This document shows positions 1 through 64,000 of a DNA stretch of 64,000 bases, piece after piece. Under the pieces are notes generated by a model. That model made no database searches. It was not told the DNA's origin and worked only from the letters and a program-made list of their open reading frames with translations. Source of the stretch: Anaerolineae bacterium (GTDB lineage: Bacteria; Chloroflexota; Anaerolineae; UBA4142; SHND01); assembly GCA_020851635.1 (NCBI GenBank), contig JADZCJ010000044.1, forward strand, positions 124,001-188,000, written 5' to 3'. Position 1 is the first letter of the stretch. Each line of letters starts with the position of its first letter. A program made the position numbers and the translations under genes.

Positions 1-1059
1 TCGAATCAATCTCCTGCACGCATCGGCGAGCGCGTCCGCACCCGCGGCGACCAACAGCTCTTGATCGTGCCGCGCATCCGTGCCTTCCAATCCTTCGGGC
101 GTGGTCACGACCGCTTTGCCCATCGCCATTGCTTCCAAGAGTTTGTTTTTGATACCGCCTGCCTCGCGCATCGGGACAACCATCACTTGCTGCTCCGCCA
201 CATACGGGCGCACATCTTGAACTGTGCCCGTTACCCGGATCCGCGTGTCGTCCGTCAACGCCAAAATATCGCGCGTAGGATTGCGCCCGATGATCGTAAA
301 AACCGCTTTGGGCACGGCTTGCCATACGCGCGGCATGACAGCTCGCGCAAAATAGAGCGCGGCGCGGCGGTTGGGGATATAGTCCATGACTCCCAAAAAA
401 CCAATGTGCGCGGGTTTTTCTGCATTGTTAATTGGCGCAAAATAATCCGTATCCACACCGTTCGGGATCACGCGCACAGCGAGCGTGGGTGCGAGGGATT
501 GCAAAAATTGCTGCTCTTGCGTCGTCACAACGCACACGCGCGTTCCCTTGAGATACTGCGTTGTCTCGTAGCGGCGCATTTTTTCAACCTGATAGCGCGC
601 ATATGCACGGTCGCGCAATGTCGGTCCGGTGGTCTGCCACTGTTCCAAAACCAGCGTGAGCGAATCGTGCGGCGCCAGCACGGTAGGTAGAGGTGCAACG
701 GCGTCGGTGTACTGTGCCATTTTCGCCGTGTCCAAATGCACCACATCAATCTCGAGCGCTTGGATCGCCTTTCGCAATGTCCCGCGCATTCGGTCCGAAT
801 CAACGCCACGCACCCAAACCGGCAGGGGGTCGGTAAAACTGGACAGCCACTTGCCCGCTTTGCTGGGGTTCGGTGGCAGCACGGTTCGCGTTTCAGCAAA
901 CCATTCGCGCATCTCTGCCGCCGTCCCATCCCGCTCTGCAAAGGTGACGAGAAACAATGTATGCTCCCGTGCTAACGCCCGCGCGAGATTGGCGACGATC
1001 AGGCGCGCTCCATCGTTGGGCGGGAAAGGCGGCGCGGGGGTCACAAACAAAATGTTCAC
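1..1059 (-). CDS. Glycosyltransferase family 4 (partial, runs off the window)
   Basis: The reading frame starts with GTG at 1059 and is open for 353 codons to the window edge, so the C-terminus is missing. It begins MNILFVTPAPPFPPNDGARL, a typical GT-B first strand and loop. Later come VIPNGVDTDYFAP, the GT4 hinge motif, IGFLGVMDYIPNR, and EAGGIKNKLLEAMAMGKAVV, which carries the nucleotide-sugar-binding glutamates. It resembles the PEP-CTERM/Stp1-type GT4 proteins. It likely transfers a sugar to a lipid-linked glycan at the cytoplasmic face of the membrane. The GTG overlaps the TGA of the upstream glycosyltransferase (GTGA), which implies translational coupling. Donor and acceptor cannot be read from sequence. 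Confidence 0.9.
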   Translation of the reverse strand, partial: MNILFVTPAPPFPPNDGARLIVANLARALAREHTLFLVTFAERDGTAAEMREWFAETRTVLPPNPSKAGKWLSSFTDPLPVWVRGVDSDRMRGTLRKAIQALEIDVVHLDTAKMAQYTDAVAPLPTVLAPHDSLTLVLEQWQTTGPTLRDRAYARYQVEKMRRYETTQYLKGTRVCVVTTQEQQFLQSLAPTLAVRVIPNGVDTDYFAPINNAEKPAHIGFLGVMDYIPNRRAALYFARAVMPRVWQAVPKAVFTIIGRNPTRDILALTDDTRIRVTGTVQDVRPYVAEQQVMVVPMREAGGIKNKLLEAMAMGKAVVTTPEGLEGTDARHDQELLVAAGADALADACRRLIR

Positions 1060-2213
1060 GTGCGGTCCTTGCCGAGCGCGTTCGTATACGCCCGCTCCAG
1101 CTGCGCGACGCTGTTTCGCAATGCATAGTGTGTCTCGACGCGCTTGCGACCATTGAACCCCAGCTCTCGCCGCAAGCGCGCATCGTTCAAGAGTTGAATG
1201 ACGCGCGCAGCCAGCGCACGTGGGTCCTTTGGCGGCACAAGAAAACCCGTTTCACCGTCCACAATCGTCTCGGAGGGTCCTCCCACGTTCGTGCTCACGA
1301 CCGGAATCGCGCACGCCATCGCTTCGATATTTGTCATCCCGTAGGTCTCGAAACCGGACGGGCACACCAGCACATCGCTCGAACAGAGGATGCGCGCCAC
1401 ATCCGCGCGAAACCCGCAAAACACCACCGCGCGCCGCAGACGTTCGTCGTTCCTCACGCGTTCGCGCACCATGTCTCGCGTTTCGTTTGCGTCGCGCGTG
1501 TCAAATGCCGCATCGCCGACAAACAAAAAACGCGCGCCGGGGACCGCGTCCAGAATCGCCGGCGCGGCATTCAGAAAATTTGCGTGCCCCTTGACCGATT
1601 GAAAGCGCGCGAGCAGTGTCACGACAGGCGCATTGGGCGCAACATCGAATTGGGCGAGAAACTCGACATCACGCGCGCCCGGCGAGAAAATTTCCGTGTC
1701 CACACCAAACGGAATGACCGCAATCTTGCCTGCCAGACGCGGGTTCGCATCCGTCAGACACCGTTTGATGTGCTGTGTCGGCGTCACAATCTGCGCCAAC
1801 ATTTTTTCGTAAAAGGTGGTCTTCCAACCGCGCTCCGCCTGCCACCACCCCCAGCTCGTCCACACGACAGGTATCCCGCGCAACTTGGCGACCGGCGCGG
1901 CGTAATACGCCCCTTCGGGATCGTTGCAGTGAATCAACGCGATCGCGTGTTTGTCCAGATATCCATTCAATCGCGCAAAAAAATCGAGCGAGACGGTCGG
2001 CAAAAATCCATGTTTGAAATACGGGAGTTGAAACGGAATCACCTCGACAGGAATAGCGTGCGCGCGCAGGGCATCCGCGAACGCGCCCGGCGTTCCACAA
2101 ATCACGCGCGGGGAAAATTCGCCGCGGGCGAGCGCGAGGATGTGCGACAATAAGCTGCTTTCGCCGCCGCCCAGTCCGCCGAGATACGAGAGATACAAGA
2201 TTTCTTTTGGCAC
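1056..2213 (-). CDS. Glycosyltransferase family 4
   Basis: 385 residues from a GTG start at 2213, the normal length for a GT-B enzyme. The N-terminus LYLSYLGGLGGGESSLLSHI is the acceptor-side Rossmann fold with a glycine-rich loop. VIPFGVDTEIFSPG marks the linker to the donor domain. PSGFETYGMTNIEAMACAIP carries the E-x7-E pattern of GT4 enzymes, followed by NVGGPSETIVDGETGFLVPP. The gene lies 11 bp downstream of the MurJ-like flippase gene and overlaps the next glycosyltransferase by GTGA, so all three are probably co-transcribed. Role inferred: one sugar-addition step in exopolysaccharide or cell-wall glycan assembly. The sugar is unknown. Confidence 0.92.
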   Translation of the reverse strand: MPKEILYLSYLGGLGGGESSLLSHILALARGEFSPRVICGTPGAFADALRAHAIPVEVIPFQLPYFKHGFLPTVSLDFFARLNGYLDKHAIALIHCNDPEGAYYAAPVAKLRGIPVVWTSWGWWQAERGWKTTFYEKMLAQIVTPTQHIKRCLTDANPRLAGKIAVIPFGVDTEIFSPGARDVEFLAQFDVAPNAPVVTLLARFQSVKGHANFLNAAPAILDAVPGARFLFVGDAAFDTRDANETRDMVRERVRNDERLRRAVVFCGFRADVARILCSSDVLVCPSGFETYGMTNIEAMACAIPVVSTNVGGPSETIVDGETGFLVPPKDPRALAARVIQLLNDARLRRELGFNGRKRVETHYALRNSVAQLERAYTNALGKDRT

Positions 2214-2224
2214 TCGAACTCACG

Positions 2225-3607
2225 CTATTTTTGAGGCTGCACGCTGCTGACCTGCGGCGATACGGGCAAATCGGGGAGTGCTGCATTGGCGGGCGCATCC
2301 TCGCGGGCAAGCCGCCGCCAAAAAAACCACAACCCCGCAATCGCAAAGAGCGCATCACCCAACGAGACGGCAAACGCAATGCCGAACAGACCCCATACAT
2401 TGGCGAGCAGGAACGCTCCGCCGACACTCGCGCCAATCGAAAGCGCGCTGAGCAAAATCGGCGCGAGTCGCGTCTTGAAGGCGGGCAGTCCGCGCACGAC
2501 CAGACCGCCGACCCCGCGCAGCGGCAGCCCCAACGACAGCCCGATCAAGACCGCCGCAGTCATTTGCGTCGCCTGCGCGTCGAACGCGCCGCGTTCCAGC
2601 AGAATCTGGATGAGCGGCGCCGCGCCCACAACCAACAATACCGCAAACGGCGTCAAGACGAGCAGCATCCGCCACACCGCGCGCGACCAATCGCGCCGCG
2701 CCTCGCTATAGCGCGCCGACGCGACCGCCGACGAAAATAAAGGGACATATGTCGTCCCAACCGCCGTCCCCAACACACCCATCGGAATATCGGCAAGCCG
2801 CTGTCCATAGCCCCACGCCGCCAATGTGCCCGCCCCCAGTGTGGAAAGCAGACTGCGGATCGCGATTTGCCCGATCTGCCAGCTGATCGAGCCAAACATA
2901 TAGGGCGGCAAATACGTCAGCATCAGCCAGGTCTGCGGGTGCCACACTCGCCATTTCAAGGCGATGCCGCGCTTGTGGGCGCGCACCCGCAGGACCAAAA
3001 AGAGCTGCAGGATGAGCAGCGCAAGCATCCGCCCCAGCATCATGCCGCGCACACCCCAATCCAGCCAGGAGACAAAAACAAAAAAAGACGTCAGGTTCAA
3101 CAACGCCAGCAACAGCGTGTTGACCGCCGCCGTCACAAAGTCCTGATAGGCATAACAAATGCCGAGCAGAATGCCCGCTGTCGCAAAGTAGACCAGTCCC
3201 GGCAGGATTATGGTTGTCAGCTCGCCCGCCAGCGCCTGCGTCGCGGGCGCCATCCCCGGTCCCATCACGACAATGATCCACGGCATTGCCGCCGCGAGCG
3301 CGGGAATCAAAACCAGCACCACCGCGGCGACGATCAACAGCAGCGAGACCGCGATGCTCCACGCCTCTGCGTCGCCCAGACGCGTGCGCGCGTCAATAAA
3401 CATCGGCGTAAAGACCACGCTCAATGTCACGAGCATCAAAAGATATTGTAACGCTTCGGGGAAAAAAATCGCGAGGGTGTATGCGTCCATGGCGGCGCCC
3501 GCGCCAAATGCGCGCGCCATGAGCACGGTCGTGAGAAATTGCAAAACGAGCGCGGCGGCGTTGGCAAACGCCAGAATCCCAATACCGCGCCAGATGGATT
3601 GCAGCAT
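2225..3607 (-). CDS. MurJ/MviN-like lipid flippase
   Basis: 460 residues, strongly hydrophobic throughout, with about 12-14 predicted membrane spans. The family is recognised by features such as ANAAALVLQFLTTVLMARAF at the start, the conserved MDAYTLAIFFPEALQ, the GYGQRLADIPMGVLGTAV stretch and LLERGAFDAQAT near residues 335-345. MurJ proteins flip lipid II. Copies inside polysaccharide clusters probably flip other undecaprenyl-linked oligosaccharides, and that is the inference here because glycosyltransferases lie on both sides. It is slightly shorter than housekeeping MurJ (about 500 residues). A second, unrelated flippase of Wzx type is at 31407-32951. The basic, proline-rich tail after the last span is unremarkable. 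Confidence 0.85.
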   Translation of the reverse strand: MLQSIWRGIGILAFANAAALVLQFLTTVLMARAFGAGAAMDAYTLAIFFPEALQYLLMLVTLSVVFTPMFIDARTRLGDAEAWSIAVSLLLIVAAVVLVLIPALAAAMPWIIVVMGPGMAPATQALAGELTTIILPGLVYFATAGILLGICYAYQDFVTAAVNTLLLALLNLTSFFVFVSWLDWGVRGMMLGRMLALLILQLFLVLRVRAHKRGIALKWRVWHPQTWLMLTYLPPYMFGSISWQIGQIAIRSLLSTLGAGTLAAWGYGQRLADIPMGVLGTAVGTTYVPLFSSAVASARYSEARRDWSRAVWRMLLVLTPFAVLLVVGAAPLIQILLERGAFDAQATQMTAAVLIGLSLGLPLRGVGGLVVRGLPAFKTRLAPILLSALSIGASVGGAFLLANVWGLFGIAFAVSLGDALFAIAGLWFFWRRLAREDAPANAALPDLPVSPQVSSVQPQK

Positions 3608-3701
3608 CGTTAGCGCACCAACTGCCGTCGGACCGGTCCGCCGTTCGTTTCAGAGACGCGGTCGTCGGCGCGCCCGCGTTCCGCCCAACTCCACCGGCTG
3701 T

Positions 3702-4556
3702 TCATTCCCGGACCACCAATCGGCGCGCGGACAAACGCATCGCCAACAACGCTCGCACGAGCAAATAGGCGGGCGTCCCAAAATGCTTTTTGTAATAGTA
3801 CAAAAAACTCTGCCAGTAAATATCGTGATACTTTTTTGGGGCGCGCGCCGTCGTGCTCTGTCCGCCGTAATGTGTCACCCGGGCGTCCGCCAAGTAATAA
3901 ATCTTCCAGCCCTGCTTGTGCAGACGATAACACCAGTCCACTTCTTCACTGTAAAGGAAATAGTTGGGGTCGAGCGGACCCGCCTGCGCCATTGCCTCCC
4001 GACGGACCAGCAGCGCCGCGCCCGAGACCGAGTCCACCTCGCGCACGCTCGCGCGGTCCCACTCGGCATAGATATTGTGTCTCTGCACAGGATTATTCGG
4101 AAATCGCGCATCCAATCCCAGCGCCTCAAAAATCCCAAACGCGAGCGTCGGAAAACGATTCGCCGTCCGCTGCAGCGACCCGTCGGGGTTCAGCAGCTGC
4201 GCCCCACATGCGCCCGCCTCGGGATGCGCGTCCATGAATCTCACCAGACGCTCCAAACAGTGCGGCAGGATTTCCGTGTCGTCGTTGAGAATCATGAGGT
4301 AGCGCCCCGTGCCCCGCTCCAGCGCGCGGTTGTGATTCGCCGAAAACCCCCGACGCTCTTTACTCTGCAAAACTATCACCTGTGGAAACTCACGATGCAG
4401 CATTTCAACACTGTTATCGGTCGAGGCATTGTCCACCACAATCACTTGGAGCATCAGGTCACGCGTATTGGCTTGAATCGAGCGCAGACAACGCTCCAGC
4501 ATGTCGCGATTGCTGGAATTTACAATCGAGACTGTCAGGTCGGGCGCCGCGTTCAT
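3702..4556 (-). CDS. Glycosyltransferase family 2 (rhamnosyltransferase-like)
   Basis: 284 residues, starting at the ATG that overlaps the upstream stop (ATGA at 4553-4556). An in-frame start seven codons earlier is less likely. GT2 hallmarks are visible: DLTVSIVNSSNRDMLERCLR, VIVVDNASTDNSVEML (nucleotide-binding Asp), RYLMILNDDTEILP (DxD-type metal motif), SGAALLVRREA and YFLYSEEVDWCYRLHKQGWK (catalytic ED region). The C-terminus HYGGQSTTARAPKKYHDIYW resembles WbbL/rhamnosyltransferase-type GT2 proteins. It probably extends a lipid-linked oligosaccharide from the cytoplasmic side. A 94-bp gap follows before the flippase gene. Donor specificity is not established. Confidence 0.92.
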   Translation of the reverse strand: MNAAPDLTVSIVNSSNRDMLERCLRSIQANTRDLMLQVIVVDNASTDNSVEMLHREFPQVIVLQSKERRGFSANHNRALERGTGRYLMILNDDTEILPHCLERLVRFMDAHPEAGACGAQLLNPDGSLQRTANRFPTLAFGIFEALGLDARFPNNPVQRHNIYAEWDRASVREVDSVSGAALLVRREAMAQAGPLDPNYFLYSEEVDWCYRLHKQGWKIYYLADARVTHYGGQSTTARAPKKYHDIYWQSFLYYYKKHFGTPAYLLVRALLAMRLSARRLVVRE

Positions 4557-6142
4557 CGCCGCGCGTACACCTGCCACCCGGCAATCGGTCCTACAGCATG
4601 ATACTGCCGCTTGAGTTGATTGATTTGTTTGCGGATGCGGGACGAATCGGCGGGGGTGAAATTCTCAAGCCCATAGCCGCGAGGGTCAACAATCAGCGCG
4701 GGCTTGTTTCTCAACACGTCGTCAAAATATCCTTCGACGCGTTCGGGCGTGGCAAACTCGGCAAACTCGAACGGAATCGTGTGAACATAGCGCGTCGGCG
4801 CGCGGCGGTCGGCAAACAGCAACAGGCGCGGCTCGAAACCGGGAATCAGCACCGTATCGTCGGGCGTCGTATGCTCGCGCATATAACTGACTACTTGCGG
4901 CGGCTCCAGCGCGCGCAGCTCGCGCGCGAACCGAATATCAAAATCAACCGCGGGCAGCGCGATAAAACCAACCCCGCACGCAAATCCAAGCGTCAGGAAT
5001 GCCCGCGTCTTTGCTGTCGTTGGCGCAGTCAATTCAAACAGCGCGCGACGGACGAGCCACAACAGCCACGCGCTCCAAAACGCCAGCACATAAAACAGCG
5101 CGACAAAGTAATGTCCAAATTCGCGCCGCGTCGTCGTCACCAGCACAATTTCGAGCGGCAGCGCGAGCGCGCAAATGCCAAACGCAGGGACCAGCTTGTC
5201 GGGGATGCGATTGCGCGCCCATATCAGGCACGCGACCCCGACCGCAAAACCCAACCCGCCATATACGATCAGACCCGTCAGCGATAACGCGGCAAAACCG
5301 GCGCGGAGCGCGTCCAATGTGCCCTCGACCAGTCCGAACCGCTGAGCGTAAATAACGTTGTATTGAAAAACAATCACGAGAAATTCGCCCAGCGCGCCCT
5401 GCCGCCACAACGCACCCAACACGATTCCGGCGACCAAAAGCGCGCCCGCGACTATCGGAGCGAGCTGCCGCGGCGCGTGCCGCGCCTCCCGTCTCGACCA
5501 TGCTCTGATCAAGATATACAAACCAATCGCCAGTCCGACGCCGATCATGTTGCTCTTGAGAAAAAAAATCGTGCCGACCAGTACCCCAATCCAAAAACCG
5601 CGCCAGCCGTATTCGCCCGCCCGTTCTGTCTCGACCTGCCATGCCAACCAGAGCGCGCCAAATTGAAGCGGCAGCGCAAACTCTTCGGTCATGTTCCCAT
5701 CGTCAATCAATTGGAAATACGCCAGCAGCCAGACGCCCGTGACAAGCAGCCCGATGGCAAGCCCAAAACCGCGCCGCAAAAGTTTGACGCTGAGCGTGAC
5801 TGCGCCAGCCACCGCGCAAAACGAAAGCAGCCACACCCCCCAGCGCCCGCCGCCGCCCAGCCACACACCCAGCGCGTTGAGATAGTAAATCAACGGCGGT
5901 TTCTGGTCCCACACATCCACATACAGCGTTTGTCCTTCCAACAAACGGTGCGCCACGTATTGAAAGGTGCCCGAATCGGGCCACACATACGGCATAAAGG
6001 CGGGACTGTGCAACAGCGTCACAAACAAAGCCGCCGCAATACACAGACCCCACACCATCCCCTCGCGCACCCGCGCATCTGCCCAAAAAGTGGACGCGAG
6101 GTCGGATTGCGCGAGTCTGACCTCAGGGATTGATTTCGACAT
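4553..6142 (-). CDS. GT-C membrane glycosyltransferase (ArnT/PMT-like)
   Basis: 529 residues with about 10-12 hydrophobic spans. Near residues 55-90 is WPDSGTFQYVAHRLLEG followed by YVDVWDQKPPLIYYLNALG. This is the first extracytoplasmic loop of GT-C enzymes, with the catalytic Asp after the first span and the KPPL motif typical of ArnT/GT39/GT83 relatives. A soluble C-terminal part (about residues 425-529) ends YHAVGPIAGWQVYARR. Such enzymes use polyprenyl-phosphate sugars as donors outside the membrane. It overlaps the GT2 gene by ATGA and the first glycoside hydrolase gene by 20 bp, so it sits mid-operon. It may decorate the exported polymer, which is an inference from context. Confidence 0.85.
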   Translation of the reverse strand: MSKSIPEVRLAQSDLASTFWADARVREGMVWGLCIAAALFVTLLHSPAFMPYVWPDSGTFQYVAHRLLEGQTLYVDVWDQKPPLIYYLNALGVWLGGGGRWGVWLLSFCAVAGAVTLSVKLLRRGFGLAIGLLVTGVWLLAYFQLIDDGNMTEEFALPLQFGALWLAWQVETERAGEYGWRGFWIGVLVGTIFFLKSNMIGVGLAIGLYILIRAWSRREARHAPRQLAPIVAGALLVAGIVLGALWRQGALGEFLVIVFQYNVIYAQRFGLVEGTLDALRAGFAALSLTGLIVYGGLGFAVGVACLIWARNRIPDKLVPAFGICALALPLEIVLVTTTRREFGHYFVALFYVLAFWSAWLLWLVRRALFELTAPTTAKTRAFLTLGFACGVGFIALPAVDFDIRFARELRALEPPQVVSYMREHTTPDDTVLIPGFEPRLLLFADRRAPTRYVHTIPFEFAEFATPERVEGYFDDVLRNKPALIVDPRGYGLENFTPADSSRIRKQINQLKRQYHAVGPIAGWQVYARR

Positions 6143-7577
6143 AGATCGGGGCAGGGGTCAGCTGGAGTTTTATCTTTTTGTCCCCTTGATGGGTATACCA
6201 GGTCGTGTTGCCGTACATGTCCGTGACCAACAGATGTCTTGCCTTGAATGTCTTGGTCTTGCCGTTTGGGTTCTTTGTATAAAACACATGCTTTTCGCGT
6301 TCCCCCTTGCCAAAGGTAAACTGCACCACATTCACCCCATTGCGCGCCTTGACCGGCGTATACCCGCGCAGCTGCTCACCCACAACCTGGAACGCAAAAA
6401 AAGAGGGTTTCGGCGTCTCGTCCTGGTCCACAATGCCAAATTTCCAATTCCCGCAGTTGGTGTGGACCACGCATGAATCAGGGAAATCTTGATACACCCA
6501 CCAAATCAGCGTCTTGATGTCATAAAAATAGCCCTGGATCATCAGCTGCGCGACCTGGCGCGCCTGTTCGTCGAGCGAGACCCCCCCCGCATCGGTGGAA
6601 TCGCCGGACAATTCAGTGATCACGAGTGGCAAATCCACCCCATATTTTGCCATCACCTCGCGGAGCGCCGCCGCTTTTGCGCCGACACCCACCTGGGTAT
6701 AGCGCCGCTGCCACACATGGTCATTGTAAAACTTGTAATCATTGAAACCGAGCGCGTCCGCGTATTTTTCGCCTTCCGGGAGCGGGTTGGCAGAGAGATA
6801 GCCAAGCAGATTGTCCAAAAAATGATAGTTGAAACAGCAGCCGCCGTTATACCAGTCCGGACGTGTCTCGGCGGTGAAATTGTCATACGACAACTGTCCG
6901 ATTGCAAGCCGCGCGTTCGGGTTGGCGGTATGCATCGCTTTCCAGACCGCGCGCATCATTTCGGCATAATCGGCAAAATCGGGATTGCCGTTCTGGTCCA
7001 GGTCCGCCTCGCCAAAACAGCCGCCGGAATGAAAACCCCGCGAATAGGTCATGCTGTCCACTTCGTTATACAGCGCCCAGTAGCGGACCGCCGGGTATCT
7101 TGCCGCCAGCGCGCCGACAAATTCCGCCATGTCGGCGTTGTCATAGACAGGTCCGCACGGCGTGTTGGATGCCCAGCTCGGATTGGTCAGGATCAACACA
7201 AACGGTTGGACCCCGTTGTTGGTGAGCGTGTTCAGTTGGCTGTCCGCAAACGTCCAGTCGTACTCTTGCGGCGAACGATTCGTCGGCTCGATCTGCCGCC
7301 AGCTCACGCTCGTTCGGTTGTAAACTCCACCCGCGGCGCGAAACAGGTCCATCATCGCCTGCGAACTCGCTACCTGGTCAACCGAGCTGTCACTTGCGCC
7401 CAGCGGCATTTCGATAGGCGGGCTGTATTCCCACGCGCGCTGTGCGAGCGGCACAAAGACGCGCGGCGTCAACGTTGCCCCTGTCGCATAGGCGCCCGCA
7501 CCCGTTGAACTGCCCAACAGCCACAAAAAACCAAGCCCGACAAGAACGGCGCGCAGCGCGGCGCGCGGTTGTCTCAT
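6123..7577 (-). CDS. Secreted clan-A glycoside hydrolase (PslG/GH39-like), paralogue 1
   Basis: 484 residues with an N-terminal signal or anchor (hydrophobic residues 9-30). The TIM barrel is read from VYNRTSVSWRQIEP, VQPFVLILTNPSW, YWALYNEVDSM (acid/base E172 after strand 4), ALGFNDYKFY, LVITELSGDS (nucleophile E322 on strand 7) and LIWWVYQDFPDS (strand 8). A short C-terminal beta domain follows. The closest general likeness is to PslG-type endoglycosidases found inside exopolysaccharide clusters, which trim the polymer in the periplasm or outside the cell. Between strand 4 and helix 4 lies an EF-hand-like loop, DLDQNGNPDFADY (residues 192-204). It is the first of three tandem paralogues, and its ATG overlaps the stop of the next one upstream. 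Substrate unknown. Confidence 0.82.
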   Translation of the reverse strand: MRQPRAALRAVLVGLGFLWLLGSSTGAGAYATGATLTPRVFVPLAQRAWEYSPPIEMPLGASDSSVDQVASSQAMMDLFRAAGGVYNRTSVSWRQIEPTNRSPQEYDWTFADSQLNTLTNNGVQPFVLILTNPSWASNTPCGPVYDNADMAEFVGALAARYPAVRYWALYNEVDSMTYSRGFHSGGCFGEADLDQNGNPDFADYAEMMRAVWKAMHTANPNARLAIGQLSYDNFTAETRPDWYNGGCCFNYHFLDNLLGYLSANPLPEGEKYADALGFNDYKFYNDHVWQRRYTQVGVGAKAAALREVMAKYGVDLPLVITELSGDSTDAGGVSLDEQARQVAQLMIQGYFYDIKTLIWWVYQDFPDSCVVHTNCGNWKFGIVDQDETPKPSFFAFQVVGEQLRGYTPVKARNGVNVVQFTFGKGEREKHVFYTKNPNGKTKTFKARHLLVTDMYGNTTWYTHQGDKKIKLQLTPAPIYVEINP

Positions 7578-9157
7578 TCGACCACCTGCACATATACCGG
7601 GAATTGATTCACCGCCAGACCGATGCGCCCCGCGCTTGGGTCTGTGTCTTTGGGAGACCCATCCGTGATTGCCTTGATTTCGCCATACATCGAGACCACC
7701 TGCAAAGTCCGGGCGGAAAACGCCAGCGTCACCGGATTTTCGGACGAGGACCAGACAACCGCTTTGCCCGCTCCGTCCCGCGTAAACACATAACCCTCGC
7801 CGCCATCCACTTGCAGCGGCTGCAAAAACGCTGCGCCGTTTAACTGATTCACCATCGTCTGATAAGCCGAGTATGACGGTTTCGGGTTAGCCGCCTGATC
7901 AATCAATCCAAATTTCCACGTGTTGGACGGCGCAGAGTTCGAGTCCGGAAAATCCTGGAATGTCCACCAGACCATGTGCATGATGCCGCTTGCCAACCCG
8001 CGCGTAAACGTCTTGACCGCAAACTCGCTCTGTTGATCGTCCCCGCGGCTTTGCGAGTTCGCGCCCGTTTCGCTGACCACCAGTCCGGCGGACACGCCAT
8101 AATCCGAAAGCAGTTGACGGAGCTTGTTTGCCTTGGCGCTCACGCCGACCCCGCCCACCTGTCGCTCCCAATAGGGTCCATAGATCGCATAAAAGTTGAA
8201 CGAGACATCATCAAAGTATCGCGCGCCCCCCGGCAGCGGGTTGGCGCGCACATAATCGAGGAGCTGTTCAATAAAATGATAGTTGAATGAACCGCCGCTC
8301 CCGCCGCCCGGATACCCGGGTGGTGCGCTGGCTTGATCAAAGTTGTCATACGCCAACGCGCCAACCAGCAGGCGTCCCTGCGGGTTGACCTGATGGAGCG
8401 CGCGCCATGCCACCCGCAGCTGCGCGGCATAGTCTTGATAATCGGGCACGCCATTCCCGTTCAGGTCATCGCCGCCAAAACAGCCCCCCGAACTGTTTTC
8501 CGCGCCCTTGGCGTTGTCCGGCTCGTTATACAACGCCCAATAGTGGACTCTGGGATAGCGGGTGAACAATTCACGCACAAACGTCTCGAATCCTTCCAAA
8601 TCATTCACCGGACCACACAGCGTGTTGGACGCCCACCCGGGATTATCCAGAATCAGCGTGAGCGGCTCGAAATTATGCTCAGTCAGCGTATTGATCATGT
8701 GATCGGTTGCGTCCCAGTCAAAACTCCCCCTGGTCTTTTCAATATCGCCCCACGTAACACTCGTGCGCACCACCTGCACCCCCGCTAGCGTTGCGAGGGC
8801 GCGCGCCGTTTCGTTATACATGATTTCGCCGTATGTGCTCGCGCCAAAATAGTTGACCGGCGCTTGCGCCGCGGGGACATCTGTCGGAGGAACGGCGGTC
8901 GGGACAGACGCGGGCGGGACCTCTGTCGCGCTCACGGGAGATGGAATGTCGGTCGCCGCCGGAGCGTCAGTCTGCTCAACGGCAGGGGGATTTGTCGCGG
9001 TCGCGGCGATGACAGCAGTCGGCGCAGCTGCCGCGCTCGTCGCGGGCGCCGTCGTGGGAGAGGGCGCGGGTGTTTCCGACTTTCCCGAGCACGCCGCGAG
9101 CATGGTCAATGCCAGCGCCAACCACAAAACAATGAAAATACGCAGATTCAGATACAT
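7574..9157 (-). CDS. Lipoprotein glycoside hydrolase (PslG/GH39-like), paralogue 2
   Basis: 527 residues from the ATG at 9157. An in-frame TTG four codons earlier is possible. The N-terminus is a lipoprotein signal ending LTMLAAC, so the mature protein is probably lipid-anchored. An Ala/Thr/Pro linker of about 75 residues (ATEVPPASVPTAVPPTDVP) precedes the barrel. Catalytic candidates are conserved with its neighbours: YWALYNEPDN (E212) and LVVSETGANS (E363). The EF-hand-like loop reads DLNGNGVPDYQD (residues 231-242). The third paralogue lies upstream across an 88-bp gap that holds a perfect 10-bp inverted repeat. The linker suggests the catalytic domain is held away from the membrane, acting on the exported glycan. 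Confidence 0.85.
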   Translation of the reverse strand: MYLNLRIFIVLWLALALTMLAACSGKSETPAPSPTTAPATSAAAAPTAVIAATATNPPAVEQTDAPAATDIPSPVSATEVPPASVPTAVPPTDVPAAQAPVNYFGASTYGEIMYNETARALATLAGVQVVRTSVTWGDIEKTRGSFDWDATDHMINTLTEHNFEPLTLILDNPGWASNTLCGPVNDLEGFETFVRELFTRYPRVHYWALYNEPDNAKGAENSSGGCFGGDDLNGNGVPDYQDYAAQLRVAWRALHQVNPQGRLLVGALAYDNFDQASAPPGYPGGGSGGSFNYHFIEQLLDYVRANPLPGGARYFDDVSFNFYAIYGPYWERQVGGVGVSAKANKLRQLLSDYGVSAGLVVSETGANSQSRGDDQQSEFAVKTFTRGLASGIMHMVWWTFQDFPDSNSAPSNTWKFGLIDQAANPKPSYSAYQTMVNQLNGAAFLQPLQVDGGEGYVFTRDGAGKAVVWSSSENPVTLAFSARTLQVVSMYGEIKAITDGSPKDTDPSAGRIGLAVNQFPVYVQVVE

Positions 9158-9172
9158 TGGTCTCGACAAGAC

Positions 9173-9209
9173 AAGAGCTAGCCCAACGAACGGTGCGCGG
9201 CTAGCTCTT
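9173..9209. repeat. 10-bp perfect inverted repeat (hairpin)
   Basis: AAGAGCTAGC at 9173-9182 and GCTAGCTCTT at 9200-9209 are exact reverse complements with a 17-base loop. The hairpin lies in the gap between the second and third glycoside hydrolase genes. There is no clean T-run after it on the minus strand, so it may be an mRNA processing or stabilising structure rather than a terminator. Confidence 0.55.
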
Positions 9210-9245
9210 GAGCTCTATCCTGTATTCGCGTCAACCACGCGGCAA

Positions 9246-10775
9246 TTATGGGTCAATTTGAACGACCAGGGGGTTTGTTCCGACCTTGACAGCGATACGC
9301 CCCACCGCCGGGTCCAGGTCTTTTTTGCTGTTATCGCGTACGGTTTTTGCCTTGCCCGCCAGCTTGACCACACGCAGCGTGGTCGCATTGAATGTTGCAA
9401 TGCGGTTGTTGCGGTCCCACGCACAATTCGAACGTTTCGCCTGGCTCGCAATGCTGGACGAGACAATCACATATTTCGTCAAACCCCTGCTAAAGAAACG
9501 ATACGCCTCTACGTCCTTGAAATCCGCCTGCCCGCTGTGAGTGTCCTTGTATTTATAATTGTTCAATTCCGTCACCAGCGTTTTGAGCGCGAAAAAGGCG
9601 ACTTTGCGTTCGTAATTCTGGTCAACGATGCCATACTTCCATGTCGGCTGCGACGAATTATCATCAAAGTCCTTGAACGTCCACCAGATCATCCCCTTGA
9701 GTTTTGCAGCCGCGCCGCGCACCAGATTCAAATAGAGACAACGCGCCTGCCCATCCTGTCCATTCGAAAGGGATTCACTGCCCGTTTCGCCCACAAACAA
9801 TTTCACGCCGGTGATGCCAGCTTGGGTCATTTTTTGACGCAGCACGCTCGCTTTTGCCTGAACGCCCGCTCCGCTCGCGATCTTGGTCCAATAATACGTT
9901 CCATACAGATCGTAATAGTTAAACAACAACAGGTCCACAAATTTCTCACCCGCGGGTCGCGGATTATTTTTCATGGTGTTGAAAAGCTCGGCAACAAAGT
10001 TATAGTTAAAACTGCCGCCCGCCCCACCGCCGGGATAGCCGGGCGGCGCGGTTGCCGTATTGAAATTGTCAAAGGCGAGCGCGCCGGTGCCGACGAGCGC
10101 TTTGGGATTTGCGGCGTGCACCGCCTGCCAGGCAGTCGCGAGCAGGACGGCATACTCGTTCACATCGCGTACCCCGTTGTTGTTTACGCCGCCGGCTGTC
10201 CGGGAGCCAAAACAGCCGCCGTTGTGCGAACCGGGCGTCCCGTCATAGTCAACCTCGTTGTAAAGCGCCCAGACCTTTACCTTGGGATAGCGCGCTGCCA
10301 ATGCGCCCATCAAGTTCCTGAACGAAGTGACCAGCGACGGGTCATTTGTATCAATTGGACCACAATGCGTGTTTGCCGCCCAGCCCGGGTTGTCGGACAC
10401 AAACACAATGGGTGTAAACCCTTTTTCAGTCACCGAATTCAAATAATTGTCGGTGTGGGTAAAGTCATACGTGCCGCGCACCGCCTCGATGTTCTCCCAC
10501 TCGACTGACATGCGGACCCAATTGGCGCCGGTTTCGGCAGCCAGCGAGCGCGTCATATCCGACAGATACAAAACACCGCCGTCGTCCAGTCCAAAGATGG
10601 CGCCCGCTTTTTTCGGCGCCGCGTATGCCGTAGAGTTTTGCGGGACGCTATCGGGTTGGTCTCCCTTGAAAGCATAAATCGGGACCGCCATCGTCAGCGG
10701 CACGAGCAGCACACTCAACGCCAGCGTAATCCCCAGGATGCGCCAAACCGTGCGCGCGGAAAATTGTCTTGGCAT
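9246..10775 (-). CDS. Secreted glycoside hydrolase (PslG/GH39-like), paralogue 3
   Basis: 509 residues from the ATG at 10775, chosen because GGGGG lies about nine bases upstream and a good signal peptide follows (MPRQFSARTVWRILG, then a hydrophobic core ending near AVPIYA). An in-frame GTG ten codons earlier, overlapping the upstream stop as GTGA, is the alternative. The barrel motifs VWALYNEVDYD (E174) and LFVGETGSES (E330) match the catalytic pair of the two downstream paralogues, and MIWWTFKDFDDN is strand 8. The loop after strand 4 keeps NNNGVRDVNE but has lost the first acidic ligand. The tail FNATTLRVVKLAGKAKTVRD is a C-terminal beta domain. Confidence 0.84.
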   Translation of the reverse strand: MPRQFSARTVWRILGITLALSVLLVPLTMAVPIYAFKGDQPDSVPQNSTAYAAPKKAGAIFGLDDGGVLYLSDMTRSLAAETGANWVRMSVEWENIEAVRGTYDFTHTDNYLNSVTEKGFTPIVFVSDNPGWAANTHCGPIDTNDPSLVTSFRNLMGALAARYPKVKVWALYNEVDYDGTPGSHNGGCFGSRTAGGVNNNGVRDVNEYAVLLATAWQAVHAANPKALVGTGALAFDNFNTATAPPGYPGGGAGGSFNYNFVAELFNTMKNNPRPAGEKFVDLLLFNYYDLYGTYYWTKIASGAGVQAKASVLRQKMTQAGITGVKLFVGETGSESLSNGQDGQARCLYLNLVRGAAAKLKGMIWWTFKDFDDNSSQPTWKYGIVDQNYERKVAFFALKTLVTELNNYKYKDTHSGQADFKDVEAYRFFSRGLTKYVIVSSSIASQAKRSNCAWDRNNRIATFNATTLRVVKLAGKAKTVRDNSKKDLDPAVGRIAVKVGTNPLVVQIDP

Positions 10776-10801
10776 TTTCTTGATCCCCCTATCGCAGAAC
10801 G

Positions 10802-11824
10802 TCACCGGAGCGGAGCGACGGTGACGGCGGTACGCTCCATTCGAGCGCTTTCATTCCACACCGCCGTCAAAACCAAAATCACAAAAATCGGCAGAAAAAT
10901 CCGCAGTTCACTCAGGATGCCAAACCAAAACGTGATAAACGTGAGGACTGCCGACGCGTATACGAGCCGACGCTGAATCGGATACATTGTCCGCCAATTG
11001 CTCACAACCCACACGACCGGCGGCACAAACATCGCTGCGCCCAGCGCCAGCCAGTTGAATGGGCTTGTGTAATCTATCAGCGCATTCAATTCCTTTTCAA
11101 ACGATGTGAACGCCGTGATCAGCTGCGTCTCATTCACAACGGCGCGTGCCCCGCCAAAAAGATAACGCAGCCCAAGCACAACAGCATACGGCAGTGCAAT
11201 CAATAGAAACGAGCGCCCGAGTTCGCCCCAGTTGGGACGCCAACGCTCGTTAAAGCCGTAGCAAAACGCCCACAAAACCCCGCCGAATGCCGCCGATTCG
11301 CGATTGGCTGCCGCCGCGAGGGCGATCAACAAGAGCAATATCCCGCGATGTGTCGCCGTCGCCCAGACCATGCCTGCCATGAACATCACATCCAACATAT
11401 CCGTCGGATGTTCCCAGTTATATCCAAAGGTGCAGATGAGACCATACGCGACCAAAAGCATGGCGGCAGCTGCCAATTTGGCTGACACACTGCCAAAACC
11501 TCGCGCCGCCCAATATACAACCCACAGCGCCAGCGCGGTTGTCGCCAGTCTCAAAAGCAAAAACGCATCATTTGCATCCAAAACGTCGAGCCGCGTCAAG
11601 TTTGTCAAGAGCAGCGGAAACAAAACACGATTTTGAAACGCGGCAAGATACATCGGTTGTCCATTGATGACGTAATCCTTGCCCTCCAGCAGGTCAAACT
11701 GCATCTGAATAATTTCGGGGCGATTCTCCTGACGTTCCCCTTGATAACTCGAGACAAATACGACCACCAACGCAAAGCACGCGGCAAGCAGCAGACTGGC
11801 AATCACCTGACCCGGCGTTCTCAT
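10802..11824 (-). CDS. Polytopic membrane protein of unknown function
   Basis: 340 residues with roughly eight hydrophobic spans. I do not recognise the family with certainty. After the first span comes an extracytoplasmic stretch with ENRPEIIQMQFDLLEGKDYV and FQNRVLFPLLL, then NWEHPTDMLDVMF and AAANRESAAFGG in later loops. These polar residues near membrane edges (NR, HP, D, NRE) are reminiscent of GT-C-type glycosyltransferases or related integral membrane proteins of unknown function. The short basic tail ends TAVTVAPLR. It sits three bases after a GT-C-like gene and directly before the three glycoside hydrolases, so a role in glycan export or modification is a reasonable guess. Confidence 0.7.
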   Translation of the reverse strand: MRTPGQVIASLLLAACFALVVVFVSSYQGERQENRPEIIQMQFDLLEGKDYVINGQPMYLAAFQNRVLFPLLLTNLTRLDVLDANDAFLLLRLATTALALWVVYWAARGFGSVSAKLAAAAMLLVAYGLICTFGYNWEHPTDMLDVMFMAGMVWATATHRGILLLLIALAAAANRESAAFGGVLWAFCYGFNERWRPNWGELGRSFLLIALPYAVVLGLRYLFGGARAVVNETQLITAFTSFEKELNALIDYTSPFNWLALGAAMFVPPVVWVVSNWRTMYPIQRRLVYASAVLTFITFWFGILSELRIFLPIFVILVLTAVWNESARMERTAVTVAPLR

Positions 11825-11827
11825 ACG

Positions 11828-13324
11828 TCACGCGCGATAGAATGGAACAATGAACCAGCCCAACACGATAATGTTGTAGAGCGCCATGGCGACGACCAGA
11901 ATCGCAAACCACCACACATAACCCTTGCGCGGCACAAACGCCCGGGTGCCGATCAAAAACAGGGTTGCCAACGGAATCAAGACAGGGAACAAATAGCGAC
12001 CCGACGAACCGGGCTCCCAACCCAGGTCCCAACCGCGCGCATCAATAGCCAGAATCAGCGCCAGCGCAACTACCACGCTCGCCGCAAACACGATCAACAC
12101 GGCGCGTTGATAGGCAAACAATTTCCAGAAATCACGAATGGCATACCAAACGAGACCCGCCGCCGCCGCCACGCTCAACGCCGCAAAACCCCAATACGCC
12201 TGCACGCCGAGCGTAATGTTCATCCAGCCAAAATGACCCCACAAACTGATAAAGATGCGGCGCAGCGACTGCATATACAGAATCAGCGCGTCGGGTTGAA
12301 TATAGCGCGCATCCAACGACATGGGGAATTGTTCGGTCGGCAGCAACAAAAACAGCAGAACGATATACTCGGATAACTTGGGAACATTCACCGTCGTCCA
12401 ATTCCACGCCAACACCAGCGCAACCAGCGCGAGCGCAGCCAAGACGGCAGCACCCACCAGACGGACCGCGCGCTGCCCCGCAGTCAGACGCCCCGCGCCC
12501 CAGTGCACCACGATATACACGAGAAACGCAAACGCCAGAATGGGCACACCGTACAACCCATTGCGCTTGGAAGCAAGCGCAATGCCCAACGTGACCAACA
12601 TGCCCAACACGCGCGGAATCGAGAGTCCCAGCCGAAACGTCCGCACCATGATCGCCAGCATCCAGCCCAGCGCCGCGACTACCAGGTGGTCGTTCATCAC
12701 CGTGCTGTGCAAAAAGAGGTGCTGGGGCAGCAGCATGATAAACACCGGCAGAGCTAGCGCCATGGTCGGGTCATCCGCCCCGTCGTCCCGCCGAAACAGC
12801 TCCCGTCCCGCCACATATGCCGCCAACACGGTCAGCACATTGAGGAGGATCGATACAAGGCGCATTGCGTACAACTGGGCGCGGATGCCGTTTGCGGCAG
12901 CCAGATTGTGCGGGATGAGATACAACAAATACGCGAGCGGCGGCTGATGCAGTTGGTGGGCGCCCTCGCCATAGATTTCGGTAAAATCTTTGGGCAACTC
13001 TCCCGGCGCCGTCCGTTTCCACAACGTGACGCCCCACTTCCAATAGTTCACCGAGTCCATCGAACGGATGATTTCATTCATCACCGCCGGGTCAATGTCC
13101 GGATAACCGACAAACCCCCCTTTGTTCGAAAGGAGACGAACATACTCGAAATGTCGTGGCTCGTCGGGTCCGCCCCAGGGCGGTATCACCGCCAGATAAA
13201 AGAGACCCAGGGCAAACGTGATAATCGAGAGCAGAATGGGGAGCCCGTGCAGATTCGCCAGCGCCCGTTCATTCAACGCGGCGCGCGCGGCGCGGGGTTG
13301 TTCCAGAGGAGTAGCTTGTTCCAT
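11828..13324 (-). CDS. GT-C-like membrane glycosyltransferase
   Basis: 498 residues and about 11-12 membrane spans. After the first span is PPWGGPDEPRHFEYVRLL, with acidic residues where GT-C enzymes have the catalytic Asp/Glu. LHQPPLAYLLYLIPHNL in the next loop corresponds to the QPPL/KPPL element. The protein resembles ArnT-like and DUF2142-like membrane proteins. It is the first gene of its transcription unit: a promoter-like TTGTGA-16-TATACT lies just upstream, giving a 5' leader of only about 11 bases and no visible Shine-Dalgarno. Substrate unknown; polyprenyl-phosphate sugar is the family norm. Confidence 0.8.
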   Translation of the reverse strand: MEQATPLEQPRAARAALNERALANLHGLPILLSIITFALGLFYLAVIPPWGGPDEPRHFEYVRLLSNKGGFVGYPDIDPAVMNEIIRSMDSVNYWKWGVTLWKRTAPGELPKDFTEIYGEGAHQLHQPPLAYLLYLIPHNLAAANGIRAQLYAMRLVSILLNVLTVLAAYVAGRELFRRDDGADDPTMALALPVFIMLLPQHLFLHSTVMNDHLVVAALGWMLAIMVRTFRLGLSIPRVLGMLVTLGIALASKRNGLYGVPILAFAFLVYIVVHWGAGRLTAGQRAVRLVGAAVLAALALVALVLAWNWTTVNVPKLSEYIVLLFLLLPTEQFPMSLDARYIQPDALILYMQSLRRIFISLWGHFGWMNITLGVQAYWGFAALSVAAAAGLVWYAIRDFWKLFAYQRAVLIVFAASVVVALALILAIDARGWDLGWEPGSSGRYLFPVLIPLATLFLIGTRAFVPRKGYVWWFAILVVAMALYNIIVLGWFIVPFYRA

Positions 13325-13341
13325 CGCAAATAACGCTGACG

Positions 13342-13369
13342 AGTATAACTCAGCTTAAATCCATCACAA
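13342..13369 (-). promoter_or_regulatory. Sigma-70-type promoter for the 13324 operon
   Basis: On the minus strand TTGTGA (13364-13369) and TATACT (13342-13347) are separated by 16 bases. The predicted transcription start is near 13335, only about 11 bases before the ATG at 13324. This would make a nearly leaderless mRNA and divides the polysaccharide cluster into two transcription units. Confidence 0.6.
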
Positions 13370-13434
13370 ACTTGCCATAAAATAATCCCTGATTCAAACC
13401 CCCATCCAATCTCCAAACCCACACTTGCAAAACC

Positions 13435-14850
13435 CTAATACGCCCCTCTGCCGCTCAACACCGCAGGCACGGTCTTGACTAGAATCACCAGGTCGCGCCA
13501 GATAGAATAATTCTCGATATAGTCCAGCTCCAGCTTGATCCGTTCCTCGAAAACAAGGTCGCCGCGCCCGCTGATCTGCATCGCCCCGGTCATCCCCGGT
13601 TTCACCAACAGTCTCTGTCGCTGAACAGAAGAATAGCGCATGGCAATCCGCATCACTTCAGGGCGCGGTCCCACCAACGACATCGAACCAAACAGCACAT
13701 TGATCAACTGCGGCAGCTCGTCCAATGAAGTTCTCCGCAGCCAGCGACCGACGCGCGTCACCCGCGGGTCATCTCGCATCTTGAAATGCGGCGACTCGAG
13801 CTCGTCCACATTCACCAACTGGTCGAGCAGGTCTTCGGCGTTCACCACCATCGAACGAAACTTGTACATGCGAAACGGCTTGCCATATTGCCCTGCCCGT
13901 TCTTGAGAAAACAAGATCGGTCCGGGCGAATCGAACTTGATCAGCAGCGCCACAATAAACATAAACGGACCAAAGACGAGCAGCCCCAGGGTAGCTCCAA
14001 TCAGGTCGAGCGCGCGTTTCAAGACACTGTTCAGCCCCGTGATCGCAGGTTCACGCAGGGTGATCACGGGCAGTCCGCGCAGAGTCTCGATGCCCGTGCG
14101 CACGGTAATCAATTCAAGCAGGTCCGGCATCACTCGCACACGCACGCGGCTCTCGCGCAGAGCCAGAATCAGTTCCGCCAATTCTGCGCGTCCGCGCGTG
14201 GTCTGGGACAGGAAAACATCATTGATACGGGCGCGGTCCACGACAGTGAGCGCATCGTCCAGAGTTCCGACAATCGGCGCGACGTCGGACAGATTCGACA
14301 ATTTGCTCTCGGCGATAAAGCCCACCAGCATGAACCCGGGCGAGCTCCGGAGCTGCGTCGCCAATTCTTTGGCGCTCGTATCGGTGCCGACAATCAGCGC
14401 CCGCCGCGTGTCGGCGCCCGCGCCGCCGTATCGCAGGCGCAGATAGCGCATCCCCGCGCGCCACACCAGAGTCAAACCCAAATCCAGCGCATAAAAATAA
14501 AGAAACAAGACGCGCGAAAAATTCTCGATCTTTATAAAATACAATGCTGCCGCCAACGACAGCACCGCAAAAGTCGCCGCCAAGAACACGGTGCGCGCCT
14601 CGATGCGCCATTCCTCCCGCGTGCGGCGCTCGTATGCGCCCAAAAAATAAAAGACCAGCGCCCAAATCGCGCCAACGAGCGCCAGCACATCGGGCGTGAC
14701 GTAATATCGGTCGGGCGGCGCGCCAAACGGAAGCGCGCGGCGCAGCCAGTCCGCCAGGAGCATCGCTCCCAGCGCGGCTGTCACGTCGCCGAGCCACAAC
14801 ACCACGCCCAACCAACGGGCACGCGGCGAATCTTGCGCAATAAAGTTCAT
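13435..14850 (-). CDS. Polyprenyl-phosphate sugar-phosphate transferase (WbaP/WcaJ type)
   Basis: 471 residues. The ATG at 14850 overlaps the upstream TGA (ATGA). An upstream in-frame extension is antisense-like and rejected. The N-terminal half has about four spans and a Rossmann-like segment (RRALIVGTDTSAKELATQL, residues 149-167). The C-terminal half is the bacterial sugar transferase domain: MYKFRSMVVNAED, MRDDPRVTRVGRW, TSLDELPQL with the catalytic D377-E378 dyad, MSLVGPRPEV, KPGMTGAMQISGR and DYIENYS. It should transfer a sugar-1-phosphate to undecaprenyl phosphate and so start a repeat unit. It is the last gene of its unit; the next promoter follows within about 100 bp. It is one of three such genes in the window. 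Confidence 0.93.
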   Translation of the reverse strand: MNFIAQDSPRARWLGVVLWLGDVTAALGAMLLADWLRRALPFGAPPDRYYVTPDVLALVGAIWALVFYFLGAYERRTREEWRIEARTVFLAATFAVLSLAAALYFIKIENFSRVLFLYFYALDLGLTLVWRAGMRYLRLRYGGAGADTRRALIVGTDTSAKELATQLRSSPGFMLVGFIAESKLSNLSDVAPIVGTLDDALTVVDRARINDVFLSQTTRGRAELAELILALRESRVRVRVMPDLLELITVRTGIETLRGLPVITLREPAITGLNSVLKRALDLIGATLGLLVFGPFMFIVALLIKFDSPGPILFSQERAGQYGKPFRMYKFRSMVVNAEDLLDQLVNVDELESPHFKMRDDPRVTRVGRWLRRTSLDELPQLINVLFGSMSLVGPRPEVMRIAMRYSSVQRQRLLVKPGMTGAMQISGRGDLVFEERIKLELDYIENYSIWRDLVILVKTVPAVLSGRGAY

Positions 14851-15935
14851 AAGGGCTGACCGGAAATCAGGCGGCTGATGCGAGTCTTGAAATTGTGCGC
14901 CGAAAATCCGAGCGCGTTCTCTCGCAGCACACCCGGGTCCGGGCGCAGGTCGTCGGCACGCCGTATCGCCTCCACCAACGCATCCATTGTCTGCGCCCCA
15001 AACAAGACGCCCGTCTCGCCATCGCGGACTGTGTCCAATACTCCCCCCTCGCCATACGCAATCACAAGACAACCCATCGCCTGCGCTTCGACGGGCACAA
15101 TCCCAAAATCTTCCAATCCCGGAAAGAGCAGCGCCCGCGCCCCCGCCAGCACATCTCGAATTTTCGTATGTGATTGCGCTCCCAGAAATTCAATCGGTCC
15201 GCCCGCCGCCATTTTTTCGAGCGTCCGACGCTCGGGTCCGTCTCCCACAATTTTGAGCGGGCGTCCGAGCGCCTTGCATGCTGCAATCGCCAGATCAAAC
15301 CGCTTGTATTTCACCAGACGCCCAACGGCGACATAATACTCGCCGCGCGTCACGTCCATCGGCTTGAACAAATCGGTATCAACCGGCGGCGGAATCACAA
15401 GCGCCTCGCGTCCATACAATTGCTTGATGCGTCGCGCCACAAAATGCGAGTTTGCCACAAACCGGTCCACCCGCTGTGCGGCTGTCACATCCCAAATCCG
15501 CAAATTGTGCATGTACGCCCGCGCAATCAGGCGCAAGGGGCGCGGGACTGCATTCACATATTCGGATTCGAGGTCCCATGCGACGCGTTGCCGCGTCTGC
15601 GTATACGAGAAATGTCTGGCATTTGGGGGCGGGATGATGCCCTTGGCGATAAAACTGGATGACGAGAGAATTATATCGTACTTGGTCAGGTCAAAACTCT
15701 CGATTGCATACGGCATGAGCGGCAAAAAGACCTGGTGAGTGCGTCCCGCCAGAGGAAGTCGCTGGATGAACGACGTTCGCAGGTCCATGCCTCTCAGCCA
15801 TTCATGCCCGCGATTTCGATCATAAATCTGAAGAGTGAAAACCGGCGCGTCGGGATACAACTCGTGCAGCGCCCGCACCACAGTTTCGGACCCGCCCAAA
15901 TTGCAAAAATATTCGTGGACAATCGCCAAATTCAT
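14847..15935 (-). CDS. Glycosyltransferase family 4 (mannosyltransferase-like)
   Basis: 362 residues from the ATG at 15935, which begins MNLAIVHEYFCNLGGSETVV, the usual GT4 start. A TTG/ATG-type extension of nine codons is less likely. Motifs: ARHFSYTQTRQRVAWDLESEY, ANSHFVARRIKQLYG, VIPPPVDTDLFKP (linker), YYVAVGRLVKYKRFDLAI (donor-domain strand) and LLFPGLEDFGIVPVEAQAMG (E-x7-E). The pattern is typical of WbaZ-like mannosyltransferases. It is ATGA-coupled to the initiating sugar-phosphate transferase gene, so it may add the second sugar. The donor is not proven. Confidence 0.92.
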   Translation of the reverse strand: MNLAIVHEYFCNLGGSETVVRALHELYPDAPVFTLQIYDRNRGHEWLRGMDLRTSFIQRLPLAGRTHQVFLPLMPYAIESFDLTKYDIILSSSSFIAKGIIPPPNARHFSYTQTRQRVAWDLESEYVNAVPRPLRLIARAYMHNLRIWDVTAAQRVDRFVANSHFVARRIKQLYGREALVIPPPVDTDLFKPMDVTRGEYYVAVGRLVKYKRFDLAIAACKALGRPLKIVGDGPERRTLEKMAAGGPIEFLGAQSHTKIRDVLAGARALLFPGLEDFGIVPVEAQAMGCLVIAYGEGGVLDTVRDGETGVLFGAQTMDALVEAIRRADDLRPDPGVLRENALGFSAHNFKTRISRLISGQPL

Positions 15936-15972
15936 GGAATCATCTGCCCGCTCTCGGGTCAATCAGCGCAAT

Positions 15973-17139
15973 TCAGACATCCGCCAGACGCTCTTGGACG
16001 ATGGTCATAATCTCGTCAAAGCGCATATCCCATGTGTTGGCGCGCGCGCGTTCGCGTCGCCGCGCCAACGCGACCTCGTCCAAGGGCGCGGCGACCGCTT
16101 GTGCAGCCAGCCGTTCAAATTCCGCCGCGTCGGATGCCACCGCCAGTACGTCCTTGAAATCGTCAAAAACCGGCAGCGCCGTCGCTATCGTCGGTTTGCC
16201 GACCGCCAGACATTCATAGAGTTTGGCAGGGTTGATATAGCGCGAAAACTCGTTCTTGACATATGGCAGCAACAGCACATCCATCGCGTACAAATAGCCA
16301 GCCAATTCGGCGTGTGGGATATGACCCAAAACCAGCACATTCGGCAGTTTCGTGAGGTCAGAAATATCCGTTCGCACAATCCCCATCAAAACAAGCTGCC
16401 AATCGGGATGCGCGGTCGCCAGACGCTTGAGCAATAGATAGTCCACCCGTTCATCTATCCCGCCAAAAAAAACAAGCCGCGGGCGCCCCAGACCGGAGAG
16501 CACGGACGGCTCGAACGCAGGCGCGGTCGCAAACACTTGATAGTCAACGCCGTGCGGAACGTAATACGTATGTTTGTTTAGCGCGCGCTGTCGTTCGACA
16601 AGTTCGGGTGAACTCGCCAGGACCAGGTCCGCACGACGCGAGAGCTCGCGTTCCGATTCAGCGAACGATGAAAAAACGCCTTTGGGGTTCTCGGTCAACG
16701 CGTCAACACAGTCATAGACCAGCAGTTTGGGATCGAGCGCCCGGATGACCTCGCGCGCCAACGGCGTCGGCACATACGTCCAGACAATCGGTCTGCCGCC
16801 GCCGACCCGGTCAGCCGCGCGCGCCACTTGCCGCGCCAGATTTGCGACGTTCCGCCAGTGGACGAACCCGACCTGTTGGAACGGATTCACCAAAGGGTCC
16901 ACCACCCATAGATTTTCCATCACTTGCCGTATGCCGCGCGGTCCCGCTTTTTGCCGATTCCGCAGCCGCGCCACAATTCGATGGCGGTCTTGCCAACCCG
17001 GCATTCGAATCCCAATCGGCTCTACATACAGCACACGGTTGCCTGCCCGCGCAAAACGGATCATGAGCTCGTGATGCCGCTGTCGCAAATAGTCCCAGCT
17101 CAGCGTCGAAAAGCAAACCACCAGCTCATTTTGCAGCAT
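15973..17139 (-). CDS. Glycosyltransferase (GT-B fold, GT4/GT1-like)
   Basis: 388 residues from the ATG at 17139. A TTG four codons upstream is also in frame. The start VVCFSTLSWDYLRQRHHELM with a following RVLYVEPIG is typical of TuaH-like and WfgS-like bacterial glycosyltransferases. LLVYDCVDALTENPKG is the interdomain region, YVPHGVDYQVF the GT hinge, and RPRLVFFGGIDERVDYLLLK the donor-domain strand. RYINPAKLYECLAVGKPTIA holds the nucleotide-sugar glutamate. It lies between a flippase-like membrane protein and a GT4 gene in the same operon, consistent with a sugar-transfer step in the same glycan. Confidence 0.88.
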   Translation of the reverse strand: MLQNELVVCFSTLSWDYLRQRHHELMIRFARAGNRVLYVEPIGIRMPGWQDRHRIVARLRNRQKAGPRGIRQVMENLWVVDPLVNPFQQVGFVHWRNVANLARQVARAADRVGGGRPIVWTYVPTPLAREVIRALDPKLLVYDCVDALTENPKGVFSSFAESERELSRRADLVLASSPELVERQRALNKHTYYVPHGVDYQVFATAPAFEPSVLSGLGRPRLVFFGGIDERVDYLLLKRLATAHPDWQLVLMGIVRTDISDLTKLPNVLVLGHIPHAELAGYLYAMDVLLLPYVKNEFSRYINPAKLYECLAVGKPTIATALPVFDDFKDVLAVASDAAEFERLAAQAVAAPLDEVALARRRERARANTWDMRFDEIMTIVQERLADV

Positions 17140-17163
17140 AATCCGGCTCAAGCCGTGATAAAT

Positions 17164-18228
17164 CTACAGGTTTGTCGCGCCCAGCTCGATGCTGCGGGCG
17201 CGCTTGTCTGCAACCAACCGAATCAACCGCGCCCCCAACGGCACAGCCAAGCCCGCGCCCAGCACGGCAGGAATCACAAACACAACCAAATGAAGCAGAA
17301 TCGCATAGGCGAGCGCGGCGCTCTCATCCACCCCATAAACGCCGAGCGCGAGAATGACCAAAAAATGAAACACCCCCAGATTGGCAGGCAGCGCAGGAAC
17401 GCGCGTGCCAACTTGCAGCACGACAATTACGAATAAAGATGCGCTCCACGGCACATCAATCCCCAGCGCGGCAAACAGCAATTGATTCACCGCCCAGCCG
17501 ACCAACCATATCGCCATGGTCCACGCAATCACGACCGCCGCCTCCCGGCGCCGGGTCAAATTGTTCAGACTTTCCAGAATGCCGCGCACAAAAGATGTGA
17601 CCCGCACCGACTCGCGTTTGAAAATCTGCCGTTCCAGCCGCGCCAGTCTTGACAAGAGCGGTTCGCGCAGCCGCCGCGCGCTTGCCAACGCAATCACTGC
17701 CGCGACCACCAGGAAAACGCTCACCGCCAACGAATCGCGCATCCAAACCGGCATTGGAACAAACGGCGTGAGCAGCAGCAAGAGCAGCAGCATGACAAAG
17801 GTGTCCAACACTTTTTCGAGGGCGACGGAACCCAGCACGAATCCAACATTCAAATTGGCTGTTTCCGCCGCCAACAGCACACGCGCCACGGTCCCCAGTT
17901 TGATGGGCAGAATCGTATTGAGCAAATGCGCGCTAAAAAAAATCTGCGTCAACATCCAAAACCGGGTGGGATAGGGGCGGAGGAGGACCTGCCAACGACG
18001 GACGCTGAACCCCATCGCGCCCAACTGCGCCAGGACCGCGGCAAAAACAAACACCCATTGGCTGGAACCCAGCACGCCGAGAGTCAGATTGAAATCCACA
18101 CTGCGCGCAATCAGCCAAAATGCGGCGAGACTGACCGCCGCACCAAACAACACCGAAAGCCACCCGCGGCGCGCGGACCCGGCGGGCGGCTCCGCCGGAG
18201 CGGCACTATTCAGAGGCGCGGGAGTCAT
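17164..18228 (-). CDS. Lysylphosphatidylglycerol synthase TM-like / AglD-type membrane protein
   Basis: 354 residues, with the ATG at 18228 sharing one base with the upstream TAA (TAATG). Seven to eight spans. Family signs are FSVRRWQVLLRPYPTRFWML, HLLNTILPIKLGTVARVLLA, ALEKVLDTFVMLLLLLLLTP and RVPALPANLGVFHFLVILAL, which match the UPF0104 / flippase-like domain. Such proteins are common in glycan clusters, and some are thought to help move lipid-linked sugars; the biochemical role is often unknown. A long antisense-frame extension upstream of the ATG was rejected because it runs through the O-antigen ligase gene. Confidence 0.85.
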   Translation of the reverse strand: MTPAPLNSAAPAEPPAGSARRGWLSVLFGAAVSLAAFWLIARSVDFNLTLGVLGSSQWVFVFAAVLAQLGAMGFSVRRWQVLLRPYPTRFWMLTQIFFSAHLLNTILPIKLGTVARVLLAAETANLNVGFVLGSVALEKVLDTFVMLLLLLLLTPFVPMPVWMRDSLAVSVFLVVAAVIALASARRLREPLLSRLARLERQIFKRESVRVTSFVRGILESLNNLTRRREAAVVIAWTMAIWLVGWAVNQLLFAALGIDVPWSASLFVIVVLQVGTRVPALPANLGVFHFLVILALGVYGVDESAALAYAILLHLVVFVIPAVLGAGLAVPLGARLIRLVADKRARSIELGATNL

Positions 18229-19529
18229 TACGTTTCTCGCTCGATCAAAAAGAGCGTCACCGCCAGTCCCATCACCGACCAGACAATGACGCTTACTTTG
18301 GTGCTCAAAAAGGTCGCATCCAACACACTGTGACCCAAAAACACAAACACGCTTGCCAGCAACCCCGCCGCGAGCCAGCCCTGCGCCTCGTTCGCCGCGC
18401 GCCGGATCGCCTGCCAACCGACGCCGACGACTGTCGTCACCAAAGCGAAAAAGGCGACCAGACCCCCAACGCCAAATTCAGCCCCCATCTCTAGATACAG
18501 ATTGTGCGCATGCGGCAGCGGCGCGTCCGGGGGGCTGTAGAACGGCGGATAGAGTGCAAGCACCGTTGATTCAAACAATCCCAGCCCGATGCCCGTGAAC
18601 GGAAAATCACGCATCATCCGCAGCGCGCGGTCCCACAATTCGACGCGCTCCCCCGCGCTGCCCTGCGTATCACTCGCCATTATCATTTCGATCACGTTCG
18701 ACGGACCCAACACAAACACGAGCGCGACAAGAGGAATCAAGAGCGCAGGGACCAGCCACAGACGGCGCGGGCTGCGCAAGAATGGCAAGAGCACACAAGC
18801 GGTCGTCAGCGCCAGGAGCGCACCGCGCGATTGCGTCAGCAAGGTCACGGCGACCAGCACACAGGCGAGCGCGGCGGCTATGAATTGAAGCGCTCGCCCC
18901 CGCTGAAGGATTGTCCAGACCAGCGCGATGGGGACCAGCGGCGCCAACGCGCCCGCGACAATGTTTGGCGTAAACCCACGCGGGTTCAGAAATTCCAAAT
19001 CCAGTTTGGGCACAAGGTCGAGCATCGGCAGTGGCAAGAACTTGACCGAGAATCGCAGTCCCAGCGCCCCCGCGACCGCCATCGCTGCCCCGACCAGCAC
19101 AAGCGTCCAGACTCCCACCCCAATTCTCGAATCGCCCACGTCCGGACTGCTTGCGCCTTTGCCCCCTGCCAACTCGGTGTGCCCCGCAGATGTGCGGCGG
19201 CGGGTCGCCACAATGCCATTTACGATTGAATAATAGAGCGCAAACCCGCCGATCCATTCCCCAAAAGACACGATGCTCGCGGCGCGCGCATCCGAGACCA
19301 TGACACTCACGAGTCCCAGAATGAGCAAGATGGCTGCCGGCAAATCCAACGGCGTTGCCACCGTCCATGCCCCGCGCGCAACGCGCCGCGCAAGCCAAAA
19401 AAGGGGAATCGTCGCTAGCGCGGTCAGGAAAACGGGCGCAGGCAGATTTCTTGCAAACAAAAGCGGCACGCCATAGACCACCAGCAGCCAAAATTCATTC
19501 TCTGCTATCAGGTCTGCGACGCGCCGCAT
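18228..19529 (-). CDS. O-antigen ligase/polymerase-like protein (Wzy_C family)
   Basis: 433 residues from the ATG at 19529, with about 10-12 spans. Diagnostic stretches are LNPRGFTPNIVAGALAPLVP, VTLLTQSRGALLALTTA, ELWDRALRMMRDFPFTGIGL, and LPHAHNLYLEMGAEFGVGGL in the large extracytoplasmic loop. The conserved Arg and His in these loops are the expected catalytic region of WaaL/Wzy enzymes, which join undecaprenyl-linked glycans to each other or to an acceptor. The next gene upstream is the Wzz-like chain-length protein, a classic Wzy/Wzz pair. A second member of this family is at 30075-31400. Confidence 0.9.
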   Translation of the reverse strand: MRRVADLIAENEFWLLVVYGVPLLFARNLPAPVFLTALATIPLFWLARRVARGAWTVATPLDLPAAILLILGLVSVMVSDARAASIVSFGEWIGGFALYYSIVNGIVATRRRTSAGHTELAGGKGASSPDVGDSRIGVGVWTLVLVGAAMAVAGALGLRFSVKFLPLPMLDLVPKLDLEFLNPRGFTPNIVAGALAPLVPIALVWTILQRGRALQFIAAALACVLVAVTLLTQSRGALLALTTACVLLPFLRSPRRLWLVPALLIPLVALVFVLGPSNVIEMIMASDTQGSAGERVELWDRALRMMRDFPFTGIGLGLFESTVLALYPPFYSPPDAPLPHAHNLYLEMGAEFGVGGLVAFFALVTTVVGVGWQAIRRAANEAQGWLAAGLLASVFVFLGHSVLDATFLSTKVSVIVWSVMGLAVTLFLIERET

Positions 19530-19563
19530 GATCAGCAAGAGCTGGGACCCTCGCGACTCGACT

Positions 19564-20811
19564 TTAGCGGGGCTTGAGCACCAACGCTAAAACAGCGCCA
19601 ACAACCAGTCCCGCCAGTGCGCCCGCCACCGTTTTGAGAAGCGTTTGCTGTGAAAGCGGGCGGGTCGGCAGAATGGCGGGCGAGACAATCTGCACCATTC
19701 TACTCTGCGTCTCGATTGTGACCGAGTTCTCTGCGACCTTGCTTTCCATGAGCTGATAGGTGTTCCATGCCAGATCGCGCGCCGCTTCCAGGTCTTTGGT
19801 CTTGGCTTCTGCCACTTCGACCTGTGCCCTCAACACATTCATCTGGCGAAAGAGCTCATCGCGCGCGGGTCCGTTCAGCTCGATTTGTCGGTCCTTTAGG
19901 TTTGCGATCAAATTGTCCAGCTCTTTTAGCAGCTCGGATTGGGGGCGCGGGCTTAAATCAGCCGTGATTGGCACTTGAATGTCCGCCGACGCTGCGCCGT
20001 CGGGCTTGAACAGATTCACTTGAAGCAAGAGCATTGCGAGCTGCTGACTGCTGGTCGCGTCGCCTGCTCCCTGTGCAACCAGGGCGCGCAGTGCGGTTGC
20101 ATCATCGAGCATTCGAGCCAGTTTCGCCTGATGGTCAACATTCAACTGCCGTTCAACAAAATCCAAATCCCGCTTCAGGCGCTGGATATCTGTGGACGCC
20201 CTGTCCTGTGTAACCGCATCTTGTTTGCGCTCATAATCTTGTTTCAACTCGAGCGACAACTGCTGCAAATTATCGCCTACAAAACCACTCTCACCAAACA
20301 CCTGATTCACCCGGCTGACATAGGTCTCCGCCCATGTATTTGTGATCAACACGGCGAGCTCGGGCGACCCGGTCCGGGTGGACACACGAATTACATCCCC
20401 ATCATTGACTATCGAGACCGCCTCTTGCAAACCCTCGACCGTGCGCAAAGCGGGAGGTAGACGGTCGCCAAGCTTTTGGATCACCTGCTCGGCTAACGCC
20501 GCGCCTTCACCGATGGATACCAGTGACCGCCGCCGCGCCGCCGCGTCCAGTCCCGTCGCGTTCGGGTCGGTATCAGAAATCGTCCGAAATCTTGGATCGA
20601 GATTAACAATCGAACCGGTCCGAAGAATCGCCAATTCGGTCTGAGCGGCATACATGGGAGGCGCCAGCATCGTCCAGAGCAACGCCGCTGCCGCGCCGAT
20701 GAGCCCGCAGGCGATTATCAATAACCAACGTCGCTTGAGCAAGGCGATATAGTGCATCAGATTCAACTCGCTCACCAGCAACGGGGTCATCGGTTCGGTT
20801 GCAGACGCCAT
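19564..20811 (-). CDS. Wzz-like chain-length determinant (no kinase domain)
   Basis: 415 residues. An N-terminal span lies at about residues 29-50 and a second near 390-412, with a Pro-rich approach (VSPAILPTRPLSQQTLL) typical of polysaccharide co-polymerases. The periplasmic part is largely helical and predicted coiled coil (LNVDHQAKLARMLDD, LRAQVEVAEAKTKDLEAARD). It sets polymer length together with the Wzy protein encoded just downstream. There is no Walker motif and no separate tyrosine kinase gene in this window, so regulation by a BY-kinase would need a gene elsewhere. It lies 10 bp after the neighbouring sugar transferase-like gene. Confidence 0.88.
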   Translation of the reverse strand: MASATEPMTPLLVSELNLMHYIALLKRRWLLIIACGLIGAAAALLWTMLAPPMYAAQTELAILRTGSIVNLDPRFRTISDTDPNATGLDAAARRRSLVSIGEGAALAEQVIQKLGDRLPPALRTVEGLQEAVSIVNDGDVIRVSTRTGSPELAVLITNTWAETYVSRVNQVFGESGFVGDNLQQLSLELKQDYERKQDAVTQDRASTDIQRLKRDLDFVERQLNVDHQAKLARMLDDATALRALVAQGAGDATSSQQLAMLLLQVNLFKPDGAASADIQVPITADLSPRPQSELLKELDNLIANLKDRQIELNGPARDELFRQMNVLRAQVEVAEAKTKDLEAARDLAWNTYQLMESKVAENSVTIETQSRMVQIVSPAILPTRPLSQQTLLKTVAGALAGLVVGAVLALVLKPR

Positions 20812-20821
20812 GATTCAGTCC

Positions 20822-22270
20822 TCAAAACTCGCGCTGCGAAGGAGACATCGCGCGCAGATTCCAAAAGGTCGCGGTCGCCGTCGCGCCGTCGTTCGGCTGA
20901 CGCACCACGCGTTCGCGCTTGATAATTCGCACCAGCGTTTGAAACAGCAGTTGCAGGTCGAGCCAAATTGAATAATTGCGCGCGTAATACAGTTCCAGCA
21001 GCATCTCTTGTTCCAGCGTGATTACATTCTTGACGCTCGCCGCGCGCGCTCCGGTCATGCCCGGTTTTAGCGCAAGCAAATTCGACAGCCATTCGCTGTA
21101 TTGTTCCGCCTGCGAGGGATCAACCGGACGAGGACCCACCAGCGACATTTTGCCGGTCACGACGTTCCACAACTGCGGCAGTTTTTCAAGCCCTGTCTCG
21201 AACAGAAAACATCCCACCCATTGACCCCGCGTCCACGGTTCCGAATCGGGTCGCAGCGAGCTAAAACGGTATGTGCGGAACGTATCTCCGTTCTTGCCCA
21301 GCACCGGTGACGCTTCCACCAGCGGTCGCCGACCCACCACAAGCAGCGCCAGGGTGATTACAAACGCAATGGGCAGCGCAAGCAGAAACATGAGCGCGCC
21401 AATCGTCAAGTCAAGCCCGGTTTTCAACAACGCATCAATTCCCGTGATCGGCGCGCGCTCGATTTCCAGCAGAGGCACGCGATTCTTGTAACTGACGCGC
21501 ACCCCCGTCGTCAACGTTTCATACAGTCCCGGCGAGACCTTGATGGCGTAGGTATCCTTGTTGGCGAGCGTAATCCCGCGCAAGAGCTGGTCAAAGCTTT
21601 CCCACGTCATGGCGCCCGCCACGAGAATCACCTGGTCAATCTTTTGGTCGAGCGTCACCGCGTGCAGATTCGATGTCGCCCCCACCACGCGCAGGTTTTC
21701 GACCACCGGCGTATTCACCGGCAAATAGTCGTCCACAAAACCGACGACGTTCACCCCGGTCCGTCCGAATGGAGTGAGCTGCCGCGCAATCGCACGCGCA
21801 TCGTCATTTGCCCCGACGATTAGCGCCCGCTGCACAAACCAGCCGCGTCCGCGGAGCGAATAAAACACGCGTCGTGTCAAAAAACGCGCCAGACCGACCA
21901 AAAAAGTCGTCAAGACCAGCCCGATCAAGAGCCAGCCGCGCGCCAGGTCCGGAACCCGCAGAAACGTCGAAACCGCAATGAGCGCCGCAAAACCGATCAA
22001 ACAACCCTTGACGACGTTGCCATATTCCTGGGGTCCGCCAAGGAGTTCCTCGCGATTATACAAACGACACAGCGCAAAGATGCCGAGCCAGAGCGGCAGA
22101 GAGACCAAAACGACGTTGCGATAGTCAACAAAGTTTGCCTTGAAGTTAAAAGGCAATATATCACTTTGGATGCGAAGATGGTACGCAAACAGCCAACCCG
22201 TCAGGATCATCAAGCTGTCCAGCGCGACAAGAGTCACAATCAAAACAATATTCTGTCTGCGAGATTCCAT
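20822..22270 (-). CDS. Sugar-transferase-family protein with altered catalytic dyad
   Basis: 482 residues in the WbaP/WcaJ architecture: about five N-terminal spans, a nucleotide-binding-like middle (RALIVGANDDARAIARQL) and a C-terminal bacterial sugar transferase domain. In this domain the usual KFRSM is YRFSSL, and the catalytic S-L-D-E-L-P-Q-L is GLEKLPQL (residues 360-367). The phosphoglycosyltransferase Asp-Glu pair is therefore Glu362-Lys363. MSLVGPRPVD and KPGMTG are kept. It may be inactive, regulatory, or have a different chemistry. It sits between the Wzz gene and the GHMP kinase gene. Two intact paralogues are at 13435 and 24868. Confidence 0.85.
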   Translation of the reverse strand: MESRRQNIVLIVTLVALDSLMILTGWLFAYHLRIQSDILPFNFKANFVDYRNVVLVSLPLWLGIFALCRLYNREELLGGPQEYGNVVKGCLIGFAALIAVSTFLRVPDLARGWLLIGLVLTTFLVGLARFLTRRVFYSLRGRGWFVQRALIVGANDDARAIARQLTPFGRTGVNVVGFVDDYLPVNTPVVENLRVVGATSNLHAVTLDQKIDQVILVAGAMTWESFDQLLRGITLANKDTYAIKVSPGLYETLTTGVRVSYKNRVPLLEIERAPITGIDALLKTGLDLTIGALMFLLALPIAFVITLALLVVGRRPLVEASPVLGKNGDTFRTYRFSSLRPDSEPWTRGQWVGCFLFETGLEKLPQLWNVVTGKMSLVGPRPVDPSQAEQYSEWLSNLLALKPGMTGARAASVKNVITLEQEMLLELYYARNYSIWLDLQLLFQTLVRIIKRERVVRQPNDGATATATFWNLRAMSPSQREF

Positions 22271-22308
22271 CTGTCCTCACATCTCGGCTGCGTTGCTGCA
22301 AGCCAAAT

Positions 22309-23361
22309 TCAGGATGAATTGCCGTGCGACATTGCGCCATTCAGCCGCAGGCCTGCGTTGACCAGCACTCTTGCGCCGCCGCTTTCGAAATGAAATGCCA
22401 TGCGTTTCAACCCGGCATCCTCCAACGCCCGCGTCACCGGCAGCTGGTGCGTAGGGGGGCAAAACAGCATCAAAAAGCCGCCGCCGCCTGCGCCCGCGAT
22501 TTTCCCACCGCTTGCGCCATTTGCCCGCGCCAGCTCGTACAGTTCATCCAGACGCGCGTTCGACACGTTTTTGGCAAAGCGCTTTTTGCGCGTCCAGGAC
22601 TCGTGCAGGATTTCGCCCAGCGCAGTCACGTCTCCCCGTTCCAGCGCGATATGCACCTCATTCGCCATCTCTTTGACCGCATGCAGGGCTTGGATGACCT
22701 GAGGGTCCTTGCTCTCTGACGACGCCTTTTGCTGGCTGAGAATGTTGGACGCCGCGCGGGTGCTTCCCGTAAAAAAGAGCATGACGTGCTGTTCCAACCG
22801 CGCAACTGTTTTTGCCGGCAGATTGAGCGGCGTCACCCGCACCTCGTTCGGCAGGAATTCAATCCGGTTCAACCCGCCAAATGCCGCCGCGTATTGGTCT
22901 TGCTTGCCGATCGGCATGCCCATTTTTTCAATCTCGATAAAAGACGCCAGCTCTGCCACTTCATAAGGTGTCGGTTTCAAGCCCTTGGCGGTCGTAATCG
23001 CCTTGACCAGCGCGACGGTGACGGTGGAAGAAGACCCGAGTCCGGTCCCGGGCGGAATTTCGGACGCCAGGAACATGGAAACGCCGCGTGTAATCCCAAA
23101 ATGGTGCAGGATCGCGCGCGGCAGCGATAAATCCCCTTCCCAGAAAAATTCCTGGTCCGTTTCGGCTTGATGTCGGTAAAAGGTCTGGTAATCCGAAGAG
23201 GTGATCTGTAGAGTCGGATCAGGACTGGGCTGCAAGAATACGTAAAAATATTTGTCAATCGAAGTACTGATGACACAGCCGCCGTACTGTTCATAATACG
23301 CGGAAAGGTCGGTCCCACCGCCCGCAAATGAAATGCGGACCGGCGCACGCGCGATCAACAT
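22309..23361 (-). CDS. GHMP sugar kinase (HddA / heptose-7-phosphate kinase-like)
   Basis: 350 residues. Motifs: RAPVRISFAGGGTDLSAYYE at the N-terminus (substrate loop), EIPPGTGLGSSSTVTVALVK (GHMP ATP-binding P-loop, about residues 102-120), IGKQDQYAAAFGGLNRIEF, and KIAGAGGGGFLMLFCPP near the C-terminus. These match D-glycero-D-manno-heptose 7-phosphate kinase HddA and related sugar kinases such as fucokinase-type. It would phosphorylate a sugar (phosphate) at C1 to feed a nucleotide-sugar donor. No gmhA, gmhB or hddC gene is visible here, so the actual sugar is open. A tandem repeat array lies upstream. Confidence 0.87.
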   Translation of the reverse strand: MLIARAPVRISFAGGGTDLSAYYEQYGGCVISTSIDKYFYVFLQPSPDPTLQITSSDYQTFYRHQAETDQEFFWEGDLSLPRAILHHFGITRGVSMFLASEIPPGTGLGSSSTVTVALVKAITTAKGLKPTPYEVAELASFIEIEKMGMPIGKQDQYAAAFGGLNRIEFLPNEVRVTPLNLPAKTVARLEQHVMLFFTGSTRAASNILSQQKASSESKDPQVIQALHAVKEMANEVHIALERGDVTALGEILHESWTRKKRFAKNVSNARLDELYELARANGASGGKIAGAGGGGFLMLFCPPTHQLPVTRALEDAGLKRMAFHFESGGARVLVNAGLRLNGAMSHGNSS

Positions 23362-23411
23362 GGCAAATTAGAATACGCCCTTTTTCAAAAAAAGCAATTT
23401 CAAAAACCCGC

Positions 23412-23665
23412 CCCGTAAAGAACGCTCGCCGCAGCGTTCCTATCGCCCAACGGAACGAAACGGCGTCCGTTCCCTACTTGGCTCACCGCAGCGGTCTTGT
23501 CGCCCAACGGAACGAATCGGCGTTCGTTCCCTACCTGGCTCGCCGCAGCGGTCTTGTCGCCCAACGGAACGAATCGGCGTTCGTTCCCTACTTGGCTCGA
23601 CGCAGCGGTCTTGTCGCCCAACAGAACGAATCGGCGTTCGTTCCCTACTTGGCTCGACGCAGCGT
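23412..23665. repeat. 57-bp tandem repeat array, about 4.5 copies
   Basis: Full copies lie at 23469-23525, 23526-23582 and 23583-23639, each starting GTTCCCTAC and containing CGCAGCGGTCTTGTCGCCCA then GGAACGAATCGGCGTTC. A diverged copy precedes them (from about 23412) and a partial one follows (23640-23665). Each junction can fold as GGAACGAA-TCGGCG-TTCGTTCC. The period is a multiple of three, so both strands read as 19-residue repeats, but no start or start signal supports a protein. The last copy overlaps the 3' end of the SDR gene. Confidence 0.92.
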
Positions 23666-24799
23666 TCCCCGCGCCAACATACCCGCTTCCGCTTCCGTAT
23701 AGTAATCGCGCAGTCCCGGCTGTTCCTCCGCCCAGGCAATATATTCATCGGCAATCGCATCCACCGCCCGGGTGGGCGCCCACCCCAGCGCTTTGAGTTT
23801 TGTCACGTCCGACACAATATGCCGCGTGTCCCCAAAGCGATACAACCCAGGGAGCTGTGGACCCAGGCGCGGATTGATTTTCCGCGTCAACAGCTCGGCG
23901 TATTCCAGGACCGTTACGGGGATTTCGCCCCCTACATTGAACGCTTGAAAATCCGCATCGGGATGTTCGAGCACCAACACATTCGCGCGCGCGACATCGC
24001 CCACATAGACATAATCGCGCACTTGCATCCCGTCTTCATAGCACACGGGAGATTTGCCCGCCAGCAGCCGCTGGGTGAAATTACGCAAAACTCCCGAATA
24101 GGCATTCCGAAAAGACTGCCGCATGCCTTGCACGATTGAATAACGCATGCACACGGTCGGAATTTCGTACCGTTTGCCCAGATTCAACGCCAGCATTTCC
24201 TGCGTGTATTTGGACACCGCATACTGGTTGTGCGGCTGCACGCGCGTCTCATCCGTGGGGACCCATTGCATCGCTCCGTCGCAATCGGGGCAATGGACAT
24301 TCCAGTCACAGCGTTTTAGCTGTGTTTCGGGGCGCAGCTCCGGATACACAACTCTTTCCCGAGACCGCCCATTTGACGAATCGTCCGCGCTCGCCGAGTG
24401 GTCCGCGCAAACATATTTGCCTTCGCCGTAGGTCGCTTGCGAGCTCGCCACGACGATTTTTTGCACCGGCATTTTCTCTTTGACAATTATCTCGTACAAG
24501 AGCGCCGTGCCCACCGTATTGACAGAAAAAAACTTTGAAAAGTCCGTGAGATAATCCTGATAGGCAGCCAGGTGAATGACCGCATCCACATCATACAACG
24601 CCGTTCTCATCAGGTCCGCGTCACGCACATCCCCGCACAAAAATTCCACTTCCGGCGGAACATAGTCGGGCAGGACACCGGCTTGATGCACGGGGACGGC
24701 GAGCGAATCCAAAACCCGAACCGTATATCCCTCTGTCAAAAGCAAGTCAACAGTGTGCGAGCCGATAAAACCGGCGCCACCTGTCACCAATACTCTCAT
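23645..24799 (-). CDS. NAD-dependent epimerase/dehydratase (extended SDR; dTDP-rhamnose 4-epimerase-like)
   Basis: 384 residues from the ATG at 24799 (MRVLVTGGAGFIGSHTVDLL). It shows the TGGxGFxG nucleotide motif, IHLAAYQDYL, and the catalytic YAVSKYTQE (YxxxK). VCMRYSIVQGMRQSFRNAYS and VRDYVYVGDVARANVLV are SDR C-terminal features. It carries an insert with a Cys cluster, KRCDWNVHCPDCDGAMQW, as in WbiB-like dTDP-L-rhamnose 4-epimerases. It should interconvert nucleotide sugars for the cluster. The last codons, RGTLRRAK and stop, are encoded by the terminal copy of the 57-bp repeat, so the native C-terminus may have been replaced. Confidence 0.88.
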   Translation of the reverse strand: MRVLVTGGAGFIGSHTVDLLLTEGYTVRVLDSLAVPVHQAGVLPDYVPPEVEFLCGDVRDADLMRTALYDVDAVIHLAAYQDYLTDFSKFFSVNTVGTALLYEIIVKEKMPVQKIVVASSQATYGEGKYVCADHSASADDSSNGRSRERVVYPELRPETQLKRCDWNVHCPDCDGAMQWVPTDETRVQPHNQYAVSKYTQEMLALNLGKRYEIPTVCMRYSIVQGMRQSFRNAYSGVLRNFTQRLLAGKSPVCYEDGMQVRDYVYVGDVARANVLVLEHPDADFQAFNVGGEIPVTVLEYAELLTRKINPRLGPQLPGLYRFGDTRHIVSDVTKLKALGWAPTRAVDAIADEYIAWAEEQPGLRDYYTEAEAGMLARGTLRRAK

Positions 24800-24867
24800 T
24801 GCAATTCTCCTCGACGATCCGAAAAATTGCCCCCACAATTTTCACACAAACAGCGTCCTGATCCCTT

Positions 24868-25512
24868 TCAGCGGCCCGTCCCGCGAATCACTACCGCCAA
24901 CGTTCCGAACAGAATCTTGATGTCCAGCCACAACGACCACGTACGGATATATTCAAGGTCCAGTCTGACCCATTCATCAAAATCACGAATATTGTTGCGT
25001 CCCGAAATTTGCCACAGACACGTAATCCCCGGTTTCATTGTCAGTTTCTGCTTTTGATACTCGGTAAACTGCGCGTACTCGCTTTGCAGGGGAGGACGCG
25101 GACCTACCAATGACATGTCACCTTTGAGCACGCTCCAGAGCTGGGGCAGCTCGTCGAGCGAATATTTACGCAAAACACGTCCGACCGGGGTGATGCGCGG
25201 GTCATCCTGAATCTTGAACACCGGTCCCTGCATCTCATTGCGGTCCAGCAGTTCGCGCTTGAGCGCGTCCGCATTGACCACCATAGTCCGAAACTTGTGT
25301 CCGCGAAACGGGCGCCCCCCCTGCCCCACAACGTTCCACGCATACAAGACCGGTCCGGAATCGGATAGTTTGATCGCCAGCGCAATGACCAAAAGCGCTG
25401 GTGAAAGCAGCAGCAACAATACACCCGCGCCGACCACATCCATCAGCCGTTTGACTGCCAGCTGCCATGCGGACCGCGCGCCAAAAGCCAGTACCCTGTC
25501 CCGGGCATTCAT
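24868..25512 (-). CDS. Short polyprenyl-phosphate sugar-phosphate transferase
   Basis: 214 residues. The ATG at 25512 overlaps the upstream TGA (ATGA). It consists of one N-terminal membrane re-entrant/hairpin segment (KRLMDVVGAGVLLLLLSPAL) and the catalytic domain: GHKFRTMVVNADAL, IQDDPRITPVGRVLRKYSLD with ELPQL (dyad D120-E121), MSLVGPRPPL, KPGITCLWQISGRN, EYIRTWS. It is the short, minimal form of monotopic phosphoglycosyltransferases such as PglC or WecP-like enzymes. It should start a repeat unit on undecaprenyl phosphate, apparently independently of the longer enzyme at 13435. It is coupled to a WcaI-like glycosyltransferase. Confidence 0.94.
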   Translation of the reverse strand: MNARDRVLAFGARSAWQLAVKRLMDVVGAGVLLLLLSPALLVIALAIKLSDSGPVLYAWNVVGQGGRPFRGHKFRTMVVNADALKRELLDRNEMQGPVFKIQDDPRITPVGRVLRKYSLDELPQLWSVLKGDMSLVGPRPPLQSEYAQFTEYQKQKLTMKPGITCLWQISGRNNIRDFDEWVRLDLEYIRTWSLWLDIKILFGTLAVVIRGTGR

Positions 25513-26735
25513 CCGGTCACGCTCAACAATTCTGTCTCGTAGGCGCGCAGCAAGCGTTCGCGCGAAAAATATTCCCCGACGAATTGCCGCCCGCGCTCGC
25601 CCAGACGCTGCCGGGCAGCGGGATCGCGCGCCAATTCGCTTACCGCGTGCGCCAGCGCTTTTGGCTGGTTTGGCTCGACCCAGACCCCGCACCCCGCCGC
25701 CTGCACCTGGCGTGCCGCTTCGCTGTCGGGATGCGCCGCAACCACGATAGGTCGCGCGGCTGCCATATACGTTAGCAATTTGGAAGGGATGACCCCCTCC
25801 ACCATATCGGGATGTTGATTCAGCACCAGGAGGTCGGCGGTCGCCATCAAATGCGGGAGTTCGTCACGCGGGACCAATGGCAGAAACAAGACATTGCGCA
25901 GACCGTCACGCCGCGCGTGCGTTATCAATCCGTCTTTTTCCGAACCTTCGCCCACCAATACAAAAGCAATATTCGGTTGGGACCCCAATTCGCGGGCAGC
26001 ATTCAACACGTTCTGCAGCTGCTGTTTCGCTCCCATGTTGCCCGAATGCAGGACGACAAAAGAATCATCGTCCAGCCCGACCGAACGGCGAAATCCGTTG
26101 CCGTTCGTCCCGCCCCCGATAAATTTGGCATCCACCCAATCCGGCAGATACCGCAGTTTGGCATCCGGAACACCCTTGTGCGCGAGATTCTCCATAAAGC
26201 TCCGGGCAACAACCAGGACGCGCGCCGCGCCGTCATACGTCCACTGCTCAACTCGTTTCGCCGCGCGCACTAACGCGCTCGCGCGCATCATCCCGACCGA
26301 CATTGCCGCCTCCAATGCCAGGTCCTGGACCCACATCACATACGGCACACCATGACGCCGCGCCAAGAGCCGCGCCGCCACACCCACCTGAATCGGCGGC
26401 GCAACCCCGAGAATCAAATCATACTGTCCACCCGGCAGTCCCGACAGCAGCGCGCCCAAACCCAGCAATGTATCGTACAGGACGCGCCCAAGGGCGCTCG
26501 CGCGCCTTGGCAGCATAACCCATTTTCGTTTCAGCGTAACGCCGTTTCGCCTCTCGGTGTGCGCAAACATGCCCGCATAACATTCATGCGTTTTCCATTC
26601 GGGATAGTGTGGAAAAGTCGTCGCAACCGTGACCGTATGTCCGCGCCGCGTCAAATGCTCGCACAATTCGGTCGTGAATGGCGCGATGCCCGTTTGCTCG
26701 GGCGCATAGTTCATTCCAATCACCAAGAGTTTCAT
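25509..26735 (-). CDS. Glycosyltransferase family 4 (WcaI/WbuB-like)
   Basis: 408 residues. It starts MKLLVIGMNYAPEQTGIAPF, the hallmark N-terminus of WcaI/WbuB-type GT4 proteins, followed by LTRRGHTVTVATTFPHYPEW. Then come VMWVQDLALEAAMSVGM, YLPDWVDAKFI (hinge), VVLHSGNMGAKQQLQNVLNA, and VEGVIPSKLLTYMAAARPIV (donor-binding Glu/Ser/Lys). WbuB-like enzymes often add an N-acetylated amino sugar or fucose. Here it is coupled to the short initiating transferase gene, so it probably adds the second residue. Confidence 0.92.
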   Translation of the reverse strand: MKLLVIGMNYAPEQTGIAPFTTELCEHLTRRGHTVTVATTFPHYPEWKTHECYAGMFAHTERRNGVTLKRKWVMLPRRASALGRVLYDTLLGLGALLSGLPGGQYDLILGVAPPIQVGVAARLLARRHGVPYVMWVQDLALEAAMSVGMMRASALVRAAKRVEQWTYDGAARVLVVARSFMENLAHKGVPDAKLRYLPDWVDAKFIGGGTNGNGFRRSVGLDDDSFVVLHSGNMGAKQQLQNVLNAARELGSQPNIAFVLVGEGSEKDGLITHARRDGLRNVLFLPLVPRDELPHLMATADLLVLNQHPDMVEGVIPSKLLTYMAAARPIVVAAHPDSEAARQVQAAGCGVWVEPNQPKALAHAVSELARDPAARQRLGERGRQFVGEYFSRERLLRAYETELLSVTG

Positions 26736-26850
26736 TGTGTGTCAAGCGCAGTTTGACAGGATACTTGACCAGCCAAAACCGGGGTATCGCCACCTTCAAG
26801 CCGCCGCGACGAAATTCAGCATACCATCAGTTCCCATGCCTGGCGTCCAA

Positions 26851-28065
26851 TCATGCCGGAACTCTTCCCAGCACCAGGTCCGGGGGCAGCGGCTGGTCTG
26901 ACACCAGCGCCTGAATCGCCCGGTCCATCTGTTTGCCGACGACGCTCCACGAATACTGCCCTGCCAGGCGCGCGCCCTGCTCGCCCATTTGAAACGACGC
27001 ATCCGGATTCGCCAATGCTGTGAGCGCTGCGTGCGCCACCGCGTCAGGGTCACGTTTCACCACATAACCCGCTCGAAATCGTTCGACCTCGGGCGCAAAA
27101 CTATATCCATCCGTTATTACCACAGGCACACGCGCGGCCAGCGCCTCGAACATGGCGAATGAGAAATTTTCCTGATGGGAGGGCAAGACTGCGACGTCTG
27201 CATCGGCAAGCGCAGCCAGCTTGTCGTCGCCCATCAACAGTCCGGGCATCACCACCCGTTCTGTCAGCCCCGCCTCTTGTACCCAGCCGCTCACTTTGGC
27301 TGCAAACTCCGGGGGATCGCCCGCGCCTACAATGGCGAGGCGCGCCTCGGGCAATTGCGCGTGGATGCGTCGCATCGCCCCGACCAACACATCCAGCCCC
27401 TTTTTCGCGTTCAGTCGCCCCAGATACAAGAGCAGCGGTCCCGTGAACCCGTTCAGATATGTCGCGCGAAATTTCCCGCGCGCAGGCAGTTTGGCAAAAG
27501 GTTCGAGATCAATCCCGTGCGGAATGATCACGGATGGGACGCCCGGGGGATGCGCCTCTGCCGCCTCGTCGCGTTCTGCCACCGCATTATAAAAGATCAC
27601 GGACGCTCCACCCAGAATGTGGTCCGCCGCCAGCCGATCGTATACTGCCTTGCGTCCGGTGCTGACCGAGCGCTGAAACGGCGCCAGCACACCATGGGGC
27701 CAAACACCATATTTCTTGGCGTGCAGGCGCGCCGCCGCAAACCCGCTCAAGACCGCAAACGAATAGAGCGAATGAACCATCACAAAATCGGCTTGCGCCA
27801 CATGTCGCCGCACCCTCGGCAATGCCGCGGGCGCCCACGCATACCGCCCGCGCGCGGGATAGGTGATGGCGACCAGGTCTGACCGAAATGCGCGCCCCGG
27901 GTCATCGGTGACAAAATCCTCGGCGCCCGGAATGACCGGACCGAAAATTTCGAGAACGACCCGATGCCCCAGCCCCACCAGCGCGCGGGCAATGGGCGGC
28001 ACGGCGACCAGCCCTACGCCGCCCATTTCTTGACGCGCCCCTTCAGCTGCCAATACAAGATTCAT
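26851..28065 (-). CDS. Glycosyltransferase family 4
   Basis: 404 residues from the ATG at 28065 (MNLVLAAEGARQEMGGVGLV). A GTG five codons earlier is in frame and lies four bases after the upstream stop. Motifs: YGVWPHGVLAPFQRSVSTGR, VIIPHGIDLEPFAKLP (hinge), LLLYLGRLNAKKGLDVLVGA (donor strand), and PSHQENFSFAMFEALAARVP (E-x7-E). It resembles GT4 enzymes of colanic-acid-like and teichuronic-acid-like clusters. A 115-bp gap without a gene separates it from the WcaI-like gene downstream. It probably extends the same lipid-linked oligosaccharide. Confidence 0.91.
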   Translation of the reverse strand: MNLVLAAEGARQEMGGVGLVAVPPIARALVGLGHRVVLEIFGPVIPGAEDFVTDDPGRAFRSDLVAITYPARGRYAWAPAALPRVRRHVAQADFVMVHSLYSFAVLSGFAAARLHAKKYGVWPHGVLAPFQRSVSTGRKAVYDRLAADHILGGASVIFYNAVAERDEAAEAHPPGVPSVIIPHGIDLEPFAKLPARGKFRATYLNGFTGPLLLYLGRLNAKKGLDVLVGAMRRIHAQLPEARLAIVGAGDPPEFAAKVSGWVQEAGLTERVVMPGLLMGDDKLAALADADVAVLPSHQENFSFAMFEALAARVPVVITDGYSFAPEVERFRAGYVVKRDPDAVAHAALTALANPDASFQMGEQGARLAGQYSWSVVGKQMDRAIQALVSDQPLPPDLVLGRVPA

Positions 28066-28084
28066 CTCTTGTTCACTCACACGG

Positions 28085-29314
28085 TCATGCTTGGCTTGCC
28101 AAGCGCACGGTCTCGTTGGGAATACACATTTCTAAACATTTGGCAAAATTTTGTGCCGCCAACTCTACCGTCCACCCTGCGATAATCCGCTGCGAATGCT
28201 TGCCCAACGCGAGACCAAGCGAGGTGTCGCGCAGGATGCGTTCGATCGCGCCTGCCAGCGCTGACACATCACCGGCGGGCACCACCATGCCGTTAACACC
28301 CTCTTGCACCAGGTCATGCGCCGCCCCTACACGGTCCGTCGTCACAACGGGTAATCCACATGCCATCGCCTCGTTGATCACCACCCCATAGGTGTCATAA
28401 AAAGACGGAAGGACAAACAAGTCCGCCGCCGCATAATAACGCGGAAGGTCCGTCTTTTGCACAAAATCGTGGATCACAATCCGGTCGCGTAATCCATACG
28501 CGTCGCGCTGGGACAAGATCGTTTCTTTGAGGGGACCATTCCCAACCAGGAGCAGCGCCGCGCTCGGGTTGGCGGAGGCAACCGACCTAAACGCCTCCAA
28601 CAGGGGAAACATCCCTTTGCGCTCGGTAAACTGCCCGACATACAGAGCGATGCGGCCGCCATCCAGACCCAGCTCGCGCTTGAGAACGTCACGTTCGCGG
28701 TGCGCGGCCCAGGCCCGCGTCGAGAAAAATTCGTTATCAATTGCCTGCGGGAGCAGTATCACACGCTCGCGCGCTGCCCCATTCCAAACCATGTACTCGG
28801 CACATAGGGTGCTGGAAGCCAAATATCCGTCAAAGATGCGAAAATAGCGCCGCACCCCGGGCATCATCATCTTTTTCAATCTTCCCGGCGGATGTGGGAT
28901 GCTCGTGTCCCACAATACGACCGGCAGCCGCTGTGCGTATCGTATCAGCGCCGTCATGATCGAGTTGGGCATCGTCCAGCCAAATGCCACCACCAAATCA
29001 TATCGTACCTGCGCCAAATGCTTCCATAGGCGCGGCGAAAAAAAGAGCCCGGTCTGGTCTGCCAATTTTGTTCGCAGAGGCACGACCCCGCCCGACATAA
29101 TCTCCCATTCAAATTCCGACCCCGTCAGCGTGACCTTCCATTCGCGAAACCGCTCACTTTCTTCACCGAGCAGCGCCCGTATCCGCACGTTCGGCAGCCG
29201 CGCAAGCCGATTCAGCAGCGGAATCCGATACGGCGCGAGCGCATTTGCAACAATCGCGACTCGATATTCTCTTGACGGCAAAGAACCAACAGGAGAGAGA
29301 TTCGGTATTGTCAT
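28085..29314 (-). CDS. Glycosyltransferase family 4
   Basis: 409 residues. The ATG at 29314 overlaps the stop of the upstream methyltransferase gene (ATGA). An extension of 16 codons is antisense-like. Motifs: YRVAIVANALAPYRIPLLNR, VVLWDTSIPHPPGRLKK, ILLPQAIDNEFFSTRAW (hinge), IALYVGQFTERKGMFPLLEA, and PSFYDTYGVVINEAMACGLP (donor site). The N-terminal wording LAPYRIPLLNRLA is typical of GT4 enzymes that act on lipid-linked acceptors. Probably another sugar addition in the same pathway. Confidence 0.91.
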   Translation of the reverse strand: MTIPNLSPVGSLPSREYRVAIVANALAPYRIPLLNRLARLPNVRIRALLGEESERFREWKVTLTGSEFEWEIMSGGVVPLRTKLADQTGLFFSPRLWKHLAQVRYDLVVAFGWTMPNSIMTALIRYAQRLPVVLWDTSIPHPPGRLKKMMMPGVRRYFRIFDGYLASSTLCAEYMVWNGAARERVILLPQAIDNEFFSTRAWAAHRERDVLKRELGLDGGRIALYVGQFTERKGMFPLLEAFRSVASANPSAALLLVGNGPLKETILSQRDAYGLRDRIVIHDFVQKTDLPRYYAAADLFVLPSFYDTYGVVINEAMACGLPVVTTDRVGAAHDLVQEGVNGMVVPAGDVSALAGAIERILRDTSLGLALGKHSQRIIAGWTVELAAQNFAKCLEMCIPNETVRLASQA

Positions 29315-30078
29315 TCCGCGACCACCGGCTTGCACAGAATCACCCACATGTGGGATGACCACCGTCGCGTGCCCGGGATTGCATCCACCATGCGGTCAAT
29401 CCCATCCACCGCTCCCGCAAACAGGGCGCTTTCACGCCAAACATATTTCTTGGCATGTCCAAACAAGCCGAAACGGGGATAAAACGGATACCCGCCGCCG
29501 ACCTGCGCCACCAGTTCGCGCACTTGAACCTGGGTGAGCGGTGACCCGCACACCGATTCGTTGTTCCGAATTCCTCGCAGCCACCGATACAGGGGGTTTG
29601 CGTTCGAGTTTTCGAAAAACACGGCGCGCCCGCCGGGTCTCAGCACGGCGCGCAGAGAGCAGCCAAATTCTCGCGCTGGAAAATGATGCAGGACGCTAAA
29701 ACCCAGCGCCAGGTCTATCGAATTGGGCAATACATGATCTTGCAGCCGCGTGCAATCTCCCACATACGCCTTGACGCGGTCCGCCATTCCGTGAGCGCGC
29801 GCCCGTTCCAACGTCCGCTCCACCCCGACCGGAGATAACTCTACCGCCTGCACGAATGCCCCGCGACTCGCCAGCCAGACCGCTTTTTCACCGTCGCCGG
29901 ACCCACATTCCAGCACCTGTTTGTCTTTGAGCGAGCCAACATGCTCGTTCCACATTTCGATTTCTTGCGGCGCAACAACGTGCGCCGGCAGCGGTTTCCG
30001 CGCGTCCGTATCCGCATACAACGCATCATAATGCGCCTGTTCCAGCTCCAGCTCGGTCGGTTCGGGCGCGATGCTCAT
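29311..30078 (-). CDS. SAM-dependent methyltransferase
   Basis: 255 residues. The ATG at 30078 overlaps the upstream ligase stop (ATGA). Class I Rossmann motifs: KQVLECGSGDGEKAVWLASR (motif I, about residues 52-71), VQAVELSPVGVERTLERAR (motif II) and DLALGFSVLHHFPAREFG (post-II). RPGGRAVFFENSNANPLYRW follows. The C-terminal part, with PFYPRFGLFGHAKKYVWRES, may bind the acceptor. In this setting it likely methylates a sugar or a lipid-linked intermediate, which is an inference. It is coupled to a glycosyltransferase on one side and an O-antigen ligase-like protein on the other. Confidence 0.88.
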   Translation of the reverse strand: MSIAPEPTELELEQAHYDALYADTDARKPLPAHVVAPQEIEMWNEHVGSLKDKQVLECGSGDGEKAVWLASRGAFVQAVELSPVGVERTLERARAHGMADRVKAYVGDCTRLQDHVLPNSIDLALGFSVLHHFPAREFGCSLRAVLRPGGRAVFFENSNANPLYRWLRGIRNNESVCGSPLTQVQVRELVAQVGGGYPFYPRFGLFGHAKKYVWRESALFAGAVDGIDRMVDAIPGTRRWSSHMWVILCKPVVAE

Positions 30079-31400
30079 TTCCCTGCCCCCGCCTTGCCCT
30101 GTGTCACCGCAAGTTCGGGACGCGTCGCGGCAGGACGGTCGCCTATGCCGCTTGGCATCTTTTTGTCGGGGACCCATTGGATTCCGAAACCCAAGCCAAA
30201 GAGCAACGAGACTGTCAGCCAGGTGAACCGCTGCGAGAGCTGCGGCTGGGTCTGGTCAAATACAACCCACGCGAGCGATGCGGCGCTCAGCGTCAAGACA
30301 ACCCAGTTCCTGTGCCCTGCGCCATAGACCAGTCCGCGCCAAGCCGTCAACACGGCAATCGCATATGCCATGATCAACCCCACAAAAGTCAACAGTCCGC
30401 CATTCAACCATCCGCTAATAATTGTATTGTGAATTACTTCGCTCGTTTTCAGTTGACTCTCCTCCGAGCTGCTCACCCCCGTCTGGTCCATCCCCCCACC
30501 AATGAACGGGTCATGATCGAGCAATTCAAACGATTCTGCCAACAGATTCAAACGTATCGGGCCCGTCACCACTGTCGCTCGCAGCAAGTTCCTCTCGATG
30601 ACTTGATTGAGATTGTCCGGCACAAGGTCAAGCGTCACAATGCCGCCAACAAAGGTTAGCAGCGCCAATCCAACAATCGTCATGCTCCAACGCACCCAGG
30701 AGCCGGCGCGAACTAACCAAATCGCAGCCAGCGCGGCGAATGCAATCATCGTGGCTAGCCACGCCGTGACCGAACCGGAGATGAACATGGCTCCGAGCAG
30801 CAACAGAGTCGCGGCTCCCCAAACCGCGCACAGCCACACGCGGCGTCGGTTCTGCCATTCATCCATCAACAATCCGAACGCCACCGGAAAAGCGACGCAG
30901 GTAAAATATCCCAGCGTGCTGGGATGCCCAAAGGTCCCTGTCTCACGGTTCCAAAAAATCATGTCCACGCCCGAAATTTTTGCGCCCACACGTATGCCGG
31001 TCAAAAGGTCAAATATTGCCACGCCTCCGGTGATGCCGCCTGCAAACACAAACACGTAAAGAATATGTTTCAAATAGCCCCGCTGCACCATCACCATGCC
31101 CATCGAGACCCAGGGCGCCAATACAAACCAGACCTTGACCGTTTGCCAGAAACTCCGCAGCGGAGCCAAAGCTCCCACAGAAGCAATGGACCCTCCAATC
31201 AGGATCAGCATGGCGGAAATCCACAACACATGAATCGGAATCACGGCGCGCCGTTCGCGGGGTCGCAAAAGAGCTTCCAGCGTCAGCCATCCGAACGCGG
31301 CAAAGATAAAAACATCGCTCGGCGAAAGCCCGAGCGCGGGCAAGCGCATCGTTGGAACGATGAGCAGTGCGATGCCCAGCAGAAAAAATACGGGAAACAT
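30075..31400 (-). CDS. O-antigen ligase/polymerase-like protein, second copy
   Basis: 441 residues, about 11-12 spans. Recognised by RETGTFGHPSTLGYFTCVAF, SGSVTAWLATMIAFAALAAI, LNLLAESFELLDHDPFIGGG, and EVIHNTIISGWLNGGLLTFV in the position of the HxxN(L/T) loop of Wzy_C proteins. It differs clearly from the copy at 18228, so the two probably act on different glycans or at different steps (polymerase against ligase). The C-terminal tail is soluble, Pro/Ala rich. It lies six bases after the Wzx-like flippase gene. Confidence 0.85.
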   Translation of the reverse strand: MFPVFFLLGIALLIVPTMRLPALGLSPSDVFIFAAFGWLTLEALLRPRERRAVIPIHVLWISAMLILIGGSIASVGALAPLRSFWQTVKVWFVLAPWVSMGMVMVQRGYLKHILYVFVFAGGITGGVAIFDLLTGIRVGAKISGVDMIFWNRETGTFGHPSTLGYFTCVAFPVAFGLLMDEWQNRRRVWLCAVWGAATLLLLGAMFISGSVTAWLATMIAFAALAAIWLVRAGSWVRWSMTIVGLALLTFVGGIVTLDLVPDNLNQVIERNLLRATVVTGPIRLNLLAESFELLDHDPFIGGGMDQTGVSSSEESQLKTSEVIHNTIISGWLNGGLLTFVGLIMAYAIAVLTAWRGLVYGAGHRNWVVLTLSAASLAWVVFDQTQPQLSQRFTWLTVSLLFGLGFGIQWVPDKKMPSGIGDRPAATRPELAVTQGKAGAGK

Positions 31401-31406
31401 AGCGCG

Positions 31407-32951
31407 TTATTGCGCGGCAGGCACGCCGCGCCGCCGCATGTTTTTGCCGACCTCACGCAGCGCGTCGAGATCCTGGGGCGGAAGCGCAAACCGCCAGAGT
31501 AGAAAGATGTATCCTGCCAAAAGGACCGCGCACAGCGGTATCAATGTGGCAAGATTCCACGAATAGAGCTCTCGCAGAATCAGCGCCGCCGCCGCCAGCG
31601 CGCCGAGCAACACTAGCGGCTTGACGAGTGAGCGACCAAACGGCAGGAATCCCAGGAACTTTGCGCTTTCGGTCACTTCGAGCGCCCAAAAAACCAGGAT
31701 GGCAGCCAGATAGGCGATGGCTGCGCCCAGCGCGCCCAGCGTGCTCGCCCACATCGCGGTCAACAGCGCCCCCGTCCCCCAGCCAAGGATATTGTTGAGC
31801 AGCCCCAGTTTCGGATGCCCGCGCACCGCCAGCGTCACCCCGATAGCGCCGGTGGACATGCTGATGAATTGCGCCATCGCCAGCACCGCAAGCACACTGC
31901 CTCCGCTTGCAAATTCCGCGCCCATCACCGTCATCCAGACCGGAGCAAAGACCGCGAGGAGCACAAACAATGGACAGCTGGTCAGCATGATCCATTTGGT
32001 CACCCACTGAAAACTCTGTTTCAAGACCTGATGATTCTGCTCGCTTGCCGCAGACGCCGCAAACATCGAACCAAACGCCTCCAGAAACAAAAGTCCGAGG
32101 AGCGTCAAGCGGCTCGCCGCCGCATACAATCCGACCTGGAATGTGCTGGACAGGTATCCCAGCAGGAACAGGTTGGCATTCATCAACACATACCCCGTCA
32201 CGCGCGCCAACCCTTGCGGGTATGCATAACGATACAATTCCCAAATGCCGCCGCGCCAGTTTGGCGCGGGCGCAGCGCGCGGAAGAATCCGCCGCACCAT
32301 AAACGCCGCCGCCGCCGCCGCAACGGCTATGCCCGCAACAAAACTCGCCGCGACCGCTTCGATCCCCAGCCCGGCAGCTAGCACGATGCCGAGCAAGACC
32401 ACTTGCGCGACCGTGTTGAGAATCCGCTCCGCCCGCACACGCACCGATGAATCACCAACCGCCAGCGCCAGCGAGCTGAGCACTCCCAGCACGACCTGAA
32501 GCGGAACGCCCAGGGCAAAGAGTTGAAGAGCGCGCAAATTCTCCGACGAATCGGAACCCGCAAAAGGGTAATAAGGCACTAGAAACACAAACCCTGTTGC
32601 CGCCAACACCGAAACCGTGAGCGTGGCGGCGAGCACCGCCCGGGTGAGACTCGCCACCCGCGTGTAATCCTGATTTTTGAATGCCGGGCTGAGCAAGTAA
32701 AAGATTCCGGCGTCCAGCCCAAAAACGGACAAGCCGACCAGAGTCTGAAGGGACACAAAACCGAGTGTAAAGATGCCGAGCGCGTCCGCGCCAAGAACGC
32801 GGGCGACCATAACGCCTATCAGGAATCGTCCTGCCGCCTGCAAGATCGTGCTGACATAGAGCGCGCCTGCGCCCGGCAGAATGCGCGCCAGACGCAGACC
32901 ATCCGCCGGGGACGCCGGACTGGCAGTTTGAGATAACGGATTTACAGTCAT
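31407..32951 (-). CDS. Wzx-like polysaccharide flippase
   Basis: 514 residues, about 14 spans, matching the MATE/MVF-superfamily polysaccharide biosynthesis proteins (RfbX/Wzx). Typical features are ALYVSTILQAAGRFLIGVMV at the first span, RVLGADALGIFTLGFVSLQT, YRYAYPQGLARVTGYVLMNA at the second half-repeat, and LLGYLSSTFQVGLYAAASRL. It should move undecaprenyl-linked repeat units outward for the ligase/polymerase encoded next. The soluble C-terminus (LPPQDLDALREVGKNMRRRG) is short. Together with the MurJ-like protein at 2225 the window encodes two flippases. Confidence 0.91.
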   Translation of the reverse strand: MTVNPLSQTASPASPADGLRLARILPGAGALYVSTILQAAGRFLIGVMVARVLGADALGIFTLGFVSLQTLVGLSVFGLDAGIFYLLSPAFKNQDYTRVASLTRAVLAATLTVSVLAATGFVFLVPYYPFAGSDSSENLRALQLFALGVPLQVVLGVLSSLALAVGDSSVRVRAERILNTVAQVVLLGIVLAAGLGIEAVAASFVAGIAVAAAAAAFMVRRILPRAAPAPNWRGGIWELYRYAYPQGLARVTGYVLMNANLFLLGYLSSTFQVGLYAAASRLTLLGLLFLEAFGSMFAASAASEQNHQVLKQSFQWVTKWIMLTSCPLFVLLAVFAPVWMTVMGAEFASGGSVLAVLAMAQFISMSTGAIGVTLAVRGHPKLGLLNNILGWGTGALLTAMWASTLGALGAAIAYLAAILVFWALEVTESAKFLGFLPFGRSLVKPLVLLGALAAAALILRELYSWNLATLIPLCAVLLAGYIFLLWRFALPPQDLDALREVGKNMRRRGVPAAQ

Positions 32952-32957
32952 GCGAGA

Positions 32958-33656
32958 TCACTCGGCAAACAATTCACCGCGACGTTCGGTTGCGTCACAT
33001 TCCAACACCGTCACCCGATAGTTCATTTCTTCAAGCAACATGGCGCAGTCCCGGTGCAGAGTTACACTGTGTGTGGCGACATAAATTTTCGGGTGTGCGC
33101 GCAGCAGCAATTTCCTTGCGCCTGCAAGCGCGGCGAGTTCGGCGCCTTCCACGTCCAGTTTAATGATATGCGGCGTCGGCGCTTGGGAACGCTCGACCAG
33201 GTCATCCAAACTGATCGTTGTCACCGTCAATTCGCCGTCGCTTGACAAACTGCCGGTTGACCGCGTGCCGCCTTTCCGAAAAAGAGTCGTTCCGGAAACG
33301 TCTGCCACAGCCATCTGCAGACAGGTGAGGTTCGAGAGGTGATTCAGCGCGATGTGTTGTTGGAGGTATGCGAAATTTTCGGGCACCGGTTCGAATGCCC
33401 ATACGTGCCCCGTCGGACCCACGCGCGTTGCCGCCAGCAACGCATAGTAACCTACGTGCGCCCCCACATCAAAAACGACCTGTCCCGGCTGCACACGACG
33501 GGCAAAATGTCTCATTTTCTCTTTTTCATACAACCCGAGCCAATAGGCATGGCGGCTGGCGCCCACCACCCACCTCTTCCCGCGCAAGGGTCCGCTCAGA
33601 ATCGAAATAACCGTCGTGGGTGGAATGTGGTTTAGCGGGGCTTTGAGCAGATTCAT
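32958..33656 (-). CDS. FkbM-family methyltransferase 1
   Basis: 232 residues from the ATG at 33656. A TTG four codons earlier is in frame. SAM-binding motif I is QVVFDVGAHVGYYALLAAT, with VWAFEPVPENFAYLQQHIAL as motif II. The FkbM signature IIKLDVEGAELAALAGA lies near residues 163-180. VYVATHSVTLHRDCAMLLEE is the C-terminal part. FkbM proteins O-methylate sugars or polyketide intermediates; here a sugar hydroxyl of the polysaccharide is the likely target. It sits between the Wzx gene and the TPR protein gene, and a second FkbM gene lies on the other side of the TPR gene. Confidence 0.9.
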   Translation of the reverse strand: MNLLKAPLNHIPPTTVISILSGPLRGKRWVVGASRHAYWLGLYEKEKMRHFARRVQPGQVVFDVGAHVGYYALLAATRVGPTGHVWAFEPVPENFAYLQQHIALNHLSNLTCLQMAVADVSGTTLFRKGGTRSTGSLSSDGELTVTTISLDDLVERSQAPTPHIIKLDVEGAELAALAGARKLLLRAHPKIYVATHSVTLHRDCAMLLEEMNYRVTVLECDATERRGELFAE

Positions 33657-33722
33657 TCGAGTTTTCAATGCGTGTCTTTGGTCAACGAGAAATTTTCGAT
33701 GGGTTTGCGCTCAAAGGGAAAC

Positions 33723-34892
33723 CTATTCGGGACACGCCGGTTGGGGCGCAGGTTCGAATTGCGGCGAGCGCATTTGCTCTGTATAGGCGCGATAAACCGA
33801 GCGCACTTTGGCGCAATCCCCCAAACGAACGTAGGTTGCCATCAGCGCGTTCCACATTCCATCATCGTTTGGCGTGCGCTCGAGCGCCCGCGCATACAGC
33901 GCCGCAGACCATTCGAGGTCACCCGCTTCAGCAGCAAGCTGCGCAAATCCAGCCAAATAGCCCGCCTGCCCGCGCGCGTCTTTAATGTTTGTCATCGTCG
34001 CCTCGACAGCGCGCCGCGCCGATTCCAACTTGCCGAGACGCAGCTGCGCCAGCGCCACACCGCCGTGCGCTGCGCCAAACTCGGGTTTCAGTTCTGCCGC
34101 GCGCGAAAAAGCAACCTCTGATTGCTCCCAGTCCTGCAAGCGATACAACAATGCGCCATAGACCTGCCAATAGTGCCACGCCTGCGGGTCCAGACGCACC
34201 GCTTCTGCCAGATGTGCGCGCGCAGCGTTATTGATGTTGAGCTTCCATTCAAGTTCGCCGACCTGCCCAAAGGTTTGCGGCGTCGTCATGCCCTCTTCCA
34301 GCGCCCGGTAATATGTCTCTAGCGCAGACCCGGTATCGCCCAGCGCAACTTGAGCGCCCGCCATCACCAAAAAGGACTCGGCGGTGGGACGCAGGGCGTG
34401 AGCAATTTCGGATTGTCGCAGAGCAATCTCCGGCTCTCCCCCCGCGAGGGACACCTTTGCTTCCGCAAGGAACTTGAACCCGATGGGTCCACTCGCCGCC
34501 TGCCACGCCGCAACTGCATGTGACTGTGAGCGGACACAATACCTGCTCCAGCCGCGCAAAAATACGTCGAGTGGGTCGGGGTCCGACGGACCGGAGGTTT
34601 GGATAATATCCCATTCCCCGCGACGCAAGGCAAGCAAATCCGAAATATAACATGTCTGTGAATCGGAGCATTGGCGAACGGAGAGCGCGGGCAGAGGCGC
34701 GAGCGGTTCACAGACTCGGGTCTCATCAGACCAATTGGCAGTTATGATAAACGGCTTGGCTTGCAGCGCAAAGACGTTTCGTTCCGCGGCCGCGCGCAAG
34801 CCGGGGCTGAAAACCACAAACAACAAACCAAGCGCCACCGCAGAGAAAATGCCCCGCCAATGCTCTCGCACCCATCCCATCATAACACCCAT
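33723..34892 (-). CDS. Membrane-anchored TPR protein
   Basis: 389 residues. One N-terminal span (about residues 14-32) follows a short basic start, and the rest should lie outside the cytoplasm. The segment to about residue 115 contains several Cys (VCEPLAPLP, VRQCSDSQTCYISDLL, WSRYCVRS) that could form disulfides. From about residue 130 on come four to six tetratricopeptide-like repeats, such as ALETYYRALEEGMTTPQTF, RAHLAEAVRLDPQAWHYW, EVAFSRAAELKPEFGAAHGG and AALYARALERTPNDDGMW. It may scaffold export or assembly of the polymer. No enzyme motif was seen. Confidence 0.82.
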   Translation of the reverse strand: MGVMMGWVREHWRGIFSAVALGLLFVVFSPGLRAAAERNVFALQAKPFIITANWSDETRVCEPLAPLPALSVRQCSDSQTCYISDLLALRRGEWDIIQTSGPSDPDPLDVFLRGWSRYCVRSQSHAVAAWQAASGPIGFKFLAEAKVSLAGGEPEIALRQSEIAHALRPTAESFLVMAGAQVALGDTGSALETYYRALEEGMTTPQTFGQVGELEWKLNINNAARAHLAEAVRLDPQAWHYWQVYGALLYRLQDWEQSEVAFSRAAELKPEFGAAHGGVALAQLRLGKLESARRAVEATMTNIKDARGQAGYLAGFAQLAAEAGDLEWSAALYARALERTPNDDGMWNALMATYVRLGDCAKVRSVYRAYTEQMRSPQFEPAPQPACPE

Positions 34893-34906
34893 TCCAGCTT
34901 TGCCTT

Positions 34907-35704
34907 TCAGCGGCGCTTGTAAAAGGTATAGTTGCCGCTGCCCTGAGAACAGACCAAATCATATCCCGCAGACACGAGGCGCTCGACTGATGCTTTGATT
35001 CTTGTCAAATAGTCAGAGTCAAGCGGGGTGAGATACTCGTCATATTCGACGCAAATAACACTCACGTCCAGATTGTCAGCGAGCACCGAGTCAAGGACCC
35101 TATACTCGGCGCCCTCAATATCCAATTTCAAGAGGTCGAGCCGGGTATGCCCGTTCTCTTGCATGATGGATCGCAAGGGCTTGACTCGGACCTCGATATA
35201 TTCTTGCGTGCCCTGCAAATTCACGAGCGAGTGCGACACATGCGCCGGATTGCGCGGAGCATAAAACTTGAGCACATCCGGTTTGTCCCAAATCCCTATT
35301 TCGGAGAAATGATAATTGGGATTATGCCCCGCTTGTTCCTTTACAAAGTGGACAGCCCGCGGGGTGGGATCAAAGCCATACACGTGGCAGCCGAATTGTC
35401 TTATCAGTCCCAGATCAAACGAAATGTCTTCGCCGCAGCCGGCACAATAGCAAATAGATTGGGCGTCGAACAGCGCGCCGGGAATCACCCAGCCGCCGTA
35501 CTTGGTTCCCAGTGAAACCAGGTCGCGGCGCGGTCTGATCCTTGCGCCGGTCAGTCGGTCTATGCCCAAAAAGCAAAGCGCGGAAAAGAGAACCCGGTCT
35601 TTGCTCTTGGACAAGAATTGTATAGGCGTCATTCCGTTTTTCTGCAAGTCATTCCACTCTGTCAGCCGGGACACGACGCTTGTGGCGCTCGTCAGCCGGG
35701 ACAT
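34907..35704 (-). CDS. FkbM-family methyltransferase 2
   Basis: 265 residues from the ATG at 35704. An ATG at 35632 (MTPIQFLSKSKDR) may be the true start, because the stretch before it holds a short direct DNA repeat (GTCCCGGCTGAC twice) and neither start has a clear Shine-Dalgarno. Motif I is SICYCAGCGEDISFDLGLIR, with CHVYGFDPTPRAVHFVKEQ as motif II and LDLLKLDIEGAEYRVLDSV as the FkbM signature. It probably O-methylates a sugar. The core differs from FkbM 1, so target or position is likely different. Confidence 0.87.
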   Translation of the reverse strand: MSRLTSATSVVSRLTEWNDLQKNGMTPIQFLSKSKDRVLFSALCFLGIDRLTGARIRPRRDLVSLGTKYGGWVIPGALFDAQSICYCAGCGEDISFDLGLIRQFGCHVYGFDPTPRAVHFVKEQAGHNPNYHFSEIGIWDKPDVLKFYAPRNPAHVSHSLVNLQGTQEYIEVRVKPLRSIMQENGHTRLDLLKLDIEGAEYRVLDSVLADNLDVSVICVEYDEYLTPLDSDYLTRIKASVERLVSAGYDLVCSQGSGNYTFYKRR

Positions 35705-35732
35705 CAAGCCAGCTGCCTATAGTCGAGCACAC

Positions 35733-37703
<1,971 letters not shown>

Positions 37704-37737
37704 CCGTCATGCTCCCATCCACGGGACTCTGACACCC

Positions 37738-37763
37738 AAAAATGCCGCGCAGTTGCGCGGCAT
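37738..37763 (-). terminator. Intrinsic terminator between the fucose-synthase-like gene and nadE
   Basis: Read on the minus strand, ATGCCGCGC-AACT-GCGCGGCAT forms a perfect 9-bp stem and is followed by a run of five T. It lies about 157 bases after the stop of the GDP-fucose-synthase-like gene and 35 bases before the nadE ATG. A weak -10-like TATTAT at 37870-37875 lies upstream, so the hairpin could instead sit in a nadE leader. Confidence 0.8.
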
Positions 37764-37919
37764 CTATTGCTTGATTCGTCCGATATCGCTCCATTGTCTC
37801 GCTCGCGCCTTGGTGCGCCGACCATGGACCGCACCTGTTCCGTTTCACCATGAATGCTCTGCATCCGTGATAATATTTTGTCGGAATTTCGCTTTGCAGA
37901 TCCAAAATAACGAGCAAAC

Positions 37920-40008
<2,089 letters not shown>

Positions 40009-40071
40009 TTGCGAGAGGAAAACTTGTGCGCTTGCACGCGTTTCTGGAACGACGCCGACATCACGGACATT

Positions 40072-41847
40072 TTATTTGACCCACACCGGATCAACATCAA
40101 TGGACTCGCTTTGGCTTATGTTTCGTAAATTTGACCCATCCGCATTCATCAACCAAATCTGAAAGTTCAACGTCCCTTCATTTGACTTGAATGCGATCTG
40201 TGTCCCGTCCGGCGACCAGGTCGGCTTTTGTTTATACACAAACGGATTGCCGCCAAACGTTACCTGAGTAGACCGCCCGGTCGCAAAATCATGCACATAG
40301 ATCTCGTCGTTTGCAAATTCGCGATTCACATACGCAACGCGCGAACCATCGGGCGACCATACGGGATCATAAGCCAGCCCGCGCGACAGCGTCGTGATGG
40401 GGCGTTTCTCGAACGTCTCTTGATTCTCTACCCAGATTTGGAGAATCCCGCGCTCGTCCGGCGCAACTACCACCCGTTCCTGTCGGTCCGGCGAATATGG
40501 CTCCCGCGCCTCTGCATAAATGTAATACAACTGCCCGGTCAGCGCCTGCGTTATCGTCCCGTCCGGCTGCATCACGACGACCATGTCCTGACCAAAGCGG
40601 TTGGTCCGCACCAGCAAATTCCCTTTCAGAAAATCGGGCAGCGGCGCTGCCAGCATATCGCGCACCGTCGGCGTATTGATGGGCGGCGCGGTGGGCGTCA
40701 GTCGCGCAAACAAGGTTGCCGCAGGAATCACGAGAGGTGTGCGCGTCGGCAGCGGCGTAAACGTCGGCGTGACTTCGATCCAGTTCTCGGGCGTCGGGGT
40801 ATATGTGCCGGTCGTCACGGCAATCGCGGTCGCCACCTGGGCAATCGCCACCCGCGTCTCGACATTCGAGGGGGTGAATTGCCGCGTGACCAGGTGGATG
40901 GGGGTGCCTGTGGCGTGAGAACGCGGGAACGGGGTCGCCGTGCCAAAGCGCGTGGCAAAATCTGTTTCCGCCAGCGCTATCGCGGCGGCGGTCACCACAT
41001 TCACGGGTGTGGGTGTGTTTGTCACAACCACAAACTGACCCGGGCGCGCGACGACGCGCAAGGTCGGATGCACGCCCCCTTTGAGGTCCAAACCACCGCT
41101 GTCCCAGGTGAACAACGAGTTGTCCGGACCGAGCGGTCCATCCAGACGGACCACAATAAAGGTCCTCTCGTCAATCTCGACCGACAAGCCCGGCAGCTGG
41201 TCTTGCAGAAACTGCAATTCGTTCACGCGCCCCAAATCAAGGTCGCCCGGACCGAGCGGGCTGTCAATGCTCGTGGTCACGGTCGCGTCAAAGAAATCTC
41301 GCGTGGTCAGGTCTTGCCATTCCGCAAAAGGTTTCAGGCGCACCAGACTCGCGCGCCATTCGCCTTGACTGCCCAGGTTGTCACGGCTCAAGCCCGCCAG
41401 CTCGATTTGCGCCGACAAGATTTCTGAATTGGGCGGAATGGCAGAAACGTCAAAATAGAGCGCGCTTGCATAGCGGTCATTACCAAAATAGCCCGCATGC
41501 AGGTTACGGTCACCCCAGTGCGGCTTGTCGTCAGCCAGCTTGAGATAGCCGCTGCGCGTGGGGTCTGCGATAGAGGTGTAAACCTCTGCGCCTTCGGGCG
41601 GTGTAGGCAGTGGGTTGGTGGTGACGCTTTTGGGCGGGGGCACAATCGCGATCGGTGTGCCGGTGCTGGGCATTGTGGGAGTGGCGCGTGTCGTGGGAGC
41701 CACAACGACCACATTGGTCGGAGTCACATTCGCGGTAGGAGGGTTTATGAGGTTTGGCGCAATATAGATAAATGCGCCAAACGCTACGAGCGAGGCAACA
41801 ATCCACAAGATTGTAGTCAAGCTAGGCAGTCGCGAAAACAAATTCAT
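40072..41847 (-). CDS. Membrane-anchored DNRLRE-like plus TolB-like beta-propeller protein
   Basis: 591 residues. One N-terminal span (about residues 10-32), then a Thr/Pro linker (TTRATPTMPSTGTPIAI). About residues 85-265 resemble the DNRLRE beta-sandwich domain: YTSIADPTRSGYLKLADD, DRYASALYFDVSAIPPNSE and ILSAQIELAGL. A second Thr/Ala/Pro-rich section to about residue 415 follows. The C-terminus has WD40-like/PD40 blades: AYDPVWSPDGSRVAYVN, KPTWSPDGTQIAFKS, and IWLMNADGSNLRNIS. It is presumably exposed outside the membrane and may bind glycan or protein partners. No catalytic site was identified. It has its own extended -10 promoter. Confidence 0.8.
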   Translation of the reverse strand: MNLFSRLPSLTTILWIVASLVAFGAFIYIAPNLINPPTANVTPTNVVVVAPTTRATPTMPSTGTPIAIVPPPKSVTTNPLPTPPEGAEVYTSIADPTRSGYLKLADDKPHWGDRNLHAGYFGNDRYASALYFDVSAIPPNSEILSAQIELAGLSRDNLGSQGEWRASLVRLKPFAEWQDLTTRDFFDATVTTSIDSPLGPGDLDLGRVNELQFLQDQLPGLSVEIDERTFIVVRLDGPLGPDNSLFTWDSGGLDLKGGVHPTLRVVARPGQFVVVTNTPTPVNVVTAAAIALAETDFATRFGTATPFPRSHATGTPIHLVTRQFTPSNVETRVAIAQVATAIAVTTGTYTPTPENWIEVTPTFTPLPTRTPLVIPAATLFARLTPTAPPINTPTVRDMLAAPLPDFLKGNLLVRTNRFGQDMVVVMQPDGTITQALTGQLYYIYAEAREPYSPDRQERVVVAPDERGILQIWVENQETFEKRPITTLSRGLAYDPVWSPDGSRVAYVNREFANDEIYVHDFATGRSTQVTFGGNPFVYKQKPTWSPDGTQIAFKSNEGTLNFQIWLMNADGSNLRNISQSESIDVDPVWVK

Positions 41848-41953
41848 TCCGAATTCTTTTGGCTATGGTGGCGTTGACGCATGAAGACGGCAAATGCGTA
41901 GATTCTCGGGTTTTGCCAAACCAACACAAGAAAATACGCACACGTCAAAAGGC

Positions 41954-41962
41954 ATTATAGCA
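41954..41962 (-). promoter_or_regulatory. Extended -10 promoter upstream of the propeller gene
   Basis: On the minus strand TGCTATAAT is a perfect TGnTATAAT element. The expected transcription start is near 41947, giving a leader of about 100 bases before the ATG at 41847. No clear -35 box. Confidence 0.62.
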
Positions 41963-42026
41963 TATCCGCAACCCTTGATCCCGCTTTGTTGCGGAAACGG
42001 GTGTGCGTCACGATTTTGGACGGTAA

Positions 42027-42060
42027 GGAACGAACGCCGTTTCGTTCCGTGTCCGACACG
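42027..42060. repeat. Dispersed relative of the 57-bp repeat
   Basis: GGAACGAACGCCGTTTCGTT followed by CCGTGTCCGACACG matches the reverse complement of the 23412-23665 repeat unit in its hairpin part (GGAACGAACGCCGATTCGTT there), with divergence after that. It can fold as GGAACGAA/TTCGTTCC. It shows that the tandem array derives from an element found at more than one site. Confidence 0.6.
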
Positions 42061-42156
42061 CCGTTCCGTTCCATTCCTTGCGCGCCCGGCACGCTGCAGC
42101 GAGCGTGCCCTACGCTTGACCTCAAATATGACGCATACTCTGGAGAAACTTGGAAA

Positions 42157-44220
42157 CTATTTCTCGCGCGCCAACACTCGTTTTGCCCGCGCGACGACGT
42201 TATCCACCGTAAAGCCGAATTTTTCAAAGAGCACTTGCCATGGTGCGGACGCGCCATAGCGCTCGATGCTCAGCACATCGCCCTCATCGCCCACATACTT
42301 GCTCCAGCCCTGCGCGATGCCCGCCTCCACAGCCAGCCGCGCCTTGACCGAGCCGGGTAACACACTATCTCGATATTCTTTCGATTGCCCGTCAAACAAG
42401 TCCCAACTCGGCATCGAGACGACGCGCGCGTGAATCTTTTCCTCTGCCAATTTTTTCTGCGCGCCCACAATCAGCTGCACTTCGGAACCCGACGCAATCA
42501 GGATCATGTCCGGTTTGCCGCCCGGCGCATCCGACAAGACATACGCGCCTCGAATCAGTCCTTCCGCCGACGCGTATACCGTCCGGTCGAACGTCGGCAC
42601 GTTTTGGCGCGTTAGCACCAGCGCCGTCGGATTGTTGTTATGCTCCACTGCCACCCGCCATGCCGCCGCGGTTTCGTTTGCATCGGCGGGGCGAATCACC
42701 GATAACTTGGGAATCGCGCGCAGCGCGGCAAGATGCTCCACCGGTTGGTGCGTTGGACCGTCTTCGCCGAGCGCCACGCTGTCATGGGTAAACACGTAAA
42801 TAACGTGCTGCTGCATCAAACAAGCCAGTCGCATCGCGGGGCGCATGTAATCGCTAAACGTAAAGAACGTGGCAGTGAACGGCAATATTCCGCCGTGGAG
42901 CGCCAGCCCATTCGCCGCAGCCCCCATCGCATGTTCGCGCACGCCAAAATGCAGGTTTCGTCCCGCATAGCTCCAGCCGCCGCCAACCGAGCCCTGTTGG
43001 TCGCCCGCCGCCGCATCCGACGGCTCAAAATCACCCATATTCTTGAGCGCGGTCATCGTCGAAGGGTCCAGGTCCGCCGAGCCGCCGATCAGGTTCGGCA
43101 TGTGTTTGGCGATTGCGTTCAAAATCTGTCCGCCCGCCACGCGCGTCGAAACTCCTTTTTCGTCCGCCTTGAAGGTCGGAATGTCCGCGTCCCAATCCGG
43201 GACTTTGTCGCCCGCAAGAATCATCTTGAATTCGCGCGCCAATTCGGGGAATGAGATCGCATATGCATCAAATCGCGCGGTCCATTCCCGTTCGGCTGTC
43301 TCGCCCGCCGCCAATGCCTGACGAAAGTGTTCCAACGCCTCGCCGGGAACAAAAAAGGCAGGTTCTTCCGGAAATCCCAGGTTCTTTTTGGTCAGTTTCA
43401 CTTCTTCGGCGCCGAGCGGCGAACCGTGCACCTCAAACGTGCCCGCCTTGTGCGGCGAACCAAAACCGATCGTGTTGCGCACCAAAATCAATGAAGGACG
43501 CGAGGTGTCGGCGCGCGCATTTTCCAACGCGGCCTGGATCGCTCTCAAATCGTTCCCGTCCGAGACGCGTTGAATCTGCCAGTCGTATGCCTCGAACCGC
43601 GCCCCCACATCTTCGGTGAACGAAAGATGCGTCGTGCCCGCAAGCGAAATCTTGTTGTCGTCATACAAATAGATCAGCTTGCCCAGTTTCAAATGTCCTG
43701 CCAGCGAAGCCGCCTCGGACGCAACGCCTTCCATCAAATCTCCGTCCGTCACAATCGCATACGTATAGTGATTTACAATTTCGTGCCCCGGACGATTATA
43801 GCGCGCGGCGAGATACGCTTCGGCAATCGCAAACCCGACACCGTTCGCAAAGCCCTGCCCCAACGGTCCCGTCGTCACTTCGACGCCTGCCGTCAAACCG
43901 TGTTCGGGATGACCCGGCGTCAAGGAATCCCACTGTCGAAAATTCTTGATCTCGTCCAACGAAAGATCATAGCCCGTCAGATACAGCAGCGCATACAGCA
44001 GCATCGAGCCGTGTCCGCCCGACAAAATAAAGCGGTCGCGGTCAAACCATTTCGGGTTTGCCGGGTTGTGTTTCAATAAACGCGTCCACAACACATACGC
44101 CATCGGCGCGGCGCCCAGCGGCAGCCCGGGATGCCCGCTGTTTGCCTTTTGGATCGCATCAATCGAAAGCGCGCGGATAGTATTGATAGATAATTTGTCC
44201 AACTCGGAAATTGTGCTCAT
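42157..44220 (-). CDS. tkt: Transketolase
   Basis: 687 residues from the ATG at 44220 ([20 protein letters not shown]). Normal length for bacterial transketolase. Motifs: [20 protein letters not shown] at the start, [20 protein letters not shown] (thiamine diphosphate motif GDG...), [47 protein letters not shown] and a C-terminal domain with [20 protein letters not shown]. It moves two-carbon ketol units in the pentose phosphate pathway and supplies erythrose 4-phosphate, a substrate of the DAHP synthase encoded in the neighbouring aromatic operon. It lies 20 bases after the choline-kinase-like gene. Confidence 0.97.
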
Positions 44221-44240
44221 GTTGTTGCTCCCATCAAGTC

Positions 44241-45143
44241 CTACACCTGTGCCAACCACTCGCGAAATTCGGGCGCGTCCATTTTTTGGGTCGCGCGCCC
44301 CCAGCGGTCTGCTGCCCAGCCCCAAAAATCATAATCAATGGTCGAGATTTTTGCCTGAATCGCCGCCCACAACGTCCACCCCACATCCGACATGACCATG
44401 TTTAGCCGCATCCGCGCGAGTTTGTCAGGATACGCTGCGCCAAAATACCCGACGCACAATTCGCGCTGTGCCGTTTCGTCAAACTGCTGTTCTTGCGCCG
44501 TGTTGCCCAATTCAAAGGTCGGGTCATTGTTGCCGCTGTACTCGAAATCAATCAACCACAGTTTCGCGCCATCGTCAATATAATTCTCTGCCAGTAAATC
44601 ATTATGACAGGGGACGGTAGGCAGCGGATGCCGCGCAAACGCGGTTTCAATCTCGCGCACGCGCGGCATGTATTGCGGGTATCCGTCGGGAATGGTCACG
44701 TCCTGCTCGCGCGCAATCTGCAAATAATGCTCGGCGAGCCGAAACATATCAAAATCGCGCAAAAAACGCGGACCGCCGTGCAGTTGTTTTAACGATGCAG
44801 CCATGCGCGTTGGGACGCCGGATTCGTTGAGGCGCGGGATGCTCATCGTCGTGCCGTGAATATATTCCAGCACCATTACGTTTTCGGCGTCCAAATACTC
44901 GACCACGCGCGGCGCAATCCCCGTCGTGCTTGCTGCCCGCGCGTTAAAAACTTCGTTGGCGCGGTCAATCGCCAATAGTTCTGTTTTGGCGCCGGGAATC
45001 CGCACCACATACGGCACGCCGTCCGCCTCGACGCGATAGTTGGTATTGGTCAGCCCGCCGCTCAACGGCGCGATGGCAAGAGTTTTGCCTTTGAATGTGG
45101 CAAGCCGAGATAGCACACTTTTAATCGGCTCAATCAAACTCAC
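44241..45143 (-). CDS. Choline/ethanolamine kinase-like phosphotransferase (APH fold)
   Basis: 300 residues from a GTG that overlaps the TGA of the upstream flavoprotein (GTGA). N-lobe: [20 protein letters not shown] (nucleotide loop), [20 protein letters not shown] with the ATP-contact Lys position replaced by the family's RIPG. C-lobe: [20 protein letters not shown] (Brenner motif with catalytic Asp) and [20 protein letters not shown] (metal-binding DFE). It resembles LicA-type choline kinases. The substrate could be choline or a related amino alcohol. Its overlap with a dimethylglycine/sarcosine dehydrogenase-like gene points to methylamine or choline-derived metabolism, which is an inference. 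Confidence 0.86.
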
Positions 45144-47626
45144 CCCTTTACCTTTTCACCCCTGGGGTCGTACAACACATCCGCGTCCACCTGCGCGGGG
45201 AACCGCTCACCCAGTATCTCTATCTCGAGCGGCGTCCCTGCTTTTGCCGCCTCGAGCGGCAAATACACAAAACCAATGCTCTTGCCCACCGTATACCCAT
45301 AACCGCCACTGCGTAACCGCCCCATCAACTCCCCATTGTGATAGACCGGCTCTCCGCCATAAAGCCCCGGGTTGCGCTCCATCGTGATCGTAGCCAGTTT
45401 ACGCGTGCGTTCCTGTTTTTGCGTTACAAGCGCCTCTCGCCCGATAAAATCACCCTTGTCCATTTTTACGCAAAAGCCGAGACCCGCTTCATACGGGTTC
45501 TCATTCGGCGTAATGTCCGTGCTCCAATAACGATACCCTTTTTCCAGCCGCAGCGAATCGAGCGCCTTGTAGCCCGCGGGTTGAATCCCAAATTCTGCCC
45601 CCGCGCGCATCAACGCATCCCACACAAGCCCCGCGTCCTTGTTTTCGAGACAAAATTCCCAACCCAATTCGCCCACATACGTCACGCGCTGCGCCCACAC
45701 CCGGCAGTTTTCTATCCCGATAAATTTTCCTCTCATGTAGGGCAAGCCCGCGTTCGAAACATCATCCCCGGTGGCGCGCGCCAGGACATGCCGCGCCAGA
45801 GGTCCCCACATTCCAATCACCGCATACTGTTCTGTCACATCCCGGATCTCGAGACTCGCCAACTTCGGGTCACTATTTTCCAGTCGCTCTTGCTGCATCT
45901 CCATCCAGCCCAGATCGCTCGGCACAAAACTACTCCCACAGATCACGCGAAAATGTTCCTCGCCCAGCCGCGCAATCGTCACATCGCTCTCGATGCCGCC
46001 GCGCGGGTTCAAAAACTGTGTATACGTGATTGTGCCGACGGGTTTGTCCAAATCATTGTCCGCGAGCAGATTCAAGAATGACAATGCGCCTGCCCCGCGC
46101 ACGTCCACTTTGCCGAACGAGGTCATGTCCCACAGCGCCACCCGTTCGCGCGCGGCGCGATGCTCCTCACCCGCCTCTTGGAAAAATGGCGTGTCGAACC
46201 ATCCTGTCGCGCGCTGGTCTGCGCCCGCGCGCTTGCCGACCCCGCCCGCCGCAAAATAGTTGACGCGCTCCCAACCATTCTTTTCGCCAAAAACACCGCC
46301 CATTGCCAGCATCTTGGCATCCAGAGGCGATTTGCGTTTCTCGCGCGCTCGCTCGTTTTCATCGTGCGGAAACCGCAGCCAGTAGTAATATTTGTATGCT
46401 TCTTGAGCGCGCTCGGAAGCATAGGGGCGGTCGCGGCAAATTTCGCCAAAGCGCCGCACATTCAATTCGGTCACATCATACGGCGGCTCGCCATTCACAA
46501 TCCACTGCGAAATAATATCGCCGATTGCCGCGCCCGCGCCGAATCCCGTGTGCGACAACCCACACGCCGCCCAGAACCCGGGCACACCGGGCACGGGACC
46601 CAACAGCGGTTTGCTGTCGGGCGTGAGCGCCTCGGGACCATGCACCAGATTCACCACCTCTGCCTTTTCGAGCATGGGCATCCGTCGAACCGCGCCCTCC
46701 ATGATTGGCGCAAACAATTCCCAATCGGGCGGCAAGAGCTGTTGCGTAAAATCCCACGGCACGCCGTCAAGCGCCCAGTCACGCGGCTCCAGCTCGAACC
46801 CGCCGATCACCAGTCCCCCGACTTCTTCGCGCAAATAGACCAGGTTCTCGGGATCGCGCAGACAGGGCAGCGTTTTGGGGAATGTGAATCCGGGCACCCG
46901 CGCCAGCAGGTGCTGATGCCCGAGCGGCGTCATGGGCAAATTCACGCCAACCATCTCACCCAGCTGTCGCCCCCACATTCCGCCTGCGTTCACCACACAA
47001 TCCGTTTGAATCGCGCCCTGCTCTGTTGTCACGCCGCAAATCGCGCCCTTGCCGTCGCGCAAAATATCGGTCACGCGCACGTTGGTCAAGATCGTCGCGC
47101 CGCCCAGTTTCGCGCGCCGCGCAATTTCCATCGTCGCGCCGCTCGGGTCAATCCACCCATCAGTGGGCAAAAAAATCGAGCCAAACAAATCCTCGCCGCT
47201 CATCCATGGAAAGATTTCCAACGATTCCCGTGGCGAAATGATCTCGACGCTCAAGCCAATCGCCTTTGCCAGCCCGACCTGCCGTTTCAGAAACAGAAAC
47301 TGGTCCGGACTCGACGCCACGCGCAGACTGCCCACCTCATGCCAATTCCCCGCGCCCTCATCCATGCCGCGATACAGGTCAATGCTGTATTTACGCATCC
47401 GCATCAGCGTCGGCGAGGTGTGAAAATGCGTCAGCATCCCCGCCGCGTGCCATGTCGAGCCGCTGGTCAGTTCGCCCTTGTCCAACAGCACCACATCTCG
47501 CACGCCCAACTGTGTGAGATGATATGCAATGCTCGTCCCCGCAATTCCCCCGCCGATCACCACAACCCGCGCGTGCTTGTTCCAAGGTCCGCCGTTCGTA
47601 ACCGCCTCCCGCATTGGATCGCTCAT
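45140..47626 (-). CDS. FAD-dependent dimethylglycine/sarcosine dehydrogenase-like protein (DAO plus GcvT)
   Basis: 828 residues, the length of two-domain DMGDH/SARDH enzymes. The FAD domain has VVVIGGGIAGTSIAYHL (G25-x-G-x-x-G30) and SGSTWHAAGM, whose His60 is the covalent-flavin His of this family. DPENLVYLREEVGGLVIGGF and GPEALTPDSKPLLGPVPGVP follow. From about residue 445 to the end is a folate-binding GcvT-like part, including DMTSFGKVDVRGAGALSFLN, YVGELGWEFCLENKDAGLVW, and NENPYEAGLGFCVKMDKGDF. It would demethylate an N-methyl glycine and pass the C1 unit to tetrahydrofolate. Exact substrate unknown. It heads a three-gene unit with the kinase and transketolase. Confidence 0.92.
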   Translation of the reverse strand: MSDPMREAVTNGGPWNKHARVVVIGGGIAGTSIAYHLTQLGVRDVVLLDKGELTSGSTWHAAGMLTHFHTSPTLMRMRKYSIDLYRGMDEGAGNWHEVGSLRVASSPDQFLFLKRQVGLAKAIGLSVEIISPRESLEIFPWMSGEDLFGSIFLPTDGWIDPSGATMEIARRAKLGGATILTNVRVTDILRDGKGAICGVTTEQGAIQTDCVVNAGGMWGRQLGEMVGVNLPMTPLGHQHLLARVPGFTFPKTLPCLRDPENLVYLREEVGGLVIGGFELEPRDWALDGVPWDFTQQLLPPDWELFAPIMEGAVRRMPMLEKAEVVNLVHGPEALTPDSKPLLGPVPGVPGFWAACGLSHTGFGAGAAIGDIISQWIVNGEPPYDVTELNVRRFGEICRDRPYASERAQEAYKYYYWLRFPHDENERAREKRKSPLDAKMLAMGGVFGEKNGWERVNYFAAGGVGKRAGADQRATGWFDTPFFQEAGEEHRAARERVALWDMTSFGKVDVRGAGALSFLNLLADNDLDKPVGTITYTQFLNPRGGIESDVTIARLGEEHFRVICGSSFVPSDLGWMEMQQERLENSDPKLASLEIRDVTEQYAVIGMWGPLARHVLARATGDDVSNAGLPYMRGKFIGIENCRVWAQRVTYVGELGWEFCLENKDAGLVWDALMRAGAEFGIQPAGYKALDSLRLEKGYRYWSTDITPNENPYEAGLGFCVKMDKGDFIGREALVTQKQERTRKLATITMERNPGLYGGEPVYHNGELMGRLRSGGYGYTVGKSIGFVYLPLEAAKAGTPLEIEILGERFPAQVDADVLYDPRGEKVKG

Positions 47627-47646
47627 CAGTTCTCACCCCGAATCAG

Positions 47647-47674
47647 ATTTTATCGTCCTTGCAGCGCATGGCAA
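47647..47674 (-). promoter_or_regulatory. Promoter for the flavoprotein-kinase-transketolase unit
   Basis: On the minus strand TTGCCA (47669-47674) and TAAAAT (47647-47652) are separated by 16 bases. The start of transcription would fall near 47640, about 14 bases before the ATG at 47626. Confidence 0.5.
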
Positions 47675-47788
47675 GATCGAAAATTCGGCCCGCCCAAATA
47701 ATCCCCGGATTGCGCCGCTCAGAAACGCGTCAGAGTGTATCATCCGTGCTGGACAAGCGCAAGACCACACTCGAGGTGGCGCGCGCAT

Positions 47789-47816
47789 TTGACATCCCGA
47801 CAAATAGCTATATACT
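47789..47816 (+). promoter_or_regulatory. Strong sigma-70-type promoter of the shikimate operon
   Basis: TTGACA (47789-47794, perfect -35) and TATACT (47811-47816) are separated by 16 bases. The predicted transcription start is near 47823, only about seven bases before the ATG of the leader peptide. This is the best promoter match in the window. Confidence 0.75.
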
Positions 47817-47829
47817 CGCCTCCAACAAT

Positions 47830-47922
47830 ATGCATCCTCGCTCGGGCTTTTATTTTACGTGGTTTTATTTTACCTTTGCAAACACAAAGGTCGAACAGCC
47901 ACGCGTGCCGAGCGGAGCGTAA
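47830..47922 (+). CDS. Aromatic-rich leader peptide (attenuator)
   Basis: A 30-codon frame beginning ATG CAT CCT and ending with TAA at 47920-47922. Residues 7-16 are FYFTWFYFTF: five Phe, two Tyr and one Trp in ten codons (47848-47877). No Shine-Dalgarno is seen; the ATG lies about seven bases from the predicted transcription start, in line with other near-leaderless starts in this window. The stop is 27 bases before a strong terminator hairpin. This is the layout of a trp/phe-type leader peptide whose translation senses charged tRNA-Phe, -Tyr and -Trp. The peptide itself need not be stable. Expression is not proven. Confidence 0.78.
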   Translation: MHPRSGFYFTWFYFTFANTKVEQPRVPSGA

Positions 47923-47948
47923 AATCCAACACAGGCACACCAACCAGG

Positions 47949-47979
47949 GAGCGTGGGGTTTCGACCCCACGCTCTTTTT
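47949..47979 (+). terminator. Attenuator terminator before aroF
   Basis: GAGCGTGGGG (47949-47958) and CCCCACGCTC (47965-47974) form a perfect 10-bp stem with a six-base loop, followed by TTTTT (47975-47979). The 5' arm (GCGTGG, 47951-47956) can instead pair with CCACGC (47899-47904) inside the end of the leader frame; adjoining GTGCC (47905-47909) can pair with GGCAC (47934-47938). CCACG can also pair with CGTGG at 47858-47862, within the Thr-Trp codons. The three pairings exclude each other, as in classic attenuators. Confidence 0.8.
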
Positions 47980-48059
47980 GTTGGCAGCAAACGTCGCTGC
48001 AAACGTGCCTGTTTTATGACCTCTACCCAACGGCACGCCGCCGACGCCGTGCCCCGGTA

Positions 48060-48120
48060 GGACAAATCGCAAATCATATGCCGCTGATTTGTCCCTTTTG
48101 GACAAGACACACGCTTGTCC
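48060..48120 (+). promoter_or_regulatory. Overlapping hairpins before the aroF start
   Basis: Four segments can pair in alternating ways: GGACAAATC (48060-48068) with GATTTGTCC (48086-48094); TTGTCC (48089-48094) with GGACAA (48100-48105); GGACAAG (48100-48106) with CTTGTCC (48114-48120). A GGAGG sequence follows at 48127-48131. Another hairpin, GGCACG/CGTGCC, lies just upstream near 48032-48053. A second level of control, perhaps of translation, is possible. Confidence 0.5.
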
Positions 48121-48223
48121 CCAAATGGAGGTCCGCATGCTCACTCAACATACCACTCGCAACATCATGCCGCCGCTCGTCGTCGCCGATGAGCCGCAAG
48201 CAATCTGTAAGGAGGTTTCTGCA

Positions 48224-49237
<1,014 letters not shown>

Positions 49238-49261
49238 CCGATTCAATGTATACTTGCGCCC

Positions 49262-50131
49262 ATGTCAACCTCCTCTCCCTTTACCACTGACGCAATCGTC
49301 GGTCTGGGTCTCATGGGCGGCTCGCTTGCTCTGGCGCTCAAGCAAAAATATCCCGCGCAAAAAATTATCGGCATCACCCGCACACGCGCCACGCTCGACC
49401 TGGCGTTGGCGCGCGGCGCGATTGACTCGGCAAGCGACCAATTGGCGGCGGCGCGCGCCGCGAATCTGATTGTCCTCGCCGCGCCTGTACGCACCATCCT
49501 CCGCCAGATCGCGGACCTTGCCGAAATCGCGCCCGACGGGGCAATTCTGCTCGATATGGGCTCCACCAAAAGCCGCATCGTCCGCGCCATGGACGCGCTG
49601 CCCGAACGTCTCGGCGCGGTTGGCGGACATCCCATGTGCGGCAAAGAAATCGCCGGATTTGAAGCGGCAGAGCCGACGCTCTATCAAGACAAGATTTTTG
49701 TGCTGACTCCCACCGCCCGAACGGACACGAACGCGCTAGAGACCGCCCGCAACCTCGCACGCGCCATCGGCTCGCGCGTCATTGAACTGGATGCCGCGCG
49801 CCACGATGAAATTGTCGCCGCCGTTTCGCATTTGCCCTATGTCGTCTCGTCCAATCTCGCGGGGACGGTTGGCGATTTTGCCGAAAATGATGCGACGGTC
49901 TGGAACATTGCATCAAGCGGCTTGAGCGACACCTCGCGACTCGCGGCGAGCGATGTGCAAATGATGCTGGACACGCTCTTGACCAACAGCGAAAACGTCG
50001 CCGACCTCATGCGCGCCTATTCGCGCCGTTTTGGCGATCTGGCGGATGCGCTCTACAACGGCGACGAAGCTGCCCTGCGCGCCATGTTGGAACAAGCCGC
50101 GGCTGTGCGGCGCAATTGGCGTTCGGGCTAA
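49262..50131 (+). CDS. tyrA: Prephenate dehydrogenase
   Basis: 289 residues, without chorismate mutase or ACT domain. The NAD-binding motif is IVGLGLMGGSLALALKQKYP. LLDMGSTKSRIV carries the catalytic-region Ser101, and GAVGGHPMCGKEIAGFEAA has the catalytic His123; both match the Ser/His pair known from Aquifex TyrA. VAAVSHLPYVVSSNLAGTVG is the helical dimer domain. It turns prephenate into 4-hydroxyphenylpyruvate for tyrosine. It starts 24 bases after aroF. A second, catalytically altered relative lies at 59263. Confidence 0.95.
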   Translation: MSTSSPFTTDAIVGLGLMGGSLALALKQKYPAQKIIGITRTRATLDLALARGAIDSASDQLAAARAANLIVLAAPVRTILRQIADLAEIAPDGAILLDMGSTKSRIVRAMDALPERLGAVGGHPMCGKEIAGFEAAEPTLYQDKIFVLTPTARTDTNALETARNLARAIGSRVIELDAARHDEIVAAVSHLPYVVSSNLAGTVGDFAENDATVWNIASSGLSDTSRLAASDVQMMLDTLLTNSENVADLMRAYSRRFGDLADALYNGDEAALRAMLEQAAAVRRNWRSG

Positions 50132-50154
50132 TCCGCGCAACCTTTACGACCATC

Positions 50155-51456
50155 ATGACCGAACTGACTCTCTCCCCCGCCGCCAAACCCCTTTCGGGAC
50201 GCATCACAGTGCCCGCCGACAAGTCCATCACGCATCGCGCCCTGATGCTTGCGCCGCTCGTCCACGGCGAATCGCGCATCCACAATTATCTGGACAGCGA
50301 AACTACCCGCGCGACCCTGAATTGCATGCGCGCGCTGGGTGCGGACATTCAAGAGAGGGAACCCGGCACGCTGGTCGTGCGCGGGCGCGGTCTCCATTCC
50401 CTGCAAGAACCGCGTGATGTGCTCTATTGTCTCGGCAGTGGCACCACCACGCGCTTGATGGCAGGACTGTGCGCGGGGCAATATTTTCTTTCCGTCCTCG
50501 ACGGCACGCCCGCGCTCAAACGTCGTCCGATGGGGCGCATCGTGGAACCGCTCAAGCAAATGGGCGCAGTGATTCTCGCGCGTGACAATGACCGCTTTTT
50601 GCCGCTCGTATTGCGCGGCGGCAATTTACGCGGGATCGAGTACGCTCTCCCTGTCGCCAGCGCGCAGGTCAAGTCCGCCATTCTGATCGCGGGTCTCTTT
50701 GCCGATTCGCCCACCACCATCAGCGAACCGGCGCCCACGCGCGACCATACCGAGCGCATGTTCCGCGCGATGGGCGTCGAAATTATCCCGACGTCCGATC
50801 ACACGGTCCGACTCGTTCCGCCGGCACAACTCGAACCGCAATCTGCAGACCTGACAATTCCGGCGGACCTTTCTTCCGCCGCGTTTTTCATCGTCGCCAC
50901 GCTGCTGGTCCAAAATTCGCGTCTTGAACTCTTGAACGTGGGACTGAATCCGGGGCGCACGGGCTTGCTCGACGCGCTGGCGCGGATGGGCGCATCCATC
51001 CAAATCGAAAATCCGCGCGACGAGAATGACGAACCCATCGGCGACCTCGCCGTCCGTTCGGCAGCGCTGCGCGGGACCGAAATCAGCGGCGCGGAAATCC
51101 CGCGCATGATTGACGAATTTCCCATCCTCGCCGTTGCCGCCACGCAAGCAGAGGGCGAAACGCGTGTCCGCGACGCACAGGAACTCCGCATCAAAGAAAG
51201 CGACCGCGTCGCCACCGTGACAGGCGAACTGCGAAAAATGGGAGCGCAGATCGAGGAGCATGAGGATGGGTTCACCGTTCACGGTCCGACCCGCTTGCAG
51301 GGCGCGCGTGTATTTGCCCACAATGATCATCGTCTCGCCATGGCGCTCGCCGTTGCCGCGCTCATCGCCGAGGGCGAAACCATCATCGAGGGGTGGGAAA
51401 GCGTTGCAGACTCGTTCCCGAATTTTGATCGGCTGCTGCTGAGCGCATCTGCATGA
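50155..51456 (+). CDS. aroA: 3-phosphoshikimate 1-carboxyvinyltransferase (EPSP synthase)
   Basis: 433 residues from the ATG at 50155 (MTELTLSPAAKPLSGRITVP). An upstream in-frame extension was rejected as it starts inside tyrA. Motifs: VPADKSITHRALMLAPL, LGSGTTTRLMAGLCAGQY, LDGTPALKRRPMGRIVEPLK, SAQVKSAILIAGLFA, DEFPILAVAATQAEGET, RIKESDRVATVTGELRKMG and HNDHRLAMALAVAALIAEGE. It adds enolpyruvate to shikimate 3-phosphate. The phosphoenolpyruvate-site motif is SGTTTRL rather than NAGTAMR, closer to the class found in many Gram-positives. It overlaps aroE by ATGA. Confidence 0.96.
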   Translation: MTELTLSPAAKPLSGRITVPADKSITHRALMLAPLVHGESRIHNYLDSETTRATLNCMRALGADIQEREPGTLVVRGRGLHSLQEPRDVLYCLGSGTTTRLMAGLCAGQYFLSVLDGTPALKRRPMGRIVEPLKQMGAVILARDNDRFLPLVLRGGNLRGIEYALPVASAQVKSAILIAGLFADSPTTISEPAPTRDHTERMFRAMGVEIIPTSDHTVRLVPPAQLEPQSADLTIPADLSSAAFFIVATLLVQNSRLELLNVGLNPGRTGLLDALARMGASIQIENPRDENDEPIGDLAVRSAALRGTEISGAEIPRMIDEFPILAVAATQAEGETRVRDAQELRIKESDRVATVTGELRKMGAQIEEHEDGFTVHGPTRLQGARVFAHNDHRLAMALAVAALIAEGETIIEGWESVADSFPNFDRLLLSASA

Positions 51457-52331
51457 AATACCTGTATCTCTTTGGTTACCCGCTCGGACATTCGATTTCC
51501 CCCGCCTTTCAAAACGCCGCGCTGCGCGCGTGCGGCGTGCGCCGGGTGCGGTATGTCAAAAACCCCATGCCGCCCGACAAATTTCAAGAAATCATTCTCG
51601 CCCTGCGCGCGCCACATTGTCTCGGCGCCAACATCACCGTGCCATACAAGCAGACGATTCTGCCCCTGCTGGACGAGGTCTCGCCGCTCGCGCGCGAAAT
51701 CGGCGCGGTCAACACGGTCGTCAAGCGCGCAAACAGGGATGGCTCGGTCACGCTGGTCGGTGAAAACACCGACGCGTACGGATTTATGCAGGCACTGCGC
51801 GCGCGCCGCGTGAACCCGCGCGGACAGCGCGTCGCGATTCTGGGCGCGGGCGGCGCGGCGGCGGCGGCGGCGTACGCCCTCGCAGAGGCGGGCGCACACG
51901 AAATTATTTTGCTCAATCGCACCCTCGCGCGCAGCATAGAACTTGCCGACCGGCTCGTCCAAAAATTCCGCCGCATGGGGCTGGCGATCAATGATTGGGA
52001 TGCGCTGGGCAAAACCCAGCTGCTCGTCAACGCCACATCGGTGGGAATGTCGCCGCACCCCGACGCCTCACCCTTGCCCCCGCATGTCCTGCTCGCGCCG
52101 CACGCGGTCGTTTATGACCTTGTGTATAATCCTCCCATGACCCGATTTTTGCGCGAGGCGCAGGCACAGGGCGCGCGCATCGTCGGCGGTCTGGAAATGC
52201 TGATTTATCAGGGGGCGCGCGCCTTTGAATTGTGGACGGGCAAGCGCGCGCCGGTTCGCATCATGCGCGTCTCTGCCGCTCGCGCCCTGGAGGAAATGAT
52301 TCGCGCCGCCGACGCCGGGCACAAAGGGTAG
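51453..52331 (+). CDS. aroE: Shikimate dehydrogenase
   Basis: 292 residues, start ATG overlapping the aroA stop. Substrate site: LFGYPLGHSISPAFQNAAL with SxS, GANITVPYKQTILPLLDEV (catalytic Lys), and GAVNTVV then GENTDAYGFMQAL (catalytic Asp). Cofactor domain: VAILGAGGAAAAAAYALAEA and ILLNRTLARSIELADRLV, with Asn-Arg-Thr as the NADP-binding loop. VNATSVGMSPHPDASPLPP and GLEMLIYQGARAFELWTGKR complete it. It reduces 3-dehydroshikimate to shikimate. Length is slightly above the usual 270-285. Confidence 0.96.
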   Translation: MKYLYLFGYPLGHSISPAFQNAALRACGVRRVRYVKNPMPPDKFQEIILALRAPHCLGANITVPYKQTILPLLDEVSPLAREIGAVNTVVKRANRDGSVTLVGENTDAYGFMQALRARRVNPRGQRVAILGAGGAAAAAAYALAEAGAHEIILLNRTLARSIELADRLVQKFRRMGLAINDWDALGKTQLLVNATSVGMSPHPDASPLPPHVLLAPHAVVYDLVYNPPMTRFLREAQAQGARIVGGLEMLIYQGARAFELWTGKRAPVRIMRVSAARALEEMIRAADAGHKG

Positions 52332-52363
52332 CACAGGAATTTGTCAAAAACTAAAAGGGAAAC

Positions 52364-53503
52364 ATGCTTCGTTTTTTAACTGCGGGTGAATCACACGGTC
52401 CCGCGCTCTCTTGCATCGTAGAGGGCTTGCCTGCGGGCTTGCCTATCTCGATTGACGCCATCAACACCGACCTCCATCGCCGCCAGACGGGTTATGGCGC
52501 GGGCGCGCGCATGAAAATCGAACGCGACACGATACAGATCACGGGCGGCATCGTCAACGGCTTGACCATCGGCGGTCCCGTCGGCATGTTGGTCGAAAAT
52601 CTGGATTGGAAAAACTGGAAAGACAAGGTCACGCCGCCGCAAACAATCCCGCGTCCGGGTCACGCCGACCTCGCTGGCGCGACCAAGTACGATTTACAGG
52701 ACCTGCGGATGGTAGGAGAGCGCGCGAGCGCGCGCGAGACGGCCATGCGCGTCGCGGCGGGGTCACTGGCGCGGCAGCTCCTGGCACAATTTAACGTCGT
52801 CGTCGGCGCGTATGTCACCGAGATCGGCGGCGAGATTGCCGAAACGCCCGACCTGCCCTATCCCGAACGGTTTGCGCGCGCGCAAACAAGCGACGTGTGC
52901 GTATACGACGAGCCGAGCGCGGAACTCATTCGCAAACGCATCTATGCGGTGATGCAAGCCAAAGAGACCGGCGGCGGCGTCATCGAGACCGTTGCGCTCA
53001 ATCTGCCCGTCGGTCTCGGCACGCATGTGCATTGGGACCGCAAACTGGATGGGCGGCTCGCGCAGGCGATCATGTCCATCCACTCGGTCAAAGGGGTCGA
53101 GATCGGCAGCGCATTCGAGAACGCGCGCAAACTGGGGACCGAGGTGCAAGATGAGATTTTTATTCGCGATGGGCAACTCGTGCGCGACACCAACCGCGCG
53201 GGCGGGCTGGAAGGCGGGTTGACCAACGGCGAACCGCTGGTCATTCGCGCGGCATTCAAACCCATCGCCACCACGCTCACCCCCATTCGCTCGATTGACG
53301 TCACGACGCGCGAGGCGACAATGATGATTTATCAGCGTTCCGACCTGGTGCACATCCCGCGCGCCTGTGTGATTACCGAAGCGATGGTCTGTCTGGTGCT
53401 CGCCGACGCGATGATGGAAAAATTCGGCGGTGACTCGCTGCGCGAGATGCGGGCGCATTTCAACGCCTGGCATCCCACCTTGCCCGAGCGCCCCGCCGCT
53501 TGA
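52364..53503 (+). CDS. aroC: Chorismate synthase
   Basis: 379 residues, with AAAAGGGA just upstream of the ATG. Signatures: LTAGESHGPALSCIVEGLPA (signature 1), RRQTGYGAGARMKIERDTIQ, PGHADLAGATKYDLQDLRMV, ERASARETAMRVAAGSLARQ (signature 2) and FKPIATTLTPIRSIDVTTRE. It removes phosphate from EPSP to give chorismate and needs reduced FMN. Its place, 32 bases after aroE, completes the route to chorismate in one operon. Confidence 0.97.
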   Translation: MLRFLTAGESHGPALSCIVEGLPAGLPISIDAINTDLHRRQTGYGAGARMKIERDTIQITGGIVNGLTIGGPVGMLVENLDWKNWKDKVTPPQTIPRPGHADLAGATKYDLQDLRMVGERASARETAMRVAAGSLARQLLAQFNVVVGAYVTEIGGEIAETPDLPYPERFARAQTSDVCVYDEPSAELIRKRIYAVMQAKETGGGVIETVALNLPVGLGTHVHWDRKLDGRLAQAIMSIHSVKGVEIGSAFENARKLGTEVQDEIFIRDGQLVRDTNRAGGLEGGLTNGEPLVIRAAFKPIATTLTPIRSIDVTTREATMMIYQRSDLVHIPRACVITEAMVCLVLADAMMEKFGGDSLREMRAHFNAWHPTLPERPAA

Positions 53504-53515
53504 GGATGAATTGAA

Positions 53516-55090
53516 TTGGACCGCCGCAACATTGTCCTCACAGGGTTCATGGGCACGGGCAAAACGTCCGTTGGCAGCGCGCTGGCAAACATGCTCGACC
53601 GCGCGTTCGTGGACATGGATGCCCGTCTCGAAGCGCGCGCGGGCGCGACAATCCCCGAAATCTTTGCTGCGCGCGGAGAATCCGGCTTTCGTGAGCTGGA
53701 AGCTGCGCTGGCGCGGGAACTCGCCGCGAGCGAAAATCTGGTGATTGCCACGGGCGGCGGCGCGCTGATCAATTCGGCAAACCGCGCGGTTTTTTCCGAC
53801 GCGCACGTGATTTGTCTCGATGCGAGCATAGAGGAAATTCTAAAACGACTGAATGGGCTGAATGACCGTCCCCTTTTGCAGGGCGACAAGCGCGCCCGCG
53901 TCCAGGAGCTGCTCGCCTCTCGCCGGGCTGCTTATCGCGAGATTGCCGTCCATGTAAATACCGACGCGCGGACTCCGGAGGACATTGCGCGCGAGATTGT
54001 GAATCGTCTCGAGGCGCGCGAAATCCGCGTGCAAACACCCGGCGACGCCTACCCGATTTTTCTCGGCGCAGGACTGCTCGACCGCGTCGGCGATTTATTG
54101 CACGAGCAAGCGCCCGGTTCCGCCTGCGCCGTCGTCACCAATCCGACCGTCGGCGCGCTTTATGCGGACCGCGTGCTCAATTCCTTGCGCGCCCGGGATT
54201 TTGCGCCCGTCCTGATCACAATTCCCGACGGCGAGCAATTCAAGACCCTCGATACCCTGCGCGACCTGTATGACCAATTTATTGCCGCGCGCCTCGAACG
54301 ACTTTCGCCTATTCTCGCGCTCGGCGGCGGGGTCATTGGCGATACCGTCGGGGTGGCGGCGGCGACCTATCTGCGAGGCGTGCCCTTTGTCCAGATTCCG
54401 ACGACCCTGCTCTCGATGGTTGATTCGAGCGTCGGCGGCAAAGTGGCAGTGGACCATCCGGCGGGCAAAAATCTCATCGGCGCATTCAAATTTCCCCTCT
54501 GTGTCATTCAGGACACGGATGTGCTCGAGACGCTGCCCGTCGAGGAATACCGCGCAGGGATGGCAGAGGTGATCAAGCACGGAATTCTTGGCGACGCGGC
54601 ATTGTTTCACGACCTGCAACGCGGCGCAGCGCTCGACAGCGCGCTGTTGGAACGCGCCCTCCAAGTCAAAATTGATATCGTTCAGCGCGACCCGTACGAG
54701 GACAATATCCGCGCGCACCTTAATCTCGGGCACACCTTTGGACAGGCAATCGAACGACTGGCAGAGTACCGGATGCGGCACGGGTATGCGGTTGCGATGG
54801 GCATTTCCGTTGCTGCCCGTCTCGCCGCCAACCTGGGGCTGTGCTCTCTCGGAACGCGCGACGAAATCATTGCCGCGCTCGAACAATACGAGCTGCCCAC
54901 GCACATCCCCAACCATTTCACATCGGACCAAATTCTCGACGCGATGGGCACAGACAAAAAAATCCAATCCGGCAAACTGCGTCTCATCCTGCCAACCCAA
55001 ATCGGCAACGTTGAAAGCGTCAACCGTGTGACGCGCGGCGAAATCCTCCGCGCGCTGGACAGTTCCTTTCCGCCCATCCCATCCGAATGA
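53516..55090 (+). CDS. aroKB: Shikimate kinase / 3-dehydroquinate synthase fusion
   Basis: 524 residues from a TTG at 53516, with GAGG ten bases upstream; no in-frame ATG precedes it. Residues 1 to about 165 are shikimate kinase: NIVLTGFMGTGKTSVGSALA (Walker A), FVDMDARLEARAG (DxD), ATGGGALINSANRAVF and DRPLL (lid Arg). From about residue 172 is dehydroquinate synthase: PDGEQFKTLDTLRDLYDQFI, LALGGGVIGDTVGVAAATYL, VQIPTTLLSMVDSSVGGKVA, AEVIKHGILGD, NLGHTFGQAIE (metal-binding Glu and His residues). Fusion of these two non-consecutive steps is known in some bacteria. Confidence 0.97.
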   Translation: MDRRNIVLTGFMGTGKTSVGSALANMLDRAFVDMDARLEARAGATIPEIFAARGESGFRELEAALARELAASENLVIATGGGALINSANRAVFSDAHVICLDASIEEILKRLNGLNDRPLLQGDKRARVQELLASRRAAYREIAVHVNTDARTPEDIAREIVNRLEAREIRVQTPGDAYPIFLGAGLLDRVGDLLHEQAPGSACAVVTNPTVGALYADRVLNSLRARDFAPVLITIPDGEQFKTLDTLRDLYDQFIAARLERLSPILALGGGVIGDTVGVAAATYLRGVPFVQIPTTLLSMVDSSVGGKVAVDHPAGKNLIGAFKFPLCVIQDTDVLETLPVEEYRAGMAEVIKHGILGDAALFHDLQRGAALDSALLERALQVKIDIVQRDPYEDNIRAHLNLGHTFGQAIERLAEYRMRHGYAVAMGISVAARLAANLGLCSLGTRDEIIAALEQYELPTHIPNHFTSDQILDAMGTDKKIQSGKLRLILPTQIGNVESVNRVTRGEILRALDSSFPPIPSE

Positions 55091-55115
55091 CTTGGCTCTG
55101 GCAACCAATCTTGTC

Positions 55116-55201
55116 CCCGCGAATCTTTGTTACGCTATGCGTAACGATGAATCTGCGCCAATGGCTTTTGTGATTCGTGTAAATTCGCGTAGATTCGCGG
55201 G
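55116..55201. repeat. MITE-like 86-bp element before aroQ
   Basis: Terminal inverted repeats CCCGCGAATCT (55116-55126) and AGATTCGCGGG (55191-55201) enclose a central palindrome GTTACGC-TAT-GCGTAAC (55129-55145). A relative with the same layout lies at 62185-62287, and a lone left end, CCCGCGAATCTTTGT, at 63218-63232. No reading frame; likely a non-autonomous element or a regulatory/processing hairpin. Confidence 0.7.
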
Positions 55202-55251
55202 AAAATCCCGTTCGTCAGCCGCAATCGAAAATCAGAAATCGAAAATCGAAA

Positions 55252-55704
55252 ATGAACATACTCGTCCTTCACGGTCCCAATCTCAACCTGCTCGGGCTGC
55301 GCGAGCCGCACATCTATGGCAAGGAAACGCTCGACGATATCAATGCCGCGCTCGCCGCGATTGCGCGCGACCACAATGTCGAGCTCCGCATTCTGCAATC
55401 CAACCACGAAGGCGCGCTGATTGACGCGCTGCACGACGCGCGCACATGGGCGGACGGCGTGCTCATCAACCCCGGCGCGTTCACGCATTATTCATACGCT
55501 CTGCGCGACGCGCTGGCGGCAACAGACAAGCCGACCATCGAGGTGCATCTCTCGAATGTTCACAAACGCGAAGAATTTCGCCACACGTCGGTCCTTGCGC
55601 CGGTGTGTACGGGTCAGGTCCTGGGGTTGGGTTGGCGGAGCTATACGTTGGGGCTGACGGGGCTGATCCAGCTGTTGGAGCAAAACAAGCCGCACGCTGA
55701 ATGA
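55252..55704 (+). CDS. aroQ: 3-dehydroquinate dehydratase, type II
   Basis: 150 residues, the standard length of type II dehydroquinases, which form dodecamers. Motifs: [20 protein letters not shown] with catalytic Tyr22, [40 protein letters not shown] (NPGA substrate loop), and [20 protein letters not shown] with catalytic His99 and Arg110. It dehydrates 3-dehydroquinate to 3-dehydroshikimate. It is the last gene of the operon, 161 bases after aroKB with a MITE-like element between, so its expression may be partly separate. Confidence 0.97.
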
Positions 55705-55771
55705 TTTGGTCCGCATTGGGCAGATGCGGGTTCCAGGACAAATTCACTGCGCCCGCCGGGGCACACACGCA

Positions 55772-55826
55772 AATCTCCGCGAATCCAAGCGAATAGATCA
55801 ACTTTTCGCAAAGATTCGCGGAGATT
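55772..55826. repeat. 13-bp perfect inverted repeat between convergent aroQ and recF
   Basis: AATCTCCGCGAAT (55772-55784) and ATTCGCGGAGATT (55814-55826) are exact reverse complements. The motif CGCGAAT/ATTCGCG is shared with the MITE-like elements nearby. As the genes converge here it may act as a two-way transcription end, though no T-run follows. Confidence 0.65.
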
Positions 55827-55900
55827 CGCGTTTCCGAACAAGGTGAATAAACCGCGCGGGTTTCGGGCACATTCCGCAAGACGTATTGAGCGTCACATCT

Positions 55901-57145
55901 CTAAAACGGGACCTCTCCCGCATCTGCCGCGCGCGTTTGTGGCAGGGGCTGAACGCGACCGTCGCTCACGCTCAAAATCCGCGCTCGAGCAATAAATTCG
56001 TCGGTAAAATCATCGAGGTCGGTCGCGCTCACGATCGCCTGTTTGGCGCTCAGGATGGCATGAGACAGAGCTGCCCGGCGCGGCTTGTCCAATTCCGACA
56101 TGACGTCGTCCAGGAGCAGCACCGGCTCTTCGCCCGTCTCGACGCGCATCAACTCGATTTCCGCCAATTTAAGAGCCACCGCAATCGTCCGACCCTGCCC
56201 GCGCGAAGCGTAGGTTGTCATATCCACGCCGTCAACCGTAAAACGCAAATCGTCACGATGGGGACCCACCAGCGTCAACGCCGCCCCTGCCTCTTTGGCG
56301 CGGAGCTCTGCCAACTGCCCGCGAAACGCCATCGCAATTTGTTCCAGTGGCGCGGACGGGGGCGTTAGCCCCAACCCCAGCTGACGCGTCTCGGGCAGCG
56401 CAAACGCTTCAACAGGAATGGTCGGCTGATAGTGTAATTTCAATTCTTTATGCTCGGCAGTGAGCTGTGGGTGAATCTCGCTGACAAGCCCATTGTAGGT
56501 TTCGATCGCCTGGGCGCGCCGCGCCATCACATACGAGCCATTCTCAACCAGTTTGTTATTCCACGGCTCCAATTCCGCCGCGTTGAACGAACGCTCGCGA
56601 AACTCTTTAAGCAAGGCATTGCGCTGTTCCAGCACATGATTGTATTGCTGTAATGCGCGCGAGTATTTGGGATCAATTTGCGAGAGGGTCGTATCCAGAT
56701 ACCGGCGTCGGTCGCCCGGAGAGCCAAACACCAGTTCGAGGTCTTGGGGCAAAAAGAGCACCACATTCAGGTTTCCCAACAAATCAATCGCGCGCTTGTT
56801 GACGCCGTTCACCTTGATTCGTTTGCTCACGCGCGCAACCGTCAGATCGCGCTCCTCGCCCGTCACCAGCACAATTTCCAGTTCGGTCATCACGCCGTTC
56901 GCCCGCCCGATTTGCGCTTCCACCCGCGCAAAGGGAATCGGCTCGGTTGCCGCGCCCCAGTGAATCAACTCACGTTCCGCGCCCGCATGCGGCGAGCGCG
57001 CGGTCGCCAAAAAGAAAATCGCCTCGAGCAGGTTGGTCTTGCCCTGTGCGTTATTGCCATACAGGAGCGTGATGCCCGAACCAAACTCCAGTTCCAGGCG
57101 CTCATAGTTACGAAAATGTGAAAGCGACAGGCGAGCAAGCAGCAT
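55901..57145 (-). CDS. recF: DNA replication and repair protein RecF
   Basis: 414 residues from the ATG at 57145 (MLLARLSLSHFRNYERLELE). Walker A is YGNNAQGKTNLLEAIFFL (about residues 29-46). VLFLPQDLELVFGSPGDRRR is the characteristic RecF segment, with LVGPHRDDLRF and ASRGQGRTIAVALKLAEIEL (ABC signature). EEPVLLLDDVMSELDKPRRA is Walker B. It binds gapped DNA and helps load RecA in recombinational repair. It is usually next to dnaA, dnaN or gyrB, but here it stands between aroQ and a glycosyltransferase gene. A -10 TATAAT lies only ten bases upstream. Confidence 0.96.
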   Translation of the reverse strand: MLLARLSLSHFRNYERLELEFGSGITLLYGNNAQGKTNLLEAIFFLATARSPHAGAERELIHWGAATEPIPFARVEAQIGRANGVMTELEIVLVTGEERDLTVARVSKRIKVNGVNKRAIDLLGNLNVVLFLPQDLELVFGSPGDRRRYLDTTLSQIDPKYSRALQQYNHVLEQRNALLKEFRERSFNAAELEPWNNKLVENGSYVMARRAQAIETYNGLVSEIHPQLTAEHKELKLHYQPTIPVEAFALPETRQLGLGLTPPSAPLEQIAMAFRGQLAELRAKEAGAALTLVGPHRDDLRFTVDGVDMTTYASRGQGRTIAVALKLAEIELMRVETGEEPVLLLDDVMSELDKPRRAALSHAILSAKQAIVSATDLDDFTDEFIARARILSVSDGRVQPLPQTRAADAGEVPF

Positions 57146-57154
57146 AATGCGCGC

Positions 57155-57160
57155 ATTATA
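57155..57160 (-). promoter_or_regulatory. Likely -10 element of recF
   Basis: TATAAT on the minus strand, ending ten bases before the recF ATG. A weak -35 (ATGACA or TGACAC) lies 18-19 bases further upstream. Transcription would start about three to four bases before the ATG, so the mRNA would be leaderless or nearly so. Confidence 0.5.
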
Positions 57161-57226
57161 TCCCAACTTGCCCGCAATGTGTCATTGTCCGGTGATCGCA
57201 CACATCGCCGCGCGACTCGAACGCAC

Positions 57227-57251
57227 AAAAAAAGCCACGCTGTGGCGTGGC
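57227..57251 (-). terminator. Intrinsic terminator of the 58507-57260 gene group
   Basis: On the minus strand GCCACGC-CACA-GCGTGGC is a perfect 7-bp stem with a four-base loop, followed by seven T (57227-57233). It lies just after the stop of the glycosyltransferase gene and ahead of the recF promoter, so it separates the two units. Confidence 0.9.
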
Positions 57252-57259
57252 ATCGCTTT

Positions 57260-58507
57260 TCAAAGGGACCGCTGCTTTTCCAGTTCGGGAACGGTCCGCG
57301 TTTTTGCGCTCGACAGCGCCATATACACCTGTTCGATTTTGCGCGCCGTCGCATCCCACGAAAATTTCTCGATCGCGCGCTCGCGCAATCGTTTGCCGCG
57401 CGCTTTGGCGGCAGCGCGGTCGAGCAGCAACATCTCGATGCAGCTCGCCAGCGCCTCCGAGTCTCCGGGCGGCGCATAAACCCCATCTTCACCCAAATAA
57501 TCGCGCGCGACGGGATGCTCGAACGCGACGACCGGCAGCCCCGTAGCCATATAGTTTAGAATTTTGCCGTTCCCTTCGGTCTGGCTCAACTTGGGCGCCA
57601 CCGCGATATCTCCAACCGCCAGCCATTGCGCAATGTCCTGATACGGGATGCGCCCGGGAAATTCGACACGCTCGCCAATGCCCATTTCGCGCGCTCGCGT
57701 AATGTATTTTTCCGCGCCGGGATAGCCCATGACAAGAAAGTGAACGTCATGCCCATGCTCAAGCACGCGGTTTGCCGCTTCGAGCAAGTGTCCCACGCCC
57801 TGATAATCAGCAAGCAGCCCGAGATACACCACAACGGGGCGTTCGAGTGGGATTCCCAGCGTTTCTGATTTGAGTCGGAACTTTTGGGCGCGAAATTCCG
57901 CGCGCTCTTGATCATCCCACGGACGAAACCAGTCGGGGTTCACCGCATCGGGGATGTGCAGCACCTTGTGCGCCGGAACGTGGTATTCGGTTTCCAACAG
58001 ATGAGCTTGATGGGCGGCGCTGGTAAAAATACAAGATGGCAGATTGTCTATCCATTCTTCGAATTTACGCAGGGGTTTATAGATTCTGCCATGCGGGTCG
58101 AGGAAACGGTGGTCCACCATTTCGCCGGTAAGGGACCCTTGAAAGTCAAAAACGAGAGGTTTGCGAAAAGTTTTTGCGGCGAGCCACCCTATCAGCACCC
58201 CCTCATGGAGATGCCCGTGAATGATATCGGGCTTGAACCGGCGCGCGGCGCGCAGAACGCGCGAGGTGAGAAAAATGTCCAGCCCCACCTTGTGCCGCGA
58301 AGAGCCGACTTCGTAATTCACGCGCCATGGGATGGACATGGTGCGTTCGATGTCAAGGTTGGGCAAATCGCGCCCGCGCGGATAGGTGACGATGCGAACG
58401 GCGTGACCCAGCTTTTGCAGCGCGAGGGTTTCTTCGAGGATCCGAACATGGCAGCCGTAATCGCCAAAAAACGATGTCGGCGCAACCATCAAGATACGGT
58501 AGGACAT
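57260..58507 (-). CDS. Glycosyltransferase family 4
   Basis: 415 residues. N-terminus SYRILMVAPTSFFGDYGCHV, then RILEETLALQKLGHAVRIVT, an unusual but known GT4 start. IIHGHLHEGVLIGWLAAKTF is the acceptor domain, and VLHIPDAVNPDWFRPWD the hinge. VVVYLGLLADYQGVGHLLEA and AVAPKLSQTEGNGKILNYMA form the donor domain with the Glu/Lys pair, and AFEHPVARDYLGEDGVYAPP follows. It lies 14 bases downstream of a GT2 gene and ends at a strong terminator. It may belong to a separate glycolipid pathway from the main cluster. Confidence 0.9.
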   Translation of the reverse strand: MSYRILMVAPTSFFGDYGCHVRILEETLALQKLGHAVRIVTYPRGRDLPNLDIERTMSIPWRVNYEVGSSRHKVGLDIFLTSRVLRAARRFKPDIIHGHLHEGVLIGWLAAKTFRKPLVFDFQGSLTGEMVDHRFLDPHGRIYKPLRKFEEWIDNLPSCIFTSAAHQAHLLETEYHVPAHKVLHIPDAVNPDWFRPWDDQERAEFRAQKFRLKSETLGIPLERPVVVYLGLLADYQGVGHLLEAANRVLEHGHDVHFLVMGYPGAEKYITRAREMGIGERVEFPGRIPYQDIAQWLAVGDIAVAPKLSQTEGNGKILNYMATGLPVVAFEHPVARDYLGEDGVYAPPGDSEALASCIEMLLLDRAAAKARGKRLRERAIEKFSWDATARKIEQVYMALSSAKTRTVPELEKQRSL

Positions 58508-58521
58508 AAAGACGGAGCAAG

Positions 58522-59259
58522 TTACTGATGCAGCGAAGCAGGTTTTATTTTCTTTTTTTCATCATTCAGTTCGCGCCACAGGCGAAAACGGAACCGCACC
58601 AGATCGCGGAACGCCCGCAAAATCACTTTGACATTCGCTCCGGTGGACGAACCGGCGGTGCGCGGCAAATGCTTTAACGGCACTTCGACAATCTTGTAGC
58701 CGCGCGCTTTGGCGCCCGCAAGCAGCTCGGTGTCCACCATCGCGCCGTCCGAATTGAGCGTGACGAGCTCCAGGATTTCGCGGCGAAACAATTTGAAACC
58801 ACAGTCAATATCCCGTGTCATGTAGCCAAACAGAATTTGGACCACCAGGTTCCAACCCCAACGGTTCACGCGCCGCATAAACGGGTCGGCATCATTCGCG
58901 CGATACCCCGTCACAATATCCGCCCGATTCGAAAACGCCATCAAATCGGACAATTGAACAAAGTCAAATTGATTGTCGCTCGGGGCAAAGGCGATCCAAT
59001 CCTTGATGGCGGCATAAAAACCCGCCTTGAGCGCGCCGCCATAGCCGCGATTCGGGTCATTTTCCACGACCCGCAGGTTTGGGATTACGCCGATCATGCT
59101 CCTGGCGATTTCCCCCGTACGATCGCGGCTGCCATCGTTGACGAGAATGATTTCATAATCGAGATCAAGAGTCTGCAATACGCTCGACGCGCGGCGCAAT
59201 GCTTCCGCCACGTTGGGTTCTTCGTTATATGCGGGAATGACAAAAGACAGAGAAACCAT
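58522..59259 (-). CDS. Family 2 glycosyltransferase (polyprenyl-phosphate mannose/glucose synthase-like)
   Basis: 245 residues, no membrane spans in the C-terminus. Motifs: LSFVIPAYNEEPNVAEALRR, YEIILVNDGSRDRTGEIARS, NRGYGGALKAGFYAAIKDWI, FAPSDNQFDFVQLSDLMAF (here APSDNQ replaces the usual DADxQ), DIDCGFKLFRREILELV and VEVPLKHLPRTAGSSTGANV. It resembles DPM1-like enzymes that make polyprenyl-phosphate sugars, the donors of GT-C enzymes like those at 4553 and 11828. It lies three bases after the TyrA-like gene. The link to the GT-C proteins is an inference. Confidence 0.9.
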   Translation of the reverse strand: MVSLSFVIPAYNEEPNVAEALRRASSVLQTLDLDYEIILVNDGSRDRTGEIARSMIGVIPNLRVVENDPNRGYGGALKAGFYAAIKDWIAFAPSDNQFDFVQLSDLMAFSNRADIVTGYRANDADPFMRRVNRWGWNLVVQILFGYMTRDIDCGFKLFRREILELVTLNSDGAMVDTELLAGAKARGYKIVEVPLKHLPRTAGSSTGANVKVILRAFRDLVRFRFRLWRELNDEKKKIKPASLHQ

Positions 59260-59262
59260 AAC

Positions 59263-60234
59263 CTATTTCTTTTTTTCGCCTCCAAAACGACCGGCAAGCC
59301 CGCCCAGGAACATACGCGACGCGCCCGAACGCACTTCGGAAAAATCCACCGACTGGGACGTCTCACCCACTTTGTTCAAAAGCCACTGCTCGCGCTCGGT
59401 CTGGGCGGTCTTGAGCCATTTTTCCAGCGCGGCACTGTCGTCTTGGGCGAGCAGATTCTTGAGCTCACGCAGCGACTGGACATATTGGTCCAGCCAAAGC
59501 GACAAGGGTTCGCGTTGGGCGAGCAGCACCTGAGCGGTTGATCCCGGCTCGCGCGTGGCAAGTTCGGTCGCCTGAAAAAAGTCCGGTCCTGCAAATTTGT
59601 TCAATTCGCGCCAGCCCGAACTTGCCGTCGTTGTTTTCAATAGCATCGCTTGCGTCGCGGTTGCCAGATGCTGTGCTCCGGCTGCCAGTCCGTCATGTTC
59701 GACAGGGTCCATATACAACGGCTTGGCGCCCAGCATCGAAATAAAACCCGTGAGCACCTGCACCGCATCCGGGTCGCTCTTGGATGTGGGCGTCAGGCAA
59801 TACACGGCATTTTGAAACAAGTCGGCGCTCGCCTGCGCGCCCGGCATCACGCCATCGAGCGTCGGACGAAAAACCGGATTGCCGCCGATAAAATGCACGC
59901 GGGGGTCAAACGCCTTGGCTGCCTGCAGCACGGGTCCCTTGACAGTCGCCGTGTCGGTCACAATCACGCCCGGCGGCACATCATTACGCAGCAGACCGAT
60001 ATTTTCAAGCACGCCCGCCAAAGGCATGGACAGCACAATGAGACCTGCCCCGTCCACTGCATTGTACAGATTCCACTCGCCGCGGTCCACCGCGCCGAGT
60101 TTTTGTGCCGCGCCGATGGCATCGCGATTTTTGTCATGCCCGATGATTTCCAATTCGGCGCCCGTTTTTTTCAGCGCCAGCCCGATCGAAGCGCCAAGTC
60201 GTCCGAGCCCGATGATTGTGAGTCGTGGTTTCAT
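59263..60234 (-). CDS. TyrA-like dehydrogenase lacking the catalytic Ser and His
   Basis: 323 residues from the ATG at 60234. The fold is that of prephenate/arogenate dehydrogenases: LTIIGLGRLGASIGLALKKT (NAD(P)-binding), VTDTATVKGPVLQAAKAF and FIGGNPVFRPTLDGVMPGA. In the bona fide TyrA at 49262 the matching motifs are DMGSTK and GGHPMCG. Here Ser is Thr97 and His is Asn119, so normal prephenate oxidation is doubtful. The C-terminus (LWLDQYVQSLRELKNLLAQD, then a basic GGLAGRFGGEKKK) is also different. It lies between a GT2 gene and a lipoprotein gene. Function unknown; another beta-hydroxyacid-type substrate is possible. Confidence 0.82.
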   Translation of the reverse strand: MKPRLTIIGLGRLGASIGLALKKTGAELEIIGHDKNRDAIGAAQKLGAVDRGEWNLYNAVDGAGLIVLSMPLAGVLENIGLLRNDVPPGVIVTDTATVKGPVLQAAKAFDPRVHFIGGNPVFRPTLDGVMPGAQASADLFQNAVYCLTPTSKSDPDAVQVLTGFISMLGAKPLYMDPVEHDGLAAGAQHLATATQAMLLKTTTASSGWRELNKFAGPDFFQATELATREPGSTAQVLLAQREPLSLWLDQYVQSLRELKNLLAQDDSAALEKWLKTAQTEREQWLLNKVGETSQSVDFSEVRSGASRMFLGGLAGRFGGEKKK

Positions 60235-60238
60235 GGTT

Positions 60239-61582
60239 TCACTCTTGCGCCCAGGCAGGTCGAGACCCCGGCGCAACGGTTTGGATGCGGTTTCCTGTAA
60301 TGTCCATAATATACACTTCGCCGTTTTGAGAAAAAGCCAGCCAGTTGCCGTCAGGCGAAAAAATCGGGCTAAACCCTGTTATCACGCGGCGCACGTTCGA
60401 CAGGTCCGCCATCTCCATCAGATAAATGTCGAATTGCGTTGCGCTCAGCTGGTTCGAAACAAATGCCAGCTGCCTTCCATCAGCCGAAACGGCGGGCGCA
60501 GTCGTGTCCACATTAAAATGCGTCAACCGCACCGGGTCGGCGCAGTTGGCGCCCAACCGCCACAACTCCGAACCGCCGGTCAAATTGGAAACAAAGACGA
60601 TCTCGTTCGTGGTGGGGGAAACATCCAGCCCGCGCAAGGTTTCGCCGCTGCGAGCGCCAAAACATTCCCGCCGGTTTGTGCCGTCGCCGTTGACGATATA
60701 GATTTTTTGGTTCTGAAAATTATTGTCATACCCGATATAAGCAATCGCATCGCCGTTCCCGATCCAGCGCGGGGTCACAATCACCCCGTGCGAAGCCACA
60801 TCAAGCACATTCTGGTCCTCGTCAATTGTCTGCAAAAGGTTCTGCGTTCCACTGCCGACCACGTACGCCAACTTGCTCTGCGCATCGGACCAATCGAGCG
60901 GCGATGCATTCGTGCTCAACTCGATGCCCAGATCGCCCGGCAGTGTGCCCAGCGTCACGTCCGAGAAAATCTCTTGCTTGCGGTCGGGACGCACCCACGC
61001 CGTCGTATAGCTTTCGTCCGGTTGTCTTACGACGAAATAGATGCGCCCGCGCGGTGGCGGCACATCCGCGGTCGGCGTCGCGGTGGGTTGCAATCGCGAA
61101 ACCACCACGCTGGTTGGCAGCGCCGTGGCAGTTGGCGCGCGCGCGACCACAATCACCGGCACGCCGCTCGTGCCCCCGCGCACATCGGTAAAGTCCGCCG
61201 CAATCCAGCCCAACGCCCCTTCATAGTCAATCTGGAACCATTGACTGTCGGGACTCTTGCCCAAAATATCTTTGGAAACCCCGCGCTGCAATTTGCCGAT
61301 CAGCGTAAACCCCGCACCCGGTCCCGCTCGCACATTCACAATAATGCGTGTGGTGGCAATCGGCGGCAGCGGCGTCGCCGTCGGCGGTGGGGTCTCGGTC
61401 GGCGGGACCTCTGTTGATGTTTTGGTTGCCGTCGGTTCAAGCGTCGCCGTCGGAATGGGTGTGTCGGTCACTTGCTGCAACGGAGCTGCGGTGGGCGTCG
61501 CCGTAGGACTGGGCGAGCAACCGACGACCGCCAACACGAGCGCCGCGACAACTGTCAGGACCAAATGTCGTGCCGAAACCAT
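60239..61582 (-). CDS. Lipoprotein with SH3b and TolB-like propeller domains
   Basis: 447 residues from the ATG at 61582. The signal HLVLTVVAALVLAVVGC is a lipobox (Cys22), so it should be lipid-anchored. A Thr/Pro linker follows (TPIPTATLEPTATKTSTEVP). About residues 78-135 form a bacterial SH3 domain: IIVNVRAGPGAGFTLIGKLQ and GKSPDSQWFQIDYEGALGWI. The rest has PD40/WD40-like blades such as APAVSADGRQLAFVSNQ and FSPIFSPDGNWLAFSQ. It may bind peptidoglycan or surface glycan. It starts six bases after the HD gene stop. It shares its style, but no close alignment seen by eye, with the propeller protein at 40072. Confidence 0.85.
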   Translation of the reverse strand: MVSARHLVLTVVAALVLAVVGCSPSPTATPTAAPLQQVTDTPIPTATLEPTATKTSTEVPPTETPPPTATPLPPIATTRIIVNVRAGPGAGFTLIGKLQRGVSKDILGKSPDSQWFQIDYEGALGWIAADFTDVRGGTSGVPVIVVARAPTATALPTSVVVSRLQPTATPTADVPPPRGRIYFVVRQPDESYTTAWVRPDRKQEIFSDVTLGTLPGDLGIELSTNASPLDWSDAQSKLAYVVGSGTQNLLQTIDEDQNVLDVASHGVIVTPRWIGNGDAIAYIGYDNNFQNQKIYIVNGDGTNRRECFGARSGETLRGLDVSPTTNEIVFVSNLTGGSELWRLGANCADPVRLTHFNVDTTAPAVSADGRQLAFVSNQLSATQFDIYLMEMADLSNVRRVITGFSPIFSPDGNWLAFSQNGEVYIMDITGNRIQTVAPGSRPAWAQE

Positions 61583-61587
61583 ACGTC

Positions 61588-62094
61588 TCAATTCATATCG
61601 TCCAGCTCTTTGAGCGCGTGATGCCATTGCTCCAATCTCGCCGCATTTCTCTCCTTAAAGTGGGGCGCAGCGGTCTGATGTGCGCGAATCAATTCGAGAG
61701 CTTTGGGGTCAGCGCCCACATGCGCCGCCAATTCCGCTCCAAGCTCGGGATGATGCAGCAAAAGATAGAATGGATAGCGCCAGCTCTCGGGATTCTCACT
61801 CGCCCATCGCGCCAACGCCTTTGGCGACATCCGATTCAGCAAAACAGCCCCGACGCGGTACGCGAGCCCGATGTTTCGTTTTGCCACATCATGCAGCAAC
61901 GCGGCTTGCAATAGTGGGCGGTCATTATATCCCCGTGCGCGCAGAGCATCGAAAATCGCCAGACTGTGGCGCTGGTCGCCCGGAGGCATGGATTGATAAA
62001 GCGCCAGCGCCTCGGGATTCAAGACCGCTTGCGCGCGTTCGAGCTCTGCCAAGGTCAAAGGCGGCGCGTTTGCCGCGCTCAGAAATTGGCGCAC
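61588..62094 (-). CDS. HD-superfamily protein
   Basis: 168 residues from a GTG at 62094; the codons just before it still look protein-like, so the start is uncertain. The HD metal-site pattern is visible: QRHSLAIFDALRARGYNDRP (first His), LLQAALLHDVAKRNIGLAY (His-Asp), and LLHHPELGAELAAHVGADPK (later His residues). Such domains hydrolyse phosphate esters, nucleotides or cyclic dinucleotides. The C-terminus FKERNAARLEQWHHALKELD is helical. It lies upstream of the lipoprotein gene with a gap of only five bases. The substrate is not evident. Confidence 0.82.
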   Translation of the reverse strand: MRQFLSAANAPPLTLAELERAQAVLNPEALALYQSMPPGDQRHSLAIFDALRARGYNDRPLLQAALLHDVAKRNIGLAYRVGAVLLNRMSPKALARWASENPESWRYPFYLLLHHPELGAELAAHVGADPKALELIRAHQTAAPHFKERNAARLEQWHHALKELDDMN

Positions 62095-62184
62095 GCGATA
62101 CAGTCGAATGAGCTCTCTCCGACAACCTGCTATTCCATCTAGCTTTAATGAGCTGACAGATTCGGTCTCGACAACTCGGAGGTC

Positions 62185-62287
62185 AACGCGAATCTGCGCG
62201 AATTTGGGCTAATTTTGATCCTTATTCGTCGTTACGCAAAGCGTAACAATGATTCGTGCCAAGCCGCAGTTTGGCGAAATTCGCGTT
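62185..62287. repeat. MITE-like 103-bp element upstream of the HD gene
   Basis: Inverted ends AACGCGAAT (62185-62193) and ATTCGCGTT (62279-62287) enclose the palindrome GTTACGC-AAA-GCGTAAC (62231-62247). After the palindrome the bases resemble those in the 55116-55201 element (AATGATTCGTGCCAA against GATGAATCTGCGCCAA). It lies in the 264-bp gap between the HD gene and the M50 protease gene. Confidence 0.65.
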
Positions 62288-62358
62288 TCCCTGTGTCAGT
62301 CAACAAAAGCTATTCGGAACAATGCAACGACATGATGAAATTGCCGCGTCAAGCGCCA

Positions 62359-63051
62359 TCAGAACGGATACGGACCGACTATCAGATTGAACATGGCATT
62401 CGTCGGACCGGAAATCAAAGAACCAATAAATGGTCCGGCAAACCAGAACAAGACCAGCACCACGATCAAGCCAAACTGCTGAGTCTGAATATAAAAACGC
62501 TCCACCCGATACGCCAGATCACCGGGCAAGAGCGCCAGCAGCACCTTGGAACCATCCAGCGGCGGGAACGGGATCATGTTGAAAACCGCCAACGTCAGAT
62601 TTAGCGAGATAATGATCGTAAAAATCTGGATGACATAAAACAACGCCTCGGAAGGTCCCTGGCTCTCCCAAACACCAAACAAAATCCGCAGCGCGATCCC
62701 GAACGCGGTGGCAATGATAACATTCGTAACCGGTCCGGCGATTGCGACCAGCGCCATGCCCCACCGCCGGTCCATCCGAAAGTTGTATGGATTGACCATC
62801 ACGGGCTTGCCATACCCAAAACCGACCAGCAAGATCAAAAGCGTGCCAAACACATCGAAATGCGCCATCGGATTGAGCGTCACACGCCCATCCCGCACCG
62901 GCGTCAAATCGCCGAGACGGTACGCCACCAACGCATGCGCAAATTCGTGAAGAGAAATGCCCAAAATGATGGCAATTCCATACCCAATCAGCACTATAAA
63001 TGCGGATTGAATATCTCCGCTCTGGAGGTCCCTGACAAACTGCATTAACAT
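62359..63051 (-). CDS. Site-2 protease family (M50) membrane metalloprotease
   Basis: 230 residues from the ATG at 63051, which has GGAG six bases upstream. An extension of 24 codons is unlikely. About six spans. Zinc site: ISLHEFAHALVAYRLGD (HExxH) and a second-ligand region NMIPFPPLDGSKVLLALLPG (Asp). VMVNPYNFRMDRRWGMALVA is the typical segment of the short, rhomboid-like SpoIVFB/YwhC branch. It cuts membrane proteins within the bilayer. No anti-sigma or substrate gene is next to it. It stands alone between an intergenic element and the divergent ligase-like gene. Confidence 0.93.
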   Translation of the reverse strand: MLMQFVRDLQSGDIQSAFIVLIGYGIAIILGISLHEFAHALVAYRLGDLTPVRDGRVTLNPMAHFDVFGTLLILLVGFGYGKPVMVNPYNFRMDRRWGMALVAIAGPVTNVIIATAFGIALRILFGVWESQGPSEALFYVIQIFTIIISLNLTLAVFNMIPFPPLDGSKVLLALLPGDLAYRVERFYIQTQQFGLIVVLVLFWFAGPFIGSLISGPTNAMFNLIVGPYPF

Positions 63052-63123
63052 TTCCGGCTCCTGCAAAAAAAAGCGACGCGGATGTGCCGCGCCGAACGAC
63101 TTGCACAAATTATGACGTTGCAA

Positions 63124-63531
63124 TTATACCATTGGATACGCCCACTCTAGAAATTCTTGCCGGTGCATCCTCACCAGAATTGCTTGCCAAAAATTCATGA
63201 ACGCGCGGGATTGGGGACCCGCGAATCTTTGTGTATCTGCCAACACTCTTGACCTTCAAGAGACGACGATTCATTCATGTCGCAAAAAAAACCGGGCGCG
63301 CAAAAAATTTTCGCAACAGAACATCATCGCACAAACCGGGCGCGATTGCGAGCGATTGCGCGAAAACTTTAAGGATGCGAAAAGTATGCAATACGCTATA
63401 ATGAATCCAACAAAGTTTCGCGCACGCGCATCACATCATCATCAAAACTCGAAAGGACGCGCGAAAAATTTTCCTGTCGCTGCGCATCGTTCGCTTTGCG
63501 TCAAACCGGGAAGAACAGTGAGGTCCTTGCT
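63124..63531. other. Intergenic region before the ligase-like gene
   Basis: About 480 bases separate the M50 start from the ligase-like start, and no gene is supported in it. It holds a lone MITE-like left end (63218-63232) and a TATAAT at 63397-63402 on the plus strand, a possible -10 without a clear -35. The rest is AT-richer than the coding DNA. Confidence 0.5.
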
Positions 63532-64000
63532 TTGAAAGTTCTCGTCGTTTACAACGTCGTTGATTTGTTGGACAAGGGACAATCCGAAGATCTACTCGCC
63601 GAACAAGAATCAAAAATTGTCGAAGAAGCAGTCGCAAATTCGCTGCGCTCGTTCGGGCATCAGGTTGTTTCCGTTCCTATTCGCCACGAATTGTGGGAGC
63701 CGCTTCGTGAATTTGATCCGAACGAGTGGCTCATTTTTAATCTCTGCGAAAGTATCCGCGACAAAACCTACCTCGAACCGTACGTCATCTCTGTATACGA
63801 ATATCTCCATTTTCGTTACACCGGTTCCAATCGTCTCACCCTCGCCACCTGTCTGAACAAGGGACGCGCCAAAGAAATCCTCAAGGCGCACAACATTCCA
63901 ACCGCGCCGTTCCAGGTCATCGGTCCGCCCACCGTGCGCCGCCAACTCGATTTCCCGTTGTTTGTAAAACCGGTGGCGGAGGATGCGTCTTTGGGCATCA
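63532..64000 (+). CDS. D-alanine--D-alanine ligase-like ATP-grasp protein (partial)
   Basis: Open from a TTG at 63532, with GAGG about ten bases upstream, to the window edge (156 codons). It starts MKVLVVYNVVDLLDKGQSED, then KIVEEAVANSLRSFGHQVVS. EWLIFNLCESIRDKTYLEPY matches the FNLCEG-type motif of D-Ala-D-Ala ligases. YTGSNRLTLATCLNKGRAKE is the Tyr-Thr-Gly-Ser motif with the following Lys. FPLFVKPVAEDASLGI is the start of the ATP-grasp domain. The housekeeping Ddl has LHG near the N-terminus, which is not seen here, so this may be one of the paralogues that join other amino acids. The C-terminal half is not in the window. Confidence 0.85.
   Translation, partial: MKVLVVYNVVDLLDKGQSEDLLAEQESKIVEEAVANSLRSFGHQVVSVPIRHELWEPLREFDPNEWLIFNLCESIRDKTYLEPYVISVYEYLHFRYTGSNRLTLATCLNKGRAKEILKAHNIPTAPFQVIGPPTVRRQLDFPLFVKPVAEDASLGI

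Follow-up and report, generated by a model that had tools for sequence, protein, structure and literature searches.

The enterobacterial trpL, pheL (pheA) and pheST attenuators combine alternating 1:2, 2:3 and 3:4 helices with sensing by a codon run, each for one amino acid and each in front of a branch or synthetase gene. A single leader can also hold codons for more than one end product of the pathway it serves, as does the enterobacterial ilvGMEDA leader, albeit for branched-chain rather than aromatic amino acids. In Corynebacterium glutamicum, the leader peptide aroR, which contains Phe-Tyr-Phe, precedes the DAHP synthase gene aroF, and stalling on it is described as raising transcription of the operon (Neshat et al. 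2014 via PMC11802643; PMC4046766); the response is described as one to Phe, not Tyr, limitation (PMC11802643). The uORFC-13-1 motif, found comparatively, is a predicted upstream ORF with one or more Phe codons before a terminator, located upstream of aroF in Acholeplasma (PMC8632094). Beyond Proteobacteria and Actinobacteria, leader peptides of the classical type are described for histidine genes in Firmicutes, that is, for another pathway and phylum (PMC2965389, PMC9413887). For the Phe and Tyr operons of Actinobacteria, a 2005 survey reported no conserved RNA element (PMC1262725). The leader-peptide systems known to a 2010 survey were confined to Proteobacteria and Actinobacteria until it added cases of its own from Firmicutes (PMC2965389).

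We analysed a 64-kb stretch of DNA (the window) from a genome of the Chloroflexota class Anaerolineae (5.8 Mb, 97.7% complete). It contains a leader that we read, with a probability of about 0.93, as a ribosome-mediated transcription attenuator of the aroF-tyrA-aroA-aroE-aroC-aroKB-aroQ operon. From its anatomy, conservation and covariation, we infer stalling, termination and the identity of the amino acids sensed. The leader comprises the following features.

47789–47816, + strand: promoter, with −35 box TTGACA, a 16-nt spacer and −10 box TATACT (11 of 12 consensus matches)
47830–47922, + strand: leader peptide ORF of 30 codons, MHPRSGFYFTWFYFTFANTKVEQPRVPSGA followed by a stop, with 8 aromatic residues in 10
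47848–47877, + strand: putative stall region, codons F Y F T W F Y F T F, read from the sequence, with silent substitutions and F/Y exchanges between congeners
47858–47864, + strand: segment 1, CGTGGTT, including the Trp codon at 47860–47862; can pair with 47897–47903
47899–47909, + strand: segment 2, CCACGC GTGCC; can pair with segment 1 or segment 3; invariant in five genomes
47934–47938, + strand: GGCAC, strand of the second antiterminator helix; can pair with GTGCC at 47905–47909; lies inside the invariant intergenic GGCACACCAA
47946–47979, + strand: intrinsic terminator, with hairpin 47946–47977, core 47950–47973 and T5 at 47975–47979
47951–47956, + strand: segment 3 core, GCGTGG; can pair with CCACGC (antiterminator) or with the terminator 3' arm

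The near-consensus promoter, the 30-codon aromatic frame and the GC-rich terminator with its T5 run, all three claimed in the preliminary description, are present. The promoter is the top-scoring one of its region in a promoter scan, stands ahead of the leader in congeners as well, and predicts a transcript start near 47823. The terminator hairpin, whose core lies 27 nt past the leader stop codon and which is conserved among congeners, folds at −24.6 kcal/mol (z = −6.0; 0 of 200 shuffles equally stable); a generic terminator scan missed it, a limit of the pattern used, and folding shows it clearly. The folding energy of the whole leader is likewise low relative to shuffles (z = −5.8). Because the upstream gene (45140–47626) is divergent, on the − strand, the terminator can act only on this leader, and nothing else on its strand needs it. 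This neighbour encodes a fusion of an FAD-dependent oxidoreductase with a GcvT-like aminomethyltransferase, of the sarcosine or dimethylglycine dehydrogenase type.

The genes downstream of the leader are as follows.

48137–49237, + strand: aroF-type DAHP synthase, the first gene controlled (TIGR01361, PRK08673)
49262–50131, + strand: tyrA, prephenate/arogenate dehydrogenase
50116–51456, + strand: aroA, EPSP synthase (TIGR01356)
51453–52331, + strand: aroE, shikimate dehydrogenase (TIGR00507)
52364–53503, + strand: aroC, chorismate synthase (TIGR00033)
53516–55090, + strand: aroK-aroB fusion, shikimate kinase / 3-dehydroquinate synthase (TIGR01357, PRK14021)
55252–55704, + strand: aroQ, type II dehydroquinase (TIGR01088)

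The operon had been presented as the whole shikimate operon with aroF first, and this description stands, except that the second gene, tyrA, is a branch gene. The aroF gene has an alternative start at 48224, with AAGGAGG just before it. Depending on whether translation begins at 48137 or 48224, AroF may carry a 29-residue N-terminal extension (48137–48223) with its own GGAGG; a related extension is found in congener G004 and none in G001. The genome holding the window has one aroF-type DAHP synthase gene, and tandem pairs occur in many genomes of the class (e.g. L010/L013 in G001 and L012/L014 in G003).

The RNA can form three mutually exclusive helices (1:2, 2:3 and 3:4), placed so that a stalled ribosome would favour 2:3. 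CGTGG (47858–47862) in the aromatic run can pair with CCACG, and CCACGC (47899–47904) with GCGTGG (47951–47956), as the preliminary description had proposed. The antiterminator is stronger than was claimed there, with the addition of GTGCC (47905–47909) pairing with GGCAC (47934–47938). When only the RNA downstream of a ribosome on the aromatic run was folded, this antiterminator was predicted in all five congeneric genomes examined: CCACGC:GCGUG(G) and GUGCC:GGCAC, a 10- to 11-bp helix split by a bulge, with an explicit energy of about −14 kcal/mol in four genomes and −11 in one. This fold makes clear the role of GGCACACCAA, the stretch between leader ORF and terminator that is invariant in the five genomes, since its GGCAC is what pairs with GTGCC. 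With the ribosome placed at the stop codon, the terminator alone remained in the folds of the five genomes. An outer stem round the terminator is also possible (GTTGG and GTGCCTG after it against CCAAC and CAGGCAC before it; window 47930–48010); a similar complement, otherwise spelled (e.g. GGTGTGC), occurs in three congeners and is absent in G001. It would form in read-through RNA only.

Transcription would begin near 47823, and a ribosome would initiate on the leader ORF very close to the 5' end. Under a shortage of charged tRNA-Phe or tRNA-Tyr (possibly tRNA-Trp), it would stall in FYFTWFYFTF and mask segment 1; segment 2 (CCACGC-GTGCC) could then pair with GGCAC and GCGTGG once these are made, and the resulting antiterminator would allow read-through into aroF. 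With plentiful charged tRNAs, the ribosome would cover or pass segment 2 on reaching the stop codon, and transcription would terminate near 47979 at the GCGTGGGG/CCCCACGC hairpin. Without a ribosome, helix 1:2 would form and termination would be favoured.

Promoter, F/Y/W run and terminator are kept in all five congeneric genomes with an assembled upstream region, the window's included. In the other four, the leaders before aroF read MQNRFGYFYAWFYFTFANPKVEQPRVPSGI, ...SGV, MQNRLSFYFAWYYFTFANPKVELPRVPSEA and MKHRLGVYFAWFYFTFATSKVELPRVPSGS, and most changes within the run are either silent (TAT/TAC, TTT/TTC) or F/Y exchanges. A fifth congener, G003, appeared to lack the leader; a 100-N assembly gap lies a few dozen bases upstream of its aroF, which makes this genome uninformative rather than a counter-example. 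No such leader was found near pheA, which is located elsewhere in the genomes of the genus. RNAalifold on the five genomes recovered the terminator and a long hairpin for 1:2; three pairs carried changes in both partners (C-G to G-C, U-A to A-U and U-A to C-G), all of them in helix 1:2.

Pairing was assessed over 67 divergent, non-redundant leaders, a few of them from other phyla. We took as segment 2 the stretch between the last aromatic codon and the stop, and as segment 3 the 5' arm of the terminator, and hybridised each segment 2 with the segment 3 of every leader. The mean energy was −12.6 kcal/mol for own 2:3 partners, compared with −11.0 for swapped partners (z = −6.2, p = 0.00005, 20000 permutations). 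Controls with shuffled, reversed or complemented segment 2 gave z values of −0.1 to −1.7, and RNA downstream of the terminator gave +1.0; the one control taken from upstream of the ORF scored −2.4, which counts against the attenuator reading. For the pairing of segment 2 with its own aromatic-run RNA (helix 1:2), z was −8.3. Taken together, 39 leaders also had best duplexes that exceeded chance when compared with within-leader shuffles (combined p about 7e-9). The energy of the whole 2:3 region was only slightly better than that of shuffles (mean z −0.37, p 0.03, 51 leaders), and no better in the window's own leader (z 0.08); total folding energy barely exceeds chance, as would be expected of GC-rich RNA, which pairs somewhere whatever its sequence. 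Base-pair probability of 2:3 against shuffles was rejected as a test, since it reaches saturation in GC-rich leaders and has no discriminating power there. The swapped-partner comparison took the place of these two measures. Support for 2:3 comes from helix identity and covariation, not from raw stability. The preliminary description had suggested looking for compensatory changes in the 2:3 and 3:4 stems; the helices do covary, with three pairs changed in 1:2 within the genus and an own-partner preference for 2:3 over the 67 leaders, and the 1:2, 2:3, 3:4 architecture given there is borne out by this pairing test and by the predicted folds.

The leader ATG in the window lies 13 nt after the −10 box, giving a predicted 5' UTR of about 7 nt with no Shine-Dalgarno. 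In 13 of 44 leaders with a clear promoter, no more than 13 nt separate the −10 box from the first in-frame ATG, and all 13 lack a Shine-Dalgarno-like motif; in the remaining 31, this distance is 14–50 nt, and 15 have such a motif. Leaders of this kind are known elsewhere, as the Sinorhizobium trpL RNA is described to start with its own ATG (PMC7298713).

We surveyed the regions upstream of aroF for an ORF of 8–60 codons with at least 5 of 10 residues F/Y/W and a terminator whose start lies −25 to 130 nt past the stop codon; a degenerate DNA motif of the aromatic run had been dropped as too strict, having found one genome. Applied to both strands of the full 64-kb window, the rule matched this leader alone. 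It matched in 56 of 80 genomes of the class in sense orientation and in none of the 80 in antisense, so that the proposed comparison with relatives finds the aromatic run in these 56 as well as in the five assembled genomes of the genus. For the 24 without a match, short contigs or the terminator rule account for some, and others are perhaps real losses. A second sample, of 80 named AroF loci, gave 47 sense matches (42 in Chloroflexota) and only two chance-like antisense matches; a third minus-strand match (L013) was a congener's own leader. At a stricter 6/10, F/Y/W matched in 53 class genomes and other residue triplets in 0–10. The exceptions were Pro/Gly/Ala (34) and Ala/Val/Gly (25), whose matches are a matter of composition and are found in antisense too (7 and 6, respectively). 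The element is rare in other Chloroflexota classes (3 of 40 at 6/10), and one of these three matches precedes an AroF 73% identical to the window's. Within the class, the leader ORF either immediately precedes aroF or is separated from it by further genes, namely an aroH-type chorismate mutase, a prephenate dehydratase and/or a second aroF. Many class leaders (L016-L062, L143-L222) share, across families, a terminator stem near AGCGTGGAGC-loop-GCTCCACGCT, which suggests an element of common descent rather than one repeatedly invented. F/Y-rich ORFs with terminators also occur before aroF in metagenome-assembled genomes of other phyla: L067, L078 (Calditrichota), L085 (Clostridiales), and L090 and L091 (Acidaminococcaceae, e.g. 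MKPDSVFAANYVFSYSYSYYYGYGYFAW). These are possibly independent attenuators.

These data bear on explanations that do without a stalling ribosome. The short ORF might encode a functional hydrophobic small protein followed by an ordinary terminator, and its peptide is indeed conserved in the genus (YFTFA...KVE.PRVPS). However, the residues conserved at its C terminus are those that segment 2 encodes, the 1:2 and 2:3 complementarity is kept, class-wide the peptides have only their F/Y(/W) content in common and are otherwise unrelated, ends included, and the peptide has no Pfam match; we consider a small protein very unlikely. Short ORFs and terminators are common, which would speak for a chance aromatic ORF before a constitutive partial terminator. 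This is the least probable reading, and a negligible one: the sense-to-antisense ratio in the class, the single match in the window, and conservation with covariation speak against it, and the comparison over genus and class already refutes it.

Equally hard to credit as the small protein is an element that acts on translation or as a ligand-binding RNA (a riboswitch or T-box). The same genomes do have a T-box at trpE, but no Rfam family reaches its gathering score in the window (including Trp_leader, Phe_leader and T-box RF00230), and a T-box core lies upstream of aroF in only 1 of 80 class loci. As for translational control, the hairpin has a T-run and lies at least about 158 nt from the aroF start, so it covers no ribosome site. 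The attenuator reading given in the preliminary description, a prediction from sequence, is upheld by the runs kept in relatives and by the covarying helices.

The preliminary description also held that one leader senses Phe, Tyr and Trp. Phe and Tyr are very likely sensed, and the runs support this well: all 67 contain both F and Y. Trp sensing is plausible: W is found in 17 of the 67, is invariant in the run of the five congeneric genomes, and is roughly 3.6-fold enriched within runs (19 of 320 non-F/Y positions, compared with 35 of 2204 elsewhere in the leaders). The Trp codon TGG (47860–47862) lies inside CGTGG and is thereby also part of helix 1:2, so that the two possible reasons for conserving W are inseparable. 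In the same five genomes, trpE lies behind a T-box whose specifier is UGG in every case (E-values 8e-23 to 2e-15), located before a trpE-like gene as follows.

L102, 452–803: T-box with UGG
L103, 441–839: T-box with UGG
L104, 3075–3460, − strand: T-box with UGG
L105, 372–836: T-box with UGG
L106, 383–701: T-box with UGG

One of the five scores above the Rfam gathering threshold and four below it, probably due to long insertions. Three congeners have short F-rich ORFs near trpE; these sit in the T-box leader and were rejected as attenuators. A narrower form of the attenuator model, compatible with it, is that the leader senses Phe and Tyr only, with TGG kept to pair with CCACG in helix 1:2 and Trp left to the trpE T-box. 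The minority of leaders with W and the UGG-reading T-boxes fit this form, and the Phe-only response described for the C. glutamicum aroF leader (PMC11802643) shows that codon content is no guarantee of sensing; the enrichment of W inside runs and its presence in all five genomes of the genus weigh against it. We see the chances of this form as even.

More tentatively, and at slightly less than even odds, these patterns may reflect a pan-aromatic attenuator across Anaerolineae-type Chloroflexota, which would read charged tRNA-Phe, tRNA-Tyr and, in some genera, tRNA-Trp to set flux into the whole chorismate pathway, with the Trp T-box running the Trp branch and a sizeable minority of leaders being leaderless, with the ATG at or next to the mRNA 5' end.

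The mechanism is classical; what is unusual is its class-wide, multi-aromatic occurrence before a complete chorismate pathway. Compared by description, the C. glutamicum aroR leader is alike in placing an aromatic peptide before a DAHP synthase gene and in raising transcription by ribosome stalling, as predicted here, but it has three aromatic codons and belongs to another phylum, whereas the Chloroflexota leader has eight, including Trp, before the complete pathway. For uORFC-13-1, likewise compared by description, the account lists 24 representatives from Acholeplasma and unassigned environmental sequences, with at least one Phe codon, and describes no Tyr/Trp run (PMC8632094). Unlike the enterobacterial leaders, the Chloroflexota one matches neither Trp_leader nor Phe_leader of Rfam. 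Full-text searches, which covered only a minority of subscription journals and preprints, returned nothing on Chloroflexota, so novelty is provisional. The suggestion that the element may be new holds for the phylum, in the literature searched, and not for aroF leaders as such, given the precedent in C. glutamicum and the prediction in Acholeplasma, nor for leader peptides outside Proteobacteria and Actinobacteria, given those of Firmicutes.

Attenuation looks to be standard for the aromatic pathway across most of a class in a deep phylum whose members are mostly uncultured, and it offers a ready regulatory annotation of that pathway for their genomes. One metabolism would be split between two devices, attenuation for the common pathway and a T-box for the Trp branch. 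The about 100 divergent leaders, in which codon content and pairing alone are retained, offer material for studying how such switches evolve.
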